DNA of 64,000 bases from Limnanthes douglasii subsp. nivea (Eukaryota > Streptophyta > Magnoliopsida > Brassicales > Limnanthaceae). The stretch's first letter is position 1; each line of letters opens with the position of its first letter. The stretch lies in NCBI GenBank assembly GCA_036936605.1, contig JAUPFV010000001.1:113716771-113780770 (forward strand), given 5' to 3'. Under the pieces are notes generated by a model that was not told the DNA's origin, did no database searches, and saw nothing but the letters and a program-made list of their open reading frames with translations. Positions 1 through 64,000 of the stretch are shown one piece after another. Both the position numbers and the translations under genes were made by a program.

Positions 1-866
1 AAGTGATAGAAGGGGATGACATGATTTCTGTAGAGGCTTGCAACAGCAACAAATTGCTCCATCGGAAGAGGAATTCCGGAGAGCCTTGAAGCCATGATAC
101 ATGCCATGAGGGTGAACCATGCATTAGGGCTTAGCTGGCTTAGGCAAAGCTTTATCAGATGGAAATATATGACTATTTCTGGGTCCAAGGGAAACCTAAG
201 TCCCCATTTGAATATCTCAATATAGATGACAATCTTACAGTCCATGGGCGTCTCCGGATTGATTGGAATCCTTACTTTAACATTCTCCGGAATTCCCCAC
301 TTCGTCCTCATCCGGCCAAGTTCAGCTGTGTGAATGAAAGCGTATTTGATTTTCTGCATGGCTAGCAGATATTTAACATTTACTTTGTGGAAACAAGGCC
401 CCACCTTTCCCACAAGGCACTCCGGCAGGTCTAGATGTTTCAAACACACTTTTTATTTTCCTTTGCTCTTCCTAATAGTGACAGTCTCGCTTGTTTTCCC
501 GGAGACGTCAGTCTCAAAATGGGCTTCTTCGATGCTGTCCTCCATTACATCCTCCGTTACCATGGAGGGATTGTCAGCTGTTTTAGGAGGAGAAGAGCTA
601 GTAGTTGGCTCAGTAGGCCCTCCGGATTGTTGAGCATCCTTTCCCTCTTGTGGTCTAGAGTCCGGTTGGGGCTCGGACCCGGAGGTCTCCTTTCGAAGAC
701 TTGAGCTAGTTGCCTCCGGACCGGACAGCTTGTCCTTGGGAATTTTGATGGGTGCTTCTGACCCTGTAGTTTTACTTTTTGCCCCGGATTTCGAAGGCGT
801 GGATTGTGGTTTAGGCTGTGTGCCAGCAGCTTGCCCTTTTACTAAAGCGTTTCTTGCTGTGAACAT
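1..866 (-). pseudogene. Tat-element antisense ORF (gypsy-type transposon domain), N-terminal part
   Basis: This ORF runs opposite to the retroelement that contains it and leaves the window at the left edge. The first ~137 residues (866-453) are a Pro/Ser/Thr/Lys-rich low-complexity segment. After a break near 450, the minus strand reads a globular segment with the motif LSPNAWFTLM and the preceding GLRFPLDP. This matches the conserved core of plant proteins annotated as 'putative gypsy type transposon' (Transposase_28, PF04195). The same segment recurs at 63,000-63,990, also antisense. Its place between pol and a 3' LTR fits the antisense ORFs described in some Tat-lineage elements. No molecular function is known to me. 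The frame break near 435-450 indicates decay. Confidence 0.6.
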
Positions 867-1290
867 AAACTCGCACCCATAGAGAGGTTTTTTGAGAGAT
901 GAAAGCTTTGAAGTTTAACAGAGTAGAGATAATGAAGATGATAAAATAGTGAAAAGTGAATTGATTTATACTAATGAGATAAACGATGCTTTGATACCTA
1001 GGAGAAGACGAAAAGATAGGTATAATGATTAAAGATGGCGCTAATGTCACCAACATTAATTAAAAGGTTACTTTTTTGAAACGAGTGGAAGCGCTTTTCT
1101 AGGAAGAAAATGGCCGGTGAGGCGAATCAGAGGAGGACACGTGTCCCACTATCTGTGGCAAAACTGCTCGACTTCTAAGGGTTTTAGTCTGTCCGGATAA
1201 AGTCGTTACGCTTTTCAAACCATCCGGACGAAGTTATGATTACACTTGAAATATTTTTTAGGTCTTGCCAAAGGCCTTCGAACACAACCT

Positions 1291-1300
1291 AAAAAAGGGG
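1291..1300 (+). other. Polypurine tract of the upstream Tat element
   Basis: A run of A residues followed by four G lies just before the point where similarity to the 5' LTR at 49,491 begins. That is where an LTR retrotransposon primes plus-strand synthesis. The 867-1,290 stretch before it has no recognisable coding content and would be the element's 3' untranslated region. Confidence 0.5.
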
Positions 1301-1307
1301 CTACTCA

Positions 1308-1679
1308 TGAGTCCGGGATTTATTGCCACTCTTTATGAGAACCGGACAGGGGAAATTCGGACAACATCCACCCACTGAACCATCCAAACTGAACTAATGT
1401 ACTAAAAACTTAATCACTTCATGACTAAGCTAATTACCTACCTACTTAAAACTAATGGGTCTTTGAACTCACCCCGAATCCATAAGTCAACCTGAAAGCC
1501 CATGTGGCCCACAATTAAGGATATAAGTACCCAACCACTTTCATTTAATGAAGGTAATGAAAATTAAATACAAACAGGCAGCTCAAATCTCTCACTACAA
1601 TCTATCCAAACATTAAATTAATTTGAAACACCACAAAACTCTGGACAAAATTACTCTCAACCAAAAATAAACCTCGCCA
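1308..1679 (+). repeat. 3' LTR of Tat-lineage Ty3/Gypsy element
   Basis: About 370 bp that align along their length with the 5' LTR at 49,491-49,864. Shared stretches include ACCGGACAGGGGAAATTC, a TATA-box-like ATATAAGTACCCAACCACTT and CTCAAATCTCTCACTACA. The proposed start (TGAGTCC) follows a polypurine tract. No primer-binding site follows the right end, so this is a 3' LTR (or a solo-like end), not a 5' LTR. The exact last base is uncertain because the right flank is another element remnant. Confidence 0.75.
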
Positions 1680-1689
1680 ATACTAAATC

Positions 1690-4055
1690 GAGCCCACATC
1701 TATCAAAATGTATCGCTTCAGATATTAATTCAAGTGGGATTGTCGGATCATGTATTACATTTCAAATTATTTGGAAAATATCGACTAATTCTTTAGTATT
1801 TGCACATCGTTCGACTAATTATTTAGCATCTGCCATGATTGAAGGCTAATAATATCATGTCAATAGAATCCTTATGGTTAAAGTTTTATAGCCGCAATAC
1901 GAAGAACCTTCCTTATCATGTAATTCATATAAGATTCATTGGGATTCATCATACCCAAAGCATCGTAACAAAGGCCTACTAATGGATTTATTATAGAGAA
2001 CACCCCTCAAGATCAAAAGCCATATCCTTTAAACCTTAATTTCTTAGCCAACATTTTATCAACGAGCAAAAGTCCCTTAGTAATAAACTCTTTAAGCTCA
2101 TGCCTCAAATATTTGTTTGTTATTGCTAAGACTTGAAAACTTTGTTCACTGCATGTCCCGACTCATAGTTAGCTAAAATCCAAGCGCAATCTTGCATTAA
2201 GATCCATTGATACGCCTCAGAGTAAGAAATAGTAGCTAAAGAATAAACCATGGACTTTTCATATCGTGGCACATGCTTATACTCTACATACTTAAAGAAA
2301 GCTGAATTTTCCTTCAATATAAAAATACATTACCAACTTCTCTTTTTAGCTTCAGATTGGCCCTGAGTATGATGTATGAGTATTTATGAATCATTTATCA
2401 ATTGAACATTTTTGGCCCCACATTCTTAGCCCTGTAATTGGTGCCTCATAGTCAGCTTCATTATTTGATATTTTAAAACCAAAGCGTGTTGCTTGGTACA
2501 TTGAATTTCCGAAAGGAGATAGTAAATAAATTATTGCCATAAAGCTCAACATTCTTAACCCCAATCTGTTTGAACTACCCATTCTTTCATAGGATTTTCG
2601 ATGATGGATTCAATATACGGTCGTTCCGCATGGAATTCAACCAAAACATATGCCACAGCTTGTGCCTTGTTTGCAGTTCGAGGAGAAAAATCAATATTAT
2701 AATCTCTCAATCAACAGACCATTTGGTTATCCGACCTGATACATTTGGATTTTGCAAAATATTTTTAAGTGGGAAAGAGGTTCAAACAGTAATAGAGTAT
2801 GCTTGAAAATAAGGTCTTATTTTCTTGGCTGCTATCACAAGGGCCAAAACCAAATTTACCAACTTTAAATACATTTTTCGGTATCCAATAGATTTTTACT
2901 AACATAGTAAAATGGGCGAAGGTAACCATCAACTTCGCAAACTAAAAATACACTTACCGCGTAATCGGAAACTGCTAAGTAAGTGTAGGTCCTTTCACCT
3001 GTTATTGGCTTGGTTAATATCTTTGATGAAGAAAGGTGTTCCTCAACACAATTCAGAGACCTATTAAACTTCTTAGCATTTCTTAAAACTTGGAAAAATG
3101 AGAAAACTTACCTGAAGAACTTGATATAAATTTGATAAACGTAGCCAGTCTCTCGGTCATTATTTTAACCTTTTTGGTGGATCTGGGAGGGTCCGTAGAG
3201 AGTAATGCACTCAGTTGCACTATGTAAACTTGAATATCTTTTTCACTTAAGATATGCCCTAAAAATGTTTCAAATCATACGCCAAATATGCACATTTCTC
3301 AATTTAACTTCAAATTAAAAGCTTTCATAATGGAGAAAGTTTATTTAAGATTCAACAAGTGATCCTTATTCCTTACACCCGTTACTAGAATAAGACCAAT
3401 GTAGACCTCAACATTTTTTTTCCAGTCTGACTAATAAAAGATTTATTCACTAGACATCGGTAAGTAGCCCCAACATACTTCAAACCAAAAGGCATAACCT
3501 TATAACAGTGGAGACCTCTATCTGTTATGAACAAAGTTTTGTCTTGATCCCTCAAATCCATTGATATCTGATTATACCCAGAAAATGCCTCAATGAATGA
3601 TAGAAACGTATTACCAGAAGTATAATCTATTAACTGATCTATTCGAGGTATAGGGAATGGATCGTTTGGACAACCTATGTTTAGGTTTGTGAAGTCAATA
3701 CATATAAACCATTATCCATTCTTCTTTTTTTACAAACATTGGTTTGCAGTCCATAATGGATATTGAAACTCCTGAATATGCCCAACTTTTCTCAATTGAT
3801 TTACCTCTTTAACTATAACTTCAGATTTTTCCATAGAAAATGTTCTTCGTTTCTGTATAACAAGGCATACATCGGGTTGTATAGCTAGTTTTTGTAAAAT
3901 AATGCTTGCATGTAAACTTGTTACATCTTCTATACACCAAGCAAACATATATAAATATCGAGACAAATATTTTGTAGATAAGGATGATTGCCTCCAATTG
4001 TGCCCTGACTGAACTAATGGTCTTTATTAGACTTGGCAAATATATCATATTCGGA
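1690..4055 (-). pseudogene. Decayed Tat-lineage pol fragment with gag fused to RT
   Basis: Read on the minus strand, this holds remnants in the order RT N-terminus (3,966-3,730, with QKRRTFSMEKSEVIVKEV), RT palm and thumb (3,730-3,000), RNase H (3,000-2,800), the second RNase H (2,582-2,391, with NNEADYEAPI and SMYQATRFG), its tail (2,317-2,126, with DSLATISYSEAY-like spacing) and the start of integrase (to ~1,690). Stops and frameshifts occur throughout. At about 3,970-3,978 the RT sequence abuts the gag segment that elsewhere reads RNWRQLPLS. The gag C-terminus, the protease and the linker have therefore been deleted. Best relatives in the window are the elements at 12,764-17,823 and 49,491-57,427. 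Confidence 0.8.
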
Positions 4056-4426
4056 TTAAATAATAAGTTTCTAACTCACTAGTTGTTTTGTGCTATGATT
4101 TTCTAACCCCTTAACTTTTTCGTGGCGCTCTGTCTTTTTTTATTCTTCTGGAGATTTATTTAAGAGTCTTATTTGCTTAATTTGTGATGTCAATTATAAT
4201 ATATATTTGAGCAGCACTTATCATAGTAATTTTTTCTCTTTTTATGATAATAGTCACTACTTGAAAAAGAAGAGAATTCTTCATATTTAGATGTTAAATC
4301 TTTACTAGATTTTTTGAAGCTTGATAAAACATTTGAGACTAGTCATTCGGATGTTACTTAAAACTATGTTGAGTATCACCCTCTTGGCCATGTTGGGTTA
4401 GTAGATTAGGGTTAGGTAAGGTTATA

Positions 4427-4436
4427 TGGTATCAGA
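4427..4436 (+). other. Primer-binding-site-like sequence (initiator tRNA-Met)
   Basis: TGGTATCAGA is the start of the primer-binding site used by most plant Copia elements and several Gypsy lineages, complementary to the 3' end of initiator tRNA-Met. The upstream 40 bases could be an LTR end. No matching second LTR or gag ORF was found, so this may be chance or a degenerate remnant. Confidence 0.4.
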
Positions 4437-7038
4437 TTTGGGCCTAGGTAGGTCAGCCTTGTTAAGGAAGTAGTTCAAAGCATCCTCCATAAGCGATGGG
4501 TCGGGTGTTCGGATTTGTATAGTAGATGGGGGCCGAGTGACTTAGATTGAGGCTTGTATGTCAAACAGGCACACGCCCGCAAGAAAAAAATATTTACATA
4601 CGTAACAGTTTAATTAGCCAAATATGGTGCAATCATCATAGACCTTACATGATGCGATGAGGAAGAACTCAAGGAGTATGGTAATTATTTGGGGTGGGGT
4701 CTTATTTTCCGGTGAACTGAGAGTTAGACCCGAGATAATTGGATCGAAGAGCTTCTTATACTGACGCTACCACAATCATTAGGGCCTAAATATTGGTAGT
4801 CAGCTTGAAAAAAAGAAATGGTCACGAGAAAAATGGTAGTTAAGCGATCGAGCTTAGTATTATGCATACTATAGTTTGTCTCTAATATATATTCATTGTC
4901 ATCATTGATTAGTATGTTGATACAGGTGGAGGAGAGGTTCAAGGTGTTGTTCAAGGTGACATGACTTCTTGAGAGCAAAGTGATAATCAAGTTATTGTTT
5001 AAGGATTGTCTACTTTGAAGGGGGGGGGGAGGTGCTGCATGCATGATGATTGAAAGGCCATGTATGGTGACCAGAATACTGGTATTGACTGAAATCGACC
5101 TAGATGGAGAATAACTAGCAAATGACTTGGTCTCTAGCTAAAAAAAAGTGTCACAAGAGCCTTGGGGAAGGTATGGTGAGATCATCGAGATTGGTTCTTC
5201 ATTGTGCATGTTAGTACAATTGAAACAATAGATGATTTGATCTTTGGACCATAGTTTTTTTGTGTGTTTAACATAAGTCTGTATTTGATATGGATACGAG
5301 TTAAGTTTCTGTGGGAATCGTGGATGTAGGCGACGGTTAGGCTTAAATGATAGATGTAATTTTTTTTATAGAGAATCATTAAGATTGCTAGACACAAACA
5401 TAGAAAGAAATCTTCCAAAATCCTCTTCATAAATAAAAATAGAGTATGAACTCTGACTTGCGCAGTATTTATTGGTAAGAAACTTAAAGGATTGGTTAAA
5501 CTTTAAGGTCTTCTCGAGATTGGAGAATGCAAGGCTATCTTCAACCATAATGTAGGAGGTTGCACCGTGATTAGTATGGTTGTTCACACGTTGCACCCTA
5601 TGTATTTTAAACCAAAAAAATATCTATGTTGGAAATTTCGAGTACCCTGTTGTGGCTGTATTGAAAAGTTGTGGCTGTATGGAAAAGAGAAATAGAGGTG
5701 TCTTGTAAACCTTTGCATCCTATAGACGGTTAACCTTAAATGCTTTACCTAGAAGCTTTCAAAATCTCCGTTACAGCGACATGTAAGTCTTGTGAAGATG
5801 AATTTTTGGAATTCATTGAAATAGCCATAGCAATTTACTGTCTTCACTCGTGAGTGAAATTCGAATAGGATTTTTAGTGTCTCATAGACGGTCGAGAAAT
5901 TATGTAATGGATGATAGTTTTGGAAACTTTTAAAAAACCACCACTTTCTAATTGAAGCTTAAATTTCAATGAAGCTTTGATGAAAATGAGAAAAAAAGAT
6001 ACACAGGGTGTATCTTTTTCAATCTTTTAGTTAGCTCTAATGCTAGTGAAGGAGAAAAAAATAAAAAATGAGAATGTGTTTAGTGATAACAAATATGGTG
6101 TTTGAACAATTTTTTTTACAAAAATTCTAATAATAAAAAACTTCTTTTATTGAAATCGTATTTATCATTCTTATCATTCAAACCGTCTTTTATCACTTTT
6201 AATAGTAAATATTATTAAAAATATTCATCGTCAATCCTCCTTTGTCACGTTTAACAGTAAATCAAGATGATTATTTATTTAAATAATAAGAACTATATCT
6301 AAATATTACATTTGATCAACTATAATGATATATTCCATGAAATTATATAAATACATTAGGGGATAAATACAATATATTTTTTCATTTTATCTCATTTTAA
6401 TATATCTTAAGTGGACTAAAGTGGTCTAAAAACGTAGTGTAAAACTTTTATAAACCTTGTTAGTTATTAATTTATAAAAAAATAATATCAAACAAAATAA
6501 AATCTTATTTATATAAATTCAAATATAACAAAATGTATAAAAATGGTTTAGCTAGACTTTTGACACCAAAATTTTAAATGATTCCAAAAAATAATTTTTT
6601 TTAGTTTTTACTTTTTTGGCTTTTGATCAAAACAAAAATATTGATTTGTTTTAATTTTGGATAAAGTTAGATGTTTGATCATTCAAACACCAAATTAACA
6701 AATAAAATTTCTATTTATATAGTATTTTCAATTTTTCTTAACAATTTTTTTAAAACATTGTTTAAAAGTACATATATATTTCTAACAAAAACCATCTACC
6801 TCAAACATTAACAAACAAACAAAATGAATGAAGAGCTCGAAGCTTATTTACAAAGTTGGAACTACAAATGAAGTAATCTACTATTTTTATTAGAGTTAGA
6901 ACTGTTTTTAAGTTGAAATTGTCCATTAAATTTACCGATTTGGAATGTTTTTCCATGCATGACAACGGTTATGAAGTCTTTTTGCACAACAAACATAGCT
7001 ATAGTACACCAACATGGACTTTATTTTAGGTTTAAAAT

Positions 7039-7061
7039 TATATATATATATATATATATAA
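7039..7061. repeat. (TA)n microsatellite
   Basis: A simple dinucleotide TA run inside AT-rich intergenic DNA. Confidence 0.9.
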
Positions 7062-7708
7062 AAGCCACTGTCGGTGTCCACTACACGACCATTTTAAGTG
7101 AGTAAATGACGGTTTATAACACTGAGACTGGCGATGAAACCTGTCTCCACGAACGGTCGACGAAATTAAAAGATAACAAATTATTTTTAATATCATAATT
7201 TTAGTTTTATAATTAGTAAACAAAATTTAAAATTTAATGGACAAATTTTTGATATATTTATAATATCTACAAGAAATAAGAATTGTGTTGAATGCTAAAC
7301 AACAAATATATATGATATACAAAAGTATATATGATATAGAAAAGTTAAGAATTATTTTGAATGTTAAACCATAAATAAATTTGATATATATTATCGTCGT
7401 TGATGGTAATCTAATATTATAGTAGATGATCTCTCTTATTTATTTAATTTTGGAAAATAAATATATAAATAGTGATAATACAAAGAAGATATACAAGAAT
7501 GCACATTTCTATCATGTTACACAGTGACATGTGAATATTAAGATTTAAAACTAAAACTGAAAGTACAATTGAATTACTCAAACTTTCTCTTTACAACTTC
7601 ATATTTTCCAAACCTCTGTCCTATCCATACCCGTACGTTTTCCGCCACCAAAATCAATTAAATATATTTATAGAATTAGACAACAAAACAATCTTCCTAT
7701 AGATATGC

Positions 7709-7982
7709 CAGTGTAATGGACCTACACTGGTAGTGTAAATGCATCACACTCCAACATTGGACTTTGACATCAACGTATACGTTGGCAGCGACTAACAAAA
7801 CGTTAGTCGCTGCCAATATAGACAACCTTGACATAACTGTCAATGTTGTTAACGCGGGAAACGACTACCATTTTGCTAGTTGTTGCCAGCGCACAATGCA
7901 CTGGTATCACAAAATATCACTGCCAGAGTCCAAAGCGGGTACTATAATGCATTTTCCGTGCAGGCATAGCTCCATTACACTG
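7709..7982. mobile_element. Foldback MITE-like element
   Basis: The ends are inverted copies of CAGTGTAATGGA (7,709-7,720) and its complement (7,971-7,982), 12 of 12 bases. Inside lies a perfect 15-bp hairpin: TTGGCAGCGACTAAC at 7,782-7,796, loop AAAAC, complementary arm at 7,802-7,816. A weaker hairpin (AACGACTA / TAGTTGTT) lies near 7,860-7,885. It is 274 bp with no coding capacity. No clear target duplication flanks it, so the superfamily cannot be assigned. Confidence 0.6.
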
Positions 7983-8925
7983 CCAAAACTGAAGAACAAG
8001 ATTGAAGCCAAACTCATTTTTTCGACATAAACCCTGTAAATCTACCAAATCACCACAGAATAACAACGATGAGCCAAAAATAAACCACAAAACAACAATA
8101 TATTATACTAAACTTTCTTATAACACTAAAAATAACTAATTTTGACACCCAAATAAAAATCTACCAAAAATCAACAAAACTAAAAACTTAAATTAAACCT
8201 AAAAACAAGACAACGACTTATTATTTCTCTTTCGTGAGTGATGCTTGCTTTTTGGAGATAAAATGATGGATTAATGGTGATTATTTGTGAGAGTTTAGGT
8301 TTTGAATTTTTGGTATTCTTGATAGTCGTAGGTTGAAGATGAAGATGTGAAATGAGAGAGACATAAGTTTGATTTTAAATATGGGTAGACTTAAAATATT
8401 TTTGGGTAGATTTAAGGTTTTGAAGTGAGGGTATTTTTGGAAAAAATTGGATAGATTTATAATGAATTTTGGATAGACTTAATTTGGAACTACTTAGAGT
8501 TTTGCTGGAATGGTTTAGCCAAACTCTATTAAACGATTCGAATTTTGATTTTTTTATTAATGTAATTGTTTTACATTTTTTGTATATTTGTTTATATAAT
8601 GAAATAAAAAAACTTATATTGAAAAAATAGATGTGCTTCTACATAGGGATTATAGAAATTTTATTGTCTTAGTTATGAGAATACTCAGTTATAGTGCTAG
8701 ATTATCATCTCTTATCTTTTGTGAGTTGTAATACTAATTGGGCCTTGAGTTATTGTTTCTTATTTTGGACTTGGGTTTTTGGGTTGAGCCCAAGTAGTTC
8801 TTTTAGTTGTAGGATTCAATTCAGTGAAAGCTTATCGTTTAGAGTTTTTCTATAAGTATACTGAACTCGTTTTAGATTTACTTGTCACAATAACATCATC
8901 AAACATGAGTTGTGCATCATTCACT
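7983..8925. other. Non-coding AT-rich DNA
   Basis: No gene recognised. The 8,690-8,930 part reads like the transcribed end of an LTR on the plus strand (GGGCTT-type runs, then TATAAGTATACTGAACTC). It lies beside a Copia remnant that reads on the minus strand. The orientations disagree, so I do not call it an LTR. Confidence 0.4.
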
Positions 8926-9793
8926 TCATCTTTCTCTATAGAGGCAACTACTTCTCCCTTTTGAAGTATTTTTTTTATTCTCTTTGATGGTATTAATTAT
9001 GATATCTCCCTTCCAATGAATGGGCAATGTTTGGAGACCGAGTTTGTCACAGACAAAGGTGAATCTTGAGTGAGGTAATGGTTTGGTCAGAGTATTAAGT
9101 ATCTGATCCCGAGAAGTAAGAATCAGATCTGGAGTGATCCTTGCAAGACATGATCTCAAATGAAATGGATGTCTATTTGGATAAGTCATGTCCGAGCTTG
9201 GAAGACACAATTTGATGCTAAAAAGGAAGTTCTCGTGATACTATACTAGAAATTTAGAAGTTGATGAATATGAAAGGTTAATTATTTGAGAATGGAGTGT
9301 ATCCAGATTAATTTAGTTGATAAATATCTCAAAGTGAAATATTCAGATTATGTACTAAAGCACGCGACAACTTGTTGCTCATTGGAAGACCAGTTTATCT
9401 CGAAATCACTAAGAAACACACATTACTATGAATCTAATGTCGGTCTTTAGGTGAAGATGCCTAGTTACTGTTGGAGAAGCCAGCAAGATGAAGGATAAGG
9501 TTAAATTTGATGTGAAGTCCAAGGATTCTAATATCAAATAAGTATTTGATGACCCTGTTTATATACTGTCTATGGTTTTTGTAGGATTTTTCTATAATTG
9601 ACTCAGTTTCTTGACTACAAATAAGGTATGAGGATGTGTGTGTAACAGGTATTGTAACGAGCCTAATGTGCTTCAATATTTTTATAGGATTTTGCAAGGA
9701 GAAGCTATATTTTAAGGAAAGAAGAGAGCCATGGAAAATGGGAGTTAGAGAAAGGCTAAGACTGGTACATTTCATCACGCTCAAGTAAGACAC
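8926..9793 (-). pseudogene. Ty1/Copia pol remnant (C-terminal RT and RNase H)
   Basis: The minus strand carries the C-terminal end of a Copia polyprotein in the expected order. First comes a YLFDIRILGLHI-type segment (the Copia YLKGT..GL motif) near 9,500-9,560. Next, around 9,360-9,420, is WSSNEQQVVACFST, equivalent to the RNase H motif WSSKKQ..VARSSTE. Last, at 9,210-8,926, is SRDQILNTLTKPLPHSRF, the conserved ending of Copia RNase H. Stops and frameshifts separate the blocks. The rest of the element is missing. Confidence 0.8.
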
Positions 9794-9999
9794 TTATGCA
9801 TTTTATTTGAGTCGTCTATTTTTCCCATGTCATTTAGAGTAAAGGTAGTTTGTGAAATTTTAATAAACATTTGTAGTATCTTTATGTATTACACTAATAA
9901 CATAGGACGTGAGCCCAAGAAATGCTCCAAGAAAGTCTGTTGAGCGAGCATATTGCTTATCTGCCAAGATTCAAATGACTTAGCTATTGCCAAAATTGA

Positions 10000-12460
10000 C
10001 TTAATTAAATATAAAATTGGTTTCAAATATGGCTTAGCTAACTCTAATAATAAAATCTAGATTTTTCATAATCAAATCATCCCAACCATCAACCATGACC
10101 AATTCCTTTATATGAAGGTAACCTCTTGTAACAAAGAGGTTTTGATTACCATCATATATTCCAAATGAACTGGAATCCAAAGACTTGACCTTTGGGATAA
10201 TCTCATAAAGTTTTTTGACCCCAACATTGAATGGATGATTGCTGAAGATTTCAATATAATCCGCAATGCCTCTGAAAAATTGGCATTCTCAACCTTTGAC
10301 CCTAATGTTATTGATGACTTCAACAATATGATTTTAGACTGCAAATTGGAAGATCCAGGCTACAATGGGTCCAACTATACATGGTATAATAATTCTATAT
10401 GGAAAGATTTTGATTCCATGAAGGTGAAGCATCTGGCCAAAATTGGCTCAGATCACTCATCTTTGTGCATATATATATCCAATCTTAATACCGCCCAAGC
10501 TATATTTTGAATTCCAAAACATGTGGCTTCTCCAACAAGACTTCCTATTGACTGTTGAAATAATTAGGCTGGTCAAATTTATGATAGATTTATTCATGTT
10601 TTCTGGGCCAAATTGAAAAGACTGAAACATCCTCTTAAAAGATGGAATAAAAATGTTTTTGGTAACATATTTAACAATATAATTAATGTTGACGAATTTT
10701 TCATACATGTAGAGAATTGCCATGAGCTTAATAATAACTGTAAAACACAATCAAATTTAGCTAAGGCTAATACTTCTCACATGAACTTCGTAACTAAGGA
10801 AGAAATCTTATGGGAATAGAAAAGATCCTCTAACGGGGCTAAAATTGGTAAAAGAAACACCAAAACACTCCACAACTATGTAAAGAAAAGACACAAAACA
10901 AATATAATCAACAAAATCAAAGTTAATGGTAAATCAACTAATAATCAATCTCAAATTATTGATTCAACCATTAACCATTTCTAAAATCTGCTAAACAGAC
11001 AAGCAAATCATCCATCTATTAATGAAAATAAAGAGATTATCTCTCACATTCTTGATGACCAAGATAACATAAATTTGTTTATTCCTCCAATTAAAGAGGA
11101 AACTTGTCATACTATAAATTCTCTTAACAAGTATAGTGTCTCTGAAGTTGATAGATTCAACTCCAGATTCCACCGATCTTTTTGGTTCATCACTAAATCA
11201 GGTCTTTTCAATTCCATTAAAGCTTTTTTTAATGGCCACTTAGCCTCTAAAGGCATATTTTCCACTACAATTGGCAAGACTACAAACCTATTAGTCTGTG
11301 TACTGCCTTCGATATAGTTAATTATAAATTTATATACCTTATTATAGAATGCTTTGTCTTTAATCAGTCATTCATTGATTTAATAAAAATAAAGACATTA
11401 AATTTATCAAATTATACATCATTATTAATCGTTCCTGAGATGGATACTTTAGTTTCAGTAATGGTGTGAGGTAGAGTGATCTTTTATTACCCAACATCTT
11501 CATCATTGTTGAATAATTACTCTTAAGATGCCTTGAAAACCTCTTTCTTGCCAACCAATCTATGTACTTATCTTCAATAAGTAATCTCGACATCTATTGT
11601 CTTGGATATGCTGATGATATTATAATATTTATGAATGGTAGAAAGCTTGCAATTTTCTTGATTATTATAAAACTATTTATGGCCAATTAATTAACAAAAA
11701 CAAAACTATGTTTATAACTGCTGATAAAATGAACAGAAATAGAATAAATGACATCAAGCTTACCTCTCGCTTCAACCACATTCACATTCTATTTAAATAT
11801 CTTGAAATCAACATTCACAAAAATGACAATTCTAGACATCTGGATGACTTGGTGACCAAGTTAAGAAATTAGATCATGATATATGACAACTTGTCTCTTT
11901 CTTTTAGAGGTATATTGACTCTGGTCTAGTATGTTATCTCTTCAATTCCTATCTTTTACATGTAAGCCTCTCTCATCCTTAATATTGTAATCAACATAAT
12001 CAACATTCTTGTGAATAAATTCCTTTAGGGTTCTAAATCCACATCTAAATAAACTATATGGTCTTATTGGAATTCTTTATGTTTCCCATGTGATGAAGAA
12101 GGTCTAATTTGAGAAACTTAAAAAACATTCAACAAACTTCCTCTTGTAAGCTCTGGATGAATTTCAGAGCTAACAAAACTCGTTGAGCTAATTTAATTCA
12201 CTTTATCTATTGCAAATCTTCTCACCCCTTCAAGTAAATATTAAATCATCCGACTCTAAAACTTGGAAAAAATTATTTAAAATAAGACACATTGTTGAAC
12301 CTCACATTTTCTGGACATTGGGTAAGGGCTAGATAGACTTCTAGCTTGAGAACTGGAAAAATTCTCATCTTTTCATAGACCTTTATTACTCAAAAAACCA
12401 TTACTAGTACAACAGTAATAGTGTTTCTTATTTATGGTTTAACAATATTTGGTGATGAGG
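10000..12460 (+). pseudogene. L1-type LINE ORF2 remnant
   Basis: A decayed non-LTR retrotransposon on the plus strand. The order is an AP-endonuclease domain (10,000-10,480, with AEDFNIIRNASEK, SNYTWYNNSIW and KIGSDHSSL, the last being the catalytic SDH), then the linker (10,613-10,819, LKRWNKNVFGNIFNNI), and then reverse transcriptase. The RT fingers are at 11,075-11,300 (SVSEVDRFNSRF). The catalytic motif YADD is at 11,607-11,618, within YADDIIIFMNG. The thumb follows at 11,640-11,860 (GQLINKNKTMF). A C-terminal segment of the zf-RVT region is at 12,240-12,350 (SKTWKKLFKIRH). At least ten stops or frameshifts break it, and the RT middle has a large gap. No poly(A) tail or target duplication was found. 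The next 300 bases (12,461-12,763) hold nothing I recognise. Confidence 0.85.
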
Positions 12461-12763
12461 GAATTCATCTCACCTAGTATATCCAAGCAGAGGGGAATGG
12501 TAAGAATATATAAATAACTCCAAACCGAGCTGGTGATTATTTAAGCAGACAGTGAACCAAGGCTACACATGGTAAAAAGGCAAGTACTACGTCACCGAGG
12601 CCCAATAGAGAAATAATATAGAGCATCGTTATATGGTTGAGGGCTAGCCAAGAAGCAAGAAAGAGCTAGTAAGGCAACCGAGGGCCACCTCAACTTGTTC
12701 TTTGTCTTGAGAATGAAAATGACATGAGAAACAATGTTGAATTCCTTTTGACATACAAAATAC

Positions 12764-15700
12764 TTATATGTCTTTATTGTCAAATTGAGGTCTATTATCT
12801 ATAGTGATGCGCTTAGGAATACAAAATCGGTAGCATATGTTAGATAAAATAAATTTTATCACTGCTTTATATTTTATCTCGGATAATGGTGCAGATTCTA
12901 CCCACTTGGAGAAGTATTCTATTACCAAAATTATAGTGTGACAAACCCCTAAAGCCATCAGAAGAGATCCGACTAGATCAACTCCCCATCTGTCAAATGG
13001 TATTGCTTTGGATACAGACTCCATGGAGACTGTTGGCACATGGATTTCATTTCCATACCTTTGACAAGGGCCATAATAGAAGGCCAACAATACCCTCCCA
13101 ACAAGACTCTTTGAGTTAAAGCTTTATAGCCACAATGTGCTTATCCTTCTCCATCATATTGTTCTGACAGAACACTTTGATATTCATTGGATCCGAGACA
13201 GCGCAACAAAGGCATGTCGAAGGATTTTTTTTTATAAATAACCCCTATTAGAACAAAAAATGCACGAGCTTCATACTTTATCTTTTTGCTAGAGGTCCTG
13301 TCTTGAGGTAAAACTTCACTGGTGATAAACTCTTGGATCTCATTTCTCCAATATTTAGAAACCATGGTGGATACATGTAAACCTTCTTCCCCTTCACCTT
13401 CTATTTTTGAATTGGTGACTATGGAAGGACATTCTTGCATAAGGATCCAAAAATACGCTTCAGAATAAGCTACAGTGGCTAAAAAGTCAACCATTGAATT
13501 TTCCAATCTGGAGACATGCTCGTATTTTATGTGTTTAAACCCGATTGTGATTTCTTTTAATACTTACTTTATCAAGTGATCTTTCTTGGTTTCAGATTTC
13601 CCCTGTTCCTAACCAATGAGTAGTTTTGAATCACTAATTAATCAGACTCTTTTGGCACCACATATCTGAACTAATCTTAATCCAACAATGGCTGCTTCAT
13701 ATTCTGACTCATTATTGAATGCTCTTAAACCAAAATGTATAGCTTGGTACATAGAATCCCCAAAGGGGGAGATTATGCTGACACCAGCTCCACATCCCAT
13801 TATATTGGACCCACCATCAATTCGGATTACCCAGTCCTTCTTGGGTTTACTGGTTTGAGTTTCTTCATGAGGCCTTTGGGAGTGAAATTCAACTAAACAA
13901 TCGACCACAGCTTGAGCCTTGATTGCAGTTTGGGGTGCAAAGTCAATATCATAATCCACAAGCTCAACTGATCACTTGTTAATCTGTCCCGATATATCCC
14001 CCTTTTGTAATACATTCTTTAAGGGGAAAGAAGTTTGTACTGTTATAGAATGCGCTTGAAAATAAGGCCTTATTTTTCTGGCAGCTATCACCAATGCGAA
14101 GGTTAATTTTTCAACTTTAAGTGCCTCTTCTCAACTTCCAACAAGCTCTTACTTATATAATACACAGGGCGGGGATAATTATCAACTTCTCGTACCAACA
14201 TTGCACTCACAACATACTCAAATATTTCCAAATAAATATAGAGTCTTTCCCCATTTACAGTTTTAAATAATGTTTTGGGTGAAGATAGGTGTCGTTTGAT
14301 TTCAAGGAAAGCTTGGTCACAATTTGGGGACCAATTGAAGTTTTTAGCATTCCTTAAGACTTGGAAAAACTTTGCACACCTATTTAAGGCTGGCAATCTT
14401 CAAGTTAATACCTGTACTTCTTTAGTATCCCGAGGTGTATCCATGGCTAACAAAGCATTTAATTGATTTAAGTCAGTCTGGATCCCTTTTTCACTTATAA
14501 TATAGCCTAGAAACTTTCTTATTTAAATACCAAATGTATATTTTTTTAGGATTTAATTTCAAGTTGATGGTTTCTAAGTTAGAAAATGTCTTTTCGAGGT
14601 CATATATATGGTTTTCCTCTTTAGGGCTCTTAACCATCATGCCATTGAGATAAACTTCTACATTTCTTCCAATCTGACTAGAAAATGCCTTATTAACCAT
14701 TCGTTGATAAGTGGCTTCAACATTCTTCAACCCAAAAGGCATTACTTAATTACAATGAAGCCTCGTGTCAGTGATAAAAGTAGTGTGATCTTGATAATTC
14801 AGATCCATATGTATATGATGATACCCTAAAAAAGCATCCATAAAGGATAACAACTTGTTTCCCGATGTGGAATCTACTAGCTGATCTATCTAGGGTACTG
14901 GAAATGGATCCATGGGGCAAGCTCTATTGAGATTGGTATAATAAATCCACATACGCCATTTTCCATTTTTATTTTTGAGTAGGGTCGGTTTAGGTGTCCA
15001 AAGAAGGTAATGAGATTATTTAATGTGTCATATCTTTGTTAACCGATCTACTTCTTGGACTATGGCTTCAGATTTTTCTCAGGAAAAAACTATTGTTCTT
15101 TGTACCATCGGCCCTGCATCGGATCTAACAAACATTTTGTGACTAATCACGCTTTATGGTACTCTAGTTACATCATCGTTACACTAAGAAAACACATGTA
15201 GATTGTTAGATAAAAAGGATAATAACTTTTCCTTCAATTCTAATGATAATTTAGATATGACCCTGATATTTTTACCTTTTGTCAGGCGATGAACTTCAAC
15301 TTCTTCAATTGGGATCACAACACTAGGAGCCTCCCTTGGACCAGCTATCTCGTCTGATATGGCAAAAGACTCCATTAACTGCTATTATTTGTCAAATTTC
15401 ACTGTTTTTGAACAACTTTGGAGTAAGAGCAGTGACATAACATTCCAGGACTACCTTTTAACTACTTCGGACGAGGCCTACTTGACCACCCACAACATAT
15501 TTCAAACATTGGTGGACAGTGGATGCTACCACATGCATTCTAGATAGCCAAAACCTACCAAATATAACATTGTAAGACATCAGACAATCAACTAGTACAA
15601 ACAAAATTCTTACCAACTTCTTAAAAATGACCCTTTTCCCAACAAGACCTCTCCTTCAAACTCCCAAATCACAACGGCCGAGTTACCAGTAAATCCTACT

Positions 15701-15897
15701 GGTGGTCCTATTTGAATGTTGGATGATTGAGGGATTCTTCATTTGCTTATAGGTTGATAAAACATAATATTTTCCAAATTACATGTATCAATCAGGATTT
15801 GACGTATATTATTGCCCTCAATGAATGCTCTTATTACCACAACATCTTCATGTGGCCCTCCAAAATATCTCTCAGGTCATCTTCATCAAAGACAAAA
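12764..15897 (-). pseudogene. Tat-lineage pol (protease-RT-RNase H-aRNase H-integrase)
   Basis: Minus-strand polyprotein remnant. The protease region (15,897-15,560) is badly broken. A linker with ELKEKLLSFLSNNLHVFS follows at 15,375-15,184. The RT palm at 14,742-14,491 has MPFGLKNVEATYQRMVNKAF. The catalytic box that should read YxDD is YLNG here, so the enzyme is dead. The RNase H/connection is at 14,396-14,103 (HLKLKN end). The second, archaeal-type RNase H typical of the Tat lineage is at 13,959-13,642 (IDGGSN and NNESEYEAAIVGL). The integrase N-terminus is at 13,506-13,141 and the core at 13,090-12,764 (FDRWGVDLVGSL, IDNRPQFDNKD). It is cut off within the core, before the catalytic Glu. 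Several stops and frameshifts interrupt it. Confidence 0.85.
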
Positions 15898-17823
15898 TTA
15901 AGTTGGGCCCTGATGAAGATGTGCATACATTTTTCCTTCGAACTGAGTAGTCAGAGTGTTCACATATCTTATTCTTAAGCAGCTTGAGGGTGTAGTCATA
16001 GTATCTCCTCCAAAAATGGTCAAGGATTCAAAGTATCTGCACAGATTGGATAATGTCATTGTTTTTTCCAATATCACTTCAATCTGATTTTGATTCGGAC
16101 CAAGGTCTAAGTATTCCAAGTCTACATCAAATAGTTCCACAATCATCATAGCATCTTCTTGTTTAGATGCCCCCATACTTTGTCCTGGAACATTTGGTGA
16201 TGTTACTTGTGTTGTGCTTGCACTAGATTGGGCTCACGTATTAACTGGCTTGTTTCCCCCCTTATTTTTTAACAAAAGCACATAACTTTCTACTTTAATC
16301 AAAGTTTGTACTTCTCGTTTTGAGATAATGCAATATTGAGTATCTTAACCCACATTATTGTGGTATCTGTAAAAATGGGTGTTTTGATTTTTTCTTGGAG
16401 ATTGAATTGGTGATGGCCTTTGAAAATGTACAACATTCTTAGTTCTATCATATATTGTGGCTATATTTTTACCCAATTCGGTAAACCACTTAGGTTCAAC
16501 CTACTGATTCCTCCTTGGTCTAGATTGGTGGCCCTAATTCGACTGACTCTATCTCGGCCGATGTGAACCTTGTCTAGAATCTTAGACCGTTAATTGATCG
16601 TGGCTTGAGATTGAGTACTGGCTTGTGGGATAGAAACATATGAGTATATCAGTTCTGGCGCAATACTCTAGATTTCTTGGTTTCATATATTGTGATTTGC
16701 TTTCCGACCTGGTTCAATAATTCTTCCAAGGTCATTGCTTTCTTCCAAGTCACTGAATAATCCAAATCACCCAACATTAAACCTTACCTTAAAGAAGCAA
16801 TAGGCAATTGCTCAAAATAATTAGCCAAACCATTCTTTGTATTCACAAAACGGCTGATGTATTCCTTTAGAGATTCATTAGGTTCTTGTGCACAGTGAAT
16901 GATAGTATCACCATTCCCTTTAAGCTCTTTACTTCCCAAATATTACCTCCAGAAATCCATCAAGAACATATGAAAGTTTTTAATAGATCCCTATGGTAAA
17001 CTGTTATACCATTTTAGTGCACTCCCGTTGAAGGTCTGCAAGAAGGCCCGACATATAAGTTTATCATCATCATCAAAATTCATCATGAAATTTTTGAACT
17101 GCTCAAGGTGGTTATCAAAATCTTTACTTCCATCGTACTTCTCCATTTTAGAACTATCAAACCGCCTTGGCAGATGTCCGGAAAGAATCTTTGAAGACAA
17201 AGGTAACTGCCTCCAGTTGTGGCTACGGATAAACATATGGTCTTCAACAGGAGTGGCAAAGATACCTGGTTCAGACTTGATAGCAAATTGATCATTTAAC
17301 AGATTATCAATACCGTAATATGCCGATCCCTTTACTTTCTTTTGATGTTTCTTCTTTTTACATTTACCCTTCTGATCCATTTTCTTAGAATGTTTATTGG
17401 TTAACTTTTTTTCTTCTTCTTTTGACAGCGATGGTCACTACAAGATGAAGAAGTATATATATCCGATTTAAATTCTGTGGTAGCGTTTCTAACAGAATCC
17501 GATGTTTTCAACACCTGTTTAGCCCGATGTTCTTTCTTTGAACCCTTGTGAGCCCTTGGATATTGATAACTTTCATCTTATTTGTGATTGTTGCCATGAT
17601 TATATGTAACGATACATCCTGTAGTAAACTTCCCTTTTAACTCTGTTTGAGCTTGTCTTTGGGCCCTTAAAGCTTCGATCTCAGCCCTCGGTTGATCACG
17701 TTCGTCTTGCATGATCAATATTTTATCTGCATTATGATTGACATGTGATATAGTAGCATGCTCATTATCAATTATGATCCCCTCATTTTCAAGAGAGGGA
17801 ACTTCTTGCATGTCGAGATCCAT
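15898..17823 (-). pseudogene. Tat-lineage gag
   Basis: Capsid-precursor gene of the same minus-strand element. The N-terminus (17,823-17,578) has the acidic/coiled opening MDLDMQEVPSLENEG. The central retrotransposon gag domain (17,380-16,991) includes RNWRQLPLSSKILSG, KMEKYDGSKDFDNHLEQFK and GSALKWYNSLP. The C-terminus (16,176-15,898) includes YFESLTIFGGDTM. It is colinear with the 638-codon gag at 49,891-51,807. Stops and frameshifts lie near 17,540, 16,980 and 16,500. The gag frame ends just before the protease-side motif FDEDDLRDI, which reads in the +1 frame, as in the copy at 49,491. Confidence 0.85.
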
Positions 17824-17849
17824 GTCTCAAAGAAATCCAAAGTACGATC

Positions 17850-18240
17850 TACAATTATGGTTTTGAATACAACTATTCAGGTAAAACTTTATTAAGAGGT
17901 ATTTGTTGAATCTATTAGATTTATGGATGAAGTGTAGAGAGAGAATAAAGGTGTTATATTAATTTTTTTAAAAGAGAGAACTCAACCAACATATTAGATG
18001 TTATTTTGACCTTATCTATAGGATTTAGAAGATCCATGTTGGTCCATATATCCTGTTAGGTGGGCTTGGAAGCCCAAGACAAGATAAAGCAATCACTTAG
18101 TTTACTATGCTAGGCACACGATTTGTTAATAGTCCGAAGTGCCATGTAAGAAAAATATGAAATACTCTTTATATCCACTTCCAATATATTACGAACCTTC
18201 CAGAAAAAATTTGTACAATGTGAGCAGCTCGTAGTTGACT
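17850..18240 (-). repeat. Decayed 5' LTR of the minus-strand Tat element
   Basis: Immediately upstream of gag on the minus strand are blocks resembling the better-preserved LTRs: a CTCTCTCTACACTTCATCC-like block and a GCCCA..GGATATATGGACC block near 18,040-18,075. The termini and primer-binding site cannot be placed. Confidence 0.4.
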
Positions 18241-18451
18241 TAACCAAAGAATTCTAATTGTATTTGTTTGAAATTTTAGAATCAAACCGGGATTAGTTGT
18301 TATATTGTGGTTTTTGTGTTGTAAACTATTTAAATTATGTTTAAAGAACCATTAGACTTGTAGTAGCATTGATTCATGCATTATTAAAATGTCATTTAAG
18401 ATTTTATTTTTTCAAAAATTTTGGTGAGCCAATTCGTCATGTGTTTGGCGT

Positions 18452-18712
18452 ATGGATCCAACTCCACACCAACCGTTGGTATGGAGATACATAATCATGC
18501 CAACGGTTGGCATTAGATTTGGCTGGCCTCCCACGCCACCGTTTAGCGTGATAGGGGGTCACCACGTCATCGATCGGCGTCGACCGCCAAAGTGGCAAAC
18601 TAAGACAGTATCAAGCCTAAGCCTCTGGCCTATTGCCGCCAATGCACAGCGGAATGTAAGAACCTTCCGCCTTCCGCCGTGTAGTGGCGACAATGGCCAA
18701 ATTTTAAAATAA
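18452..18712. other. GC-rich island with short palindromes
   Basis: A locally GC-rich stretch amid AT-rich DNA, with near-perfect palindromes ACCAACCGTTGGT and TGCCAACGGTTGGCA about 35 bp apart, plus CCGCCTTCCGCCG-type runs. The long open frames on both strands look like by-products of base composition. It could be part of a foldback element, but no matching outer arms were seen. Confidence 0.4.
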
Positions 18713-18719
18713 TAATTTA

Positions 18720-18875
18720 ATTTTTTTATTACTATAATTATTATTGTTATTATTAATATAATAACTATTATTATTATTATTATTGTTAATGACATTATAA
18801 CTATTATTATTATTATTATTGTTATTAATATGGTTATTACTATAATTATTATTGTTATTATTAATATTATAACTA
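18720..18875. repeat. (TTA)n-rich low-complexity repeat
   Basis: Degenerate TTA/TTG trinucleotide tract. A ~34-bp block starting TTATTACTATAATTATTATT occurs twice, about 106 bp apart, so part of it is a higher-order tandem copy. Confidence 0.85.
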
Positions 18876-19078
18876 GTAGTCATTTAACACCACTTCTGGA
18901 AAAATGAACACAAAAAGAGAGAGTAAACATTGCATAAAAGGTCAAACAACAATTTATGAGTAGCGTAAAACTCAAATAACCACTGAGGAAATCATAAAAA
19001 CCCAAAGAACAATCAAGGAAAGTGTAAACTAAAACAACAACTAAGGAAGAATTTGCAATAACTCTTAGGTAACGAATT

Positions 19079-19493
19079 TTATTTGTCAGGCCAGTTCCAT
19101 TTCATCAACTTCCTTTTATATTTCACAATTTGGTAGTCCGCCGCAGCATCACGCATTTCCTCTTCCCTGATAGTAAAAACGCAGACATGGATATGATCAA
19201 GCTGCTCATCCGGTAAAGTATCGGTGACTTGGAAGTTGAACAACTTAAAAACAGCATGACGTATTAAAACTAGGTGTACACGAAATTTCACTTGCTAGGT
19301 TGACCTAGTTTTTACCTCATCCAAACATCTTGAAATCTTAGGCAGCAGGACTCCATCATTTTAGTATAGGAAATACATCTGGCATAACATTTCCTCGTAG
19401 TAGTGTTTACCCCATTCATTCTTAAAAGGTTTTACCCATTTCGATGGAGGCTTTCATCAAATATTCATCTTCCAACTCACTCCAAATAGACAT
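19079..19493 (-). pseudogene. Small SANT/Myb-like transposon-type ORF, decayed copy 1
   Basis: From ATG at 19,493 the minus strand reads MSIWSELEDEYLMKAS, a W..EDEYLL-type SANT/Myb opening. One frameshift near 19,430 and two internal stops interrupt the protein, which ends at 19,079 (KWNWPDK). The architecture matches the intact 122-residue protein at 35,647-36,015: a W/EDE opening, then LCQMYFLY, a basic helix, and a C-terminal REEEMRDAA-type acidic tail. Identity is low, so homology is inferred from motif order and length. An E2F-like site lies ~110 bp upstream. Confidence 0.5.
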
Positions 19494-19604
19494 TTTTAGA
19501 GTTTCTAATTTTATTTTTTCAAGTTGTGTTGTTACAAGAGGAGATCATCTATTTATTGACCATTTAGTCTTTGTATAACGTAATCCAAGTAGACCAATCA
19601 CTAC

Positions 19605-19612
19605 TTGGCGCG
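19605..19612. promoter_or_regulatory. E2F-like site upstream of SANT-like ORF copy 1
   Basis: TTGGCGCG matches the core of plant E2F sites (TTTSSCGC and its complement). It lies ~110 bp upstream of the ATG at 19,493. It is weak alone; its interest is that the other two SANT-like loci also have such sites. Confidence 0.3.
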
Positions 19613-20050
19613 TGTAAGATGTGGATTACGTAATCTCATAACCCAATCATTTCGAGATACCTAATAGATACAAAAAACACATACCATATGTGCGTTAAGA
19701 TAAAACATGTGCGTTAGATCTGGGTATCCAGTTATAACATATAAGGTATCATTATAACGTGACAAAATATATAGTGGAATAAACAATACTACTCAAAAAA
19801 TAAACGCACAAAATGATAAAGTAAAAATTGACTACTTAAAATAACAACAACTTAGGAAAACATAAATACTTAAACAACAACTTATAAAATCAAATAGAAG
19901 GGCGAACAACAACTTAGGAAATCAAATAACATGTCAAAAAAACTGAAGAGAACATAAGTACTCAAACAACAAGTGTGGAAATCATAAAAATTGAAACAAC
20001 AAATGTAGAAATCATAAAAACTCAAACAACAACCAAATAAAACATAAAAC

Positions 20051-20425
20051 TTAGAAGTCGAAGTCGTATCCCATGTTTTCTTCATCAATATCATCCTCTC
20101 TTTCCGTAATCACATCCTCAAGATATGCTACCATATCCCTAGTAATGTAATCTACAAATGCCATGCTCCACAATGCAACCGCTTCTTGCTTAATTTTATA
20201 AAGCATAAATAACAAACACTGGAGGGTTTTCACACGATTGTACCTGCTTTTGAATTCGTCACGACTGTGCGTTGGATGATTTGTTACTCCTAATCGGCCA
20301 TAACCGGGATACATCCTACATAGCTCCCAATCAAAAAAAGTATTGCTCGTATCATCATAAATTGTTCAACGGAAAAATTTCACCGCCTAGAGCATCTGGT
20401 AGTCTTTATCTACATTAAACTCCAT
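20051..20425 (-). pseudogene. Small SANT/Myb-like transposon-type ORF, decayed copy 2
   Basis: From ATG at 20,425 the minus strand reads MEFNVDKDYQML, stop, AVKFF, stop, and then an open frame to 20,051. Alignment to the intact protein at 35,647-36,015 is residue-by-residue over most of the length. Compare YGRLGVTNHP with YGRLGFFGPH, the RYN.L/VK helix, and ITRDMVAYLEDVITERED with ISRDMIMYLKEWITHRED. Length is almost the same (~124 codons). Two nonsense codons in the first 20 residues make it a pseudogene. Function is unknown; a short DNA-binding helper protein of a transposon is the natural guess. Confidence 0.65.
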
Positions 20426-20533
20426 CCTAAAATCATTTATATGTTTTATGTTTGTGAATGTTTGGTGGATAAACTATTAAACTAGGTTTCAGGTTCCTTT
20501 TAAAGGACATTCCAATTTGACGGGTAATCGGCA

Positions 20534-20546
20534 TTTGGCGGGAAAA
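20534..20546. promoter_or_regulatory. Consensus E2F site and TATA-like box upstream of copy 2
   Basis: TTTGGCGGGAAAA fits the canonical E2F/DP site perfectly. A TATATATA run is at 20,547-20,554, a second GCGGGA at 20,555-20,560, and TTTGGCGAGAA at 20,585-20,595. All lie 110-170 bp upstream of the ATG at 20,425 on the transcribed side. This suggests S-phase-linked expression. Confidence 0.5.
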
Positions 20547-21179
20547 TATATATAGCGGGAGCAATTGTTTGGATGAAATTAATATTTGGCGAGAATCAAT
20601 GTATGGAGGGAATCATTATTTCGAGGGAATAATTGTTTGGAATGAATCAATATTTAGCAATATATAAAAGGAATTGCTAAAAAACAGCGAAAATTACTCG
20701 GTGAAGGTGTATTTTCAATTTTTTCAATTTTTATAAAATTGTTATTCATTAAAACAAACGCTTAATATCTTTAATTTATATTTGCTTTATTTATTTACAA
20801 ATTCATACTAATTAAAAAACTTCTAAAATATGTAAACTAAATATAGCTAAATAAAATACGGTACATTAAAAACTTATAAACTATGTAAATAAATATAGCT
20901 AAATAACATATAAAAAACAAATAAGACATACAAATATGTTATAATAAAAACAAATAAAAATATGTTACAATTCGTTTTTACAAAAAGACATAAAAGTAAC
21001 AAACACCATGTCAAAATAAACACGAGTGTCAAAAAACTCGAAACAAAAAAAATGTAATGTCTAAGCAAGTTTCTTACCGATAGACAAAACTTTCTCGTAC
21101 GCCAAATCCAAACGCTCGAAACCACCATCAAACTCACCAACTCTATGAAACAAAGAGATCTTACGCGTACCTGCGCGCA

Positions 21180-22960
21180 AATGTCATATGATAGCGTTGT
21201 CCCGATCCTCATACACATAGTCATCTAACTGGTATATGGAACTGTTGATTAAGTTGAATAAGCTAATATTCTGATGCAGCAGAAGATAATCAGGAGTAGA
21301 GAAATAATCCATCTCGTCTCTAATCATCTCTCCCCTAATAACCTCCTCTAACCGGTAATATCGCCAATTAACCCAACTCTCCGCGCCGAATGCATATGCT
21401 ATCGTCTTCGGTTTCCTTTTGGCCTTTAACTGCATCTTGAGCAATTGATGTGGGATAACCCTCTGGACACGACTAAACTGCCTCAACATCCGCTCCGGAT
21501 AGTATACTTGCGAGTTCTCTACACCGACAATGACATCGCGAAACTATGCTATATCCTCAAATAGGAAATCGTCGTGTATCGCACAATAAGGATCAAACAC
21601 TACCTTCAATACAACACAATAAGAACACGAACACATATAAGACTTGACATCCACACCACTCAACCCAACCAACACACGAAAATTATAAAACTATAATACA
21701 TTTTTATCTTATTATATCAATATGTTAAACTATAAATCAGTTTTATCTTATTCAATTATAAAACTTACATCGGTATCTTGTAGGTTGTTGATGGTGATTC
21801 GAAGGTTCAGCTTCGTCCGAGAGTCAGAAATAGTCGGACCTATATCCCATCTCGCAATAATGGGTTGGCACTCCATGTAAGTGGAACGAGTAACAGAGTG
21901 GAGCATAACGAAATGGTCTCGTATCCACGTGTCCAGCAAATTGATACATCCGACCATAATCATGATCTCGTGAAGAGAGACCTCACCGAGATGGTGATAC
22001 AAGTAAGCAAGCATGGCAGTGCTCCATGCGTAATGTCCAACACTCTCCTCGGGTCAAATTGCGCAAAAGAAATAAGTACTTACATTAACGTACATGTTAC
22101 TCTTGTTGGGGAATAGAACGGTGCTGAACATGTGTAATATATAGGCATGCATAGCCTGGTGTACCATAGTGTCGGTGATACCCGAGTAGTCGTCACAGAA
22201 TTGTGGCCACTATACCTAGCCCACAACCATCTGTAACCCAAACGGATGCCCTTGCATTTCTCAACCTCCTTCGCGAAGCTCACCTCGTTAATCCTGCATG
22301 GCCAGCGACTTGTTGGAAATAACACTAAAACAACAACCTGACCCTCTACTGCGAATTCCAATCTAGTGCGCATGTCATCAAAAGTGATCGTCATCTCACC
22401 GAACAATAAATGGAAACTGTTTGTTTTCATATGTCGCCGTTCCAAAAATACCTCCGTCATGTCGGAGTGCGTGTGCATGCACGATAACGGTTCGATCGGT
22501 CTACCGAAAGGTGTACCATCAAGTACGACATGTACCCTACTATAAGAGCTTAAATTCCAACCTCTATAGTTGGAATAATGGACATATATCCGTATTTCGT
22601 GCTTTTGAAAATATTCGGTCTCAATTTTAGTATATATTAAATCGGTACTAAAATATTAACTACAAATGTAAATTACCTTTCCTTGCCAAAGATAGTAGGC
22701 GCCGTGAGAGGTGAACGTCTTTCCCAATAGCGAAAGTAGTCTACCGAAGAAGGAGGTCTAGATTTCCCCTTGATAGGAAAGGTGCGCGTTGCCCACAGGC
22801 AGCGGAACCGGAATTGGGTCCGGAAACATGGGTTCTGAAATAATGGATAGCTCTTCTATCGGAACCGCATAATCGGTTAGTAACTCACGCTCGCTACTTG
22901 TCTGTTGTTCGTCCGATTCTTTACTTTTCGTTCGGGAGCTATCATCGTTCGACGAGAGCT
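21180..22960 (-). pseudogene. Plant mobile domain (MAIN-like) protein gene
   Basis: Minus-strand exons of a plant mobile domain protein (PF10536 family, 'aminotransferase-like'). A proline-rich N-terminal exon lies around 22,960-22,680 (DPIPVPLPVGNAH). The domain core is at 22,560-22,080, with LERRHMKTNSFHLLFGEMTI..D (family pattern RW..ETHTFH...GEMT.TL.DV). The middle is at 22,014-21,748 (MLAYLYHHLGEVS and GCINLLDTWIRDHF). The C-terminal part is at 21,489-21,184 (VLRQFxRVQ-type motif, MLRQFSRVQRVIPHQLL). Such domains occur in host genes needed for silencing and in transposons. Gaps between exons could be introns or decay. I could not trace one uninterrupted reading frame, so I call it a probable pseudogene. 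Confidence 0.65.
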
Positions 22961-23071
22961 ATCACCGGAACCAAAGCGTCAACAACGTCCTTAACCTGAA
23001 ATGAAAATATAAGAAATGTTAAGACTTGCTTGAAAATACCAAACATGAGAAGCTATTTATTTTTAAAAAAA

Positions 23072-23156
23072 AACACAAACACGTATGATCAAGATTAAAT
23101 CAGTTATAAAAAAAACACAAACACGTATGATCAAGATTAAATCAGTTATAAGATAT
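23072..23156. repeat. Tandem duplication of a 42-bp unit
   Basis: The block CACAAACACGTATGATCAAG and its continuation to CAGTTATA occurs twice in a row, offset by 42 bp, almost without differences. Confidence 0.9.
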
Positions 23157-23329
23157 TCTGATGACCGAAACGACTTACGTCGTAAAAATGGCATGAGACT
23201 GGTTCCCACGTCATAACGCATGGTGTGGACACCTATTGTCACCACCACTGGTCGGCAGAAACAAGGTGTTTTTTGAACTGAGATGGCGACGGACAGCTTC
23301 GTCAACAAAACACAGACCTGCAAACTCGG

Positions 23330-24226
23330 AAATAGCCCTAAACCACTAAGCTACTAAGTGTAGAAACACTTACCAAAAATGGGGATGCGAACAATGGAGT
23401 GCTAGGCGTCGATTGCCGGTCTGCTGGGCGTCGATTGGGATGCTAGTGGGTTAGGTGTCGACTGTTGATGCTGCTTAGTGCTGCTGGTGAGAGTAGGGAT
23501 GTTGGGTTAGAGGTTTCGGCTACTGGTGAGCGTTCGGGTGCTGGTTAGGGCTGCTGATGAGTGTTGCTGCAGGTGAGTGTTTAGACGACGGTTTTGGGGG
23601 TGGGTGATGTGTGAGAGGGCTGTGTGGATGGGTTTTTAGGCTGCTAGTGAGTGTTTAGGCATAGGTTTAATTTTAGGTCAATGAAAATTATTAGTATAAT
23701 TATAGTTAACTTAATTATTACTTCACTTAATTTGATACATTTATTGTTTTATTGAGTAGGTAGAAAAAAAAAACAAAAAAATTATAATTATTTTTTTTAT
23801 TTTTAATTTTTTCGGAGGGAATCCACGGCCAGATTCGGCCGAAAAAACATATGTAGAACGACGGTAAAAAAAAATCTCACGGAATATTTTTAAAAATTCA
23901 AAACAAACTGTTTCAGAAAATATCTTTAATAAAAAAGATATTTTAGCAATTCCTATAAAGTTATTTGATATAATTGTCATTTATCTCTGAAAAGTAATTT
24001 TCTGTCACTTATTTCTACTTTCTCTTTCTACCTATGAATCAATCAGAGCAACTTCCATGTGTGAAACAAAATCCTAAGTACTTTAGTAGAAGACCCATCG
24101 TCTCCCATGTTAGCTCAAGCTTTCTTTCTCACACTTCAACGCTCTTCCCTTACTTATTTCCCTCTCTCATATTCCATAGACACAATCATGTACAGTTCTG
24201 ATTGGTGAAGTATTCAATGATATCAT
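23330..24226. other. Non-coding stretch with G/T-rich degenerate repeats
   Basis: No gene recognised. From 23,400 to 23,650 there are scattered degenerate copies of GCTGCTGGTGAGTGTT-like sequence. From 23,660 to 24,020 the DNA is AT-rich. Confidence 0.5.
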
Positions 24227-24700
24227 ATGCTTAATTTACCCCCTCTCTCTTATTCATATCCACCTTCATCGTCTCCCCAAAAGTCATTCACTCTTCACAA
24301 ACACCCTCCTCGATGTGCAGCCACAACCACTGGCACCATCGTCAGTAAACCCCATTTCCAATTACCTTCTTATGCAATATAAAAAACTATATTTGGTCCA
24401 AAGCTCGATCAAATTTATTCCGAGAAACAATCTTCACTTATATTGACATGGTTTCTTCGGGTACTCAACATGGATAGAGTCTACTTGGTCTCCAATGCCT
24501 GTATTTAGGAAAAGATGTTCACGCTAATATCTTCATATTTGGGTATGTTTCATATACTGTTATTGTAACTAATACACTTGTAAACTTGTATGGCAAGTAT
24601 GGAGATATTGGTGATGTATGTAAGGTGTTCGACAGAATATCGGACATAGATCAAGTTTCTTGTAACTTGGTGGTTGCTGCACAGTGTAAGTTTGAGGACT
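24227..24700 (+). pseudogene. PPR protein gene fragment (chloroplast-type DYW PPR N-terminus)
   Basis: The plus strand starts with a Pro/Ser/His-rich leader resembling an organelle transit peptide (MLNLPPLSLIHIH). Around 24,420 it reads FRETIFTYIDMVSSGTQ, and after a frameshift LGKDVHANIFIFGY, NTLVNLYGKYGDIGDV and KVFDRISDIDQVSCN. These are successive pentatricopeptide repeats, closely matching the N-terminal repeats of chloroplast PPR proteins of the At3g57430 (OTP84) type. Sequence similarity stops at ~24,700, where a tandem repeat begins. The downstream repeats and the DYW domain are absent. Several frameshifts show it is a relic. Confidence 0.7.
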
Positions 24701-25070
24701 ATCACTTGTTATATACTAACAATTGATTAGGATTATCTTTTTACAATTATTAACCCCTTTTGTGAATCAAGAGTATATTTTTAAATGACATTCAAAGTTT
24801 GTCAAAAATTGCTTCTTGGCATTAGACTACAACGGAATGATCAAGATTATCCTTTTACATTAATTAACACACTTTTCTGAAAAGTATCCATTTGAACAAC
24901 ATCCAAAATTTGTAGAAAACTTGAACCAAAACCTGCACCTATAGAGAAACTAACTTCTTTCTTTAGCATTAGAATGATAAATATTATCTTTTTTACATTT
25001 ATTAACACATTTTTATCGTTCAAGAGTATTATTTTGAATGACATCTAAAATTTATGCAGAATTTGACAAA

Positions 25071-26185
25071 GGGTCAAGCTATATATACCCAATTCGGGTT
25101 TAAGTATACCCAATTTTGAGTATACCCAAAGATGATCTAAGTATATCCAAATTTTGACAAAAATACCCTTTTGTAGGTATATAAGGTTTTTTTTACTAAT
25201 CTTATCCACCTCATTTTTTCAATTACACTCTCTAACTTCTCTCTAAAACCTTCAAGTTCTCTCTAATTTATCCGGCGAACTAAAATCCGGCGAACTAAAA
25301 ATCCGGCGAACTAAAATCCGGCGAACTAAAATATAAAAACTTAGTCTTAGTATCAAAATTTAGGGTTATGGTTGAATTAGGTAAAAAAATCAGAATTTTA
25401 GGGTGTTTGGAGGCCATTTTCCGGCCAAAATTCGACCGGAAAATGGCCATTTACGAAGGCTGAGCGTACCGGTCGGTACAGGGGGTGTACCGACCGGTAC
25501 GCCCCCCCTGTACCGACCGGTACGGAGGGGGTGTACCGACCGGTACGCCCCCCCTGTACCGACCGGTACGGAGGGGGTGTACCGGTCGGTACAGAGGGTC
25601 TGTACCGACTGGTACACCCCCTCTGTACCGGTCAGTATAGAGTGTACCATAGGTACAGAGGGGGTGTACCGGTCGGTACACCCCCTCTGTACCTATGGTA
25701 CACTCAGCCATCGCAAATGGTCATTTTCCGGCCGACTTTCGGCCGGAAAATGGCTTCCAAACACCCAAAAAATTATGAATTTTTTAGTAATTAAATTTTT
25801 AATTTTTTTTTTAACAAAAACTTCAAAAAAACAAGTTTTGATTTTGTGTTTTTATTAGAAGAAGTTTAAAAAAATTAAAAAGAGTTTGAATGTTCTTGAG
25901 GCAACTTTGAATGTTAAAGAACAATTTGAAGAATTTCACAAAATTGTAGTAATATGGGGTTTGATCTAGTAGAGAGTTGTGTTTTTTTGGGTATACATAA
26001 CCAAATAGATTGTTTTGTGAATTGGGTGTATCTAGGATATACTTAGTGTTTTTTTTTTTTACTTAGTGGCAATTCGGATATTAAATGAAATTTCAAGGGT
26101 TTTTTCGTCCTAAAAAAGTCAAATAAAAGTCAACTGCGTTTTTTGGGTATACTTACATCACATTTGGGTATATATAGCCGTACCC
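25071..26185. mobile_element. Non-autonomous Mutator-like foldback element
   Basis: Perfect 9-bp target duplication TTTGACAAA at 25,062-25,070 and 26,186-26,194. The terminal inverted repeats start GGGTCAAGCTATATATACCC (left) and GGGTACGGCTATATATACCC (right, reverse complement), 17 of 20 bases. Both ends carry subterminal copies of AGTATACCCAA. A second inverted pair lies further in: the block TGTTTGGAGGCCATTTTCCG near 25,404 against its complement near 25,735-25,765. A 9-bp duplication and GGG..CCC ends fit the Mutator superfamily. It has no transposase; long open frames in the centre are repeat artefacts. Confidence 0.85.
25466..25700. repeat. GTACCG(A/G)(C/T)CGGTAC palindrome-rich minisatellite
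   Basis: Core of the foldback element. The forms GTACCGACCGGTAC and GTACCGGTCGGTAC alternate about every 30-34 bp, separated by CCCCCC or GGAGGGGGT spacers. About nine copies occur. The local GC content is far above the surroundings. Confidence 0.9.
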
Positions 26186-26329
26186 TTTGACAAAACCTGC
26201 ACGCAAAACCCATCCGGTATAGATTTTTTTTTAAAATTACAATAGAATGATAAATATTATTCTTTTATATTTATTAACACCCTTTTCTGAATAATATCCC
26301 AAAACACTTTACTAAATTACCCTCCACCA

Positions 26330-27248
26330 GAAATAATCCACACCAATGTTCTTACATTGTTATCATTTAGTACTAAATTTGTGCTAAATTTACACGGAAC
26401 TTGAGAAACATTTGTGTCAATTATGTATGGATCATAAAAATACTATAATCCATTAATATATACCTAAACTACATGGTTTAAGAATCAATCTATACCAAAC
26501 TATTTGACTTATATAGAAAACAACAGATAAATAGACGAGCATATGCAATATTTAATTGCATTATCAAATTATACCTAACTATATGGTTTAAGCACAACAA
26601 ACTACATGATCAAAGTAGACATATTTTTTTATATGTTATAGGGTATGTCATAACATATATGGCTACTCTTCTAAATCCGCCCTTGCAACGATGTTTATTC
26701 TATTTTGTATAGTTAGAAGATACTAGTGAATAAGAACAATTGTGGTTTATCTTACATCATCATATCATGTTAATCGTGTGATTTGTTTTTATAAATGTTA
26801 ATCGTGTGATTTGTTTGTATAAATATTTAATGATGACATCCTTCGGGTTTAGAAATACAGAGCCGAGGTCCAGATTCAGGTTCAAAAATCGCTTTGATTA
26901 ATTTGAGATATTAACATTATTTTTTTTCTAAGGTTATATAATTTTTTAATGCATAAAAAAAGTTTAAATTAGTACTGTCTAAAATATATAATATATATTT
27001 TTGGTGGATATGAAATTTTATTTTAATTTGAAGGTTAATCTCAAATTTTCTCAAAATAATCTCAAGTTTGGTTTATGACCGAACCGATTCAAGGCGCGCC
27101 TCAAGGCGTACCCATCTTACGATTTTTAAAATATTGCATTTAACAATAAGAAGAGGACGACAAATGTCCAAAAGTACCAACTGCAACATACAAAAATAAA
27201 CTAAGATTCAAAATTAACAAACAACCAACATCCGATATAAGCAATTAA
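26330..27248. other. AT-rich non-coding DNA
   Basis: No gene seen. One short tandem duplication (AATCGTGTGATTTGTTT, twice around 26,770-26,825). Confidence 0.6.
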
Positions 27249-27564
27249 GGGCTAAAAAATACCGTTGATCCCACATGTATAGCCCGTGTAGCATAGTAGT
27301 CATTGATCTTCATTTTTGTCTTCCAACCATCCTTCATGTTTTAGAAATTTGCACGATCAGTCCCCTGCACATTCTGGGAGACCAAAAGTGACACAAAACT
27401 TGGGATTTGGGTGGCACGTGTCAGTTTTTAAATGGTTCATATGTGCGGGGGACTAATCGTGCAAAATTCTAAAACATAAAAGATGAGTGAGAGACAAAAA
27501 TGAAGATCAAAGATTACTTTGATACACAGGCTATACATAGGGGACAAACGATGATTTTTAACCA
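27249..27564. mobile_element. MITE with long inverted arms
   Basis: A near-complete hairpin of 316 bp. The left arm (27,249-27,375) and right arm (27,440-27,564) align over ~120 bp. Shared blocks include GATCTTCATTTTTGTC, ATGTTTTAGAA.TTTGCACGAT and ATGTATAGCC. A CAATTAA repeat flanks both sides (27,242-27,248 and 27,565-27,571), a possible target duplication. It has no coding capacity. The superfamily is not certain from the ends. Confidence 0.75.
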
Positions 27565-27660
27565 CAATTAAAGATCACACTAACAACTGGTTACAGTATC
27601 AAAAATATGCATAAACGACTTTCCTTATATCAACTACCTAAAATCATCTTCCGAATCAAG

Positions 27661-29084
27661 CAGGGGCGGAGCCAGGTGGGCGTTTGTGGGGTCCCAAGAA
27701 CCCACCTGATCCAAGAAATAGTATATGTTGTTCTTCCGGTTGGCAAACAACCTCGGCAAGAGGAGTTTAAGCTATATAATATCCTATATTTGAGTTTATC
27801 ATTTTTTTTACACTAAGTTTAAGCAAATTTTTTTAATATATAATATCATATATATTTATTATTTACTTTATACAATATATATAATAACATATTTTATTAT
27901 TTTAATATAAATGTGTTATTTATTTTTTATTATATATAAAATATCGCTCCATATTATTTTAATGTATTTATATTATTTTAATGTATATATAGTTATATGG
28001 ATACAATCTTTTAGAACTGTTCTTCTCATATTAATTAGAAAACTCGAGCAACACATTGTTTTCTTTTTTCTTTTGAATCGAAGCTTTAAACACTAAAATA
28101 TTTATTATGTTTCTATGTTATTAAATCTCAAAATTGAAGTTTTTCTACCTGTTTTATGTTATTATTCAATGGTTATATTGGTTAATCTTGGTTGATCTAT
28201 GATTTTTCTTATATTAATGTAGAGTTCAATTGAAGAGAAAATATACCTGCATAAATCATAATTTGTATTTTTCTTTGCTAAGTTTAAATTTTATTGTTGA
28301 TTGAGTTTTGTATGTTTGTCATTATATGATGTATATATATATTTCAAATTAAATTCTATATATTAAATAAGCAAATAAAAATGTCTCTAATTTAATTATT
28401 GAAGTTAACCACACAGAGACACAAGATGAAGTTGTTATTCCAGAATCATGTGTTTCGGTGGTCAATAATCCACAACCTGAAGTCGAAGATCAATCTTCAA
28501 ATTTAGAATATTTTGAGGCTGATCCAGGGAAAAAAGACTGAATCTCAAGCTTTCATCCAAATATTCAAGACTCGATAAGAAAAACTTACGTGCATTTGTG
28601 CAATCTTGGTATCTTGGTTTGATTTATATCTAAATTGGTTAGAATATAATGAGCATAATAACTATGTCCATGTTTGCCTTGTTATGTATTTAAGAATGAG
28701 TGTAGCAACCATAGCAATGACGAGTGTTGAGCGAGTTTTCTCACGTTTGAATTATGTGAAGAATGAGTTGAGAAATGGAATGAACGTTAATGATTGTTAA
28801 GTGATAGTTGTGGAAAAATAGATATTTACCACAATTAGTAACACAACTATCTTTCAACATTTTTAAGCTATGAGTAAGAGGAAAGTACAAGTAAAATTAA
28901 CTTAGATTTATGTTTTTTTTGTTTTTTAATCACATTTTAATTATTTGTGTAACGTAGATTATGTTATAACAATGACAATTCAATATTTGAGATTTTAATA
29001 TAAACCATATATATATATATATTGATTTGAAAATTATCATAAGGTACAGGACACCATTATGTATCGATCCTGGCTACGCCACTG
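27661..29084 (+). mobile_element. Internally deleted hAT transposon
   Basis: The ends are CAGGGGCGGAGCCAGG (27,661) and, as reverse complement, CAGTGGCGTAGCCAGG (29,069-29,084): 14 of 16 bases match, and the CAG.GGCG.A.CCAGG form is typical of plant hAT elements. Flanks GAATCAAG (27,653-27,660) and GAATCACG (29,085-29,092) are an 8-bp target duplication with one mismatch. The interior holds a collapsed transposase. The element is 1,424 bp, so it cannot be autonomous. Confidence 0.85.
28400..28880 (+). pseudogene. hAT transposase (TTF/ZMYM1-like) deletion derivative
   Basis: The N-terminal part (28,400-28,600) reads a segment ending EADPGKKD.ISSFHPNIQDSIRKTY. This is the conserved start of the TTF-type zinc-finger hAT transposases, whose pattern is ADPG.R..I..HPN..D..RR.Y. 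Directly after it, 28,620-28,870 reads the C-terminal dimerisation region: SVERVFSRLNYVKNELRNGM, then NDC and an IFTTISN segment. The whole middle, including the zinc finger and the RNase H-like catalytic core, is missing. Two stops lie in the C-terminus (28,798 and 28,818). Confidence 0.75.
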
Positions 29085-29517
29085 GAATCACGTATCATGT
29101 ATTTGTAAAATTTGAACTTTGGATTATCCATGGAGTAGTTCTGTACGACGAGTAAAAATTTAGAAGGATGATTATTATTGTAAAAGGGACTCGATAGTAG
29201 AATTTGAAAATCTTACAGTAAATGCCTTATTATAATGAAACTGAGACGTAAAATAGTGTATCTAGTTTCGTCACAAATCCATGGAGTTGTTTGAAGAAAG
29301 ATTTCAATAAGTATGAACAAAAAAACAAATAAATAAAAAGGATATGATTTTATATAGTTATTTCAAAACAAGTTTTATTTTGATAGATAACAATTTTAAC
29401 GTTACTTCCTTTTTAAAAAAAAATTAGACAACGGCATGATTCTAGTACTACTCTAAAAATTTAATAAATGTTATATATTAAACTATATTTATTTCATCTG
29501 CAAGTCTAAAAATTAAA

Positions 29518-29640
29518 GGGAAATGTCACACTAAATACCTTCTCACCAAACTTATTATCATCTAGTACCCCAACTATTTTCTATGCCTACTAAATACCCA
29601 TCTCACCAAACTAATTCTTTTTTAATACCGAGCTAATATT
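29518..29640 (+). repeat. Left terminal region of the MULE
   Basis: Starts GGGAAATG directly after the target duplication. It holds two internal copies of TAAATACC..TCTCACCAAACT (about 29,532 and 29,590), so the terminus is itself partly tandemly repeated. Confidence 0.6.
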
Positions 29641-30525
29641 TCCCTTCCTGAAATACCCTCAAATGTGTCAGATTATTTTCAAACCACAATTCAAAATTTG
29701 AATTTTCAATAGTACAACCTACTCTGCTATTTTGAAAAGTTGTAATGAACCTATACCTTTTTCAAAAGAAACCATTTTCAATCAATCTCGTTGTTTAAAC
29801 TGATTTCCAAAATCAGAAAAAAGGTAAGCTTCTATCAATTTTTGTTATGCTTTTCACGAGTAGAAGGTGTGTTTTTTTCCAACTTTTGTTAGTTCCTGGG
29901 TTTTGTTAGTTCCTTGTTTTTTTTTGTTTTCAAAGATTTCAAGTTTACTCTTTTTACATTAAAGTCTTGTTTATGTTTAGACCTTGTGGAAACCAGTTTT
30001 TTTAAAGTTTTTTCATAGTCCAGATTTGTTACAAGTTCTTTAATGGCGTTATATCTTACCATGTGTGTTGGTGAAGACGATAGCTGTAGTTTACTGTTGC
30101 CTCAGCCTTTATACTCTATCTCGCGCGTTAAGTCTGTTATAGTACTGTTCGCGAGTTGTAGCCTACAACAACCTACAACTCGCGCGAGGTTTTTTTAAAA
30201 AAAAATTGAATTTAATAATGACGCGATATAGGTTTGCCACTGGAGGAACTAATTTAGTATTGGACGTTTCGCGCGGCTCAGATCGGTGATTTACCACACG
30301 AGTCATATCTAAAGGCAAGTAGAATCTATATTTCGTAAGAAAATAACGTATTATATAATTCATTGTTATCTAACGCGATTCCCATCCCGATGTCTTGCGC
30401 GAGACAGTAGACACGGCAGCGCGAGTCACCCTATCAGTTAACATCCCAAGTCACGCTTGGAGTGACGTGATTTAGGGCAGCACCCTCACCTAGCCTAATT
30501 TCGTTTATCATTTGGAGCCTCCTAG

Positions 30526-33056
30526 ATGTCTAAGCAAAGAGTTTATATTTTTAAATATTTGAAGCAGACCTCAATCGTTCCTTTTAGCGCGTTTGAAAAC
30601 TTTGAATCTGTTGAAAAATATATTGAAGGTAGATGGGATGATCTGGTTAAGGGTTGCTACACTATTTCCTACTTCTGTGGCGGTGAAAATTACTGCTTGT
30701 TTACTAACGAGACTGATTTCATTGGTTTAACTGTTTATCTCGATGTGGAGCGTCTGAAAAGCGTTAACTTCTTTATAGAACAACGAGTAGTTGAAACAGA
30801 TGCGAATGACATTGGTAAACAGCCTACCGTAAGCTTTGTAGAACCTTCTGATGATCATTTACTAAGCGGGGAGAGTAGTAATGGTTTAATCGGTTCCTAA
30901 CATAAAAAAGACATCTTGCCACTATGGGTTGGGTTGATGCTATAACAGGAGTTGGTCAGACATTCGCTGATGGTGCCTCCGGTTTAAGGTTATCTTCATG
31001 CCGATATGCTTTAGAGCTAGGTTTTGCTTTCAAGTATATGCATAATACATCCACTAAGATCACTGCTTACTGTGTCAACAAAAAGTCAGGTTGCAAATGA
31101 CGACTGTATGCATAAATAGATTCCAGCACTGGTTTCATGATGATCGAGCACTTTACCAACACCCATTCATGTAGCCCGGTATATTCCAAGAAAAAAAGTA
31201 GGCATTTGACGTCCGATTTAATCGTGGATGAAATACATGAATCAATTTGGACAAGTCATTCTTTAACAGTAAAAACTATTCAGTCTTCTGTCAAACAAGA
31301 CTATGGTTTAGATATTTCCTACCGTTTATCGTGGAATGCGTTAGAGAAGGCGAGGAGGGTAGTTTTTAGAGACAGTAATACTTCGTTTTGGTTGTTTAAT
31401 GCATATTTTAGAAGATTAAAAAGTAGAGATATTACTACAGATTGTCATCTGGAGGTTGGTTTTGGGAATGTCTTCAGGAGGTGTTTTGTGGCTTTCGAAT
31501 CATGCATTCAAGGCTTTCACTCATGTCGACCATTGTTGTACGTGGACGGTACCCATTTAAACGGCAAGCATGGTGGTGTCTTGCTGTCTGCAGTGGCCAA
31601 TGACGACAATAACGGTTTGTGTCTGACCTTCTTTTAAATGTAGATCTATATGCGTGGTAATAAGATAGAGTAATTCGTATTTCAGAATCCCGTTTAGTAG
31701 CGCACATATAACGCGATATAACCTCAACTAATGTGATCGATTCATGATGTATCGACTTTACCATCCTAAGCAATCGCGCGATGCTTAGTTTGAGTAAAGG
31801 TACACACAACACGATACATCATATTCCTATTAAGCATGTCACGCGAGATAGGTATTGGATGACGACGCTAGTCACGTTGCACATATAACGCTAGATACGT
31901 TATTTATTATACGAAACTTCACGCGAGATAGTAGATGCATCATATCAATTGCGCCTTCATCAATTCTTATATCCTTATATTATAGACTCCATAAACCTAT
32001 TTTCATATTACATGCATTTTTCCAGTTGCTTTTGGTATTTTTGGTGGTGAAGATTCTGATAACTGGATGTGGTTTATGGAATGTCTAAAACCTCATTTGT
32101 TAAACCGTCAAATCACTTTTATTTCCGACAGACATTCTGGTATTATTAATGTTGTTTCCGTTATTTACCCAACCTGCTTTCATGCTTACTGTATATATCA
32201 TTTGGTTAATAATTTGAAGTCAGCTCTTGAAAACACCAACCGCTAGTTTAAGAAGAAAATGTTGAAGCGATTCAAAAGTTGTGCTTACGCTTCAACTGTT
32301 GAACTTTTTAATCAGAGACTTTCCAAGTTTTTAAGTAGAGCTGGTAAAAATGTTAAGGCTTTCATCGATAATTTGCCTCCCGATAAGTACGCCCAGCCCT
32401 TCGTCATTGGCAAATGTTACGGGGCGATGTCATCATCTGCTGCCGAATCCTTTAACAATCAAATTAAAAAGTTTTGCAATCTACCGATTGTTGAAATGAT
32501 AGACAATATTAGAGTTATGCTAATGACTCAGATTTCTAGACGTTATTCAGAAGGGCTAAGCTGGAAGAGTTATTTGTGCCCCGAATTTGAGAAGCAGTTG
32601 AATTAGAATATTCAAATGGGTCGAACCTGGGTGGTATCTAAGTCTTCTGCAGGTTCATTCGAAGTTTATTCTGAACTAGTTATGGTTGTCAACATACTTG
32701 ATTTTAAGTGTTCGTGTGGTTCATGGCAGCAAGAGTATTTTCCACGTGCTCACTCATTGGCTGCAATAACGTCCGTGAACGAAGATCCTATGATGTTGGT
32801 AGAACCATTCTACACTGTAACTAATTATAGATCCACCTATTCGTTTAGCATACCTTCAATAACCGACTATGGTGAAAGTTCATCATCTAACGAATCAAAA
32901 GGACCTGTTGTTCTAACTCCTAACACAAAAAGGCGAGCTGGAAGGCCAAGGAAGAAGAGGATTCCATATAGAGGAGAAGTATCATCTACCCGCTTGCGCT
33001 GTGGCCGTTGCTTTAAATTTGGACACAAACGAAGGACATGTGATATGACAGTATGA
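30526..33056 (+). pseudogene. mudrA-like: MULE transposase (MURA-like, DDE, SWIM, zinc knuckle)
   Basis: Blocks in order. 30,526-30,900 is an N-terminal domain. 30,924-31,097 is the MuDR-type DNA-binding region (RYALELGFAFKY, then TAYC..KSGCK). 31,137-31,637 is the linker and first catalytic Asp in LLYVDGTHL (codon 31,545). An intron ending TTTCCAG at 32,025 follows. From 32,026 come VAFGIF..E.SDNW, the second Asp in ISDRHSG (32,127), and the Glu in SSSAAESFNNQIK (32,445). Next is a SWIM-like CSCGSWQQ..FPRAHSLAAI in which the usual third Cys is missing, an AT-hook-like AGRPRKKR, and a CX2CX4HX4C zinc knuckle (LRCGRCFKFGHKRRTC). Stops lie at 30,898, 31,098, 31,113, 32,244 and 32,604. The 31,098 TGA stands where family members have Trp. 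It is recently dead but structurally complete. Confidence 0.9.
31620..32025 (+). other. Probable intron of the transposase gene, with motif copies
   Basis: Separates the first catalytic Asp exon from the second. The acceptor is a clear TTTTTCCAG. The donor is probably a GT just after 31,610. It contains several copies of the element-wide motif (ACGCGATAT, CACGCGAGATAG, ACGCTAGATAC). Confidence 0.6.
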
Positions 33057-33997
33057 GCTTCCCGTCGAAAGCTTATTTTGTTTACATATTTATTATTTAG
33101 TATGTATTTACTTGATAGCAATTGTTCTGTATCTTTCTCATGGTATTTGCCCAAAATTTATTAGTTGATACCCTTTAATGGCATATAAGTTTGCATTTGT
33201 TATCGTGTATTACTTGTAGTTTGGTTGAAGCACGCGAGACGTTAGTGTAATGTAACGCTAGACACCTATAAGTTTTTGACGTAACGCGATATGTTTGCAT
33301 AATACCATGCTAGATGAGGTGCTACTGGAATAAAGCACGCGAGTTGTTATGTGATGATGACGCAAGTCACGTTTCCTTTTCCCTGGTAACGCGAGATATT
33401 ATTGAGATATGACGCTAGACGTGATAACTTGTTGCAAAGCATGCTCGAATACCGTTCACTACCTAGACTTAGCTATTATACGACGCTAGATGTGTATATG
33501 GTATTCGACAAAACTCTTTTAGTTGATACCCTTTACTGTCATAGAAGCTTTCATATAAGATTGTAGACTAGTTGAAGTTTTCGTATATCACGCGGGACAT
33601 TATTGTGCCCTAACGCTATACGTGGCTAATATAAGACGATAGGCCTGTTTCAGTTTCATAGGATACGCGAGATATTAGTCGTATATGACGTTATTGGCAA
33701 ATCATATAGGATTTACAACGCGTGACGATAAATTTTACTATCCATCTCTACTGTCTTATGTTTTTCAAATGGAGGGTGTCAAATACGCCATCAAACTATC
33801 GAAACATAGACTCAGATCCATTGGTAATTTTAACATTGCAATAGGAAATAAGAAAGACAAGTGAAATACATATGGATAACATAGGGCCTACCCATGCCCA
33901 GATACTAAACCCTAATAAAAAAAACATCCAAATACAAAATGGTTTACAATTAGAAGCACCAAAAACAACTGAAGAGTTACCCTAACACAAGTATATT
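33057..33997. repeat. CpG-motif array between convergent genes
   Basis: No gene. From 33,220 to 33,720 there are about 15 copies of ACGCGAGA, ACGCTAGA and close variants on one strand sense, irregularly spaced at 10-60 bp. Confidence 0.75.
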
Positions 33998-34429
33998 CTA
34001 ATAATCTGAAGAGTTACCTTCCTCAGATGTGTCCTCCTCATCGTCCAAGTCCCCGTCTGTCTCTTCATCCTCCTCCTCTTCATCCTCGTCTTCGGTTTTC
34101 TCCCCTCAGTAAGAATCGTCGGATGAGTCCTTCAAAGACTTCCTAGGATATATCTTCATCCTGCCCGTCTTCGTCTTCTTGTTCTTCAGTATCCTTCGTC
34201 GTTTAGTATACCAGTCCATGTCGGAATCCTCTTCCGGCCACGACAGTGAGTACTTAGAGTCATACAGAGTCGTCAGTGAAAGGGATGGAGTGAAAGGATT
34301 CGACTCAGCGTCGGAAGAGTACTCGGTGGTAGTCTCCCGCTTGTAGTTGTATTCTGAGTGCCGAGAAATCACGTCGGAAAACGTACCCTGAGAACCGTGA
34401 TTGCCGTAGGAGTCATCTGAACCGCTCAT
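33998..34429 (-). pseudogene. Small Ser-rich protein with acidic tail, MULE-encoded
   Basis: The ATG at 34,429 opens a Ser/Tyr-rich protein (MSGSDDSYGNHGSQ) with a basic patch near residues 76-95 (TKRRRILKNKKTKTGR). A TGA at 34,106-34,108 interrupts it. The same frame continues as an extremely acidic tail (DEDEEEDEETDGDLDDEED) to a TAG at 33,998, about 143 residues in all. I recognise no family. Because the tail stays in frame and strongly biased past the stop, the TGA looks like a recent mutation (or a read-through). The next gene upstream on the same strand is the SANT-like ORF. Confidence 0.45.
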
Positions 34430-34479
34430 CGTCGATTTTTGCTTTGCTATGGAATATAAAAAGTTTTAAGAATTGCAAT

Positions 34480-35460
34480 AGTCTAATGGATAACCATGCA
34501 AGCAAACGCGAGACGCCTATTTATATAATTTTGAATACAACGCGTACCCTAGTGAACATGCAATGAGTGCTTATCTATCCTAGTCACATCCTTCATTAAT
34601 AAACCCAATGGAATTAGTGAAAAGACATCCCATTGTCTTTTCACTAGCCATTAATTCTGACGCGATTTAAATTTGAATCACGACTACCAACGCGTACTAC
34701 AACCCAAATATTATACATTTCTCCTCTTATTGATTAATTCTAATTATTAACTTTTCAATTTTTATTATTTTTAAATTTACGATTAACTAAATAATACATA
34801 GTGACGTGCATTATAAACAATATAAAAATTTGAACTTGGTTGGATGAATAATGTTACTTTGTCGATTTTTTAAGTTAAATTAAATATTCGAAAATGTGTC
34901 CATTACCCATGAAATAGCACGCGCCATGGTCAGTTTATTCGACTTGTACAACGCTAGATAGATTACAAATGAAACAACTCGCGCGAGATGGATGCATATA
35001 ACGCGAGACGTTAAGTTCAGATCACGCTAGATATGTGCTTATTGACATGAGACATGACGCTAGATTACCATATCATATGGCGCGAGATGTGCATGTCATA
35101 CGACGCTAAAGATGACGTTATAGTACATATCAGACAACTCGAGAGATTAGGTTCATAAGACACTAGATATATGATATTCCACTATGACACATGACGCTGG
35201 CTTAACAAATCAAATGACGATAGATGGGCACGTCTTAGGATGCGAGATATGCACGTAATATGTCGCTAGATTAACAAAACATACGACGCAAGATGTGCAC
35301 GTTTCTTGACGCTAGATGTTCACGTCTTATGACACTAGATGTGCACGTAGTATGACGCTAGATGTAACCATTGTATGGCGTGATATGACGCTAGATTAGC
35401 CCTAACTATGACGTTAGATGCAAGCGTAATATGATGTACAACGCGTCTTCCCCTACGGCT
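34480..35460. repeat. Dense CpG-motif array
   Basis: The densest part of the element's motif array, especially 34,910-35,440, where ACGCTAGAT / GCGCGAGAT units alternate with phrases such as GATGTGCACGT. Spacing is usually 15-35 bp. It lies between the acidic ORF and the SANT-like ORF. No coding potential. Confidence 0.85.
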
Positions 35461-35646
35461 GATAAACATTAAGGGAATCACAAATTGTAACCATTTGTTG
35501 AAAATTACAGTAACCAAAAAGTCATACATTCATAACATTACCAAACTTAGTCCATTACATCCAATTCAAAGACTACTTTGCTCTTTGAATAAAGTTACAA
35601 TTTTGACTTCGTTAGAAAAAAAACATTAATTATAAAACGACGGTTA

Positions 35647-36015
35647 TCATCTAACCGGTGAACAATTTTCAATGGCATCTTCTCTATGTGTGATCCATTC
35701 CTTTAGGTACATAATCATATCTCTTGATATCCAATCATTATCTTCCCACTCCCATAAGTTTGCTGCCTCTAAGCGCAAATCTAGACAAAGATTAGAAACA
35801 CGTAGCAAGGGTTCGGATTTCAATTCGTTGTACCTCGCAGCGATGCTTTCTCGTGTCAAAACGTGGGGGCCGAAAAATCCAAGCCTCCCATATTCAAAGT
35901 ATATCATGCATAAGACTTGATCGAAAAAAATGTCGGCCGCTTCATCCGAGCTTGTTCTTTTCACATACTTCACGGCTTGAAGCAAGTGTTGGTCTTCATC
36001 GACGCACCAACTCAT
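35647..36015 (-). CDS. Intact 122-residue SANT/Myb-like MULE protein
   Basis: An uninterrupted ORF from ATG at 36,015. It begins MSWCVDEDQHLLQAV, the W..DED..LL.AV pattern of a SANT/Myb helix 1. LCMIYFEYGRLG and SIAARYNELK follow, in the position of the recognition helix R..RYN.LK. It ends with an acidic ISRDMIMYLKEWITHREDAIEN. It is probably a small nuclear DNA- or histone-binding helper of the transposon; this is inferred from pattern only. Two decayed relatives lie at 19,079-19,493 and 20,051-20,425. It is the only MULE ORF that is fully open while the transposase beside it has several stops. E2F-like sites are upstream. Confidence 0.65.
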   Translation of the reverse strand: MSWCVDEDQHLLQAVKYVKRTSSDEAADIFFDQVLCMIYFEYGRLGFFGPHVLTRESIAARYNELKSEPLLRVSNLCLDLRLEAANLWEWEDNDWISRDMIMYLKEWITHREDAIENCSPVR

Positions 36016-36139
36016 ACTTATTTCATATTTGGAGTGTTTTAATTGTTTAAGTGTATACTATATGTAGTTTTGTGGTTGTATATATAAGGGCCAAATAATA
36101 GGTGGGTAACTAGACAGGTAATATTTTGTAGGTTAGTGC

Positions 36140-36180
36140 TTGGCGGGACAATATCAATGACCAAATCATTTTTTGCGGGA
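36140..36180. promoter_or_regulatory. E2F-like sites upstream of the SANT-like gene
   Basis: TTGGCGGGAC (36,140-36,149) and TTTTTTGCGGGAG (from 36,169) lie 125-165 bp upstream of the ATG at 36,015. Both share the GGCGGGA / GCGGGA core seen upstream of copy 2 at 20,534-20,560. The spacing to the start codon is similar in both loci. Confidence 0.4.
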
Positions 36181-36548
36181 GTTTAATATAAATTTTATCA
36201 CGCGTACTAACTACTGTACTAGATTTCCTATATCGTGCCATAAAACATTCACCTTTGTTGTGTTACAGCCGTCACCCGCGTGATAGTCAGACAATCATTC
36301 ACATAGTATCTAGCGACTGTTGCACCGTAGAAACTGTTGCGTGAATCACATGCAACATACGGTGCTAGTCTACTTATATCTGTATCGCGAGTCGCGGACA
36401 ACACAGAGTGCTAATTTATTTGCTACGCTGGCATGAGTTACATCCAACATACAGTGCTACTTTTCTTACAAATGTCTCGCGCAACACACAATCCATACAA
36501 AACGTTTTGACTAACATACAAAACTTTTTAACTAACATACAATGCGTA

Positions 36549-39500
36549 TTAAACAAAAACTCTCACGCGAATATGCCAAACAAAACATAGCATGCACGAT
36601 TCACGTCGAACATACAGTCCTACTAAACATACAAATTTGGCGCGATTTACGTACAAAACACAGTGCTGGACATCAGAGGCGCTTAAATTAGTGTTCTTAT
36701 CATTCAGGAAGTGGTTGAAGATTTCTGCGCGTGCTTTAGCGGGCATACACTTGCTATATTTCTTTCCTACAAACTCGTGCTGAATAATATCTTTCACATA
36801 CTGACAGACGAACACTCCACAGTCAAGCGAATCTTTATGTTGTTGTGGAATTTCTCTAGCTTCTCTAACTTTGTATCCATTCTTCACACGTGGTATGTAT
36901 CTCTTCTTGATACAATAATTCAACTTGTCAAATACGAAAAATGTTAGTTTATAATTTTGAAGTTAAATGTGTACTCGTAATTCTGCGAATCACTTTACAG
37001 TAGGACGCGAGTTCCATCATTTTACACGTGATTCGCACACACACAGATGCGAGACGTATGCAATGCCCATTACGGTGCTATTCACCATCGCGCGTAATGG
37101 ATAAGTAGCCTGCAAACAATGAACATAAATAGTCATACAATAAGGTTTCATACTACTTACCAAGGCGTCGCCCGTTTTCCTAGTGTCGTTTGGAGTGAAT
37201 TTGCTAAGAGGGGCCAGAGGATTGTAGTTTTTGGCCGAACCATTCTCCATGTCTATTACCAACAACGTCTAGTGGTTAGTACCTTTTTCATTTACGGTGC
37301 ATACCGGAATGAATGTGATAAATGTATCTTTCGAGTTTTCAAATACTGCGTCAATAACGTTTGTAACATCTGCTTTTTTGACTAGTAATGTCTGTAATAG
37401 ACCCAGTGTACACCATAACAATATCAAACTTCTTGTTCACTTTAAATGCCTATTTATTAATTAGATACTAACCGTTGCGACACCTGAAATCTGAATAGCT
37501 TTATATCTACAGTTGTACTCGTCATCGATCCCTTTAAAAGGTACAGTCTAGTTTGATTCTTGAAGCAGCTTATATATCCAGGCATCGATGATCTACATCA
37601 CGTAAAAACATAGCTATATCTAGAGTAGTTGTCAATTATTTGTGTTTGATCAAGTTTCTAAACTTTACCTTGAAATCTAGCTCCCCTTCGTATGCTACAG
37701 CCATTAGCTCTGTCACACTAACACTTAGCCGGTATGTAAATTCGTGTTCTGGCAAATACCATACTTCAGAGTCTAGTTGATCTGCGTTTTCTTGTATTCG
37801 AACGACCTTGCGGTACTGACTAACGTCTATTAACTTCGTAGTTGCTGTTTCTGTTTCCCAAGTTTGTTCAATAGCTCCCGCATGTTGCGACTGTGTAAGT
37901 AAATCCCAATTTTGATTTATATTATCTACTAACTGTAAAACGACATAAATTGTGTTAAATAACAATCACCAAGTTACAATTCAGTATCTGACTGTTAGCA
38001 TACTTTAGAACTTACCATTGTAGGTGCATCTCATAATACACTTTTCGACGCACTAATGCCACCCGAATTTCCTCCACTCGAGTGTATAGCCGCCGCCTTA
38101 TCAAATTCTTCAAAAAATGATTGTGTATACAATAGGAATGCATCATCGAGGTTTGGAAGATCAAAAAAATCTGCTTCCACTCCCACTGCTGGTTGTAGTT
38201 GTTCTCTTATCTCAGGTTGTGTTAGTACTTCCACCTTTGCTTTGCGTTGCACTTCCAACTTAGTTTGCGACTCATTTGTTGATTTTATAGCAGCTCCCAA
38301 CTTAGTCTTAAACAAACGTTAAAATCCCCTATTTAAATCCGAAGTTTGAAAAACAACAGCGTGACCAAATTAAAAACAAATCAAGTTTAACCTAGCTATA
38401 AGAAGTTGAATCATAATAATTTAAGATCCACTTACATCTTCATATCCTTGCTCTATGGCCGTGGGTACGCTACGAGGAGTTTCATGTAGCCCAGTTCTAT
38501 TCATTTCAGTCCCACTTGTTTGCTCACCAACTTTTGCAATTGCCAAATCTTCCACCGTGCCTTTTGAATCAACATCACCACAAACTGTATCAACTGCAGC
38601 CTCTGCACGATTCTGTTCTCCCGCAGTCTCATTATTACTCCTTTTTTCTACAACATCTTCCTGTAACTCTTGTGCAGTTTCAGCTACGACCTTAAGAGGT
38701 TCTGCCTCTATTGGTATTGGTTTAGGTGCTGCTGCCAGTATGGCATGTTGCACTGCTTGGTCTTGAAACTCTTGAGCAGTTTCGGCTACGACAATATTTG
38801 CTTCTGCTTCTATGGGTGTTGGCTCATGCTGCTCAGCTTGGTCTTCAAACTCTTGTGCAGTTTCAGCTACGACAACATTCGGTTCTTCTTCTATGGGTAC
38901 AATAGCAATTTGCACCTCAGCATCCCCTCATACTGCACCCCCACCAATATCTGCCTCATCTGTAGCCGCGACAAGCCTGCCCCTCCGCCGATGTCTCCGT
39001 AACATCATTCGGTCCATCAGCAGCTCCAGATGCATCATTCTCCTCATCCGTTTCACCTCCATCTTCTACCCCCTTGTGTGTGTCTTCTTCTTTATCAGTT
39101 TTTTTTTCTGTCATTCTTCTAACCTTTTGAACCCATGTTTTCTTGAGACATAAACAATGGTTTTAGGAACCTCATCCATTGTTACTGATACATCAACTCT
39201 TTTCACTGGTGACTCCTCTTCTACCGAACATAAAGGTAGTACATAAACCTTCTCTTGTGCTTCATTAACCCCAGCTTCTTCATCATCTTCGTTACCTTTA
39301 TCAGCTTGTTCTTGAAGGTTCAAAGTCAACAAAGCAACCTCCCTTTAGAGTTCTTCAATCTGTGGTGAAATTTAACAAGTATTAGGAAAAGTAATGAAAA
39401 TGCATCATTAAGATTTACAACCTATTAAACGACTTACTTGTCGATTCTTTCGTGCAAGAGAAATCTTAAGCCTTTTGTTTTCTACGGAGTATCTGTATTT

Positions 39501-41304
39501 TCCACTGCTTCTCTTTTTAACAGATTCCATCCTCTTAAATAAAATATTACATGCACTTGCCTTGTAAACTTTCATCCTTTTCGTCCGAGTACTTGAGCCG
39601 CCATCTTTCTCCGGTGTATTTTTTTTTCTGATTCATCCCCTCTGCAGCTGTTGCCTGTAAACTCATCCACTCTCGGGTAATTAACTGTTCCAGATCCCTC
39701 TCCAATCCCCATCTTATTTGTTTTCCCTCCACTACAATACTTGGCCCGCTTCCCTCTTCTACTCATCATCGTCTTTTTCCTTTTGCTTGTCAACTTCCTA
39801 ACAGACCCTGCCCTAGACTCCCCCTACCCGAAGGCCATTTCTTCAGCTTCCGTCAACTCGACCTCTCCATCCAACACCTGCAACACGCAACATTAACGTT
39901 TAAACGAACAGTGCACACGAACGTATAACATTCTTATTATTCGAATCAAGTATCACGATGACGCGAATCGTGTGATGACTTAGTACTCATCTCGCGACGC
40001 GAGTCATAACCCCATTACCTTCACGCACGATTCACTTAGTCCCTACAATGCGATTGGATCACCACCAACAACATCTGACGCGATGCAGGCCGTGCAGATG
40101 TTGTTGTTGGTTTTTTACCTGTCCACACATCAGACGCGAGTCTCGTACACGATACGCGCAACGTACACGTGATTGGTAGCATATACATCTCGCGCGCTAG
40201 AGATTTTAGTATTAAATATATCTCGCGAACCATCAGTCAAGGTTTGCGCGAAACGTCACTCATTTAAACATATCAAACGGCCATATATTACCTCATCTTC
40301 TGCCAGCTTCCTCACCCTTTTAACGACCGCAATAGTGGACTCCTTGCACTCCAGCCCTCACCATTTGTAGCACATAGGTATCATGTTTGGCCTTACCAAA
40401 TATTCCCCTAGCGTTGTGTGCTCCATTATAAAGGGCTTCGAAAAAAAGGCACACTCGTATCACTTTTATAACAGAACAAAATAGTAAACTAATACTTCAA
40501 TACACACCAATAACACTGCTACGCAGCCGATGACGTGATCTGGTGTCCCTTTCTCCAAACAATTAACCACAGACTTCGTCAACTTCTCAACAATTGCTCG
40601 CGACCAATCATAGTCATTAATTTTGAGCATGTCTTCTACGTAGAAAACCATTGTCCAGCCCATGATATCTCCAGACACAGAGTAGAACAGGGTAGAACAA
40701 ATGAAGAGTATCAAAATCTTCGCAACGTCGGTTACTGATTCCTCATCCCCATCCTTTGCTGCTATTTCTATTGCTTCCTGTATCAAAACAGACCGTAGTT
40801 ATTTAATTGTATATGCCAAAACATCCCTAAGTCTAATAATCTCTTCTTTTCTACCTTTATCATCGCATTTGAAACAACCTTTTGGTTTGACGGTCCACTT
40901 TTCCTCGCCCTTGGACGCAAGAAATATTTCTGCATCAGTGGAGACTCGTTCTCCGCACCATCTGCAAATCTTCCAGTGAAAGCCCCTGCTCTGTTCATCG
41001 GCATTTCCTATGTTCCGTGTTTAAGACCGAAGATGGCTTTAACGTCTTTCGTTGTCAGCTTAACCCGCTTCAAACCTATTCTAAAGCACCCATTCTTTAC
41101 ACAATATCTCTTTATAATCTCCTCTATAACTTTGTTAAACCTCTTCTTCGGCAGATCTTCGTTCCGTATCGTGAAGGAAGTTTTCAGCAAAGTATAGAAT
41201 GACGTGTTTTTCGTAGCCTCGATATGCTCCTCGGTCACTATGTCTTTCTGCAGCAAATTTAATATGCTTACCAAACTAGACCTGTAAAAAGTACCTTTTC
41301 CCAT
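36549..41304 (-). pseudogene. DUF1985-like / Ulp1 (C48) protease gene of the MULE
   Basis: A multi-exon minus-strand gene. 41,304-41,008, 41,004-40,783 and 40,786-40,466 encode an N-terminal domain of the DUF1985/plant mobile domain type (VKLTTKDVKAIFGLKHG; DWSRAIVEKLTKSV; GCVAVLLVC). A Lys/Arg/Glu-rich middle follows (39,800-39,111). Four tandem copies of a ~32-residue repeat with (V/I)VAETAQEF..QA are at 38,900-38,670. A linker is at 38,315-37,636. The C-terminal Ulp1 domain has IPVC....NH, stop, TLLVIDM (catalytic His codon 37,272-37,274; the next codon, Trp in relatives, is TAG). In it YNPLAP stands where Asp is usual. It then has PQQHKDSLDCGVFVCQYVKDI (Cys codon 36,819-36,821). Exon borders are approximate. 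The nonsense codon and missing Asp suggest no protease activity. Confidence 0.7.
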
Positions 41305-41497
41305 AGCAGAACCTATGTGGACAAAACAACACCCATGTAAGATTTTAGCAATGCATAGCTCCTCGCATAACTATGTCCTAGTAGAACTCATTATAAGCCA
41401 AACTTTAATCAGGTAACAAATACAACGCGTGACACGCCTACAATATTGCGCAATTTAGAGGACAACGGCCCATGTTCTTAAGTACAACGACTACATA

Positions 41498-42232
41498 ACG
41501 CGACACATTCTATACATATCGCGCGTGTTACCTATATCCTGAAATGTATGCTTAAAATTGTCTTATTCCCTCCTGTGAGACACGTACGCGAGATACGTGC
41601 GCGAGACTCGATACACTCACACACACTACTGCAACCCAACTAAATACTACCCATGCTACATAACCGACGCGAGATCAGTTTTGCAATGTCAACTTAATAT
41701 GCGCCAGAACCACCTAAAACCAACCCACATTACACTCTCTCACGCGATATACTCTAACAAACTGCTCCAAACCAACTACAAACTAGCCACACTAGAGTCC
41801 CCCACGCGAGACACTATAACAACCCTATTTCAGAAGCCTAAAAACCAGACAACGTTCAGGCCTAACGCGACACATCCTATACATATCGCGTGTGTTACCT
41901 ATATCCCTGAATTGTCTGCTTAACAATGTCTTATACCCTCCCGCGAGACACGTACGTGAGACACGTACGCGAGTCTCGATACACTCACACACACTAGTGC
42001 AACCCACCTATATACTACCCATGCTACATATCCGACGCGAGATCAGTTTTGCAATGTCAACTTAATACGCGCCAAAACCACCTAAAACCAACCCACATTA
42101 CACTCTCTCACGCGATATACTCTACCAAACTGCTCCAAACCAACTACAAACTAGCCACACTATTGTCCCCCATGCGAGACACTATAACAACCCTATTTCA
42201 GAAGCCTAAAAACCAGACAACGTTCATGCCTA
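41498..42232. repeat. Tandem duplication of a 367-bp motif-bearing unit
   Basis: Two consecutive copies (41,498-41,864 and 41,865-42,232), each starting ACGCGACACAT.CTATACATA and ending in AACGTTCA.GCCTA, with few differences. They lie in the right subterminal part of the MULE and double the number of ACGCGAGA-type motifs there. Open frames inside are not genes. Confidence 0.9.
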
Positions 42233-42779
42233 ACGCGAGACATTGAAAGAAAATGCTAACAACAACCCGCATAATACCCCTTAACCACCCCTTCAAGCGA
42301 GACGCTAATACACATATGGCCAAAGCAACTACAACCTCCCTTAGAATCCATGTTTCGTCTTCCCCAAAAACTTACCTTACAGTCACCGGTCGGAAAAGCA
42401 AACCAAAGTACTGAACCGATAAGCCAGTTACTGAACGAAAACGGTTCAAAGGGATATCATCCAACATTCACTATACTAAACATGATTAAGAAAAAATGTG
42501 AGCCCTAACCTTCGTTGTAGTTTCGACAGTTCGAACTTCACCGTCCCCGGTGGTTCTTGCTTCAGACGAAAAAAAACTAAAGACAGTCTACACGACGATT
42601 ATGGATCACATCGATCGCTTCGAACCACAGTTCTGCTACCCTCGCCGGAGTTTGTTTGCCAAAAACGAGACGGCGGACAGAGTTCTTTTTGGTTCAATTT
42701 CTTCTCTGACTTTCTCCTTCTGTCTTTTCGGTTTCTAAAAGTTTTTGGGATTTAGGGGGAAAGTAAAAATTAAAAAATA

Positions 42780-42900
42780 ATAACCTACTTTCTCTTTCTT
42801 CTAGTCTTAGGGCTAATTTGGTAAAAATAAGTAAAAGTTTCATATTTGGATACTTATTTGAGATTACATATTTAAAAAGGTATTTAGAGGTAATTTTCTC
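42780..42900 (-). repeat. Right terminal region of the MULE
   Basis: Read inward on the minus strand it starts GAGAAAATTACCTCTAAATA and includes ACCAAATTAGCCC, matching ACCAAACTAATTC at the left end. It is followed on the plus strand by the target duplication AAAATTAAA. Confidence 0.6.
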
Positions 42901-42909
42901 AAAATTAAA

Positions 42910-44097
42910 GCCTATAATAATTAATTAAATAAAATCTTAAACTTCTTCTGAACACAAGAGTGAAAGTTGAAACAAGAACTTATGGTTGAGATTCGAAGAT
43001 AAAAGCGTCACATATATTATCCAGCAGTTTAGAACAAACTCATACAAACTTGACTACTTTTTATATCTTGAATCGGAAGCTAATGGCCGGACTTATTAGT
43101 CGTAACACGATAAACATTTAAAAAACAAAAAACTATGCGCGTAAAGGAGGATCGTCGAAATGAATATTAAATAAAAATAAAACTGAAAGATTAAAATGGT
43201 GGAAATTATAGACCTAAAGATATTAGACCGTAAATTAATAAACATAACTTATAAATTAGTATAGTATCAATTCATTATTTATAAGCGCACCGAGTTGGAT
43301 ATATAAGAGTAATACAATTTTATTAAAATGGTATTTTAAGGTAGATTAGATAATTTGTCCCCGTTTTGTTTTGAGATAATATAAAATTTAATAAAAAATT
43401 GAATTTATTAATTTAATAATAAATTTAATAATAAAATATAAAAATATAAAAATTTAGTTGGTTTTTTTAAATGTGTAAAACAATAACAATTTTGTTAAAG
43501 ATAATTACCCTAAATCTAATATAAACAAATATATTTTACAAACGAATTATCATACAGACCGAATAATCATAAATAATGACATAAATCGATTTCCCGTGGC
43601 AAAATACAAAATACAATAAAATAAAAGCTCGAAAAAATGCTTTTTGGTAAAGAAATTCAGCTCAAACCTCACTGATTAAAACAAACAAAACGATACATAA
43701 ATCATTAATCTTCATACTTAATCCTTCAAGTAGTCATTGCACCTTCACCGAGGTTGAATATATTCATCTTAACCCAACCTCAAAACTAAAATGTCCGCAG
43801 TAAAAAGTTATTTACTATGCCCGACACTCCATTCATCAAAATGCAAGAGCACTCGATACAAACACTTGGACAACAATAAATCTTAATACTTTGAAATTAT
43901 CATCAATTAGGACCTAATTTACACGTTACAATGAAAAGATTCCTCTTGCAATTATTTTAAAATTCATGATATGTTGTGACCAGAAATAAGTTTCAAACTT
44001 CATTATATTATAGTAATTTGTAATTCTAATATTTACTTGAATTATAAACTATTTGACTTGTATACATAACAAAGAGAAGAGTTCAAATCAACTTCAC
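42910..44097. other. AT-rich DNA, no gene recognised
   Basis: Flank of the MULE and probably the 3' part of the Helitron. No coding match, and no clear Helitron 3' hairpin plus CTRR could be placed. Confidence 0.5.
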
Positions 44098-44310
44098 CTG
44101 ATCGTAATTCAAGACCTCCTCCGAAACATAATTATAAGCCGTAATTGTACTAACAGGTTGGACCCTATAGTATATCATAGAGCGTGTAAAAGCATCTCAG
44201 ACCTCCTTCAAGATATGATGAGGCTCGAACATGTTATTGGCAGATGAAGTTGGCGTATCATACCCGAATTTTCCTTCGGGCAATGATGCGTGATCATCAT
44301 AGCCTTTTGG
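44098..44310 (-). pseudogene. CINV-like: Cytosolic alkaline/neutral invertase exon 1 fragment
   Basis: Read on the minus strand it gives GYDTPTSSANNMFEPH, then FTRSMIYYRVQPVSTI and EEVLNYDQ. These match the region upstream of the catalytic domain of plant cytosolic alkaline/neutral invertases (sucrose to glucose plus fructose). Family consensus there is TP.SS..N.FEPHP and EEVLNYDQVFVRD. The fragment ends exactly at ..NYDQ followed by GTGAAG, at the position where, as I recall, plant CINV genes have their first intron. One in-frame TGA occurs in the middle. The rest of the gene is absent. It lies downstream of, and in the same orientation as, the Helitron helicase, the usual position of captured host fragments. 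Confidence 0.7.
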
Positions 44311-44486
44311 GCGGAAAACAATTAACTATGAACAAAATTGAGTACTTTAAGTACATACAAAAACTAAAGATCAAACTAAAATCTTAACCTTACTATAATA
44401 AACTAAAACCAAAATTGGAAATAATCAAACTACATCTCTCCATCAAAAGAAGAAAACATAAACAGAGAATAAAATCGAAAACTTAC

Positions 44487-44551
44487 ATCGAGGATCAGAA
44501 GAAGGTCTTCAACTAATGTTGGAAGGTTATCAAACATATATCCAGCTTTCA
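44487..44551 (-). other. Captured-exon-like segment with canonical splice sites
   Basis: On the minus strand a TTTTCTTTTTCAG acceptor precedes 65 bases encoding KAGYMFDNLPTLVEDLLLIL, followed by a GTAAGT donor. The open frame and perfect splice signals suggest an exon of a host gene. I do not recognise the gene. Confidence 0.45.
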
Positions 44552-44849
44552 CTGAAAAAGAAAATCAATTCTAGGGTTTTACAATTTTGGAATCAGAATC
44601 TTCTAAATACAAATGAATAACAAATTAAAAAATAGAGGTATAAAATTAACTGTTTATTTATATTTATAATAATAATAAAATATAATAAAATAATTTTAAT
44701 ATATTAATACTTATACTACATAAAACAAATCGTTGTAAATAATATAAACTTACCAAATTATAGCTTATTATATCATTTTTCATGTAGACATGTAATCGTT
44801 ATGAGAGATTTCGAAATATACATGTCTAATTCAACCTTTTTTATACGAA

Positions 44850-47800
44850 CTTTTATAAATTGTTAAGCCTTTCTCGGTGTACGATATTTTTTGTATATGA
44901 ATTTGAGATGTCTTCATCATTGTTCACAACAATTTTATGTCATTTTCTAGAGGTTACTCTAGATAATGCGACATATAATTGGCCATGAGTGAATACTGGT
45001 TGAGGGAGATAAATACCAACTATATTCAAAGATCGTCCCTGACTTTTATTCACAGTCATTGCATAACATACTCTAATAGGAAATTGTCTCCGTTTAAATA
45101 TAAATGGTTATTTATTTTTTGTTGATGAAACATCAATGCGAGGTATAAAAACCGTATCACCAATGTTACAACCGGTTATGATTTTGGCTACAATAACTTT
45201 ATTGCTCATTTGTGTTATTATTAACCTTGTACCATTGCATAATACTGAAGATGGATTCAAATTTCTTAACAACATTATATGTACAATTTTTTTTAGTATT
45301 AACTCGTGTCTGGGGATACCATTAAATTCTAATTTATTAAGAAATCAAACGGATACAAAAGGTAAAAACTTTCTGAATTTCCACATGTTTTACATATAGA
45401 ATCTGAGCTTAAATAAGTCTAACTTTTACTCGGTATTAAATTTAAAATGAAATCATTTATATGTGATACTCCATTGTTTTTTTGGAGTAACTAGTGTTCT
45501 TTCACTTAAATAAGAGTAATTATCAAAATTATTCAGAAAATCATTATATGTCATACTAAAAATAGAGTGAATAGGATTATTAGATGATTTAGTAATTAAA
45601 TCTGGTGGAATTTTAATCCATGAATATTCATCATTGTTTGGTGTAGTTAAATCAGAAATATAACCTTCCCCAACTTTTAATATCCAATCAGCAAAATTAT
45701 TTAACTCTTGTTGTTCTACATCGTTTAAGCCATTGTTAGACAATCTCATATTTTGTTTTAAAGAGAATACTTTAAAGTGTTTACATAGAAAAGAACTGCT
45801 TAAAGACACATTGACAATCTCTTCTCTCGTTCCTCCTGTTATAACTAGTAAAATTTGTCTGAAATCACCTCCTAATAAAATAGTTTTCCCTCCAAATAAA
45901 TTATCATTTCCTTCTTCATAGATTTTCGGTATAATATCACGTAATGATCTATTAAGAGCCTCAAAACAAATTTTATGATTCATTAGTGTTTCATCCCATA
46001 TAATCAAGATGCTTCTTGAATTAACTTAGCAAGATGTGTTGATTTTTTTTATTTCACATGTAGAACATTATGTTATACTTAAAGGAATTTAAAATCTCGA
46101 ATGTGCAGTTCTACCTCCAAGAAGAAGTAGGGAAGCAATTCCTGATGAAGCAATCACAAGAATAATTTTTCTTTCGGATCTAAGTTTACTAATAATAACG
46201 TTCCATAAAAAAGTCTTTCCTGTACCACCATGTCCGTATACAAAAAATAGTCCTTGTTTTTTAGCTACGATCGAAGAGGTAAATGAGTCATAAATTTATT
46301 TTTATTCGTCATTCAATTTGGAAACTAAATTTACCTGATGTTGGATGCACATATGCTAATCTACCTATATATTTACCTTGTTTTCTCAATTTCCAAATTT
46401 TGTCATGAGCATCCCAAATAACTTTTATGGGAAATTCTGCATATGATAGTGTAAGAGCTTCTTTATATTGTTCATATGCATCAAACCACCTTGTTAACAT
46501 TGAATTTTCAATGTTAACAACCGATTGAAGAGTTACATTAGAATCAAATATAATAAATTGCTGCAAACACAAATGAACATGTAATCTTTGAACATAAGGA
46601 TGTCTCGAATGTATGTGAAACTGAAATATTCTCCAAACAGATTCATACGAGCATAAATATCGACAATTAAGATGCGCAAGAATTTCATTAGTTTTATCTT
46701 CTTCCAAAACAACTCGAGCTCTATCTAATCCTTTGTTAATATATTTGAAAAGATACTTAATGAGCATATATTGACGACATGATTGAACATTAATATGAGC
46801 TTTATACCGTACCAACAATTGTTTATTATAAGGAACAACAAATATATTATCAATATGTATTTCATTTTTATTAATGTAATTTGATGGGATGTCACGACGT
46901 TTATAAGTGACATAACTATTTGTTTCTATGACTGTTTCAGTTTTAAACTATTTAGGATTTTTTTTGTGTATTTACCATTTTCCATGCATGGAGAATATGT
47001 ATTCAAAATTCCGCAAGGACCATAAATCATAAACCGACTTACCAATTCATATGCAATTGGATCAATTTCTTTGTTTGGAATTTCTGCTGAAATTATAGAG
47101 TTGATATCTTGCGGAAGACTGCATGCGTATTTCGAGTCTAACCAAACTAACAAATGACAATGAGGAAGACCTTTTTTTGAAATTCAATTGTATAAACATC
47201 CGCGATTATACAAATAATCGGGATAATATATATTATTAGTTATAGAAATAACTATATTCAAAAAATATTAAACTTTAGATAATAAAATACCGTACATGCT
47301 ACAACTTTTGCAAAAGGTTTTCCTGATTTGATGTAAGATATCATACTATCGAGTTTCATTTTAAATACTCTTGTGGAAATATCGGGTCTATCTTCAGCTT
47401 TATAACCTGGATTTATAAAGAGTTCTTTTATAATTTCCGGTCATTTTTTATTGCATGTAAACGTAATGAACAAATCTGGATTACCAAAATATCGGCAAAT
47501 TGCCATTACGTCTTGATAATTATTTATCATATACCTAACACTTCCGGTGTGAGAAGATGGTAAAATTATCCTTTTCTGAATATCATTAGCATTTGTTTCC
47601 CATTTTGATATTGCATCGTGTATTCCTTTATAAATCTTAGACCTAAAAGTTTTTTGATTTTTTCTAATAAAATCTAATCGATCTTCTTCAAGAGTTGCAT
47701 ATACATTTACTAAATATTGTTGGAACAATCTACCACCTTTTAAGAAAGAAACATCATGCAATTTTCTATCTTGAATTTGATATGAGTAGAAATCTCTCAT

Positions 47801-48620
47801 TGAAATTCTTTCTCGTTTTGGTTTTTGATCTCTAAACTCTTCGCTCCATTTCAAATCAGGTCTATAACCGTCTCCGCCGTGAGGAAAAAGAATTGGATAT
47901 TGCAGTAACATAAATTTAGGATGTAATTTCGTTATTCGTTGTAAACAATTAGATTTATGTTCTATTATGATATCTTTTTTGGAATCAAACTCTCCGATAT
48001 CTCCAACTATCAAACCACCAATTTCATTTGAAGAAGGTTGATCATACTGTTTACTATATGTTATTCGACGACTTACTAATCTCATTTTTAATGAAGCAAT
48101 TAAGTTTTTATTAACTCTATCTTTAACACTGCAAAATAATTTGACTAAATTATTAGTTCCATCAAACATTTTTATAAGGCCATCAAAAATTTCATGTTAA
48201 AAAATCAAGACAATATTGAGAATTCATAACGTTAAACCGATTAGTTACTTCATTTTGAGTATCATAAATATATAACTAAGCAAATTTTGGACATTATACA
48301 TCTGGTGGTATTAATGATCCCAATAAATGATGAATCTGACCATTAATTACAAAAATATAAGGTGATTTACCATTATTAATGAAAGTATTAACCATGGAAT
48401 TATATGCTCTTATATTTTTTTCGAATTTTTTTACTACTCTCATTATTATTTGGATTTAATAAATTATTTAATTTTTTTGGAGTCGATTCTTATAATCTTA
48501 GTTTCACTTTACCACTTAAACAACACCTTTAAGAGATTCATTAATCCAAAATAAAGCACCGCAATATTCACATTCAATATTTTTCTCTCTAAAGTCTATA
48601 TAACATTGGTCTTCTCCTCA
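44850..48620 (-). pseudogene. Helitron Rep-helicase
   Basis: Rolling-circle transposase read on the minus strand. An N-terminal zinc-finger-like segment (CEYCGALFWINESL, ~48,570) is followed by PYIFVINGQI and LYIYDTQNEV. The Helitron_like_N domain is at 48,169-47,290 (LQYPILFPHGGDGY). The Rep HUH motif reads GLPHCHLLVW (His codons 47,160-47,162 and 47,154-47,156). The paired tyrosines lie in KYLFKYINKG (46,760-46,730). The PIF1-type helicase has a Walker [13 protein letters not shown] (~46,215), a Walker B IIWDE (46,007), [25 protein letters not shown] and a final [15 protein letters not shown] (~44,950). Frameshifts before HUH and around 47,430, and stops near 46,020 and 46,290, show decay. 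The Helitron termini were not located. Confidence 0.9.
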
Positions 48621-49490
48621 AGAAAAAACATAATTTAAATAAAAATAAAAATTAAATATATTGAATAAATATTTATAAAAATATATAATATTTATAAACA
48701 TAAAAAATAAAATCAAATATATTTACTTTTTCGTTTCTGATAAAATGCTTGCCTGACTATTATCACTACGACTAACTTCTTCCAGCAATTTAAATGGTCT
48801 TTGACTCCGGGAGGCAAAATTATATTCATCACCGTCTTAAAAGATTGTCTGGTCTCCATACAAATATTACCCTCACTAAATCGTTTATACATATGGATAA
48901 TCCAAATATACTTGCATCAAATAATCTAAAAAAATGATAAAATATAATTTTTGAAAGGGGGTTTATAAAACATAAATAATCTAATAAAATTATACTAATG
49001 TTAAATAAGCAATCATATGTATATAAATTTTTATATTTCACATATTTTATGTTCGGATCATAAAAATATTAGATGCTAACCTGATGTTTGATGTGACAAA
49101 TTGTTAAAGCAATCATAAGAAAATATTTACATGTAAAAAATTATTCAAGTTTTAAAAAACAAAAAAGAGTAGTTAGATCTAAATAATAGTAATAATAGAA
49201 ATCAAGATCATATAACATCTTTTCATGTTCATTTTATAATTATTAAAATATTTAAAATCTAATTTTGTGTATTGAGAGCAAAATAATTTTTTGTCTTAGG
49301 TTTATTTGATTTTATTGTTGCTCATTTTTCACTTTCTTATATATGCTTTTTGTTTGATTTTATTGTTATTGATTTTTCACTTTATATGAAAAGTTTTAAT
49401 TTGTACTAAGTCTAATATTCAAAATAGGTTTCAATTTATATAACATAAACCAATGCCATTAATGCATGTTAAAATACCTATCATCACTAA
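48621..49490. other. AT-rich DNA, no gene recognised
   Basis: Lies between the Helitron N-terminus and the Tat LTR. It probably includes the Helitron 5' end and older flank. Confidence 0.5.
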
Positions 49491-49864
49491 TGAGTCCAGA
49501 TTTTCTCATCACTCACTGTAGAAACCGGACAGGGGAAATTCAGACAAACACCACCCACTGAATCATCCGAACAGGACAAAATTATTAAAAGCTAATCACA
49601 TTTTGACTAAGCTAATTGGTAACTTGCTTAATAAACTAAATGGGTTTTAATCTCGACCCGGTTTCATGAGTTTGACCCAAAAACCCACGAGGTCCATAAT
49701 TAAGGGTATAAATACCCAACCACTTTCATTAATGGGGGTAATGAACATTTAATACAACCAGATAGCTCAAATCTCTCACTACAAACCACTTAAACATTAA
49801 ATACCTTTGAAACATCACAAAACACCTGACCAAATTACCCTCAGACTGAAATGATTCACACCAA
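49491..49864 (+). repeat. 5' LTR of Tat element
   Basis: About 374 bp, starting TGAGTCC and ending just before the primer-binding site. It contains a TATA-like GTATAAATACCC near 49,708. It aligns to the 3' LTR at 1,308-1,679. Confidence 0.75.
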
Positions 49865-49866
49865 AT

Positions 49867-49885
49867 TGGCGACCACAGTGGGAGG
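49867..49885 (+). other. Primer-binding site
   Basis: TGGCGACCACAGTGGGAGG follows the LTR. The TGGCGAC..C...TGGG form is the one used by Tat and related Gypsy elements. The matching tRNA is probably tRNA-Arg, but I am not certain of the isoacceptor. Confidence 0.65.
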
Positions 49886-49935
49886 AGAAGGTGCCTGAAT
49901 CTAGCATTCGAAACCATCAAGAAAAACCAGTTCGG

Positions 49936-51807
49936 ATGAATCCGGACGAGCAAGAAGTGCCACCAGCTTTGGCAGAAGTGGTCGGAGAAAACGATGAATA
50001 TACGATAAATGAGCGATATAGACTAAAAGTTGAGATAGAAGCCTTGATGGCTGCTAAAATGGCGGAGATGGGTGTGAAAGAGAAGTCAAAAGTGTCAGCA
50101 GTTCACCATACTAACAATCCAAGAGAGCATGAGTCATCAAAGACCCATGTGAGCACTAAAAAAACTCATGCTAGTTCAAAGAAGTCTCACCGGTCTAAAC
50201 CGGTGGAGAGCTCAGATTCAGACTCAGAATCTTCTAGCAACTCCTTAAATGAAGACAGATTCGAAGAATCCCTATCATCCAGCAGTGATGAGGGCCATTC
50301 TAAGAAGAAACAGAATTTGGTCAAAAAATATCCAAGAAACAGGGACATGCATGGAAGGTTGAAGATGCATCTGGGTAAAGGGTCGTCTCATAGTCACAAC
50401 CATGACCGGAGGCATGTAGACCGGTTGTTAATGGATCCTTTTGCCTTTCATGATGAGCCAGGTATCTTTGCAACTCCCAACGAAGATACTGTATTTAGTT
50501 GTGGCCGAAATTGGAGACAATCTCCATTGTCCTCCAAGATACTGTCCGGAAACCTTTCTAAGAGGTTTGACAGTACAAAGATGGAAAAATATGATGGCAG
50601 TAAAGATCCAGATAACCATCTGGAGCAATTCAAAAAATTTACGATGAATTTCGACGACAACGATAAGTTACTTTGTCGAGCATTCTCCCAGTCTTTTACG
50701 GGGAGTGCTCTGAAGTGGTACAATTGTCTGCCACAAGGCTACATCAGAAATTTTGATACTTTTTGGGTGGCCTTCCGGAGGCAGTTCGTTGGAAGTAAAG
50801 AAGTGAAGGGATATGGAGACACTATTATCCATTGTGCCCAAGAACCAAATGAATTTTTGAAGGAATACATAAGTCGCTTTGTGAACACCAAAAATGGATT
50901 AGTTGATTTCTTTGAACAAGTATCAATAACTTCTCTAGGGCAGGGTTTGAACCCTGGTAATTTGGCTGATTCAGTAACCAGGAAAAAGGCCATGACATGG
51001 GGAGGTTTACTGAATCAGGTCGGCAAACAGATTAATGTGGATGAAACAAAGAAAAATAGGGTGCACCGGCAAGTGAGGTCTGCCCCAGCTGCACCAAATC
51101 AAAACCAGAATCAGTCCAGGTACAAGGCCAAGGAAGCCGGACAGGGTCAAAATAGGGCCAAGGCTCAATTCCACCAGGCTGCACCAGCTCAAAGCCAACA
51201 GTCTAGAAATAAGCGAGGACCTTGTGTTCAACCGGAGTGGTTTGCTGAATTAAAAGAAAATGTAGCCATAATTTATGATAAGACGAAAGACGAAGTACAT
51301 TTCAGAAAGCCAGCTGCATTACAATCTCCCATGGAAAGTCGAAATAATAGTTTCTGTCAGTATCACCATGATACTGGCCATACCACTGAAGATTGCATCG
51401 CGTTGAAACAAGAAGTGCAGAATTTGATTGAGAGAGGGAAGTTGGGGGCTTATGTTAAAAGAATAAATGGAAATAGGCCTGATAATGCTCATCGGACTGG
51501 CCCGAACAATGCAGGGATATCGGCTCCGGATGGGGCTTTGGTGATAATTGAAAGGTATGATGTAGATTCAGAGTATTTGGATCCTGATCCGAACCGAAAG
51601 AAGGTGGGCGTTATCACAGAGCACTGTAAGACGGTGTCCGGACTCATCAGCTTTTTTGAGTCACTTACAATATTTGGAGGAGACACCATGACTGCACCAA
51701 CTTCTTCTTCGAGAAAAAGGCATGTTCATACTTTAGCTACCCAATTAGAAGGAGGTATGACTTCCTATCAATCGCAAATTCCATTTTCCCTTCATTGTTT
51801 TCGATGA
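49936..51807 (+). CDS. gag: Gag polyprotein of Tat element
   Basis: Open for over 600 codons. The first ATG (MNPDEQEV) is at 49,936; the frame is open back to 49,891. The N-terminal 150 residues are charged and Ser-rich with a likely coiled coil. The capsid-like gag domain lies at about residues 200-345 (RNWRQSPLSSKILSG, KMEKYDGSKDPDNHLEQFK, GSALKWYNCLPQGY and FVNTKNGLV). A Gln/Asn/Ala-rich linker follows, then a zinc-knuckle-like CQYHHDTGHTTEDC near residue 475. The C-terminus reads YDVDSEYLDPDPN and FFESLTIFGGDTM. The frame ends at 51,807. The protease frame (FDEDDLRDIAGP) is in +1. It is the only gag in the window that is still fully open. Confidence 0.9.
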   Translation: MNPDEQEVPPALAEVVGENDEYTINERYRLKVEIEALMAAKMAEMGVKEKSKVSAVHHTNNPREHESSKTHVSTKKTHASSKKSHRSKPVESSDSDSESSSNSLNEDRFEESLSSSSDEGHSKKKQNLVKKYPRNRDMHGRLKMHLGKGSSHSHNHDRRHVDRLLMDPFAFHDEPGIFATPNEDTVFSCGRNWRQSPLSSKILSGNLSKRFDSTKMEKYDGSKDPDNHLEQFKKFTMNFDDNDKLLCRAFSQSFTGSALKWYNCLPQGYIRNFDTFWVAFRRQFVGSKEVKGYGDTIIHCAQEPNEFLKEYISRFVNTKNGLVDFFEQVSITSLGQGLNPGNLADSVTRKKAMTWGGLLNQVGKQINVDETKKNRVHRQVRSAPAAPNQNQNQSRYKAKEAGQGQNRAKAQFHQAAPAQSQQSRNKRGPCVQPEWFAELKENVAIIYDKTKDEVHFRKPAALQSPMESRNNSFCQYHHDTGHTTEDCIALKQEVQNLIERGKLGAYVKRINGNRPDNAHRTGPNNAGISAPDGALVIIERYDVDSEYLDPDPNRKKVGVITEHCKTVSGLISFFESLTIFGGDTMTAPTSSSRKRHVHTLATQLEGGMTSYQSQIPFSLHCFR

Positions 51808-54800
51808 AGATGACTTGAGGGACATAGCTGGTCCTTATGAAGATGTTGTTGTAATAGGAGCATCCATTGGGGGCAATGACATAAGGAGAATTTTGGTGGA
51901 CACCGGAAGTTCAGCCAATATCCTCTTTTTAACTTCTTATAAACAGATGAAGAATCCAGTAGTGATTCAGCGTTCGAACAGGTCAATAGTGGGTTTCACT
52001 GGAATCTCAGCTGACGTAAACGGGGAATTTGAAGAAGAGGTTTTGCTGGGCAATGGCCCTTTTAAGAAGATGGTCAGAATACTTTTTATTATGGTGGATT
52101 TTCCTACGTGTTACAATGCCATTTTGGGGAGATCTTGACTCTCCAGGATGCATGTTGTGGCTTCAACAGTCCACCAATGTTTGAAATACGCTGTGCAAGG
52201 ACAAGTGGGAGTTGTCCGAAGCAGTCAGAAGGTAGCAAGGGAGTGTTATGCAAAAACACTGGCCCCTCGAACTTTGGGGGCAGTTCGGATCAGTGAGGAT
52301 TAGCAATTTGAGGGGCCCTCTGGGGGAGAGGGTGAAATTGATGACCCTAGAGAGACACCTGGTGTTTTAATACCAATTGAACAAGTTGAAACTCACTCCT
52401 GGCTGAAGGAAGAAGTGTCAAGATCGGGTCCAAGATGACATCGGAATTAAAGAGTAAAGTGTTAGCCTTTTTGAAAGATCGTCAGTATGTTTTCACTTGG
52501 TGCAATGCTGATGTAACCGGAGTACCGGCAGACGTAAAATCACACCAACTATCCATCCGGAGGGATATAACACCTGTTGTGCAAAAGAGGAGAGCTTTTT
52601 CTAAGGAAAAAGCTGATGTCATAGTTCAGGAAGTTGACCGCCTTACTAAAATGGGGCACATAAAGGAATCTCAATACCCTTTATGGACAACCAATCCGGT
52701 GTTAGTATGGAAAGTGGCGTATGTGCATTGACTTTACAGATCTCAATAGAGCTTGCCCAAAAGACCTATATCCTGTCCCTCGAATTGATCAGTTGGTGGA
52801 CTCCACATCTAGGAACAAGATATTATCCTTTATGGAGGCCTTCTCCGGGTATAATCAGATTCAAGTAGATCCGAAGGATCAATAACATACTACATTTGTT
52901 TTACTGATAGGGGCCTCCATTGTTACAAGGTGATGCTATTTGGGTTAAAGAATGCTGGGGCTACTTATCAGAGATTAGTAAACAAGGCTTTTTCTAATCA
53001 GATTGGAAGAAACATGGAAGTCTATATCGATGACATGATAGTGAAGAGTGTGGATGAAGAGCTACACTTAGCAGATCTCCAAGAAACCTTTGCCAACTTG
53101 GTGAAAGTAAATTTAAAATTAAATCCAGAAAAGTGTATTTTCGGGGTGTAGTCCGGAAAATTCTTAGGGTATGTGATAAGTGAGAAGGGCATACAACCTG
53201 ATCCAGACCAACTTAGTGCTTTATTGCAAATGGAGCCTCCTCAGAATATTAAAGAAGTATCAAGATTGACAGGGAGGTTAGTTGCTCTAAACCGTTTTAT
53301 TTCAAGGTCTTCGGATAGGTGTGCCCCGTTTTTTGAAACTTTAAAAGGTGCAAAAGAGTTTAATTGGTCTCCCCAGTGTGACCAGGCTTTTGATGAAATT
53401 AAGAAGCACTTATCCTCTCCTAAAAATTTGTTTAAACCTGTTGATGGAGAGACACTCTACATATACTTGGCAGTTTCTGATTGCGCCCTAAGTGCAGTGT
53501 TGGTAAGGGAGGTGGATAATTATCCTCGTCCGGTGTACTATATCAGCAAAAGTTTGATTGATGCAGAAAAAAGATATTTAAAACTTGAAAAACTAGCAGT
53601 GGCCTTAGTAATTGATGCTAGGAAAATGAGGCCTTACTTTCAGTCTCATTCGATCATTGTCCGGACGTCTTTTCCCTTGAAACACGTTCTTCAAAAGCAG
53701 ACGTTTCAAGCAGAATGACCAAGTGGTCGGTGGAGCTGGGAGACTATGATATTGATTTTGCCCCTCGTACAGCAGTCAAGGCTCAGACTGTTGTTGATTT
53801 CCTAGTTGAATTTCACTCAGACAGAGACACCAAACAAGCAACAGTTGAAAAAACTAAGTAAGTATGGGTTGTCCGGACTGATGCTATAGCTGGCTTGAAA
53901 TTAGCTCTAATTTGTGGAGCCAAAAGGGTCAAGTTAATGAACGATTCCCAGCTTCTAATCCATCATACACAAGGTCAATCCGAAGCCAAAAAGGAGTAAT
54001 TGGTTAAATATTTATTTGTTCTTAAAGAAGTGGCACTTAATTTCAAAACCATCACCTATGAGCACATACCCCGAACAGAAAATACGCTAGCAGATTCCTT
54101 GGCAACCATAGCCTATTCTGAGTCCTACCCATGGATTCATGTGCAGGAGTGCCCATCCATTCAACTCAGTCAGAACAAGGAAGAAGAAAGTTTAAATATA
54201 CAAGTAAATCAACCTCAAGATTGGAGATTTCCTCTTTTCCAGTACCTCTTAGATGGAATCTTGCCTCCAGAAAAAGAAGTGGCAAGAAAAGTAAAGTATA
54301 AGGCTCGTGGCTTTGTCATCCTGAGAGATGTTCTTTACAAAAAATCCTTTAGTAGGCCTCTCTTACGATATCTGAGGATCGAAGAGTCCCAAATAGTGCT
54401 CTCCAAATTGCACGACGGCGATGGATCAGCACACTGTGGATTCAAGGCTCTAACCAGAAGGGTCTTGTTAGCTAGGTACTATTGGCCCTCCATAATGCAA
54501 GATGCCAAGGAATTGGTGAAAAAGTGTGATCCATGCCAAAGATACAGTAATGAAATTCATATCACAACTGTCCCTTTAGAGTCAATTTCTGAGCCAATAG
54601 CTTTTGCTTGTTGGGGGCTGGATTTGGTGGGACCTCTACCCGCATCCAACGGACGCAAAACTATAATAGTTTCTATTGATTACTTCTCACAGTGGATCGA
54701 AGCGGCCCCATTGGCAGGAACTACTTCGAAAGCTGTTATAAAAATCATCCTGTCTAATATTTGCTGTAGATTTGGGGTTCCACAAAAGATAACCACAGAC

Positions 54801-55440
54801 AATGGGCCACAGTTCGATAACAATGATGTGGAGAATTTCTGTGCCTCTAGAGGAATTCAACACTGTTTCTCTTCTCCTTTCCACCCACAAGAAAATGGGC
54901 AAGTTGAAGTAGAAAACAGAACCATCCTGTCCGGTCTTAAAAAGAATCTAGAAGGGGCTGCTGGAAAGTGGCCAAGTTATCTACAAGAAGTACTATGGGC
55001 TTACCGGACAACTCCCGGGGCTGCAACACAAGAATCCCCATTTGCCTTAGTGTATGATATGGATGCAATATCTCCCATAGAGGCCACCCTCCCTTCATTC
55101 TGAGTCCACAAGTTTTCCGAACAAGCTAACGAAGAAGCAATTAGAGGCCAGCTTGACTTGATGGAAGAAAGAAGAGTCAATGCTCACCTTAGAGCTGCAC
55201 ACTATCAGGGTTTGATGAGAAGCAGATTTGCTTCCCGAATCAAAAGGAGGGATTTTCAACCAGGTGATAAGGTGCTGAGAAAAGTCTTCCTACATACCAC
55301 GGAAAAGCACTTCGGCAAGCTAGCTCTAACTTGGGTAGGAACCTATGTGGTCAGTGAAAAGCTTAAGCGTGGGACGTACAGGCTCCAAGATAAAGATTGA
55401 AAGATTTTAAATCACCCCTGCAACATTGAACACCTCCACT
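51790..55440 (+). pseudogene. pol: Pol polyprotein of Tat element (PR-RT-RH-aRH-INT)
   Basis: The protease is at 51,815-52,138 with active-site DTG at 51,899-51,907. The RT N-terminus is at 52,435-52,720 (VQKRRAFSKEKADVIVQEV); a small deletion then removes part of KK.N.KWRMCIDF. The RT palm is at 52,740-53,150 with intact YIDD at 53,023-53,034. RT thumb/RNase H is at 53,173-53,718. The second, archaeal-type RNase H (53,720-54,110) has lost its centre between WVVRTD and GLKLALI, including the NNE.EYEA motif. Integrase is at 54,000-55,103 with HHCC zinc finger (H..HCGFKAL...CDPC), catalytic D (WGLDLVGP), D (TTDNGPQFD) and E (ENGQVEVENR). A C-terminal tail is at 55,158-55,440. At least six stops or frameshifts break it. 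Confidence 0.9.
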
Positions 55441-56828
55441 TGTATCTAGAATAAAAACTATGTAAATATTTACTTGTTTATAGTCCATGTAAATATTAGG
55501 GGGCATACTCTTTCCTACCCTGGTGGCACGGGGAGGTTTTAATGAGGTGTCCGGGTTTTTTAATAAAATTCGATGCCTTTCTTGAAAAATTTGAAGTGGT
55601 TTGACTAGCACGAGTTCCAACTTCCAAAAGAGGAAGGTACGATCCATCAAATTGATTCATGAGAGGGAGGTGGAATCTTTCCTGTAGTAGTGGGAGTTGG
55701 AGGTGTGGCGGGCGGTTTGCTTGTGGTACTAATTGCGAACATCTCTCTGAATCAATGTTCAGTAGTACGCCTGGTTCACCGGATTCTACCACAGCAGCCC
55801 GACCTCTCGAACGAACCTAGCGGTCGTAGCAAATATAGATTTTATTTCATTGCAAACCACAACTTGATTATAGACTCTTTGGCCTCAAGGGCCGACTCGA
55901 CATCAGATCAGAAATTCAAAAAGAAACTGAGAGACACATGACAGCATTATTCGAAACTCCTTTCGGTGTCCTTGAGGTATTAAATCAAGGCCCCAGGGGC
56001 AAGGGCATGGAGATCGCACTCTTGGGCGAGAGTCCAACCCGTAAGACTGAAGGAAGGGACGGTCGCTCTCTTTTTCAGACCTATTGCCGATACTAAGTAG
56101 CAGCCAAAAGTTTGTATCCTTTTTTCATTATATTATGCATGGATCAGATATATCATGGCGAATTCTTCAGACAAAATTCTGTCGTCCACAATGGACTCTG
56201 AGAAGTGAGATTTCGAGTCAGTCTTTACATAATCTTCTTCTGTCCGAAGAAATGATTCATCGCGCCTCACCGCAGGCACTGAATGAATGAAATGAGTGGA
56301 GATCATCCTTCCCCCTTGTTAATTACGGGGGGCGGAGCTTGAGTCAACCGCAGGAACAGGGAAAGGGAACGAATCTTCCAAAAATGGAAATCTAGCCTGA
56401 CTTGGATTTTCCCTATTAAATAACTTAGGCTTACTTACTAAAAGAAATCAAACCGGCTCCGAAACGAAATATACTGAAGAACATTCTATGGTTTGGTTTG
56501 ATTCGGTGGAGTGATGACTATTTAAACATTTGTCATCGGAGAATTTAAACACTCTCACTTTAAAATACTTGTAAAATAACTAAAGGCCATTTAAATACGA
56601 GCCATCAAAATTAGAAAACTACAGAACAATGTAAGAGTTGTGTAAAATAAAATTTCCCGGTGGATACCGGAGAGTCATATTAAATATGTAAAATTCCTTG
56701 GCCATCTAAAGAATTTGAAGTTTTAAAAGAGAAGGTTTGTCCGGAAAAGTGCCGGACACGATTACAAAAATGCCTTGGCCATCCAAGGACTTTAGTTCAA
56801 ACACAAAAATTGAAAAATAGTGAATGCT
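55441..56828. other. 3' region of Tat element with a GC-richer insertion, possibly organellar
   Basis: 55,441-55,560 holds a block (GGCATACTCTTTCCTACCCT, TTTTAATGAGGTGTC) conserved at 61,190-61,270 in the next copy. About 55,640-56,420 is markedly GC-richer than its surroundings. It has no counterpart in the other copy and reads like plant mitochondrial DNA in style (for example GGGGGGCGGAGCTTGAGTC). I recall no specific mitochondrial gene, so organellar origin is a guess. 56,420-56,828 is AT-rich element DNA with two near copies of CTTGGCCATC.AA.GA.TTT. Confidence 0.35.
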
Positions 56829-57427
56829 TTAAGGCTGAGCTTTGTTAGATGGCCCAGTCTCACTTGGTTTCTTCTTGGGATCAGTGGTGTCTTCATCTGG
56901 ACTCTCTCCGGTATTCTCTTCTTCATCAGTTGTATCATCCCAACCACTGGAATAGTTTTTCTTATCACCATCCACCATCGTGTGAAATGGGATGTCATCA
57001 TACTCCATAAATCGCCATAGATCTCCTAGTGTCCTCTTCAGAAATTTCTGATGAAAGAGCAAGACCATGTCTGACTTGACTTCAGCATACCTTTCTTCCT
57101 GGGAGTCTATCACCGTGTTGGTATAGGCATCAATCCTGGCTTGGATTGTCTTCTCCTATTCTTTCAACAAGTCATCTTTTTCTTGCTTAGCCTTGGACAC
57201 AACATCTTCAAGCGAAATTTTGTCGCTGGTTAGGGTCTGAATGACGTTGTCTTTGGCCTTCACCTCCTCTTTGGAAGTAGAAAGATTCTTCTCCAAGTCA
57301 GAATAGTTGGATTGAAGTTCTTTGACAACCCCCTCCGAAGTGGCCAGCTTGGTGGCCAAATCCTCATTCCCCCTCTTTAACTCCTAATTCTCTCTCTTTA
57401 ATGCCTCAATAATCTGGTTGGTAATAT
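56829..57427 (-). pseudogene. Tat antisense ORF, C-terminal half
   Basis: The minus strand encodes a heptad-rich coiled coil (57,420-57,156, e.g. KELQSNYSDLEKNLSTSKEE). After a stop it continues with DLWRFMEYDDIPFHTMVDGD and a strongly acidic tail (DDTTDEEENTGESPDEDTTD) ending at 56,829. The same order (coiled coil, IHFH/IPFH box, acidic tail) occurs at 62,653-61,911. The N-terminal domain would lie beyond 57,427 but is replaced by another element. Confidence 0.65.
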
Positions 57428-60400
57428 GAGCATCTATTGAATGCAATGAAATATGATAAATCTTGATTGTTACAAGAGTTCAGAAAATATTTAATTTTAT
57501 CAACCTATAAGAAAATAAAGAATCCTTCAGTCATCCAACGTTTGAATAGAACCATAGTGGGGTTTACTGGCAACTCGACTGATATAATTGGGGAATTTGA
57601 AGGAGAGGTCTTATTAGGAAAATGGCCATTCAATAAGTTAGTCATGGTTTTGTTTGTAGTGTTTGATTTTCCAACCTTTTACAATGCTATATTCGGTAGG
57701 TCTTGGTTATTTACGATGCATGTAGTAGCATCCAATATTCACCAATGTTTGAAATATGTCGTGGGAGATCAAGTAGGTGTCGTTCGAATTAGCCAAAGGG
57801 TGGCAAGGGAATGTTATATCACTTCTATTGCTCCAAAATCGTTAGAAGTAGTGAAAGTTGGCAGATAATAACAGTTAATGGATTCTCCTGCTAGATCAAG
57901 TGAGATAGATGATCCAATGGAGGCTCCTAGTGTTGTGATCTCATCTAAATATTTTGAAATTCATTACTTTGCAGAAGGGAAAAATGCCAGGGTCAAATTT
58001 AAATTACTCTTAGAATTAAAGGAAAAGTTATTGTCCTTTTTATCTAATAATCTACATGTGTTCCCTTAGTGCAACGAGGATGTGACTGGAATACCAACAA
58101 ATATAATTAGCCATAAACTATCTGTTAGATCCGATGCGGGACCGGTAGTGTAAATAATGAGAGTTTTTTCCAAGGAAAAATCAGAAGCCATAGTCCAAGA
58201 AGTAGATCGGTTAACCAATATAGGGCATATCAAAGAATCCTAGTATCCTCTATGCACTACTAACCTAGTTCTTGTTAAGAAGAAAATTTGAAAATGGTGT
58301 ATGTGCATTGATTTTACATATCTCAACGGAGCTTGCACCAATGATCCATTTCTAGTACCCCAGATAGATCAACTAGTAAAATTTTCACATCAGAAACAAG
58401 TTGTTATCTTTCATGGATGATTTTTTGGGTATAATCAGATGTAGATGGATCCAAGTGATCAAGATCACGCTACTTTAATCACTGACAGTGGGCTTCACTA
58501 CTATAAGGTAATGTCTTTTGGGTTGAAGAATTTTGGAGCCACTTATCAACGACTGGTTAATAAGGAATTTGCTCACCAGATTGGAAGAAATATGGAAGTT
58601 TATATCGGTAATATGATGGTTAAAATCCCTAAAGAGGAGGATTACATATCTGAAACTCCAGGAAACTTTTTCTAACTTGGAAGCCATCAACCTGAAATTA
58701 AACCCTAAAAAGTATACATTTGGTGTCCGATCCGGAAAAAATCTAGGTTACATTATACGTGAGAAAGGGATTCAAGCTGAACTATACTAATTGCATGCTT
58801 TGTGGCCATGGATCCACCTCTAGAATACTAAATACGTTCATATATTAACAGGAAGATTGGTAGTTTTAAACAGGTTTATCTCAAGATCGCCAGACAAGTG
58901 TGCTTAATTTTTCCAAGTATTAAGAAATGCCAAAGACTTCAATAGGTCTCCAAAATGTGATCAACCTTTCCTTGAATCAAATAACATCTATCTTCACCTA
59001 AAACATTATTTAAACCTGTAGACGAGGAACGAATTTATATGTAACTAGCATTATCGAAGTATGTTGTGAGTGCAGTATTAGTACGAGAAGTTGATAATTA
59101 TACCTTCTCTGTTTATTATATAAACAAGATCTTGTTAGAAGTTGATAAAAGGTACTTAAAATTGGAAAAACTAGCCTTAGCATTGGTGATAACAACCAGA
59201 AAAATGAGACCTTATTTTCAAGCACACTCTATCACACTTCGAATTTATTTTCGCTTGAAAATTATGTTACAGAATGCAGATATATCAGGAACAATGATCG
59301 AGTGATCAGTTGAGCTTGGGGATTATGATATTGACTTTGCATCCTGAACTGCAATCAAAGCCCAAGTTGTGGCAGATTTTTTAGTTGAATTTCACTCCAA
59401 AATGCCTCATAAATAAACTCTAACCAGTAAGCCTGAGAAGAAATGGGTAATCCAAACTAATAGTGGATCTAGCACAATGGGATATGGAGTTGGTATCTGC
59501 CTAATCTCCTCCATTGGGGATTGAATGTACCAAGCAATATATTTTGGTTTCAGAGTATCTAACAACTAGTCAGAATATGAAGCAACAATAACGGGATTGA
59601 GATTGGCTCAGATATGTAGTGCCAAAAGAGTCTGGTTGTTAAGTGATTCACAGTTAGTCATTCATCAAGCACAATGGCAATCTGAAACCAGGAAAGATCA
59701 CTTGATAAAGTATCTAGAGCTATTAACAGAGATCTCAACCAGTTTTAAACACGTTAAGTATGAGCATGCCCCACGATCAGAAAATTTAATGGTTGACTCC
59801 CTAGCCACTATAGCTTATTCTGAAGCATATCTTTGGATCATTATACAAGAATTCCCTTTCATAGTCACAAATTTAGGACTAAATGGTGATGTGAGAGAGA
59901 ATTTATATGTATCTACCATGGCTTCTCAAGATTAGAGGAGTGAGATCCACGAGTTTATCACTAATAGAGTTTTACCTCAAAACAAAGCTTCTGTCAAAAA
60001 TCTAAAATACAAAGCTCATGGGTTTGTGGTTCTAATAGAGGTTCTTTATGAAAAATTCTTCAGCAGGTCTTTGTTGCGCTGCCCTGGATCCAAAGCATCT
60101 CAAACTGTCATATCAAAACTACATGATGGGGAAGGACCGACACATTTTGGCTACAAATCTTTAACTAGAAGAGTCTTGTTAGCGGGGTACCATTGGCCTT
60201 CTATTATGGCAGATGTTAAAGACTTAGTGAGAAAATGTAACCATTATCAAAGGTATAGAAATGCAATCTATGTACCAGCAGTCCCCATGAAGTTTGTATC
60301 TGAAGTAGTACCATTTGAACGATAAGGACTTGATCTAGCCGGACCCCTTCCAATGGCTTCTAGGGGCTGTCGCACTATCATTTTGATAATATACTACTTT

Positions 60401-61167
60401 TCCTACTGGGTAGAGGCTGCACCCTTATCCGGGATAATATCTAAAGCAGTGTTAAAGTTTACTCTCTCTAACATATGCTGCAGGTTTGGTATTCTCAGGC
60501 GTATCACTACAGATAATGGTACTCAATTTGACAACAAAGATATGAAAGTATTTTGTGCATCAAGAGTAATTCAAAATTATTTCTCTTCTCCTTTTCATCA
60601 TCAAGCCATTGGAAAAGTTGAAGTAGCAAACATAATGATTTTAATGGCTTTAAAAAAGAATTTGAAATGAGCAATTGGGAAATGACTGAGTTATCTACAA
60701 GAAGTAATATGGGTCTATCAAACTACTCCCCACATAACCACTTAAGAGTCTCCATTTGATTTAGTTTATGGAATGTATCCAATTACACCAATAGAAGCTA
60801 CTCATCCCCATTTCAGAGTTCAAAATTATTCAGAAAAAATAATGAGATGACATTAAGGGATCTGTTGGATTTGATTGAGGAAAAGAAAATAAAAGCTCAC
60901 CTAAGAACTGTGCGTTACCAAATCTTGATGAGAAGAAGGTTTGAGTCTAAATTTAGAATAAAATACTTTCAAGTGAGAGATAAAGTTTTAAGAAAAGTAT
61001 TTTTACATACCAAGGAAAAGAAGTTCGAAAAGCTGGCTTCGAACTGGGAAGGACCATACATTGTGTATGAAAGGATCAAGAAAGGAACATACAAGCTCTT
61101 AGACAAAGAAGGCAATCTTTTAAAGCAACCTTGGAATGTTGAGCATCTAAGGTTGTATTTAGAGTAA
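57428..61167 (+). pseudogene. pol: Tat-lineage pol, second copy
   Basis: Begins inside the protease domain at the position homologous to ~51,858 of the neighbouring copy. Protease DTG is lost. Order: protease tail 57,467-57,868, linker 57,878-58,069 (KEKLLSFLSNNLHVFP), RT 58,080-58,790 (MSFGLKNFGATYQRLVNKEF; the catalytic box reads YIGN instead of YIDD), and RNase H 59,066-59,305. The archaeal-type RNase H is at 59,440-59,830 with its centre present (NN.SEYEATITGL, SDSQLVIHQAQ). Integrase is at 60,026-60,670 (HFGYKSLTRRVLLAGYHWPS, TTDNGTQFDNKD, IGKVEVANIM) and the C-terminal tail at 60,847-61,167. More than fifteen stops or frameshifts, so it is older than the 49,491 copy. Confidence 0.85.
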
Positions 61168-61343
61168 ACTTATTTTGTAAATATTTACTTTGTTCTAGCT
61201 TAATGTAAATATTATGGGGCATACTCTTTCCTACCCTGATGGCGCAGAGAGGTTTTAATGAGGTGTCTGAATCTCAATCAATCTACCATTTTTTTCCTTT
61301 AAAAGTGTTTTTGTTATACTTGGCCGAATCAATTTTTTATGTC

Positions 61344-61640
61344 TTTGAATGGATTAACTTCGAATAGCTTGGTTGGATAAAAGTTATGTTCTTTTCGAAT
61401 GAATTACCTTTGAATGGCTCGTATTTAAAATTTTGTATGCCTTTGAATGGATTACCTTTGAATGGTTTGTGTTTAAAACTTTGTATGCCTTTGAATGGAT
61501 TACCTTCGAATGGCTTGGTTCAATTAAAGTTGCGTTGCCTTCTAATGGATTACCTTGGAATGGGTGGGTTGGATTGAAGTTATGTTGTATTCGAATGGAT
61601 TACCTTCGAATTGCTTGGTCAGATTAAAGTTTGTTGCTTT
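61344..61640 (+). repeat. 49-bp minisatellite in the Tat 3' untranslated region
   Basis: Six tandem units start with (G/T)AATGGATTA at about 61,347, 61,397, 61,445, 61,493, 61,543 and 61,593 (spacing 48-50 bp). Consensus is GAATGGATTACCTTCGAATGG, then CTTGGTT..ATTAAAGTT-like sequence. Position: between pol and the antisense ORF. Confidence 0.9.
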
Positions 61641-61910
61641 GGTTCATTTGGTTTGGATTTTTTAATCATCTTTAAATAAAAATACTTAGTTGGGGTCAGA
61701 TATAATGGAAGCAAGAATATATATTGAAACATAAAGTATCATACCTTTATATTATAAAAAAAATCTGATCCAAACAACAAAACGTCTTGTATGTAACAAA
61801 GACTTACAACAAATAAACTCACAAATTGATCCGATCTAAATTCAACAAAAAAGCCTTGCACACATCAAAGACTTCAATTCAAACACACATACACATAAAA
61901 ATCGTTAACC

Positions 61911-63990
61911 TTAGGGCTCGTTCCCTTCGGTTTTCTTCTCTTCTATTTTATTTCCTTGGTGTTCTTCCTCATCCTTTTCTGGACGTTCACCATCCGAATT
62001 TTCTTCAGTTTCATCATCAGAATTATACTCATCAGATTCGTTCGAAGAAATATTTAATTTATCCCCCATAGACAGACTATGAAAATGAATCTGGTCAGCT
62101 GGCACAAACTTCTATAACTCCCCAAGAGACCGCTTATGGAATGCATTATGAAACAACATTACCAATCCGACTTAATGGATCCATCCCTCTGTTGCATGAA
62201 CTTCGATACTATATCAACATATGCAATCACAATATTAGATATGTCATGTGCCATCTTTTCTTTGAGAGAGGCAATTTCATCTTCTTTCTTCTTAAGAAGA
62301 TCTTCCATCCTTTTCTTTTCTTCGGATAAATGTTGAATGTTATCTTTATCCTTAGCTTGTTGGTCGTTCAAGGAAGTGATTTCTTTGGAAGTAGATAAAT
62401 GCAAATCATATTTAGCATGCATCTTATCATAATCGAATTTGGCTTGAAGTAGCCCTTCATTAAAGGTCTTCACTTCCTTACCCAAATTTTTGAACTTGTC
62501 TTTCTCTGCTTCGATGAAGTTCTTCAAAATTTGATTTTCATGAGATCTTACTTGCCTCTCCAAGTCAACTATTTGCATTATATTTCCTAAGACTGCATAC
62601 CCCAGTTCATCATGTTCATTACACACTTTGAAAGACTCTCCATAATATGTCACAACATTAGCAATGTTAGTAGATTAAGGGAAAAATTTGTCAAAATATT
62701 CAAAGTTGAAGTTTCCTATGTCATCTTACTGGTCATCATCTTCGGATGATGGTATGTTAATAGCATGAATTACTGGGGAGTGGGGATCAATAGCCGATTC
62801 GTCTTAAAGATGAACCTCTGTAGGAGTGATGGAAGGACGAACTTTTGATCAAAGTATGATATTCGGAACAATGGCGGTTTTCTTGTTCTTCATTTCTCTT
62901 TTGTCACTGCCCTCTTTATTCCTCTTTTGGCTTTTTTCTTCTTCTAAACGGTTAGATAGTCTGATGGTTTCTTAGTCTCTCCAATAATGACTGCGACAAC
63001 CTCCAACAAAGTTGCATCGATTTCATCCGGAGGCCCCATTTTCCCTAGCTCGGGAATAACTTGAGATGAACCATCTCTTTTCTTTTTATTATTCTTATAT
63101 TATCGAGATGACTATGAGCCCTATTCCTAGTTGGTATATAAAGTTTACCATCAGCTTCGTCATTTCTTTTAAAAATAATATAGGATCGGGGAAGAATGGT
63201 GAACTGTTCCCATGAAAGCTCACGAATCGGATTTGTTCTCCATAGGTGGGCTTTCACCATGTTCAATGGAGTAAAACAATTATGAAATCCATTTGACCAT
63301 TTTTCAGTGGCCCACTAATTCAGCTTTATGAATGCTATCCATCTTCCAGATGTTGTGAAAAAATCTTTGAGAACACTATAAAATAATTTCGATGAGAAAA
63401 CTAATGATATTAAAATATATGAACAAATTTTTTTAAGACATTTACCTGAGCTTTTCCAAAATCTTGTGAGCATGCTTGTATTTCCCTTAGATGTGATATT
63501 TCTATCATTTTCTCAAGCGCCACTAATAACGAGGAACTGAGTCCTTAAAAGCTTTTCAGTTTTTAATAAGTTGCCAACTACTTTATAGTCATTCCTCATA
63601 CTGAAGTAATAAAAAATGGATATGACCATTTCGACACAAACCTGCCACAACAGCAAACTATTCCATGTGGATCAAAAGTTTTGATAGTCTTAAAGCTATG
63701 ATGCTAGCTAAGAACATAAACCAGGAATCAGGGCTTAGTTGGATTAGGCATAACTTTACCAAGTGAAAATACCTCACTATTTATGGCTCTAAGGGAAACC
63801 GAAAACCCCAATTGAGTACTTCATTATAAACCGCCAATTCTCCTGCCTTGCAGTCCATCAGAGTTTATTCAGGAATAGGAATCCTCACTTTGCTTAATTT
63901 GGGAAACCCTCATTTTTTCTGAATCATATACAGTTTGGCTGTGTGAGAATATGCGTATGATAGTTTTTGTAAAACCAACAAATATTTGAT
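61911..63990 (-). pseudogene. Tat antisense ORF, nearly full-length decayed copy
   Basis: Read on the minus strand from the right edge. 63,990-63,045 is the gypsy-type transposon domain (weak LSPDSWFMF-like block near 63,720; NPIRELSWEQFTILPRSY at 63,266-63,150). It is followed by low-complexity sequence, then a coiled coil at 62,653-62,159 (LERQVRSHENQILKNFIEAE; DLLKKKEDEIASLKEK). The tail is at 62,105-61,911 (IHFHSLSMGDKLN, then acidic). It is colinear with the partial copies at 1-866 and 56,829-57,427, which together cover both ends. Stops and frameshifts separate the blocks. It probably continues beyond the window. Confidence 0.6.
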
Positions 63991-64000
63991 GCTAACTTTA

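Follow-up and report, generated by a model that had tools for sequence, protein, structure and literature searches.

Copies of the motif ACGCKAGAY were found to form a real array in the non-coding DNA of a 13.4-kb Mutator-like element in the window (the whole 64-kb stretch of DNA that was analysed). The array is probably a family-specific protein-binding address, at which a protein of the element binds and strips silencing marks (rough probability 0.57). The original prediction, an independent motif/protein pair of the same kind as the Arabidopsis VANC proteins and their targets, is the likeliest reading that we infer from these data.

Borders and coding parts of the element

The element was delimited using terminal matches of its relatives and a 9-bp target-site duplication. 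Borders, termini and the smaller coding parts were placed as follows (positions in the window).

29509..29517, no strand: left target-site duplication AAAATTAAA, the same 9 bases at both borders
29518..42900, plus strand: entire Mutator-like element, 13,383 bp
29518..29541, plus strand: left terminal repeat, an imperfect inverted match to the right end, conserved in relatives
30526..33053, plus strand: transposase gene, exons about 30526-31634 and 32013-33053, from translation
34018..34434, minus strand: short acidic reading frame, interrupted, between motif clusters, read by eye
35647..36057, minus strand: 136-aa reading frame, earlier called SANT-like, given a family by no match
42876..42900, minus strand: right terminal repeat, an inverted match to the left end, conserved in relatives
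42901..42909, no strand: right target-site duplication AAAATTAAA, the same 9 bases as at the left border

The terminal inverted repeats were degenerate, the best match between the element ends being 22 nt at 77%. The element was classed as Mutator-like because relatives of its transposase matched PF03108, PF10551 and PF04434. The transposase gene of the window copy was broken by stops and frame changes, and a protein database search using a piece of the transposase and alignment A1 returned no relatives. No family was found for the 30-aa piece of the acidic frame, the sole part scanned.

The motif array in the window

Motif clusters and CGCGA-rich stretches were located at seven places, with exact copies and sites with at most one mismatch counted separately.

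30110..30430, no strand: CGCGA-rich stretch, 0 exact copies, 3 sites if one mismatch is allowed (shuffle maximum 3)
31700..31940, plus strand: cluster within the transposase intron, 3 exact copies, 5 sites if one mismatch is allowed
33220..33720, plus strand: motif cluster, 6 exact copies, 11 sites if one mismatch is allowed
34500..35440, plus strand: the largest of the clusters, 8 exact copies, 17 sites if one mismatch is allowed, with a 23-bp unit repeated in tandem at 35214-35365
36190..36660, no strand: CGCGA-rich stretch, 0 exact copies, 3 sites if one mismatch is allowed (shuffle maximum 3)
39960..40260, no strand: CGCGA-rich stretch, 0 exact copies, 5 sites on both strands if one mismatch is allowed (shuffle maximum 3)
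41400..42300, plus strand: cluster lying upstream of the large gene on the minus strand, 5 exact copies, 15 sites if one mismatch is allowed

The window held 22 exact copies, all on the plus strand and none on the minus strand, and all were within non-coding DNA of the element. Comparison with shuffled sequence favoured the array, shuffles of the whole window giving a mean of 0.43 exact copies and a maximum of 3. When one mismatch was allowed the element held 56 sites on the plus strand and 11 on the minus strand, and the shuffle expectation for the plus strand was a mean of 3.6 and a maximum of 9. The "dozens of copies" originally described are therefore reached only when variants are counted; the exact copies number 22. 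The motif had also been said to avoid exons and to be absent from the rest of the window. It was found nowhere in the approximately 6.6 kb taken as exons, the borders of which are approximate, and the 50.6 kb outside the element contained 0 exact copies and 9 one-mismatch sites; this contrast fades when two mismatches are allowed (29 sites in exons, 200 outside the element).

All seven places had been proposed as parts of the array. Four of them carry the 22 exact copies, while the three CGCGA-rich stretches hold variants only, and among these 39960-40260 alone exceeds the shuffles. The predicted copies inside an intron were confirmed; the 5 sites at 31700-31940 equal the shuffle maximum, and the 3 exact copies compare with a shuffle mean of 0.02. 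Two more motif sites were located at 37005 and 37047, beyond the seven regions. Start-to-start spacing was most commonly 23 bp, with spacings of 29, 33, 46 and 56 bp also occurring, and a 368-bp tandem duplication makes up part of 41496-42243 within the 41400..42300 cluster. The sequence TGTACCG at 25466-25700 was considered as a second array and rejected as a palindromic local repeat present on both strands.

The array in the genome and in relatives of the element

In the 1.78-Gb genome 6,515 close pairs of ACGCKAGAY in the same orientation were counted, whereas the reversed pattern gave 6 and head-to-head sites numbered 16. The motif is thus present genome-wide, a result which in principle counts against a family-specific array; yet the eight clusters listed on contig 1 all match the family of the window element. 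Five of the eight were delimited copies of 1.9-3.4 kb that do not have most of the element. The right end of the family was present in all 7 array loci fetched and both ends in 5 of them, 4 of these 5 being flanked by 9-bp duplications; in 3 of the 7 the array was inverted relative to the element ends.

At least 150 transposase copies occur in the genome. In the best-scoring 30 of 150 matches (window included; L019 and L020 are near-duplicates), 26 loci carried at least one ACGCKAGAY on the transposase strand and 4 had no exact same-strand copy, with totals of 80 same-strand copies, 4 opposite and 0 for the reversed control. A near-complete sister copy of the element held 25 exact copies on the plus strand and 0 on the minus strand, so the array is shared by sister copies, as the original prediction required. 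When other MULE families were compared, the 6 kb read at each of two FAR1-type MULE loci contained no exact copy. Among the loci examined, the array is concentrated in the family of the window element.

These distributions bear on two other readings. The array could be a promoter, an enhancer or a platform for host transcription factors that drives the genes of the element, and the clusters at 41.4-42.3 kb and 34.5-35.4 kb do sit in upstream or intergenic positions. Intronic motif copies also occur, however, and the eight placed clusters belong to one family while the two other MULE loci are without the array. Strict orientation is, in addition, unusual for enhancers, and this reading is considered very improbable.

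The motifs could instead be sites of the transposase or of an accessory transposition protein, serving synapsis and not anti-silencing, like the TnpA repeats of En/Spm. TnpA binds subterminal repeats of En/Spm, and its motifs are not known to extend beyond subterminal regions. The clusters described here were found in an intron and mid-element, kilobases from the ends, and span the whole element; an inverted array, as in 3 of the 7 loci, would also be unexpected if the motifs were a fixed synapsis site. VANC targets, according to the available part of PMC5735166, are reported in introns and intergenic DNA. Non-autonomous copies with termini and array were nevertheless mobilised, as the 9-bp duplications at 4 of 5 loci indicate. 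In the available part of Sasaki 2023, TnpA of En/Spm and MURA of MuDR are element-encoded proteins linked to methylation loss in their own families, MURA acting on terminal repeats in contrast to the element-wide clusters seen here; because both accompany hypomethylation, synapsis and anti-silencing roles may overlap. As a full account of the array, transposition sites are judged unlikely.

Conservation of the motif copies

Transposase introns were aligned from 28 of the 30 copies, L020 being dropped as a near-duplicate of L019 and L034 since its stretch yielded no exon 2. Identity was 0.878 in the motif columns and 0.774 in the other intron columns, and 7 of 455 circular shifts reached the motif value. 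CpGs were retained at 178 of 216 positions in motifs compared with 311 of 491 elsewhere in the introns. In the comparison of the window copy with one near-complete sister, conservation of the motif was modestly above background, with 14 of 22 motifs identical as against 47.8% of non-motif 9-mers and CpG retention of 68/83 in motifs versus 166/215.

Tandem duplication and gene conversion could be a partial cause both of this conservation and of the single orientation. In its strong form, this reading makes the array a passive minisatellite, in which slippage and unequal exchange spread the 23-bp unit and gene conversion homogenises it, with no protein bound. Tandem turnover is evident in the 23-bp units, in the 368-bp duplication and in array length, which differs strongly between copies (for example the intron of L034; L010, L013). 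A passive origin fits less well with the copies spaced at 29, 33, 46 and 56 bp, the orientation shared by separate clusters within one element, the motif-free stretches taken as exons and the conservation of the transposase-intron copies above intron background, and is doubtful on this evidence.

The large minus-strand gene and the SANT-like protein

Three parts on the minus strand presumably form one large gene.

40285..41370, minus strand: N-terminal exons (about 40855-41370, 40508-40777 and 40285-40431), candidate DNA-binding part
38421..38927, minus strand: variable region with 81-bp (27-aa) repeats, from repeat analysis
36549..36962, minus strand: last exon with a possible Ulp1/C48 cysteine box, PF02902 E=0.004, below the cut-off

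The N-terminal exons of the window copy contain stop codons, and when joined this interrupted copy matched no Pfam family at E<=10, DUF1985 and DUF287, the domains expected of a VANC-type gene, included. The variable region lies in a 1.4-kb unit that is present three times in the near-complete sister. The C-terminal exon bears a weak Ulp1 (C48) signature; it also matched SENP5 weakly (E=0.0064), and it was not among the 112 matches of a PF02902 genome scan. The element had originally been credited with a DUF1985-like gene. This assignment was not upheld, the weak Ulp1 signature being found in its place: a DUF1985 (PF09331) genome scan gave only three sub-threshold matches, of which the two that were read are plant-mobile-domain proteins, and a profile comparison, uninformative in itself, did not find the domain. 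An AlphaFold2 model of the N-terminal exon built with 20 close relatives had a pLDDT of 39 and was not usable.

Relatives of the N-terminal exons number at least 150 in the genome. Among the 150 transposase matches listed, 54 had a convergent N-terminal-gene match downstream within 30 kb and 1 had another arrangement, against a random mean of 0.81; 95 had no N-terminal match within 30 kb, there being at least 150 matches on both sides. The motif-bearing transposase copies L014+L015 and L016+L017 gave no large-gene match in the stretches fetched.

The SANT-like protein (35647-36057) could be the binder in place of the Ulp1-type protein, acting with the latter in anti-silencing. It is encoded between motif clusters and is present in the near-complete sister as well. 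No Pfam family matched the frame, and PDB gave no match either (E<=1). A distantly related protein (32% over 113 aa) adjoins a FAR1-type MULE that has no array, which makes the SANT-like protein the poorer candidate, and a second relative (36%) lies in the window at 20084-20461, where there is no exact motif. Its role as the binder is rated quite improbable.

Proposed mechanism and comparison with known systems

The binder would most likely be the product of the large minus-strand gene, in which an N-terminal domain specific to the family would be followed by a variable region with repeats and an Ulp1-type C-terminus. The putative protein would recognise the closely packed, uniformly oriented ACGCKAGAY copies that lie in introns and between genes and, once bound, strip silencing marks from copies with the array. 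Short non-autonomous relatives appear to have retained the termini and an amplified array, and would therefore share the protein supplied by full copies. Both the identity of the binding protein and demethylation through its binding are what we infer from sequence.

In the available part of Hosaka 2017 (PMC5735166), VANC proteins carry DUF1985, and binding and demethylation were demonstrated for VANC21 of Arabidopsis VANDAL21 (Hiun), whose 9-base motif, YAGTATTAY, has no CG. VANDAL21 is likewise Mutator-like with a separate gene (PMC13317346 for the class, as far as available). Its targets resemble ACGCKAGAY in being short, of one orientation, dense, tandemly repeated, intronic or intergenic and rare outside the family, and VANC21 resembles the product of the large gene in its variable region with tandem peptide motifs (PMC5735166, same part). 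The motif's single orientation, its placement outside coding DNA, the tandem repetition and the degeneracy of the terminal repeats agree with VANDAL elements in the sections available of Hosaka 2017 (PMC5735166) and Sasaki 2023. ACGCKAGAY differs in carrying one or two CGs, and DUF1985, present in VANC21 (PMC5735166), was not detected in the element described here. VANC6/VANDAL6, a related system, has a motif of its own (AGTTGTCC, AGTTGTAC), different from ACGCKAGAY; the VANC6 motif is also carried by AT9TSD1, a family without kinship to VANDAL6, whereas the short array copies described here have termini in common with the full element (PMC5735166, available part). The Ulp1-carrying VANDAL (KIU) elements have a VANC-type gene with an Ulp1 domain, conserved among eudicots, and motifs specific to their families (Sasaki 2022, as summarised in the available part of PMC13317346). 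The large gene may belong to this type, if its weak Ulp1 signature is genuine and the N-terminal and C48 exons form one gene. Sasaki's 2022 work reportedly also covers spacing periodicity of the motifs and a role for non-autonomous copies.

VANC/Ulp1 anti-silencing in eudicots is thus already published, as far as the available sources go. Apparently new are a motif that carries CG and the amplification of this motif in short copies, although Sasaki 2022 may already include the motif. If a protein does bind the array, it would be an anti-silencing factor with a CG-carrying recognition site, and how such factors find targets already methylated would therefore become directly testable. The genome, in which transposase copies number at least 150 and motif pairs run into the thousands, offers a large natural series for protein-target co-evolution and non-autonomous parasitism; epigenome editing is named as a use for VANC-motif pairs in the available part of Hosaka 2017 (PMC5735166).

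A more specific reading, put forward tentatively and on balance unlikely, is a VANC-like system founded on a domain other than DUF1985, in which the methylatable CGs of the recognition site would make binding and methylation mutually exclusive and so act as a switch, with a swarm of short non-autonomous copies, which have the family ends and an amplified array, drawing on or soaking up the factor. An exploratory comparison suggests that different CG-rich words may already go with different sub-groups of the candidate protein. ACGCKAGAY counts did not differ between two N-terminal sub-groups (p = 0.51). The word TATCGCGYG, chosen after the data had been seen and compared with ancestry uncontrolled in the 12 of 28 introns with a linked N-terminal match, was present on the transposase strand of the introns in all 6 elements of one sub-group and in 1 of the 6 in the other (p = 0.015, Fisher test).

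Element anatomy

The source locus lies on contig 1 (C1:113716771-113780770) of the 1.78-Gb genome. The Mutator-like element has a degenerate terminal repeat, with an inverted match between its left and right ends of 22 nt at 77%. Its features were as follows.

29518-42900: Mutator-like element; borders flanked on both sides by AAAATTAAA
Plus strand: Mutator-type transposase gene; relatives match PF03108, PF10551 and PF04434
Minus strand, about 40285-41370 (N-terminal exons), 38421-38927 (repeat-bearing region) and 36549-36962 (last exon): large gene; last exon with a weak Ulp1/C48 signature
Minus strand, 35647-36057: reading frame of 136 aa between motif clusters

From their order, strand and splice-like junctions, we infer that the minus-strand exons form one large gene. 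The Ulp1/C48 signature of its last exon is weak (E=0.004; SENP5, E=0.0064), and other Ulp1-type families of the genome gave 112 PF02902 matches. Several reading frames are broken in the window's copy. The original prediction had placed a DUF1985-like gene in the element; DUF1985 was tested for and not found, and membership of the VANC system is therefore not claimed. The 136-aa frame, labelled SANT-like in the original prediction, matched no known family.

Motif array

The window contains 22 exact ACGCKAGAY, every one on the plus strand and within 31841-42241, in line with the claimed absence elsewhere in the window; shuffled sequence gave 0.43 on average and at most 3. When one mismatch was allowed, 56 plus-strand and 11 minus-strand sites were located in the element, and the 50.6 kb beyond its borders had 9; even so, none fell in the approximately 6.6 kb treated as exons (borders approximate), in agreement with the predicted avoidance of exons. 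Seven regions had been named as motif-bearing: four hold all 22 exact copies, and 30110-30430, 36190-36660 and 39960-40260 hold none. Among these three, only 39960-40260 exceeded its own shuffles with one mismatch allowed (5 sites; shuffle maximum 3), with no excess in the other two. The most frequent start-to-start spacing was 23 bp; 29, 33 and 46 recurred, and 13 was seen three times in the window.

The CpG observed/expected ratio was 1.33 in non-coding DNA of the element (29518-42900), 0.80 in presumed exons and 0.64 in the rest of the window, the first value being atypical of a sequence that would be expected to carry methylation.

Genome-wide distribution

Single ACGCKAGAY numbered 23,050 genome-wide versus 8,997 for the reversed motif used as control, which carries fewer CGs in half its variants and is therefore expected to be commoner by chance in this CG-poor genome. 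Same-orientation pairs with a 10-40-base gap numbered 6,515 over the whole genome versus 6 for the reversed control. Head-to-head pairs were present at 16 sites (the pattern is identical on both strands, so that every site was listed twice).

In the 6 kb read at each of two FAR1-type MULE loci elsewhere in this genome, there was no exact motif and, over both loci, one copy with one mismatch. Next to one of them lies a sequence distantly related to the SANT-like frame (32% over 113 aa), which weakens the SANT-like protein as a dedicated binder.

The transposase-exon search returned at least 150 matches at 80-100% identity. In the best-scoring 30, which include the window's own copy and one near-duplicate pair, 80 exact motifs shared the strand of the transposase and 4 lay opposite, with none for the reversed control; 26 of the 30 carried at least one same-strand motif, so the array does recur in sister copies. 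The near-complete relative L075+L076 (C1:34963501-34982000) covers element positions from 741 up to and including the right end, its left end being outside the stretch; its main matches are 87-94% identical to the window element, and it has 25 exact motifs on the plus strand and 0 on the minus. Two further transposase copies, L014+L015 and L016+L017, matched over the left 5.5 kb with 7 and 10 exact motifs, respectively, in a single orientation; no large-gene match was found within the stretches examined.

Among the matches listed for each gene (at least 150 each), 54 of 150 transposase matches had a convergent N-terminal-gene match within 30 kb downstream (median 10.8 kb), one had another arrangement and 95 had no N-terminal partner; random placement gives 0.81.

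Among the places listed by the pair search were eight array clusters on contig 1, one of them within the transposase-bearing copy L016. The family right end accompanied all of the other seven, and both ends five; four of these five show a perfect 9-bp duplication no more than 2 bases from the assigned ends. The five delimited copies span about 1.9-3.4 kb, and beyond ends and array only short pieces match the window element. Three of the seven loci have their array in inverted orientation with respect to the element ends. Among all loci examined, the oriented array is concentrated in one element family.

Duplications were also observed. L075+L076 has three copies of a 1.4-kb unit that takes in the large gene's repeat-bearing exon, a parallel to VANC proteins, for which tandem peptide motifs are reported. 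Two equal-score transposase matches on contig C112 (188145788 and 188372974), on opposite strands 227 kb apart, are probably an inverted segmental duplicate. Five N-terminal-gene matches, all on the same strand, at intervals of about 93-96 kb (C112:370949277-371326168) suggest tandem segmental duplication.

Conservation

Across 28 aligned introns, identity was 0.878 in 54 motif columns, 0.774 in the remaining intron and 0.94 in flanking exon pieces; the motif value was reached by 7 of 455 circular shifts, with motif windows chosen on the consensus, which may slightly favour motif columns. CpG was retained in 178/216 motif cells, 311/491 other intron cells and 311/360 exon cells. Against L075+L076 alone the excess over background was modest, with 14 of 22 motifs identical versus 47.8% of non-motif non-coding 9-mers, and CpG kept at 68/83 motif positions versus 166/215 elsewhere. 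The motif array is under some constraint, and gene conversion could contribute to its conservation.

Introns of five relatives (L026, L028, L041, L045 and L047) have few ACGCKAGAY and an alternative CG-rich word, TATCGCGYG; the per-intron correlation of the two was -0.51. On exploratory grounds, TATCGCGYG may follow an N-terminal sub-group of the large gene.

Comparison with VANC systems

Published work gives the VANC6 motifs as AGTTGTCC/AGTTGTAC (Hosaka 2017, PMC5735166) and describes degenerate terminal repeats and competition with RdDM (Sasaki 2023, PMC10398659). VANC genes that carry Ulp1 each act on the family to which they belong, and Ulp1 capture is dated to the monocot/eudicot separation (Sasaki 2022, as summarised in a 2026 review, PMC13317346). 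The resemblance of array and element to these published features argues that the element's anatomy would work like a VANC target, and the array most likely serves as the address for a candidate anti-silencing factor of VANC type that the element encodes. Among the titles and abstract openings listed by topic searches, none describes an ACGCKAGAY array; beyond these, the comparison covered Hosaka 2017, Sasaki 2023 and the 2026 review.

Other features of the window

At 25466-25700 lies a palindromic local repeat that includes GGTGTACCG, on both strands; it was rejected as an array of the ACGCKAGAY kind. Remnants of another mobile element lie on the minus strand at 20054-22655, where the SANT-like frame has a 36% relative next to a protein that by eye is plant-mobile-domain-like. 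A 190-aa frame at 45453-46025 resembles, by eye, a Helitron/Pif1-type helicase.
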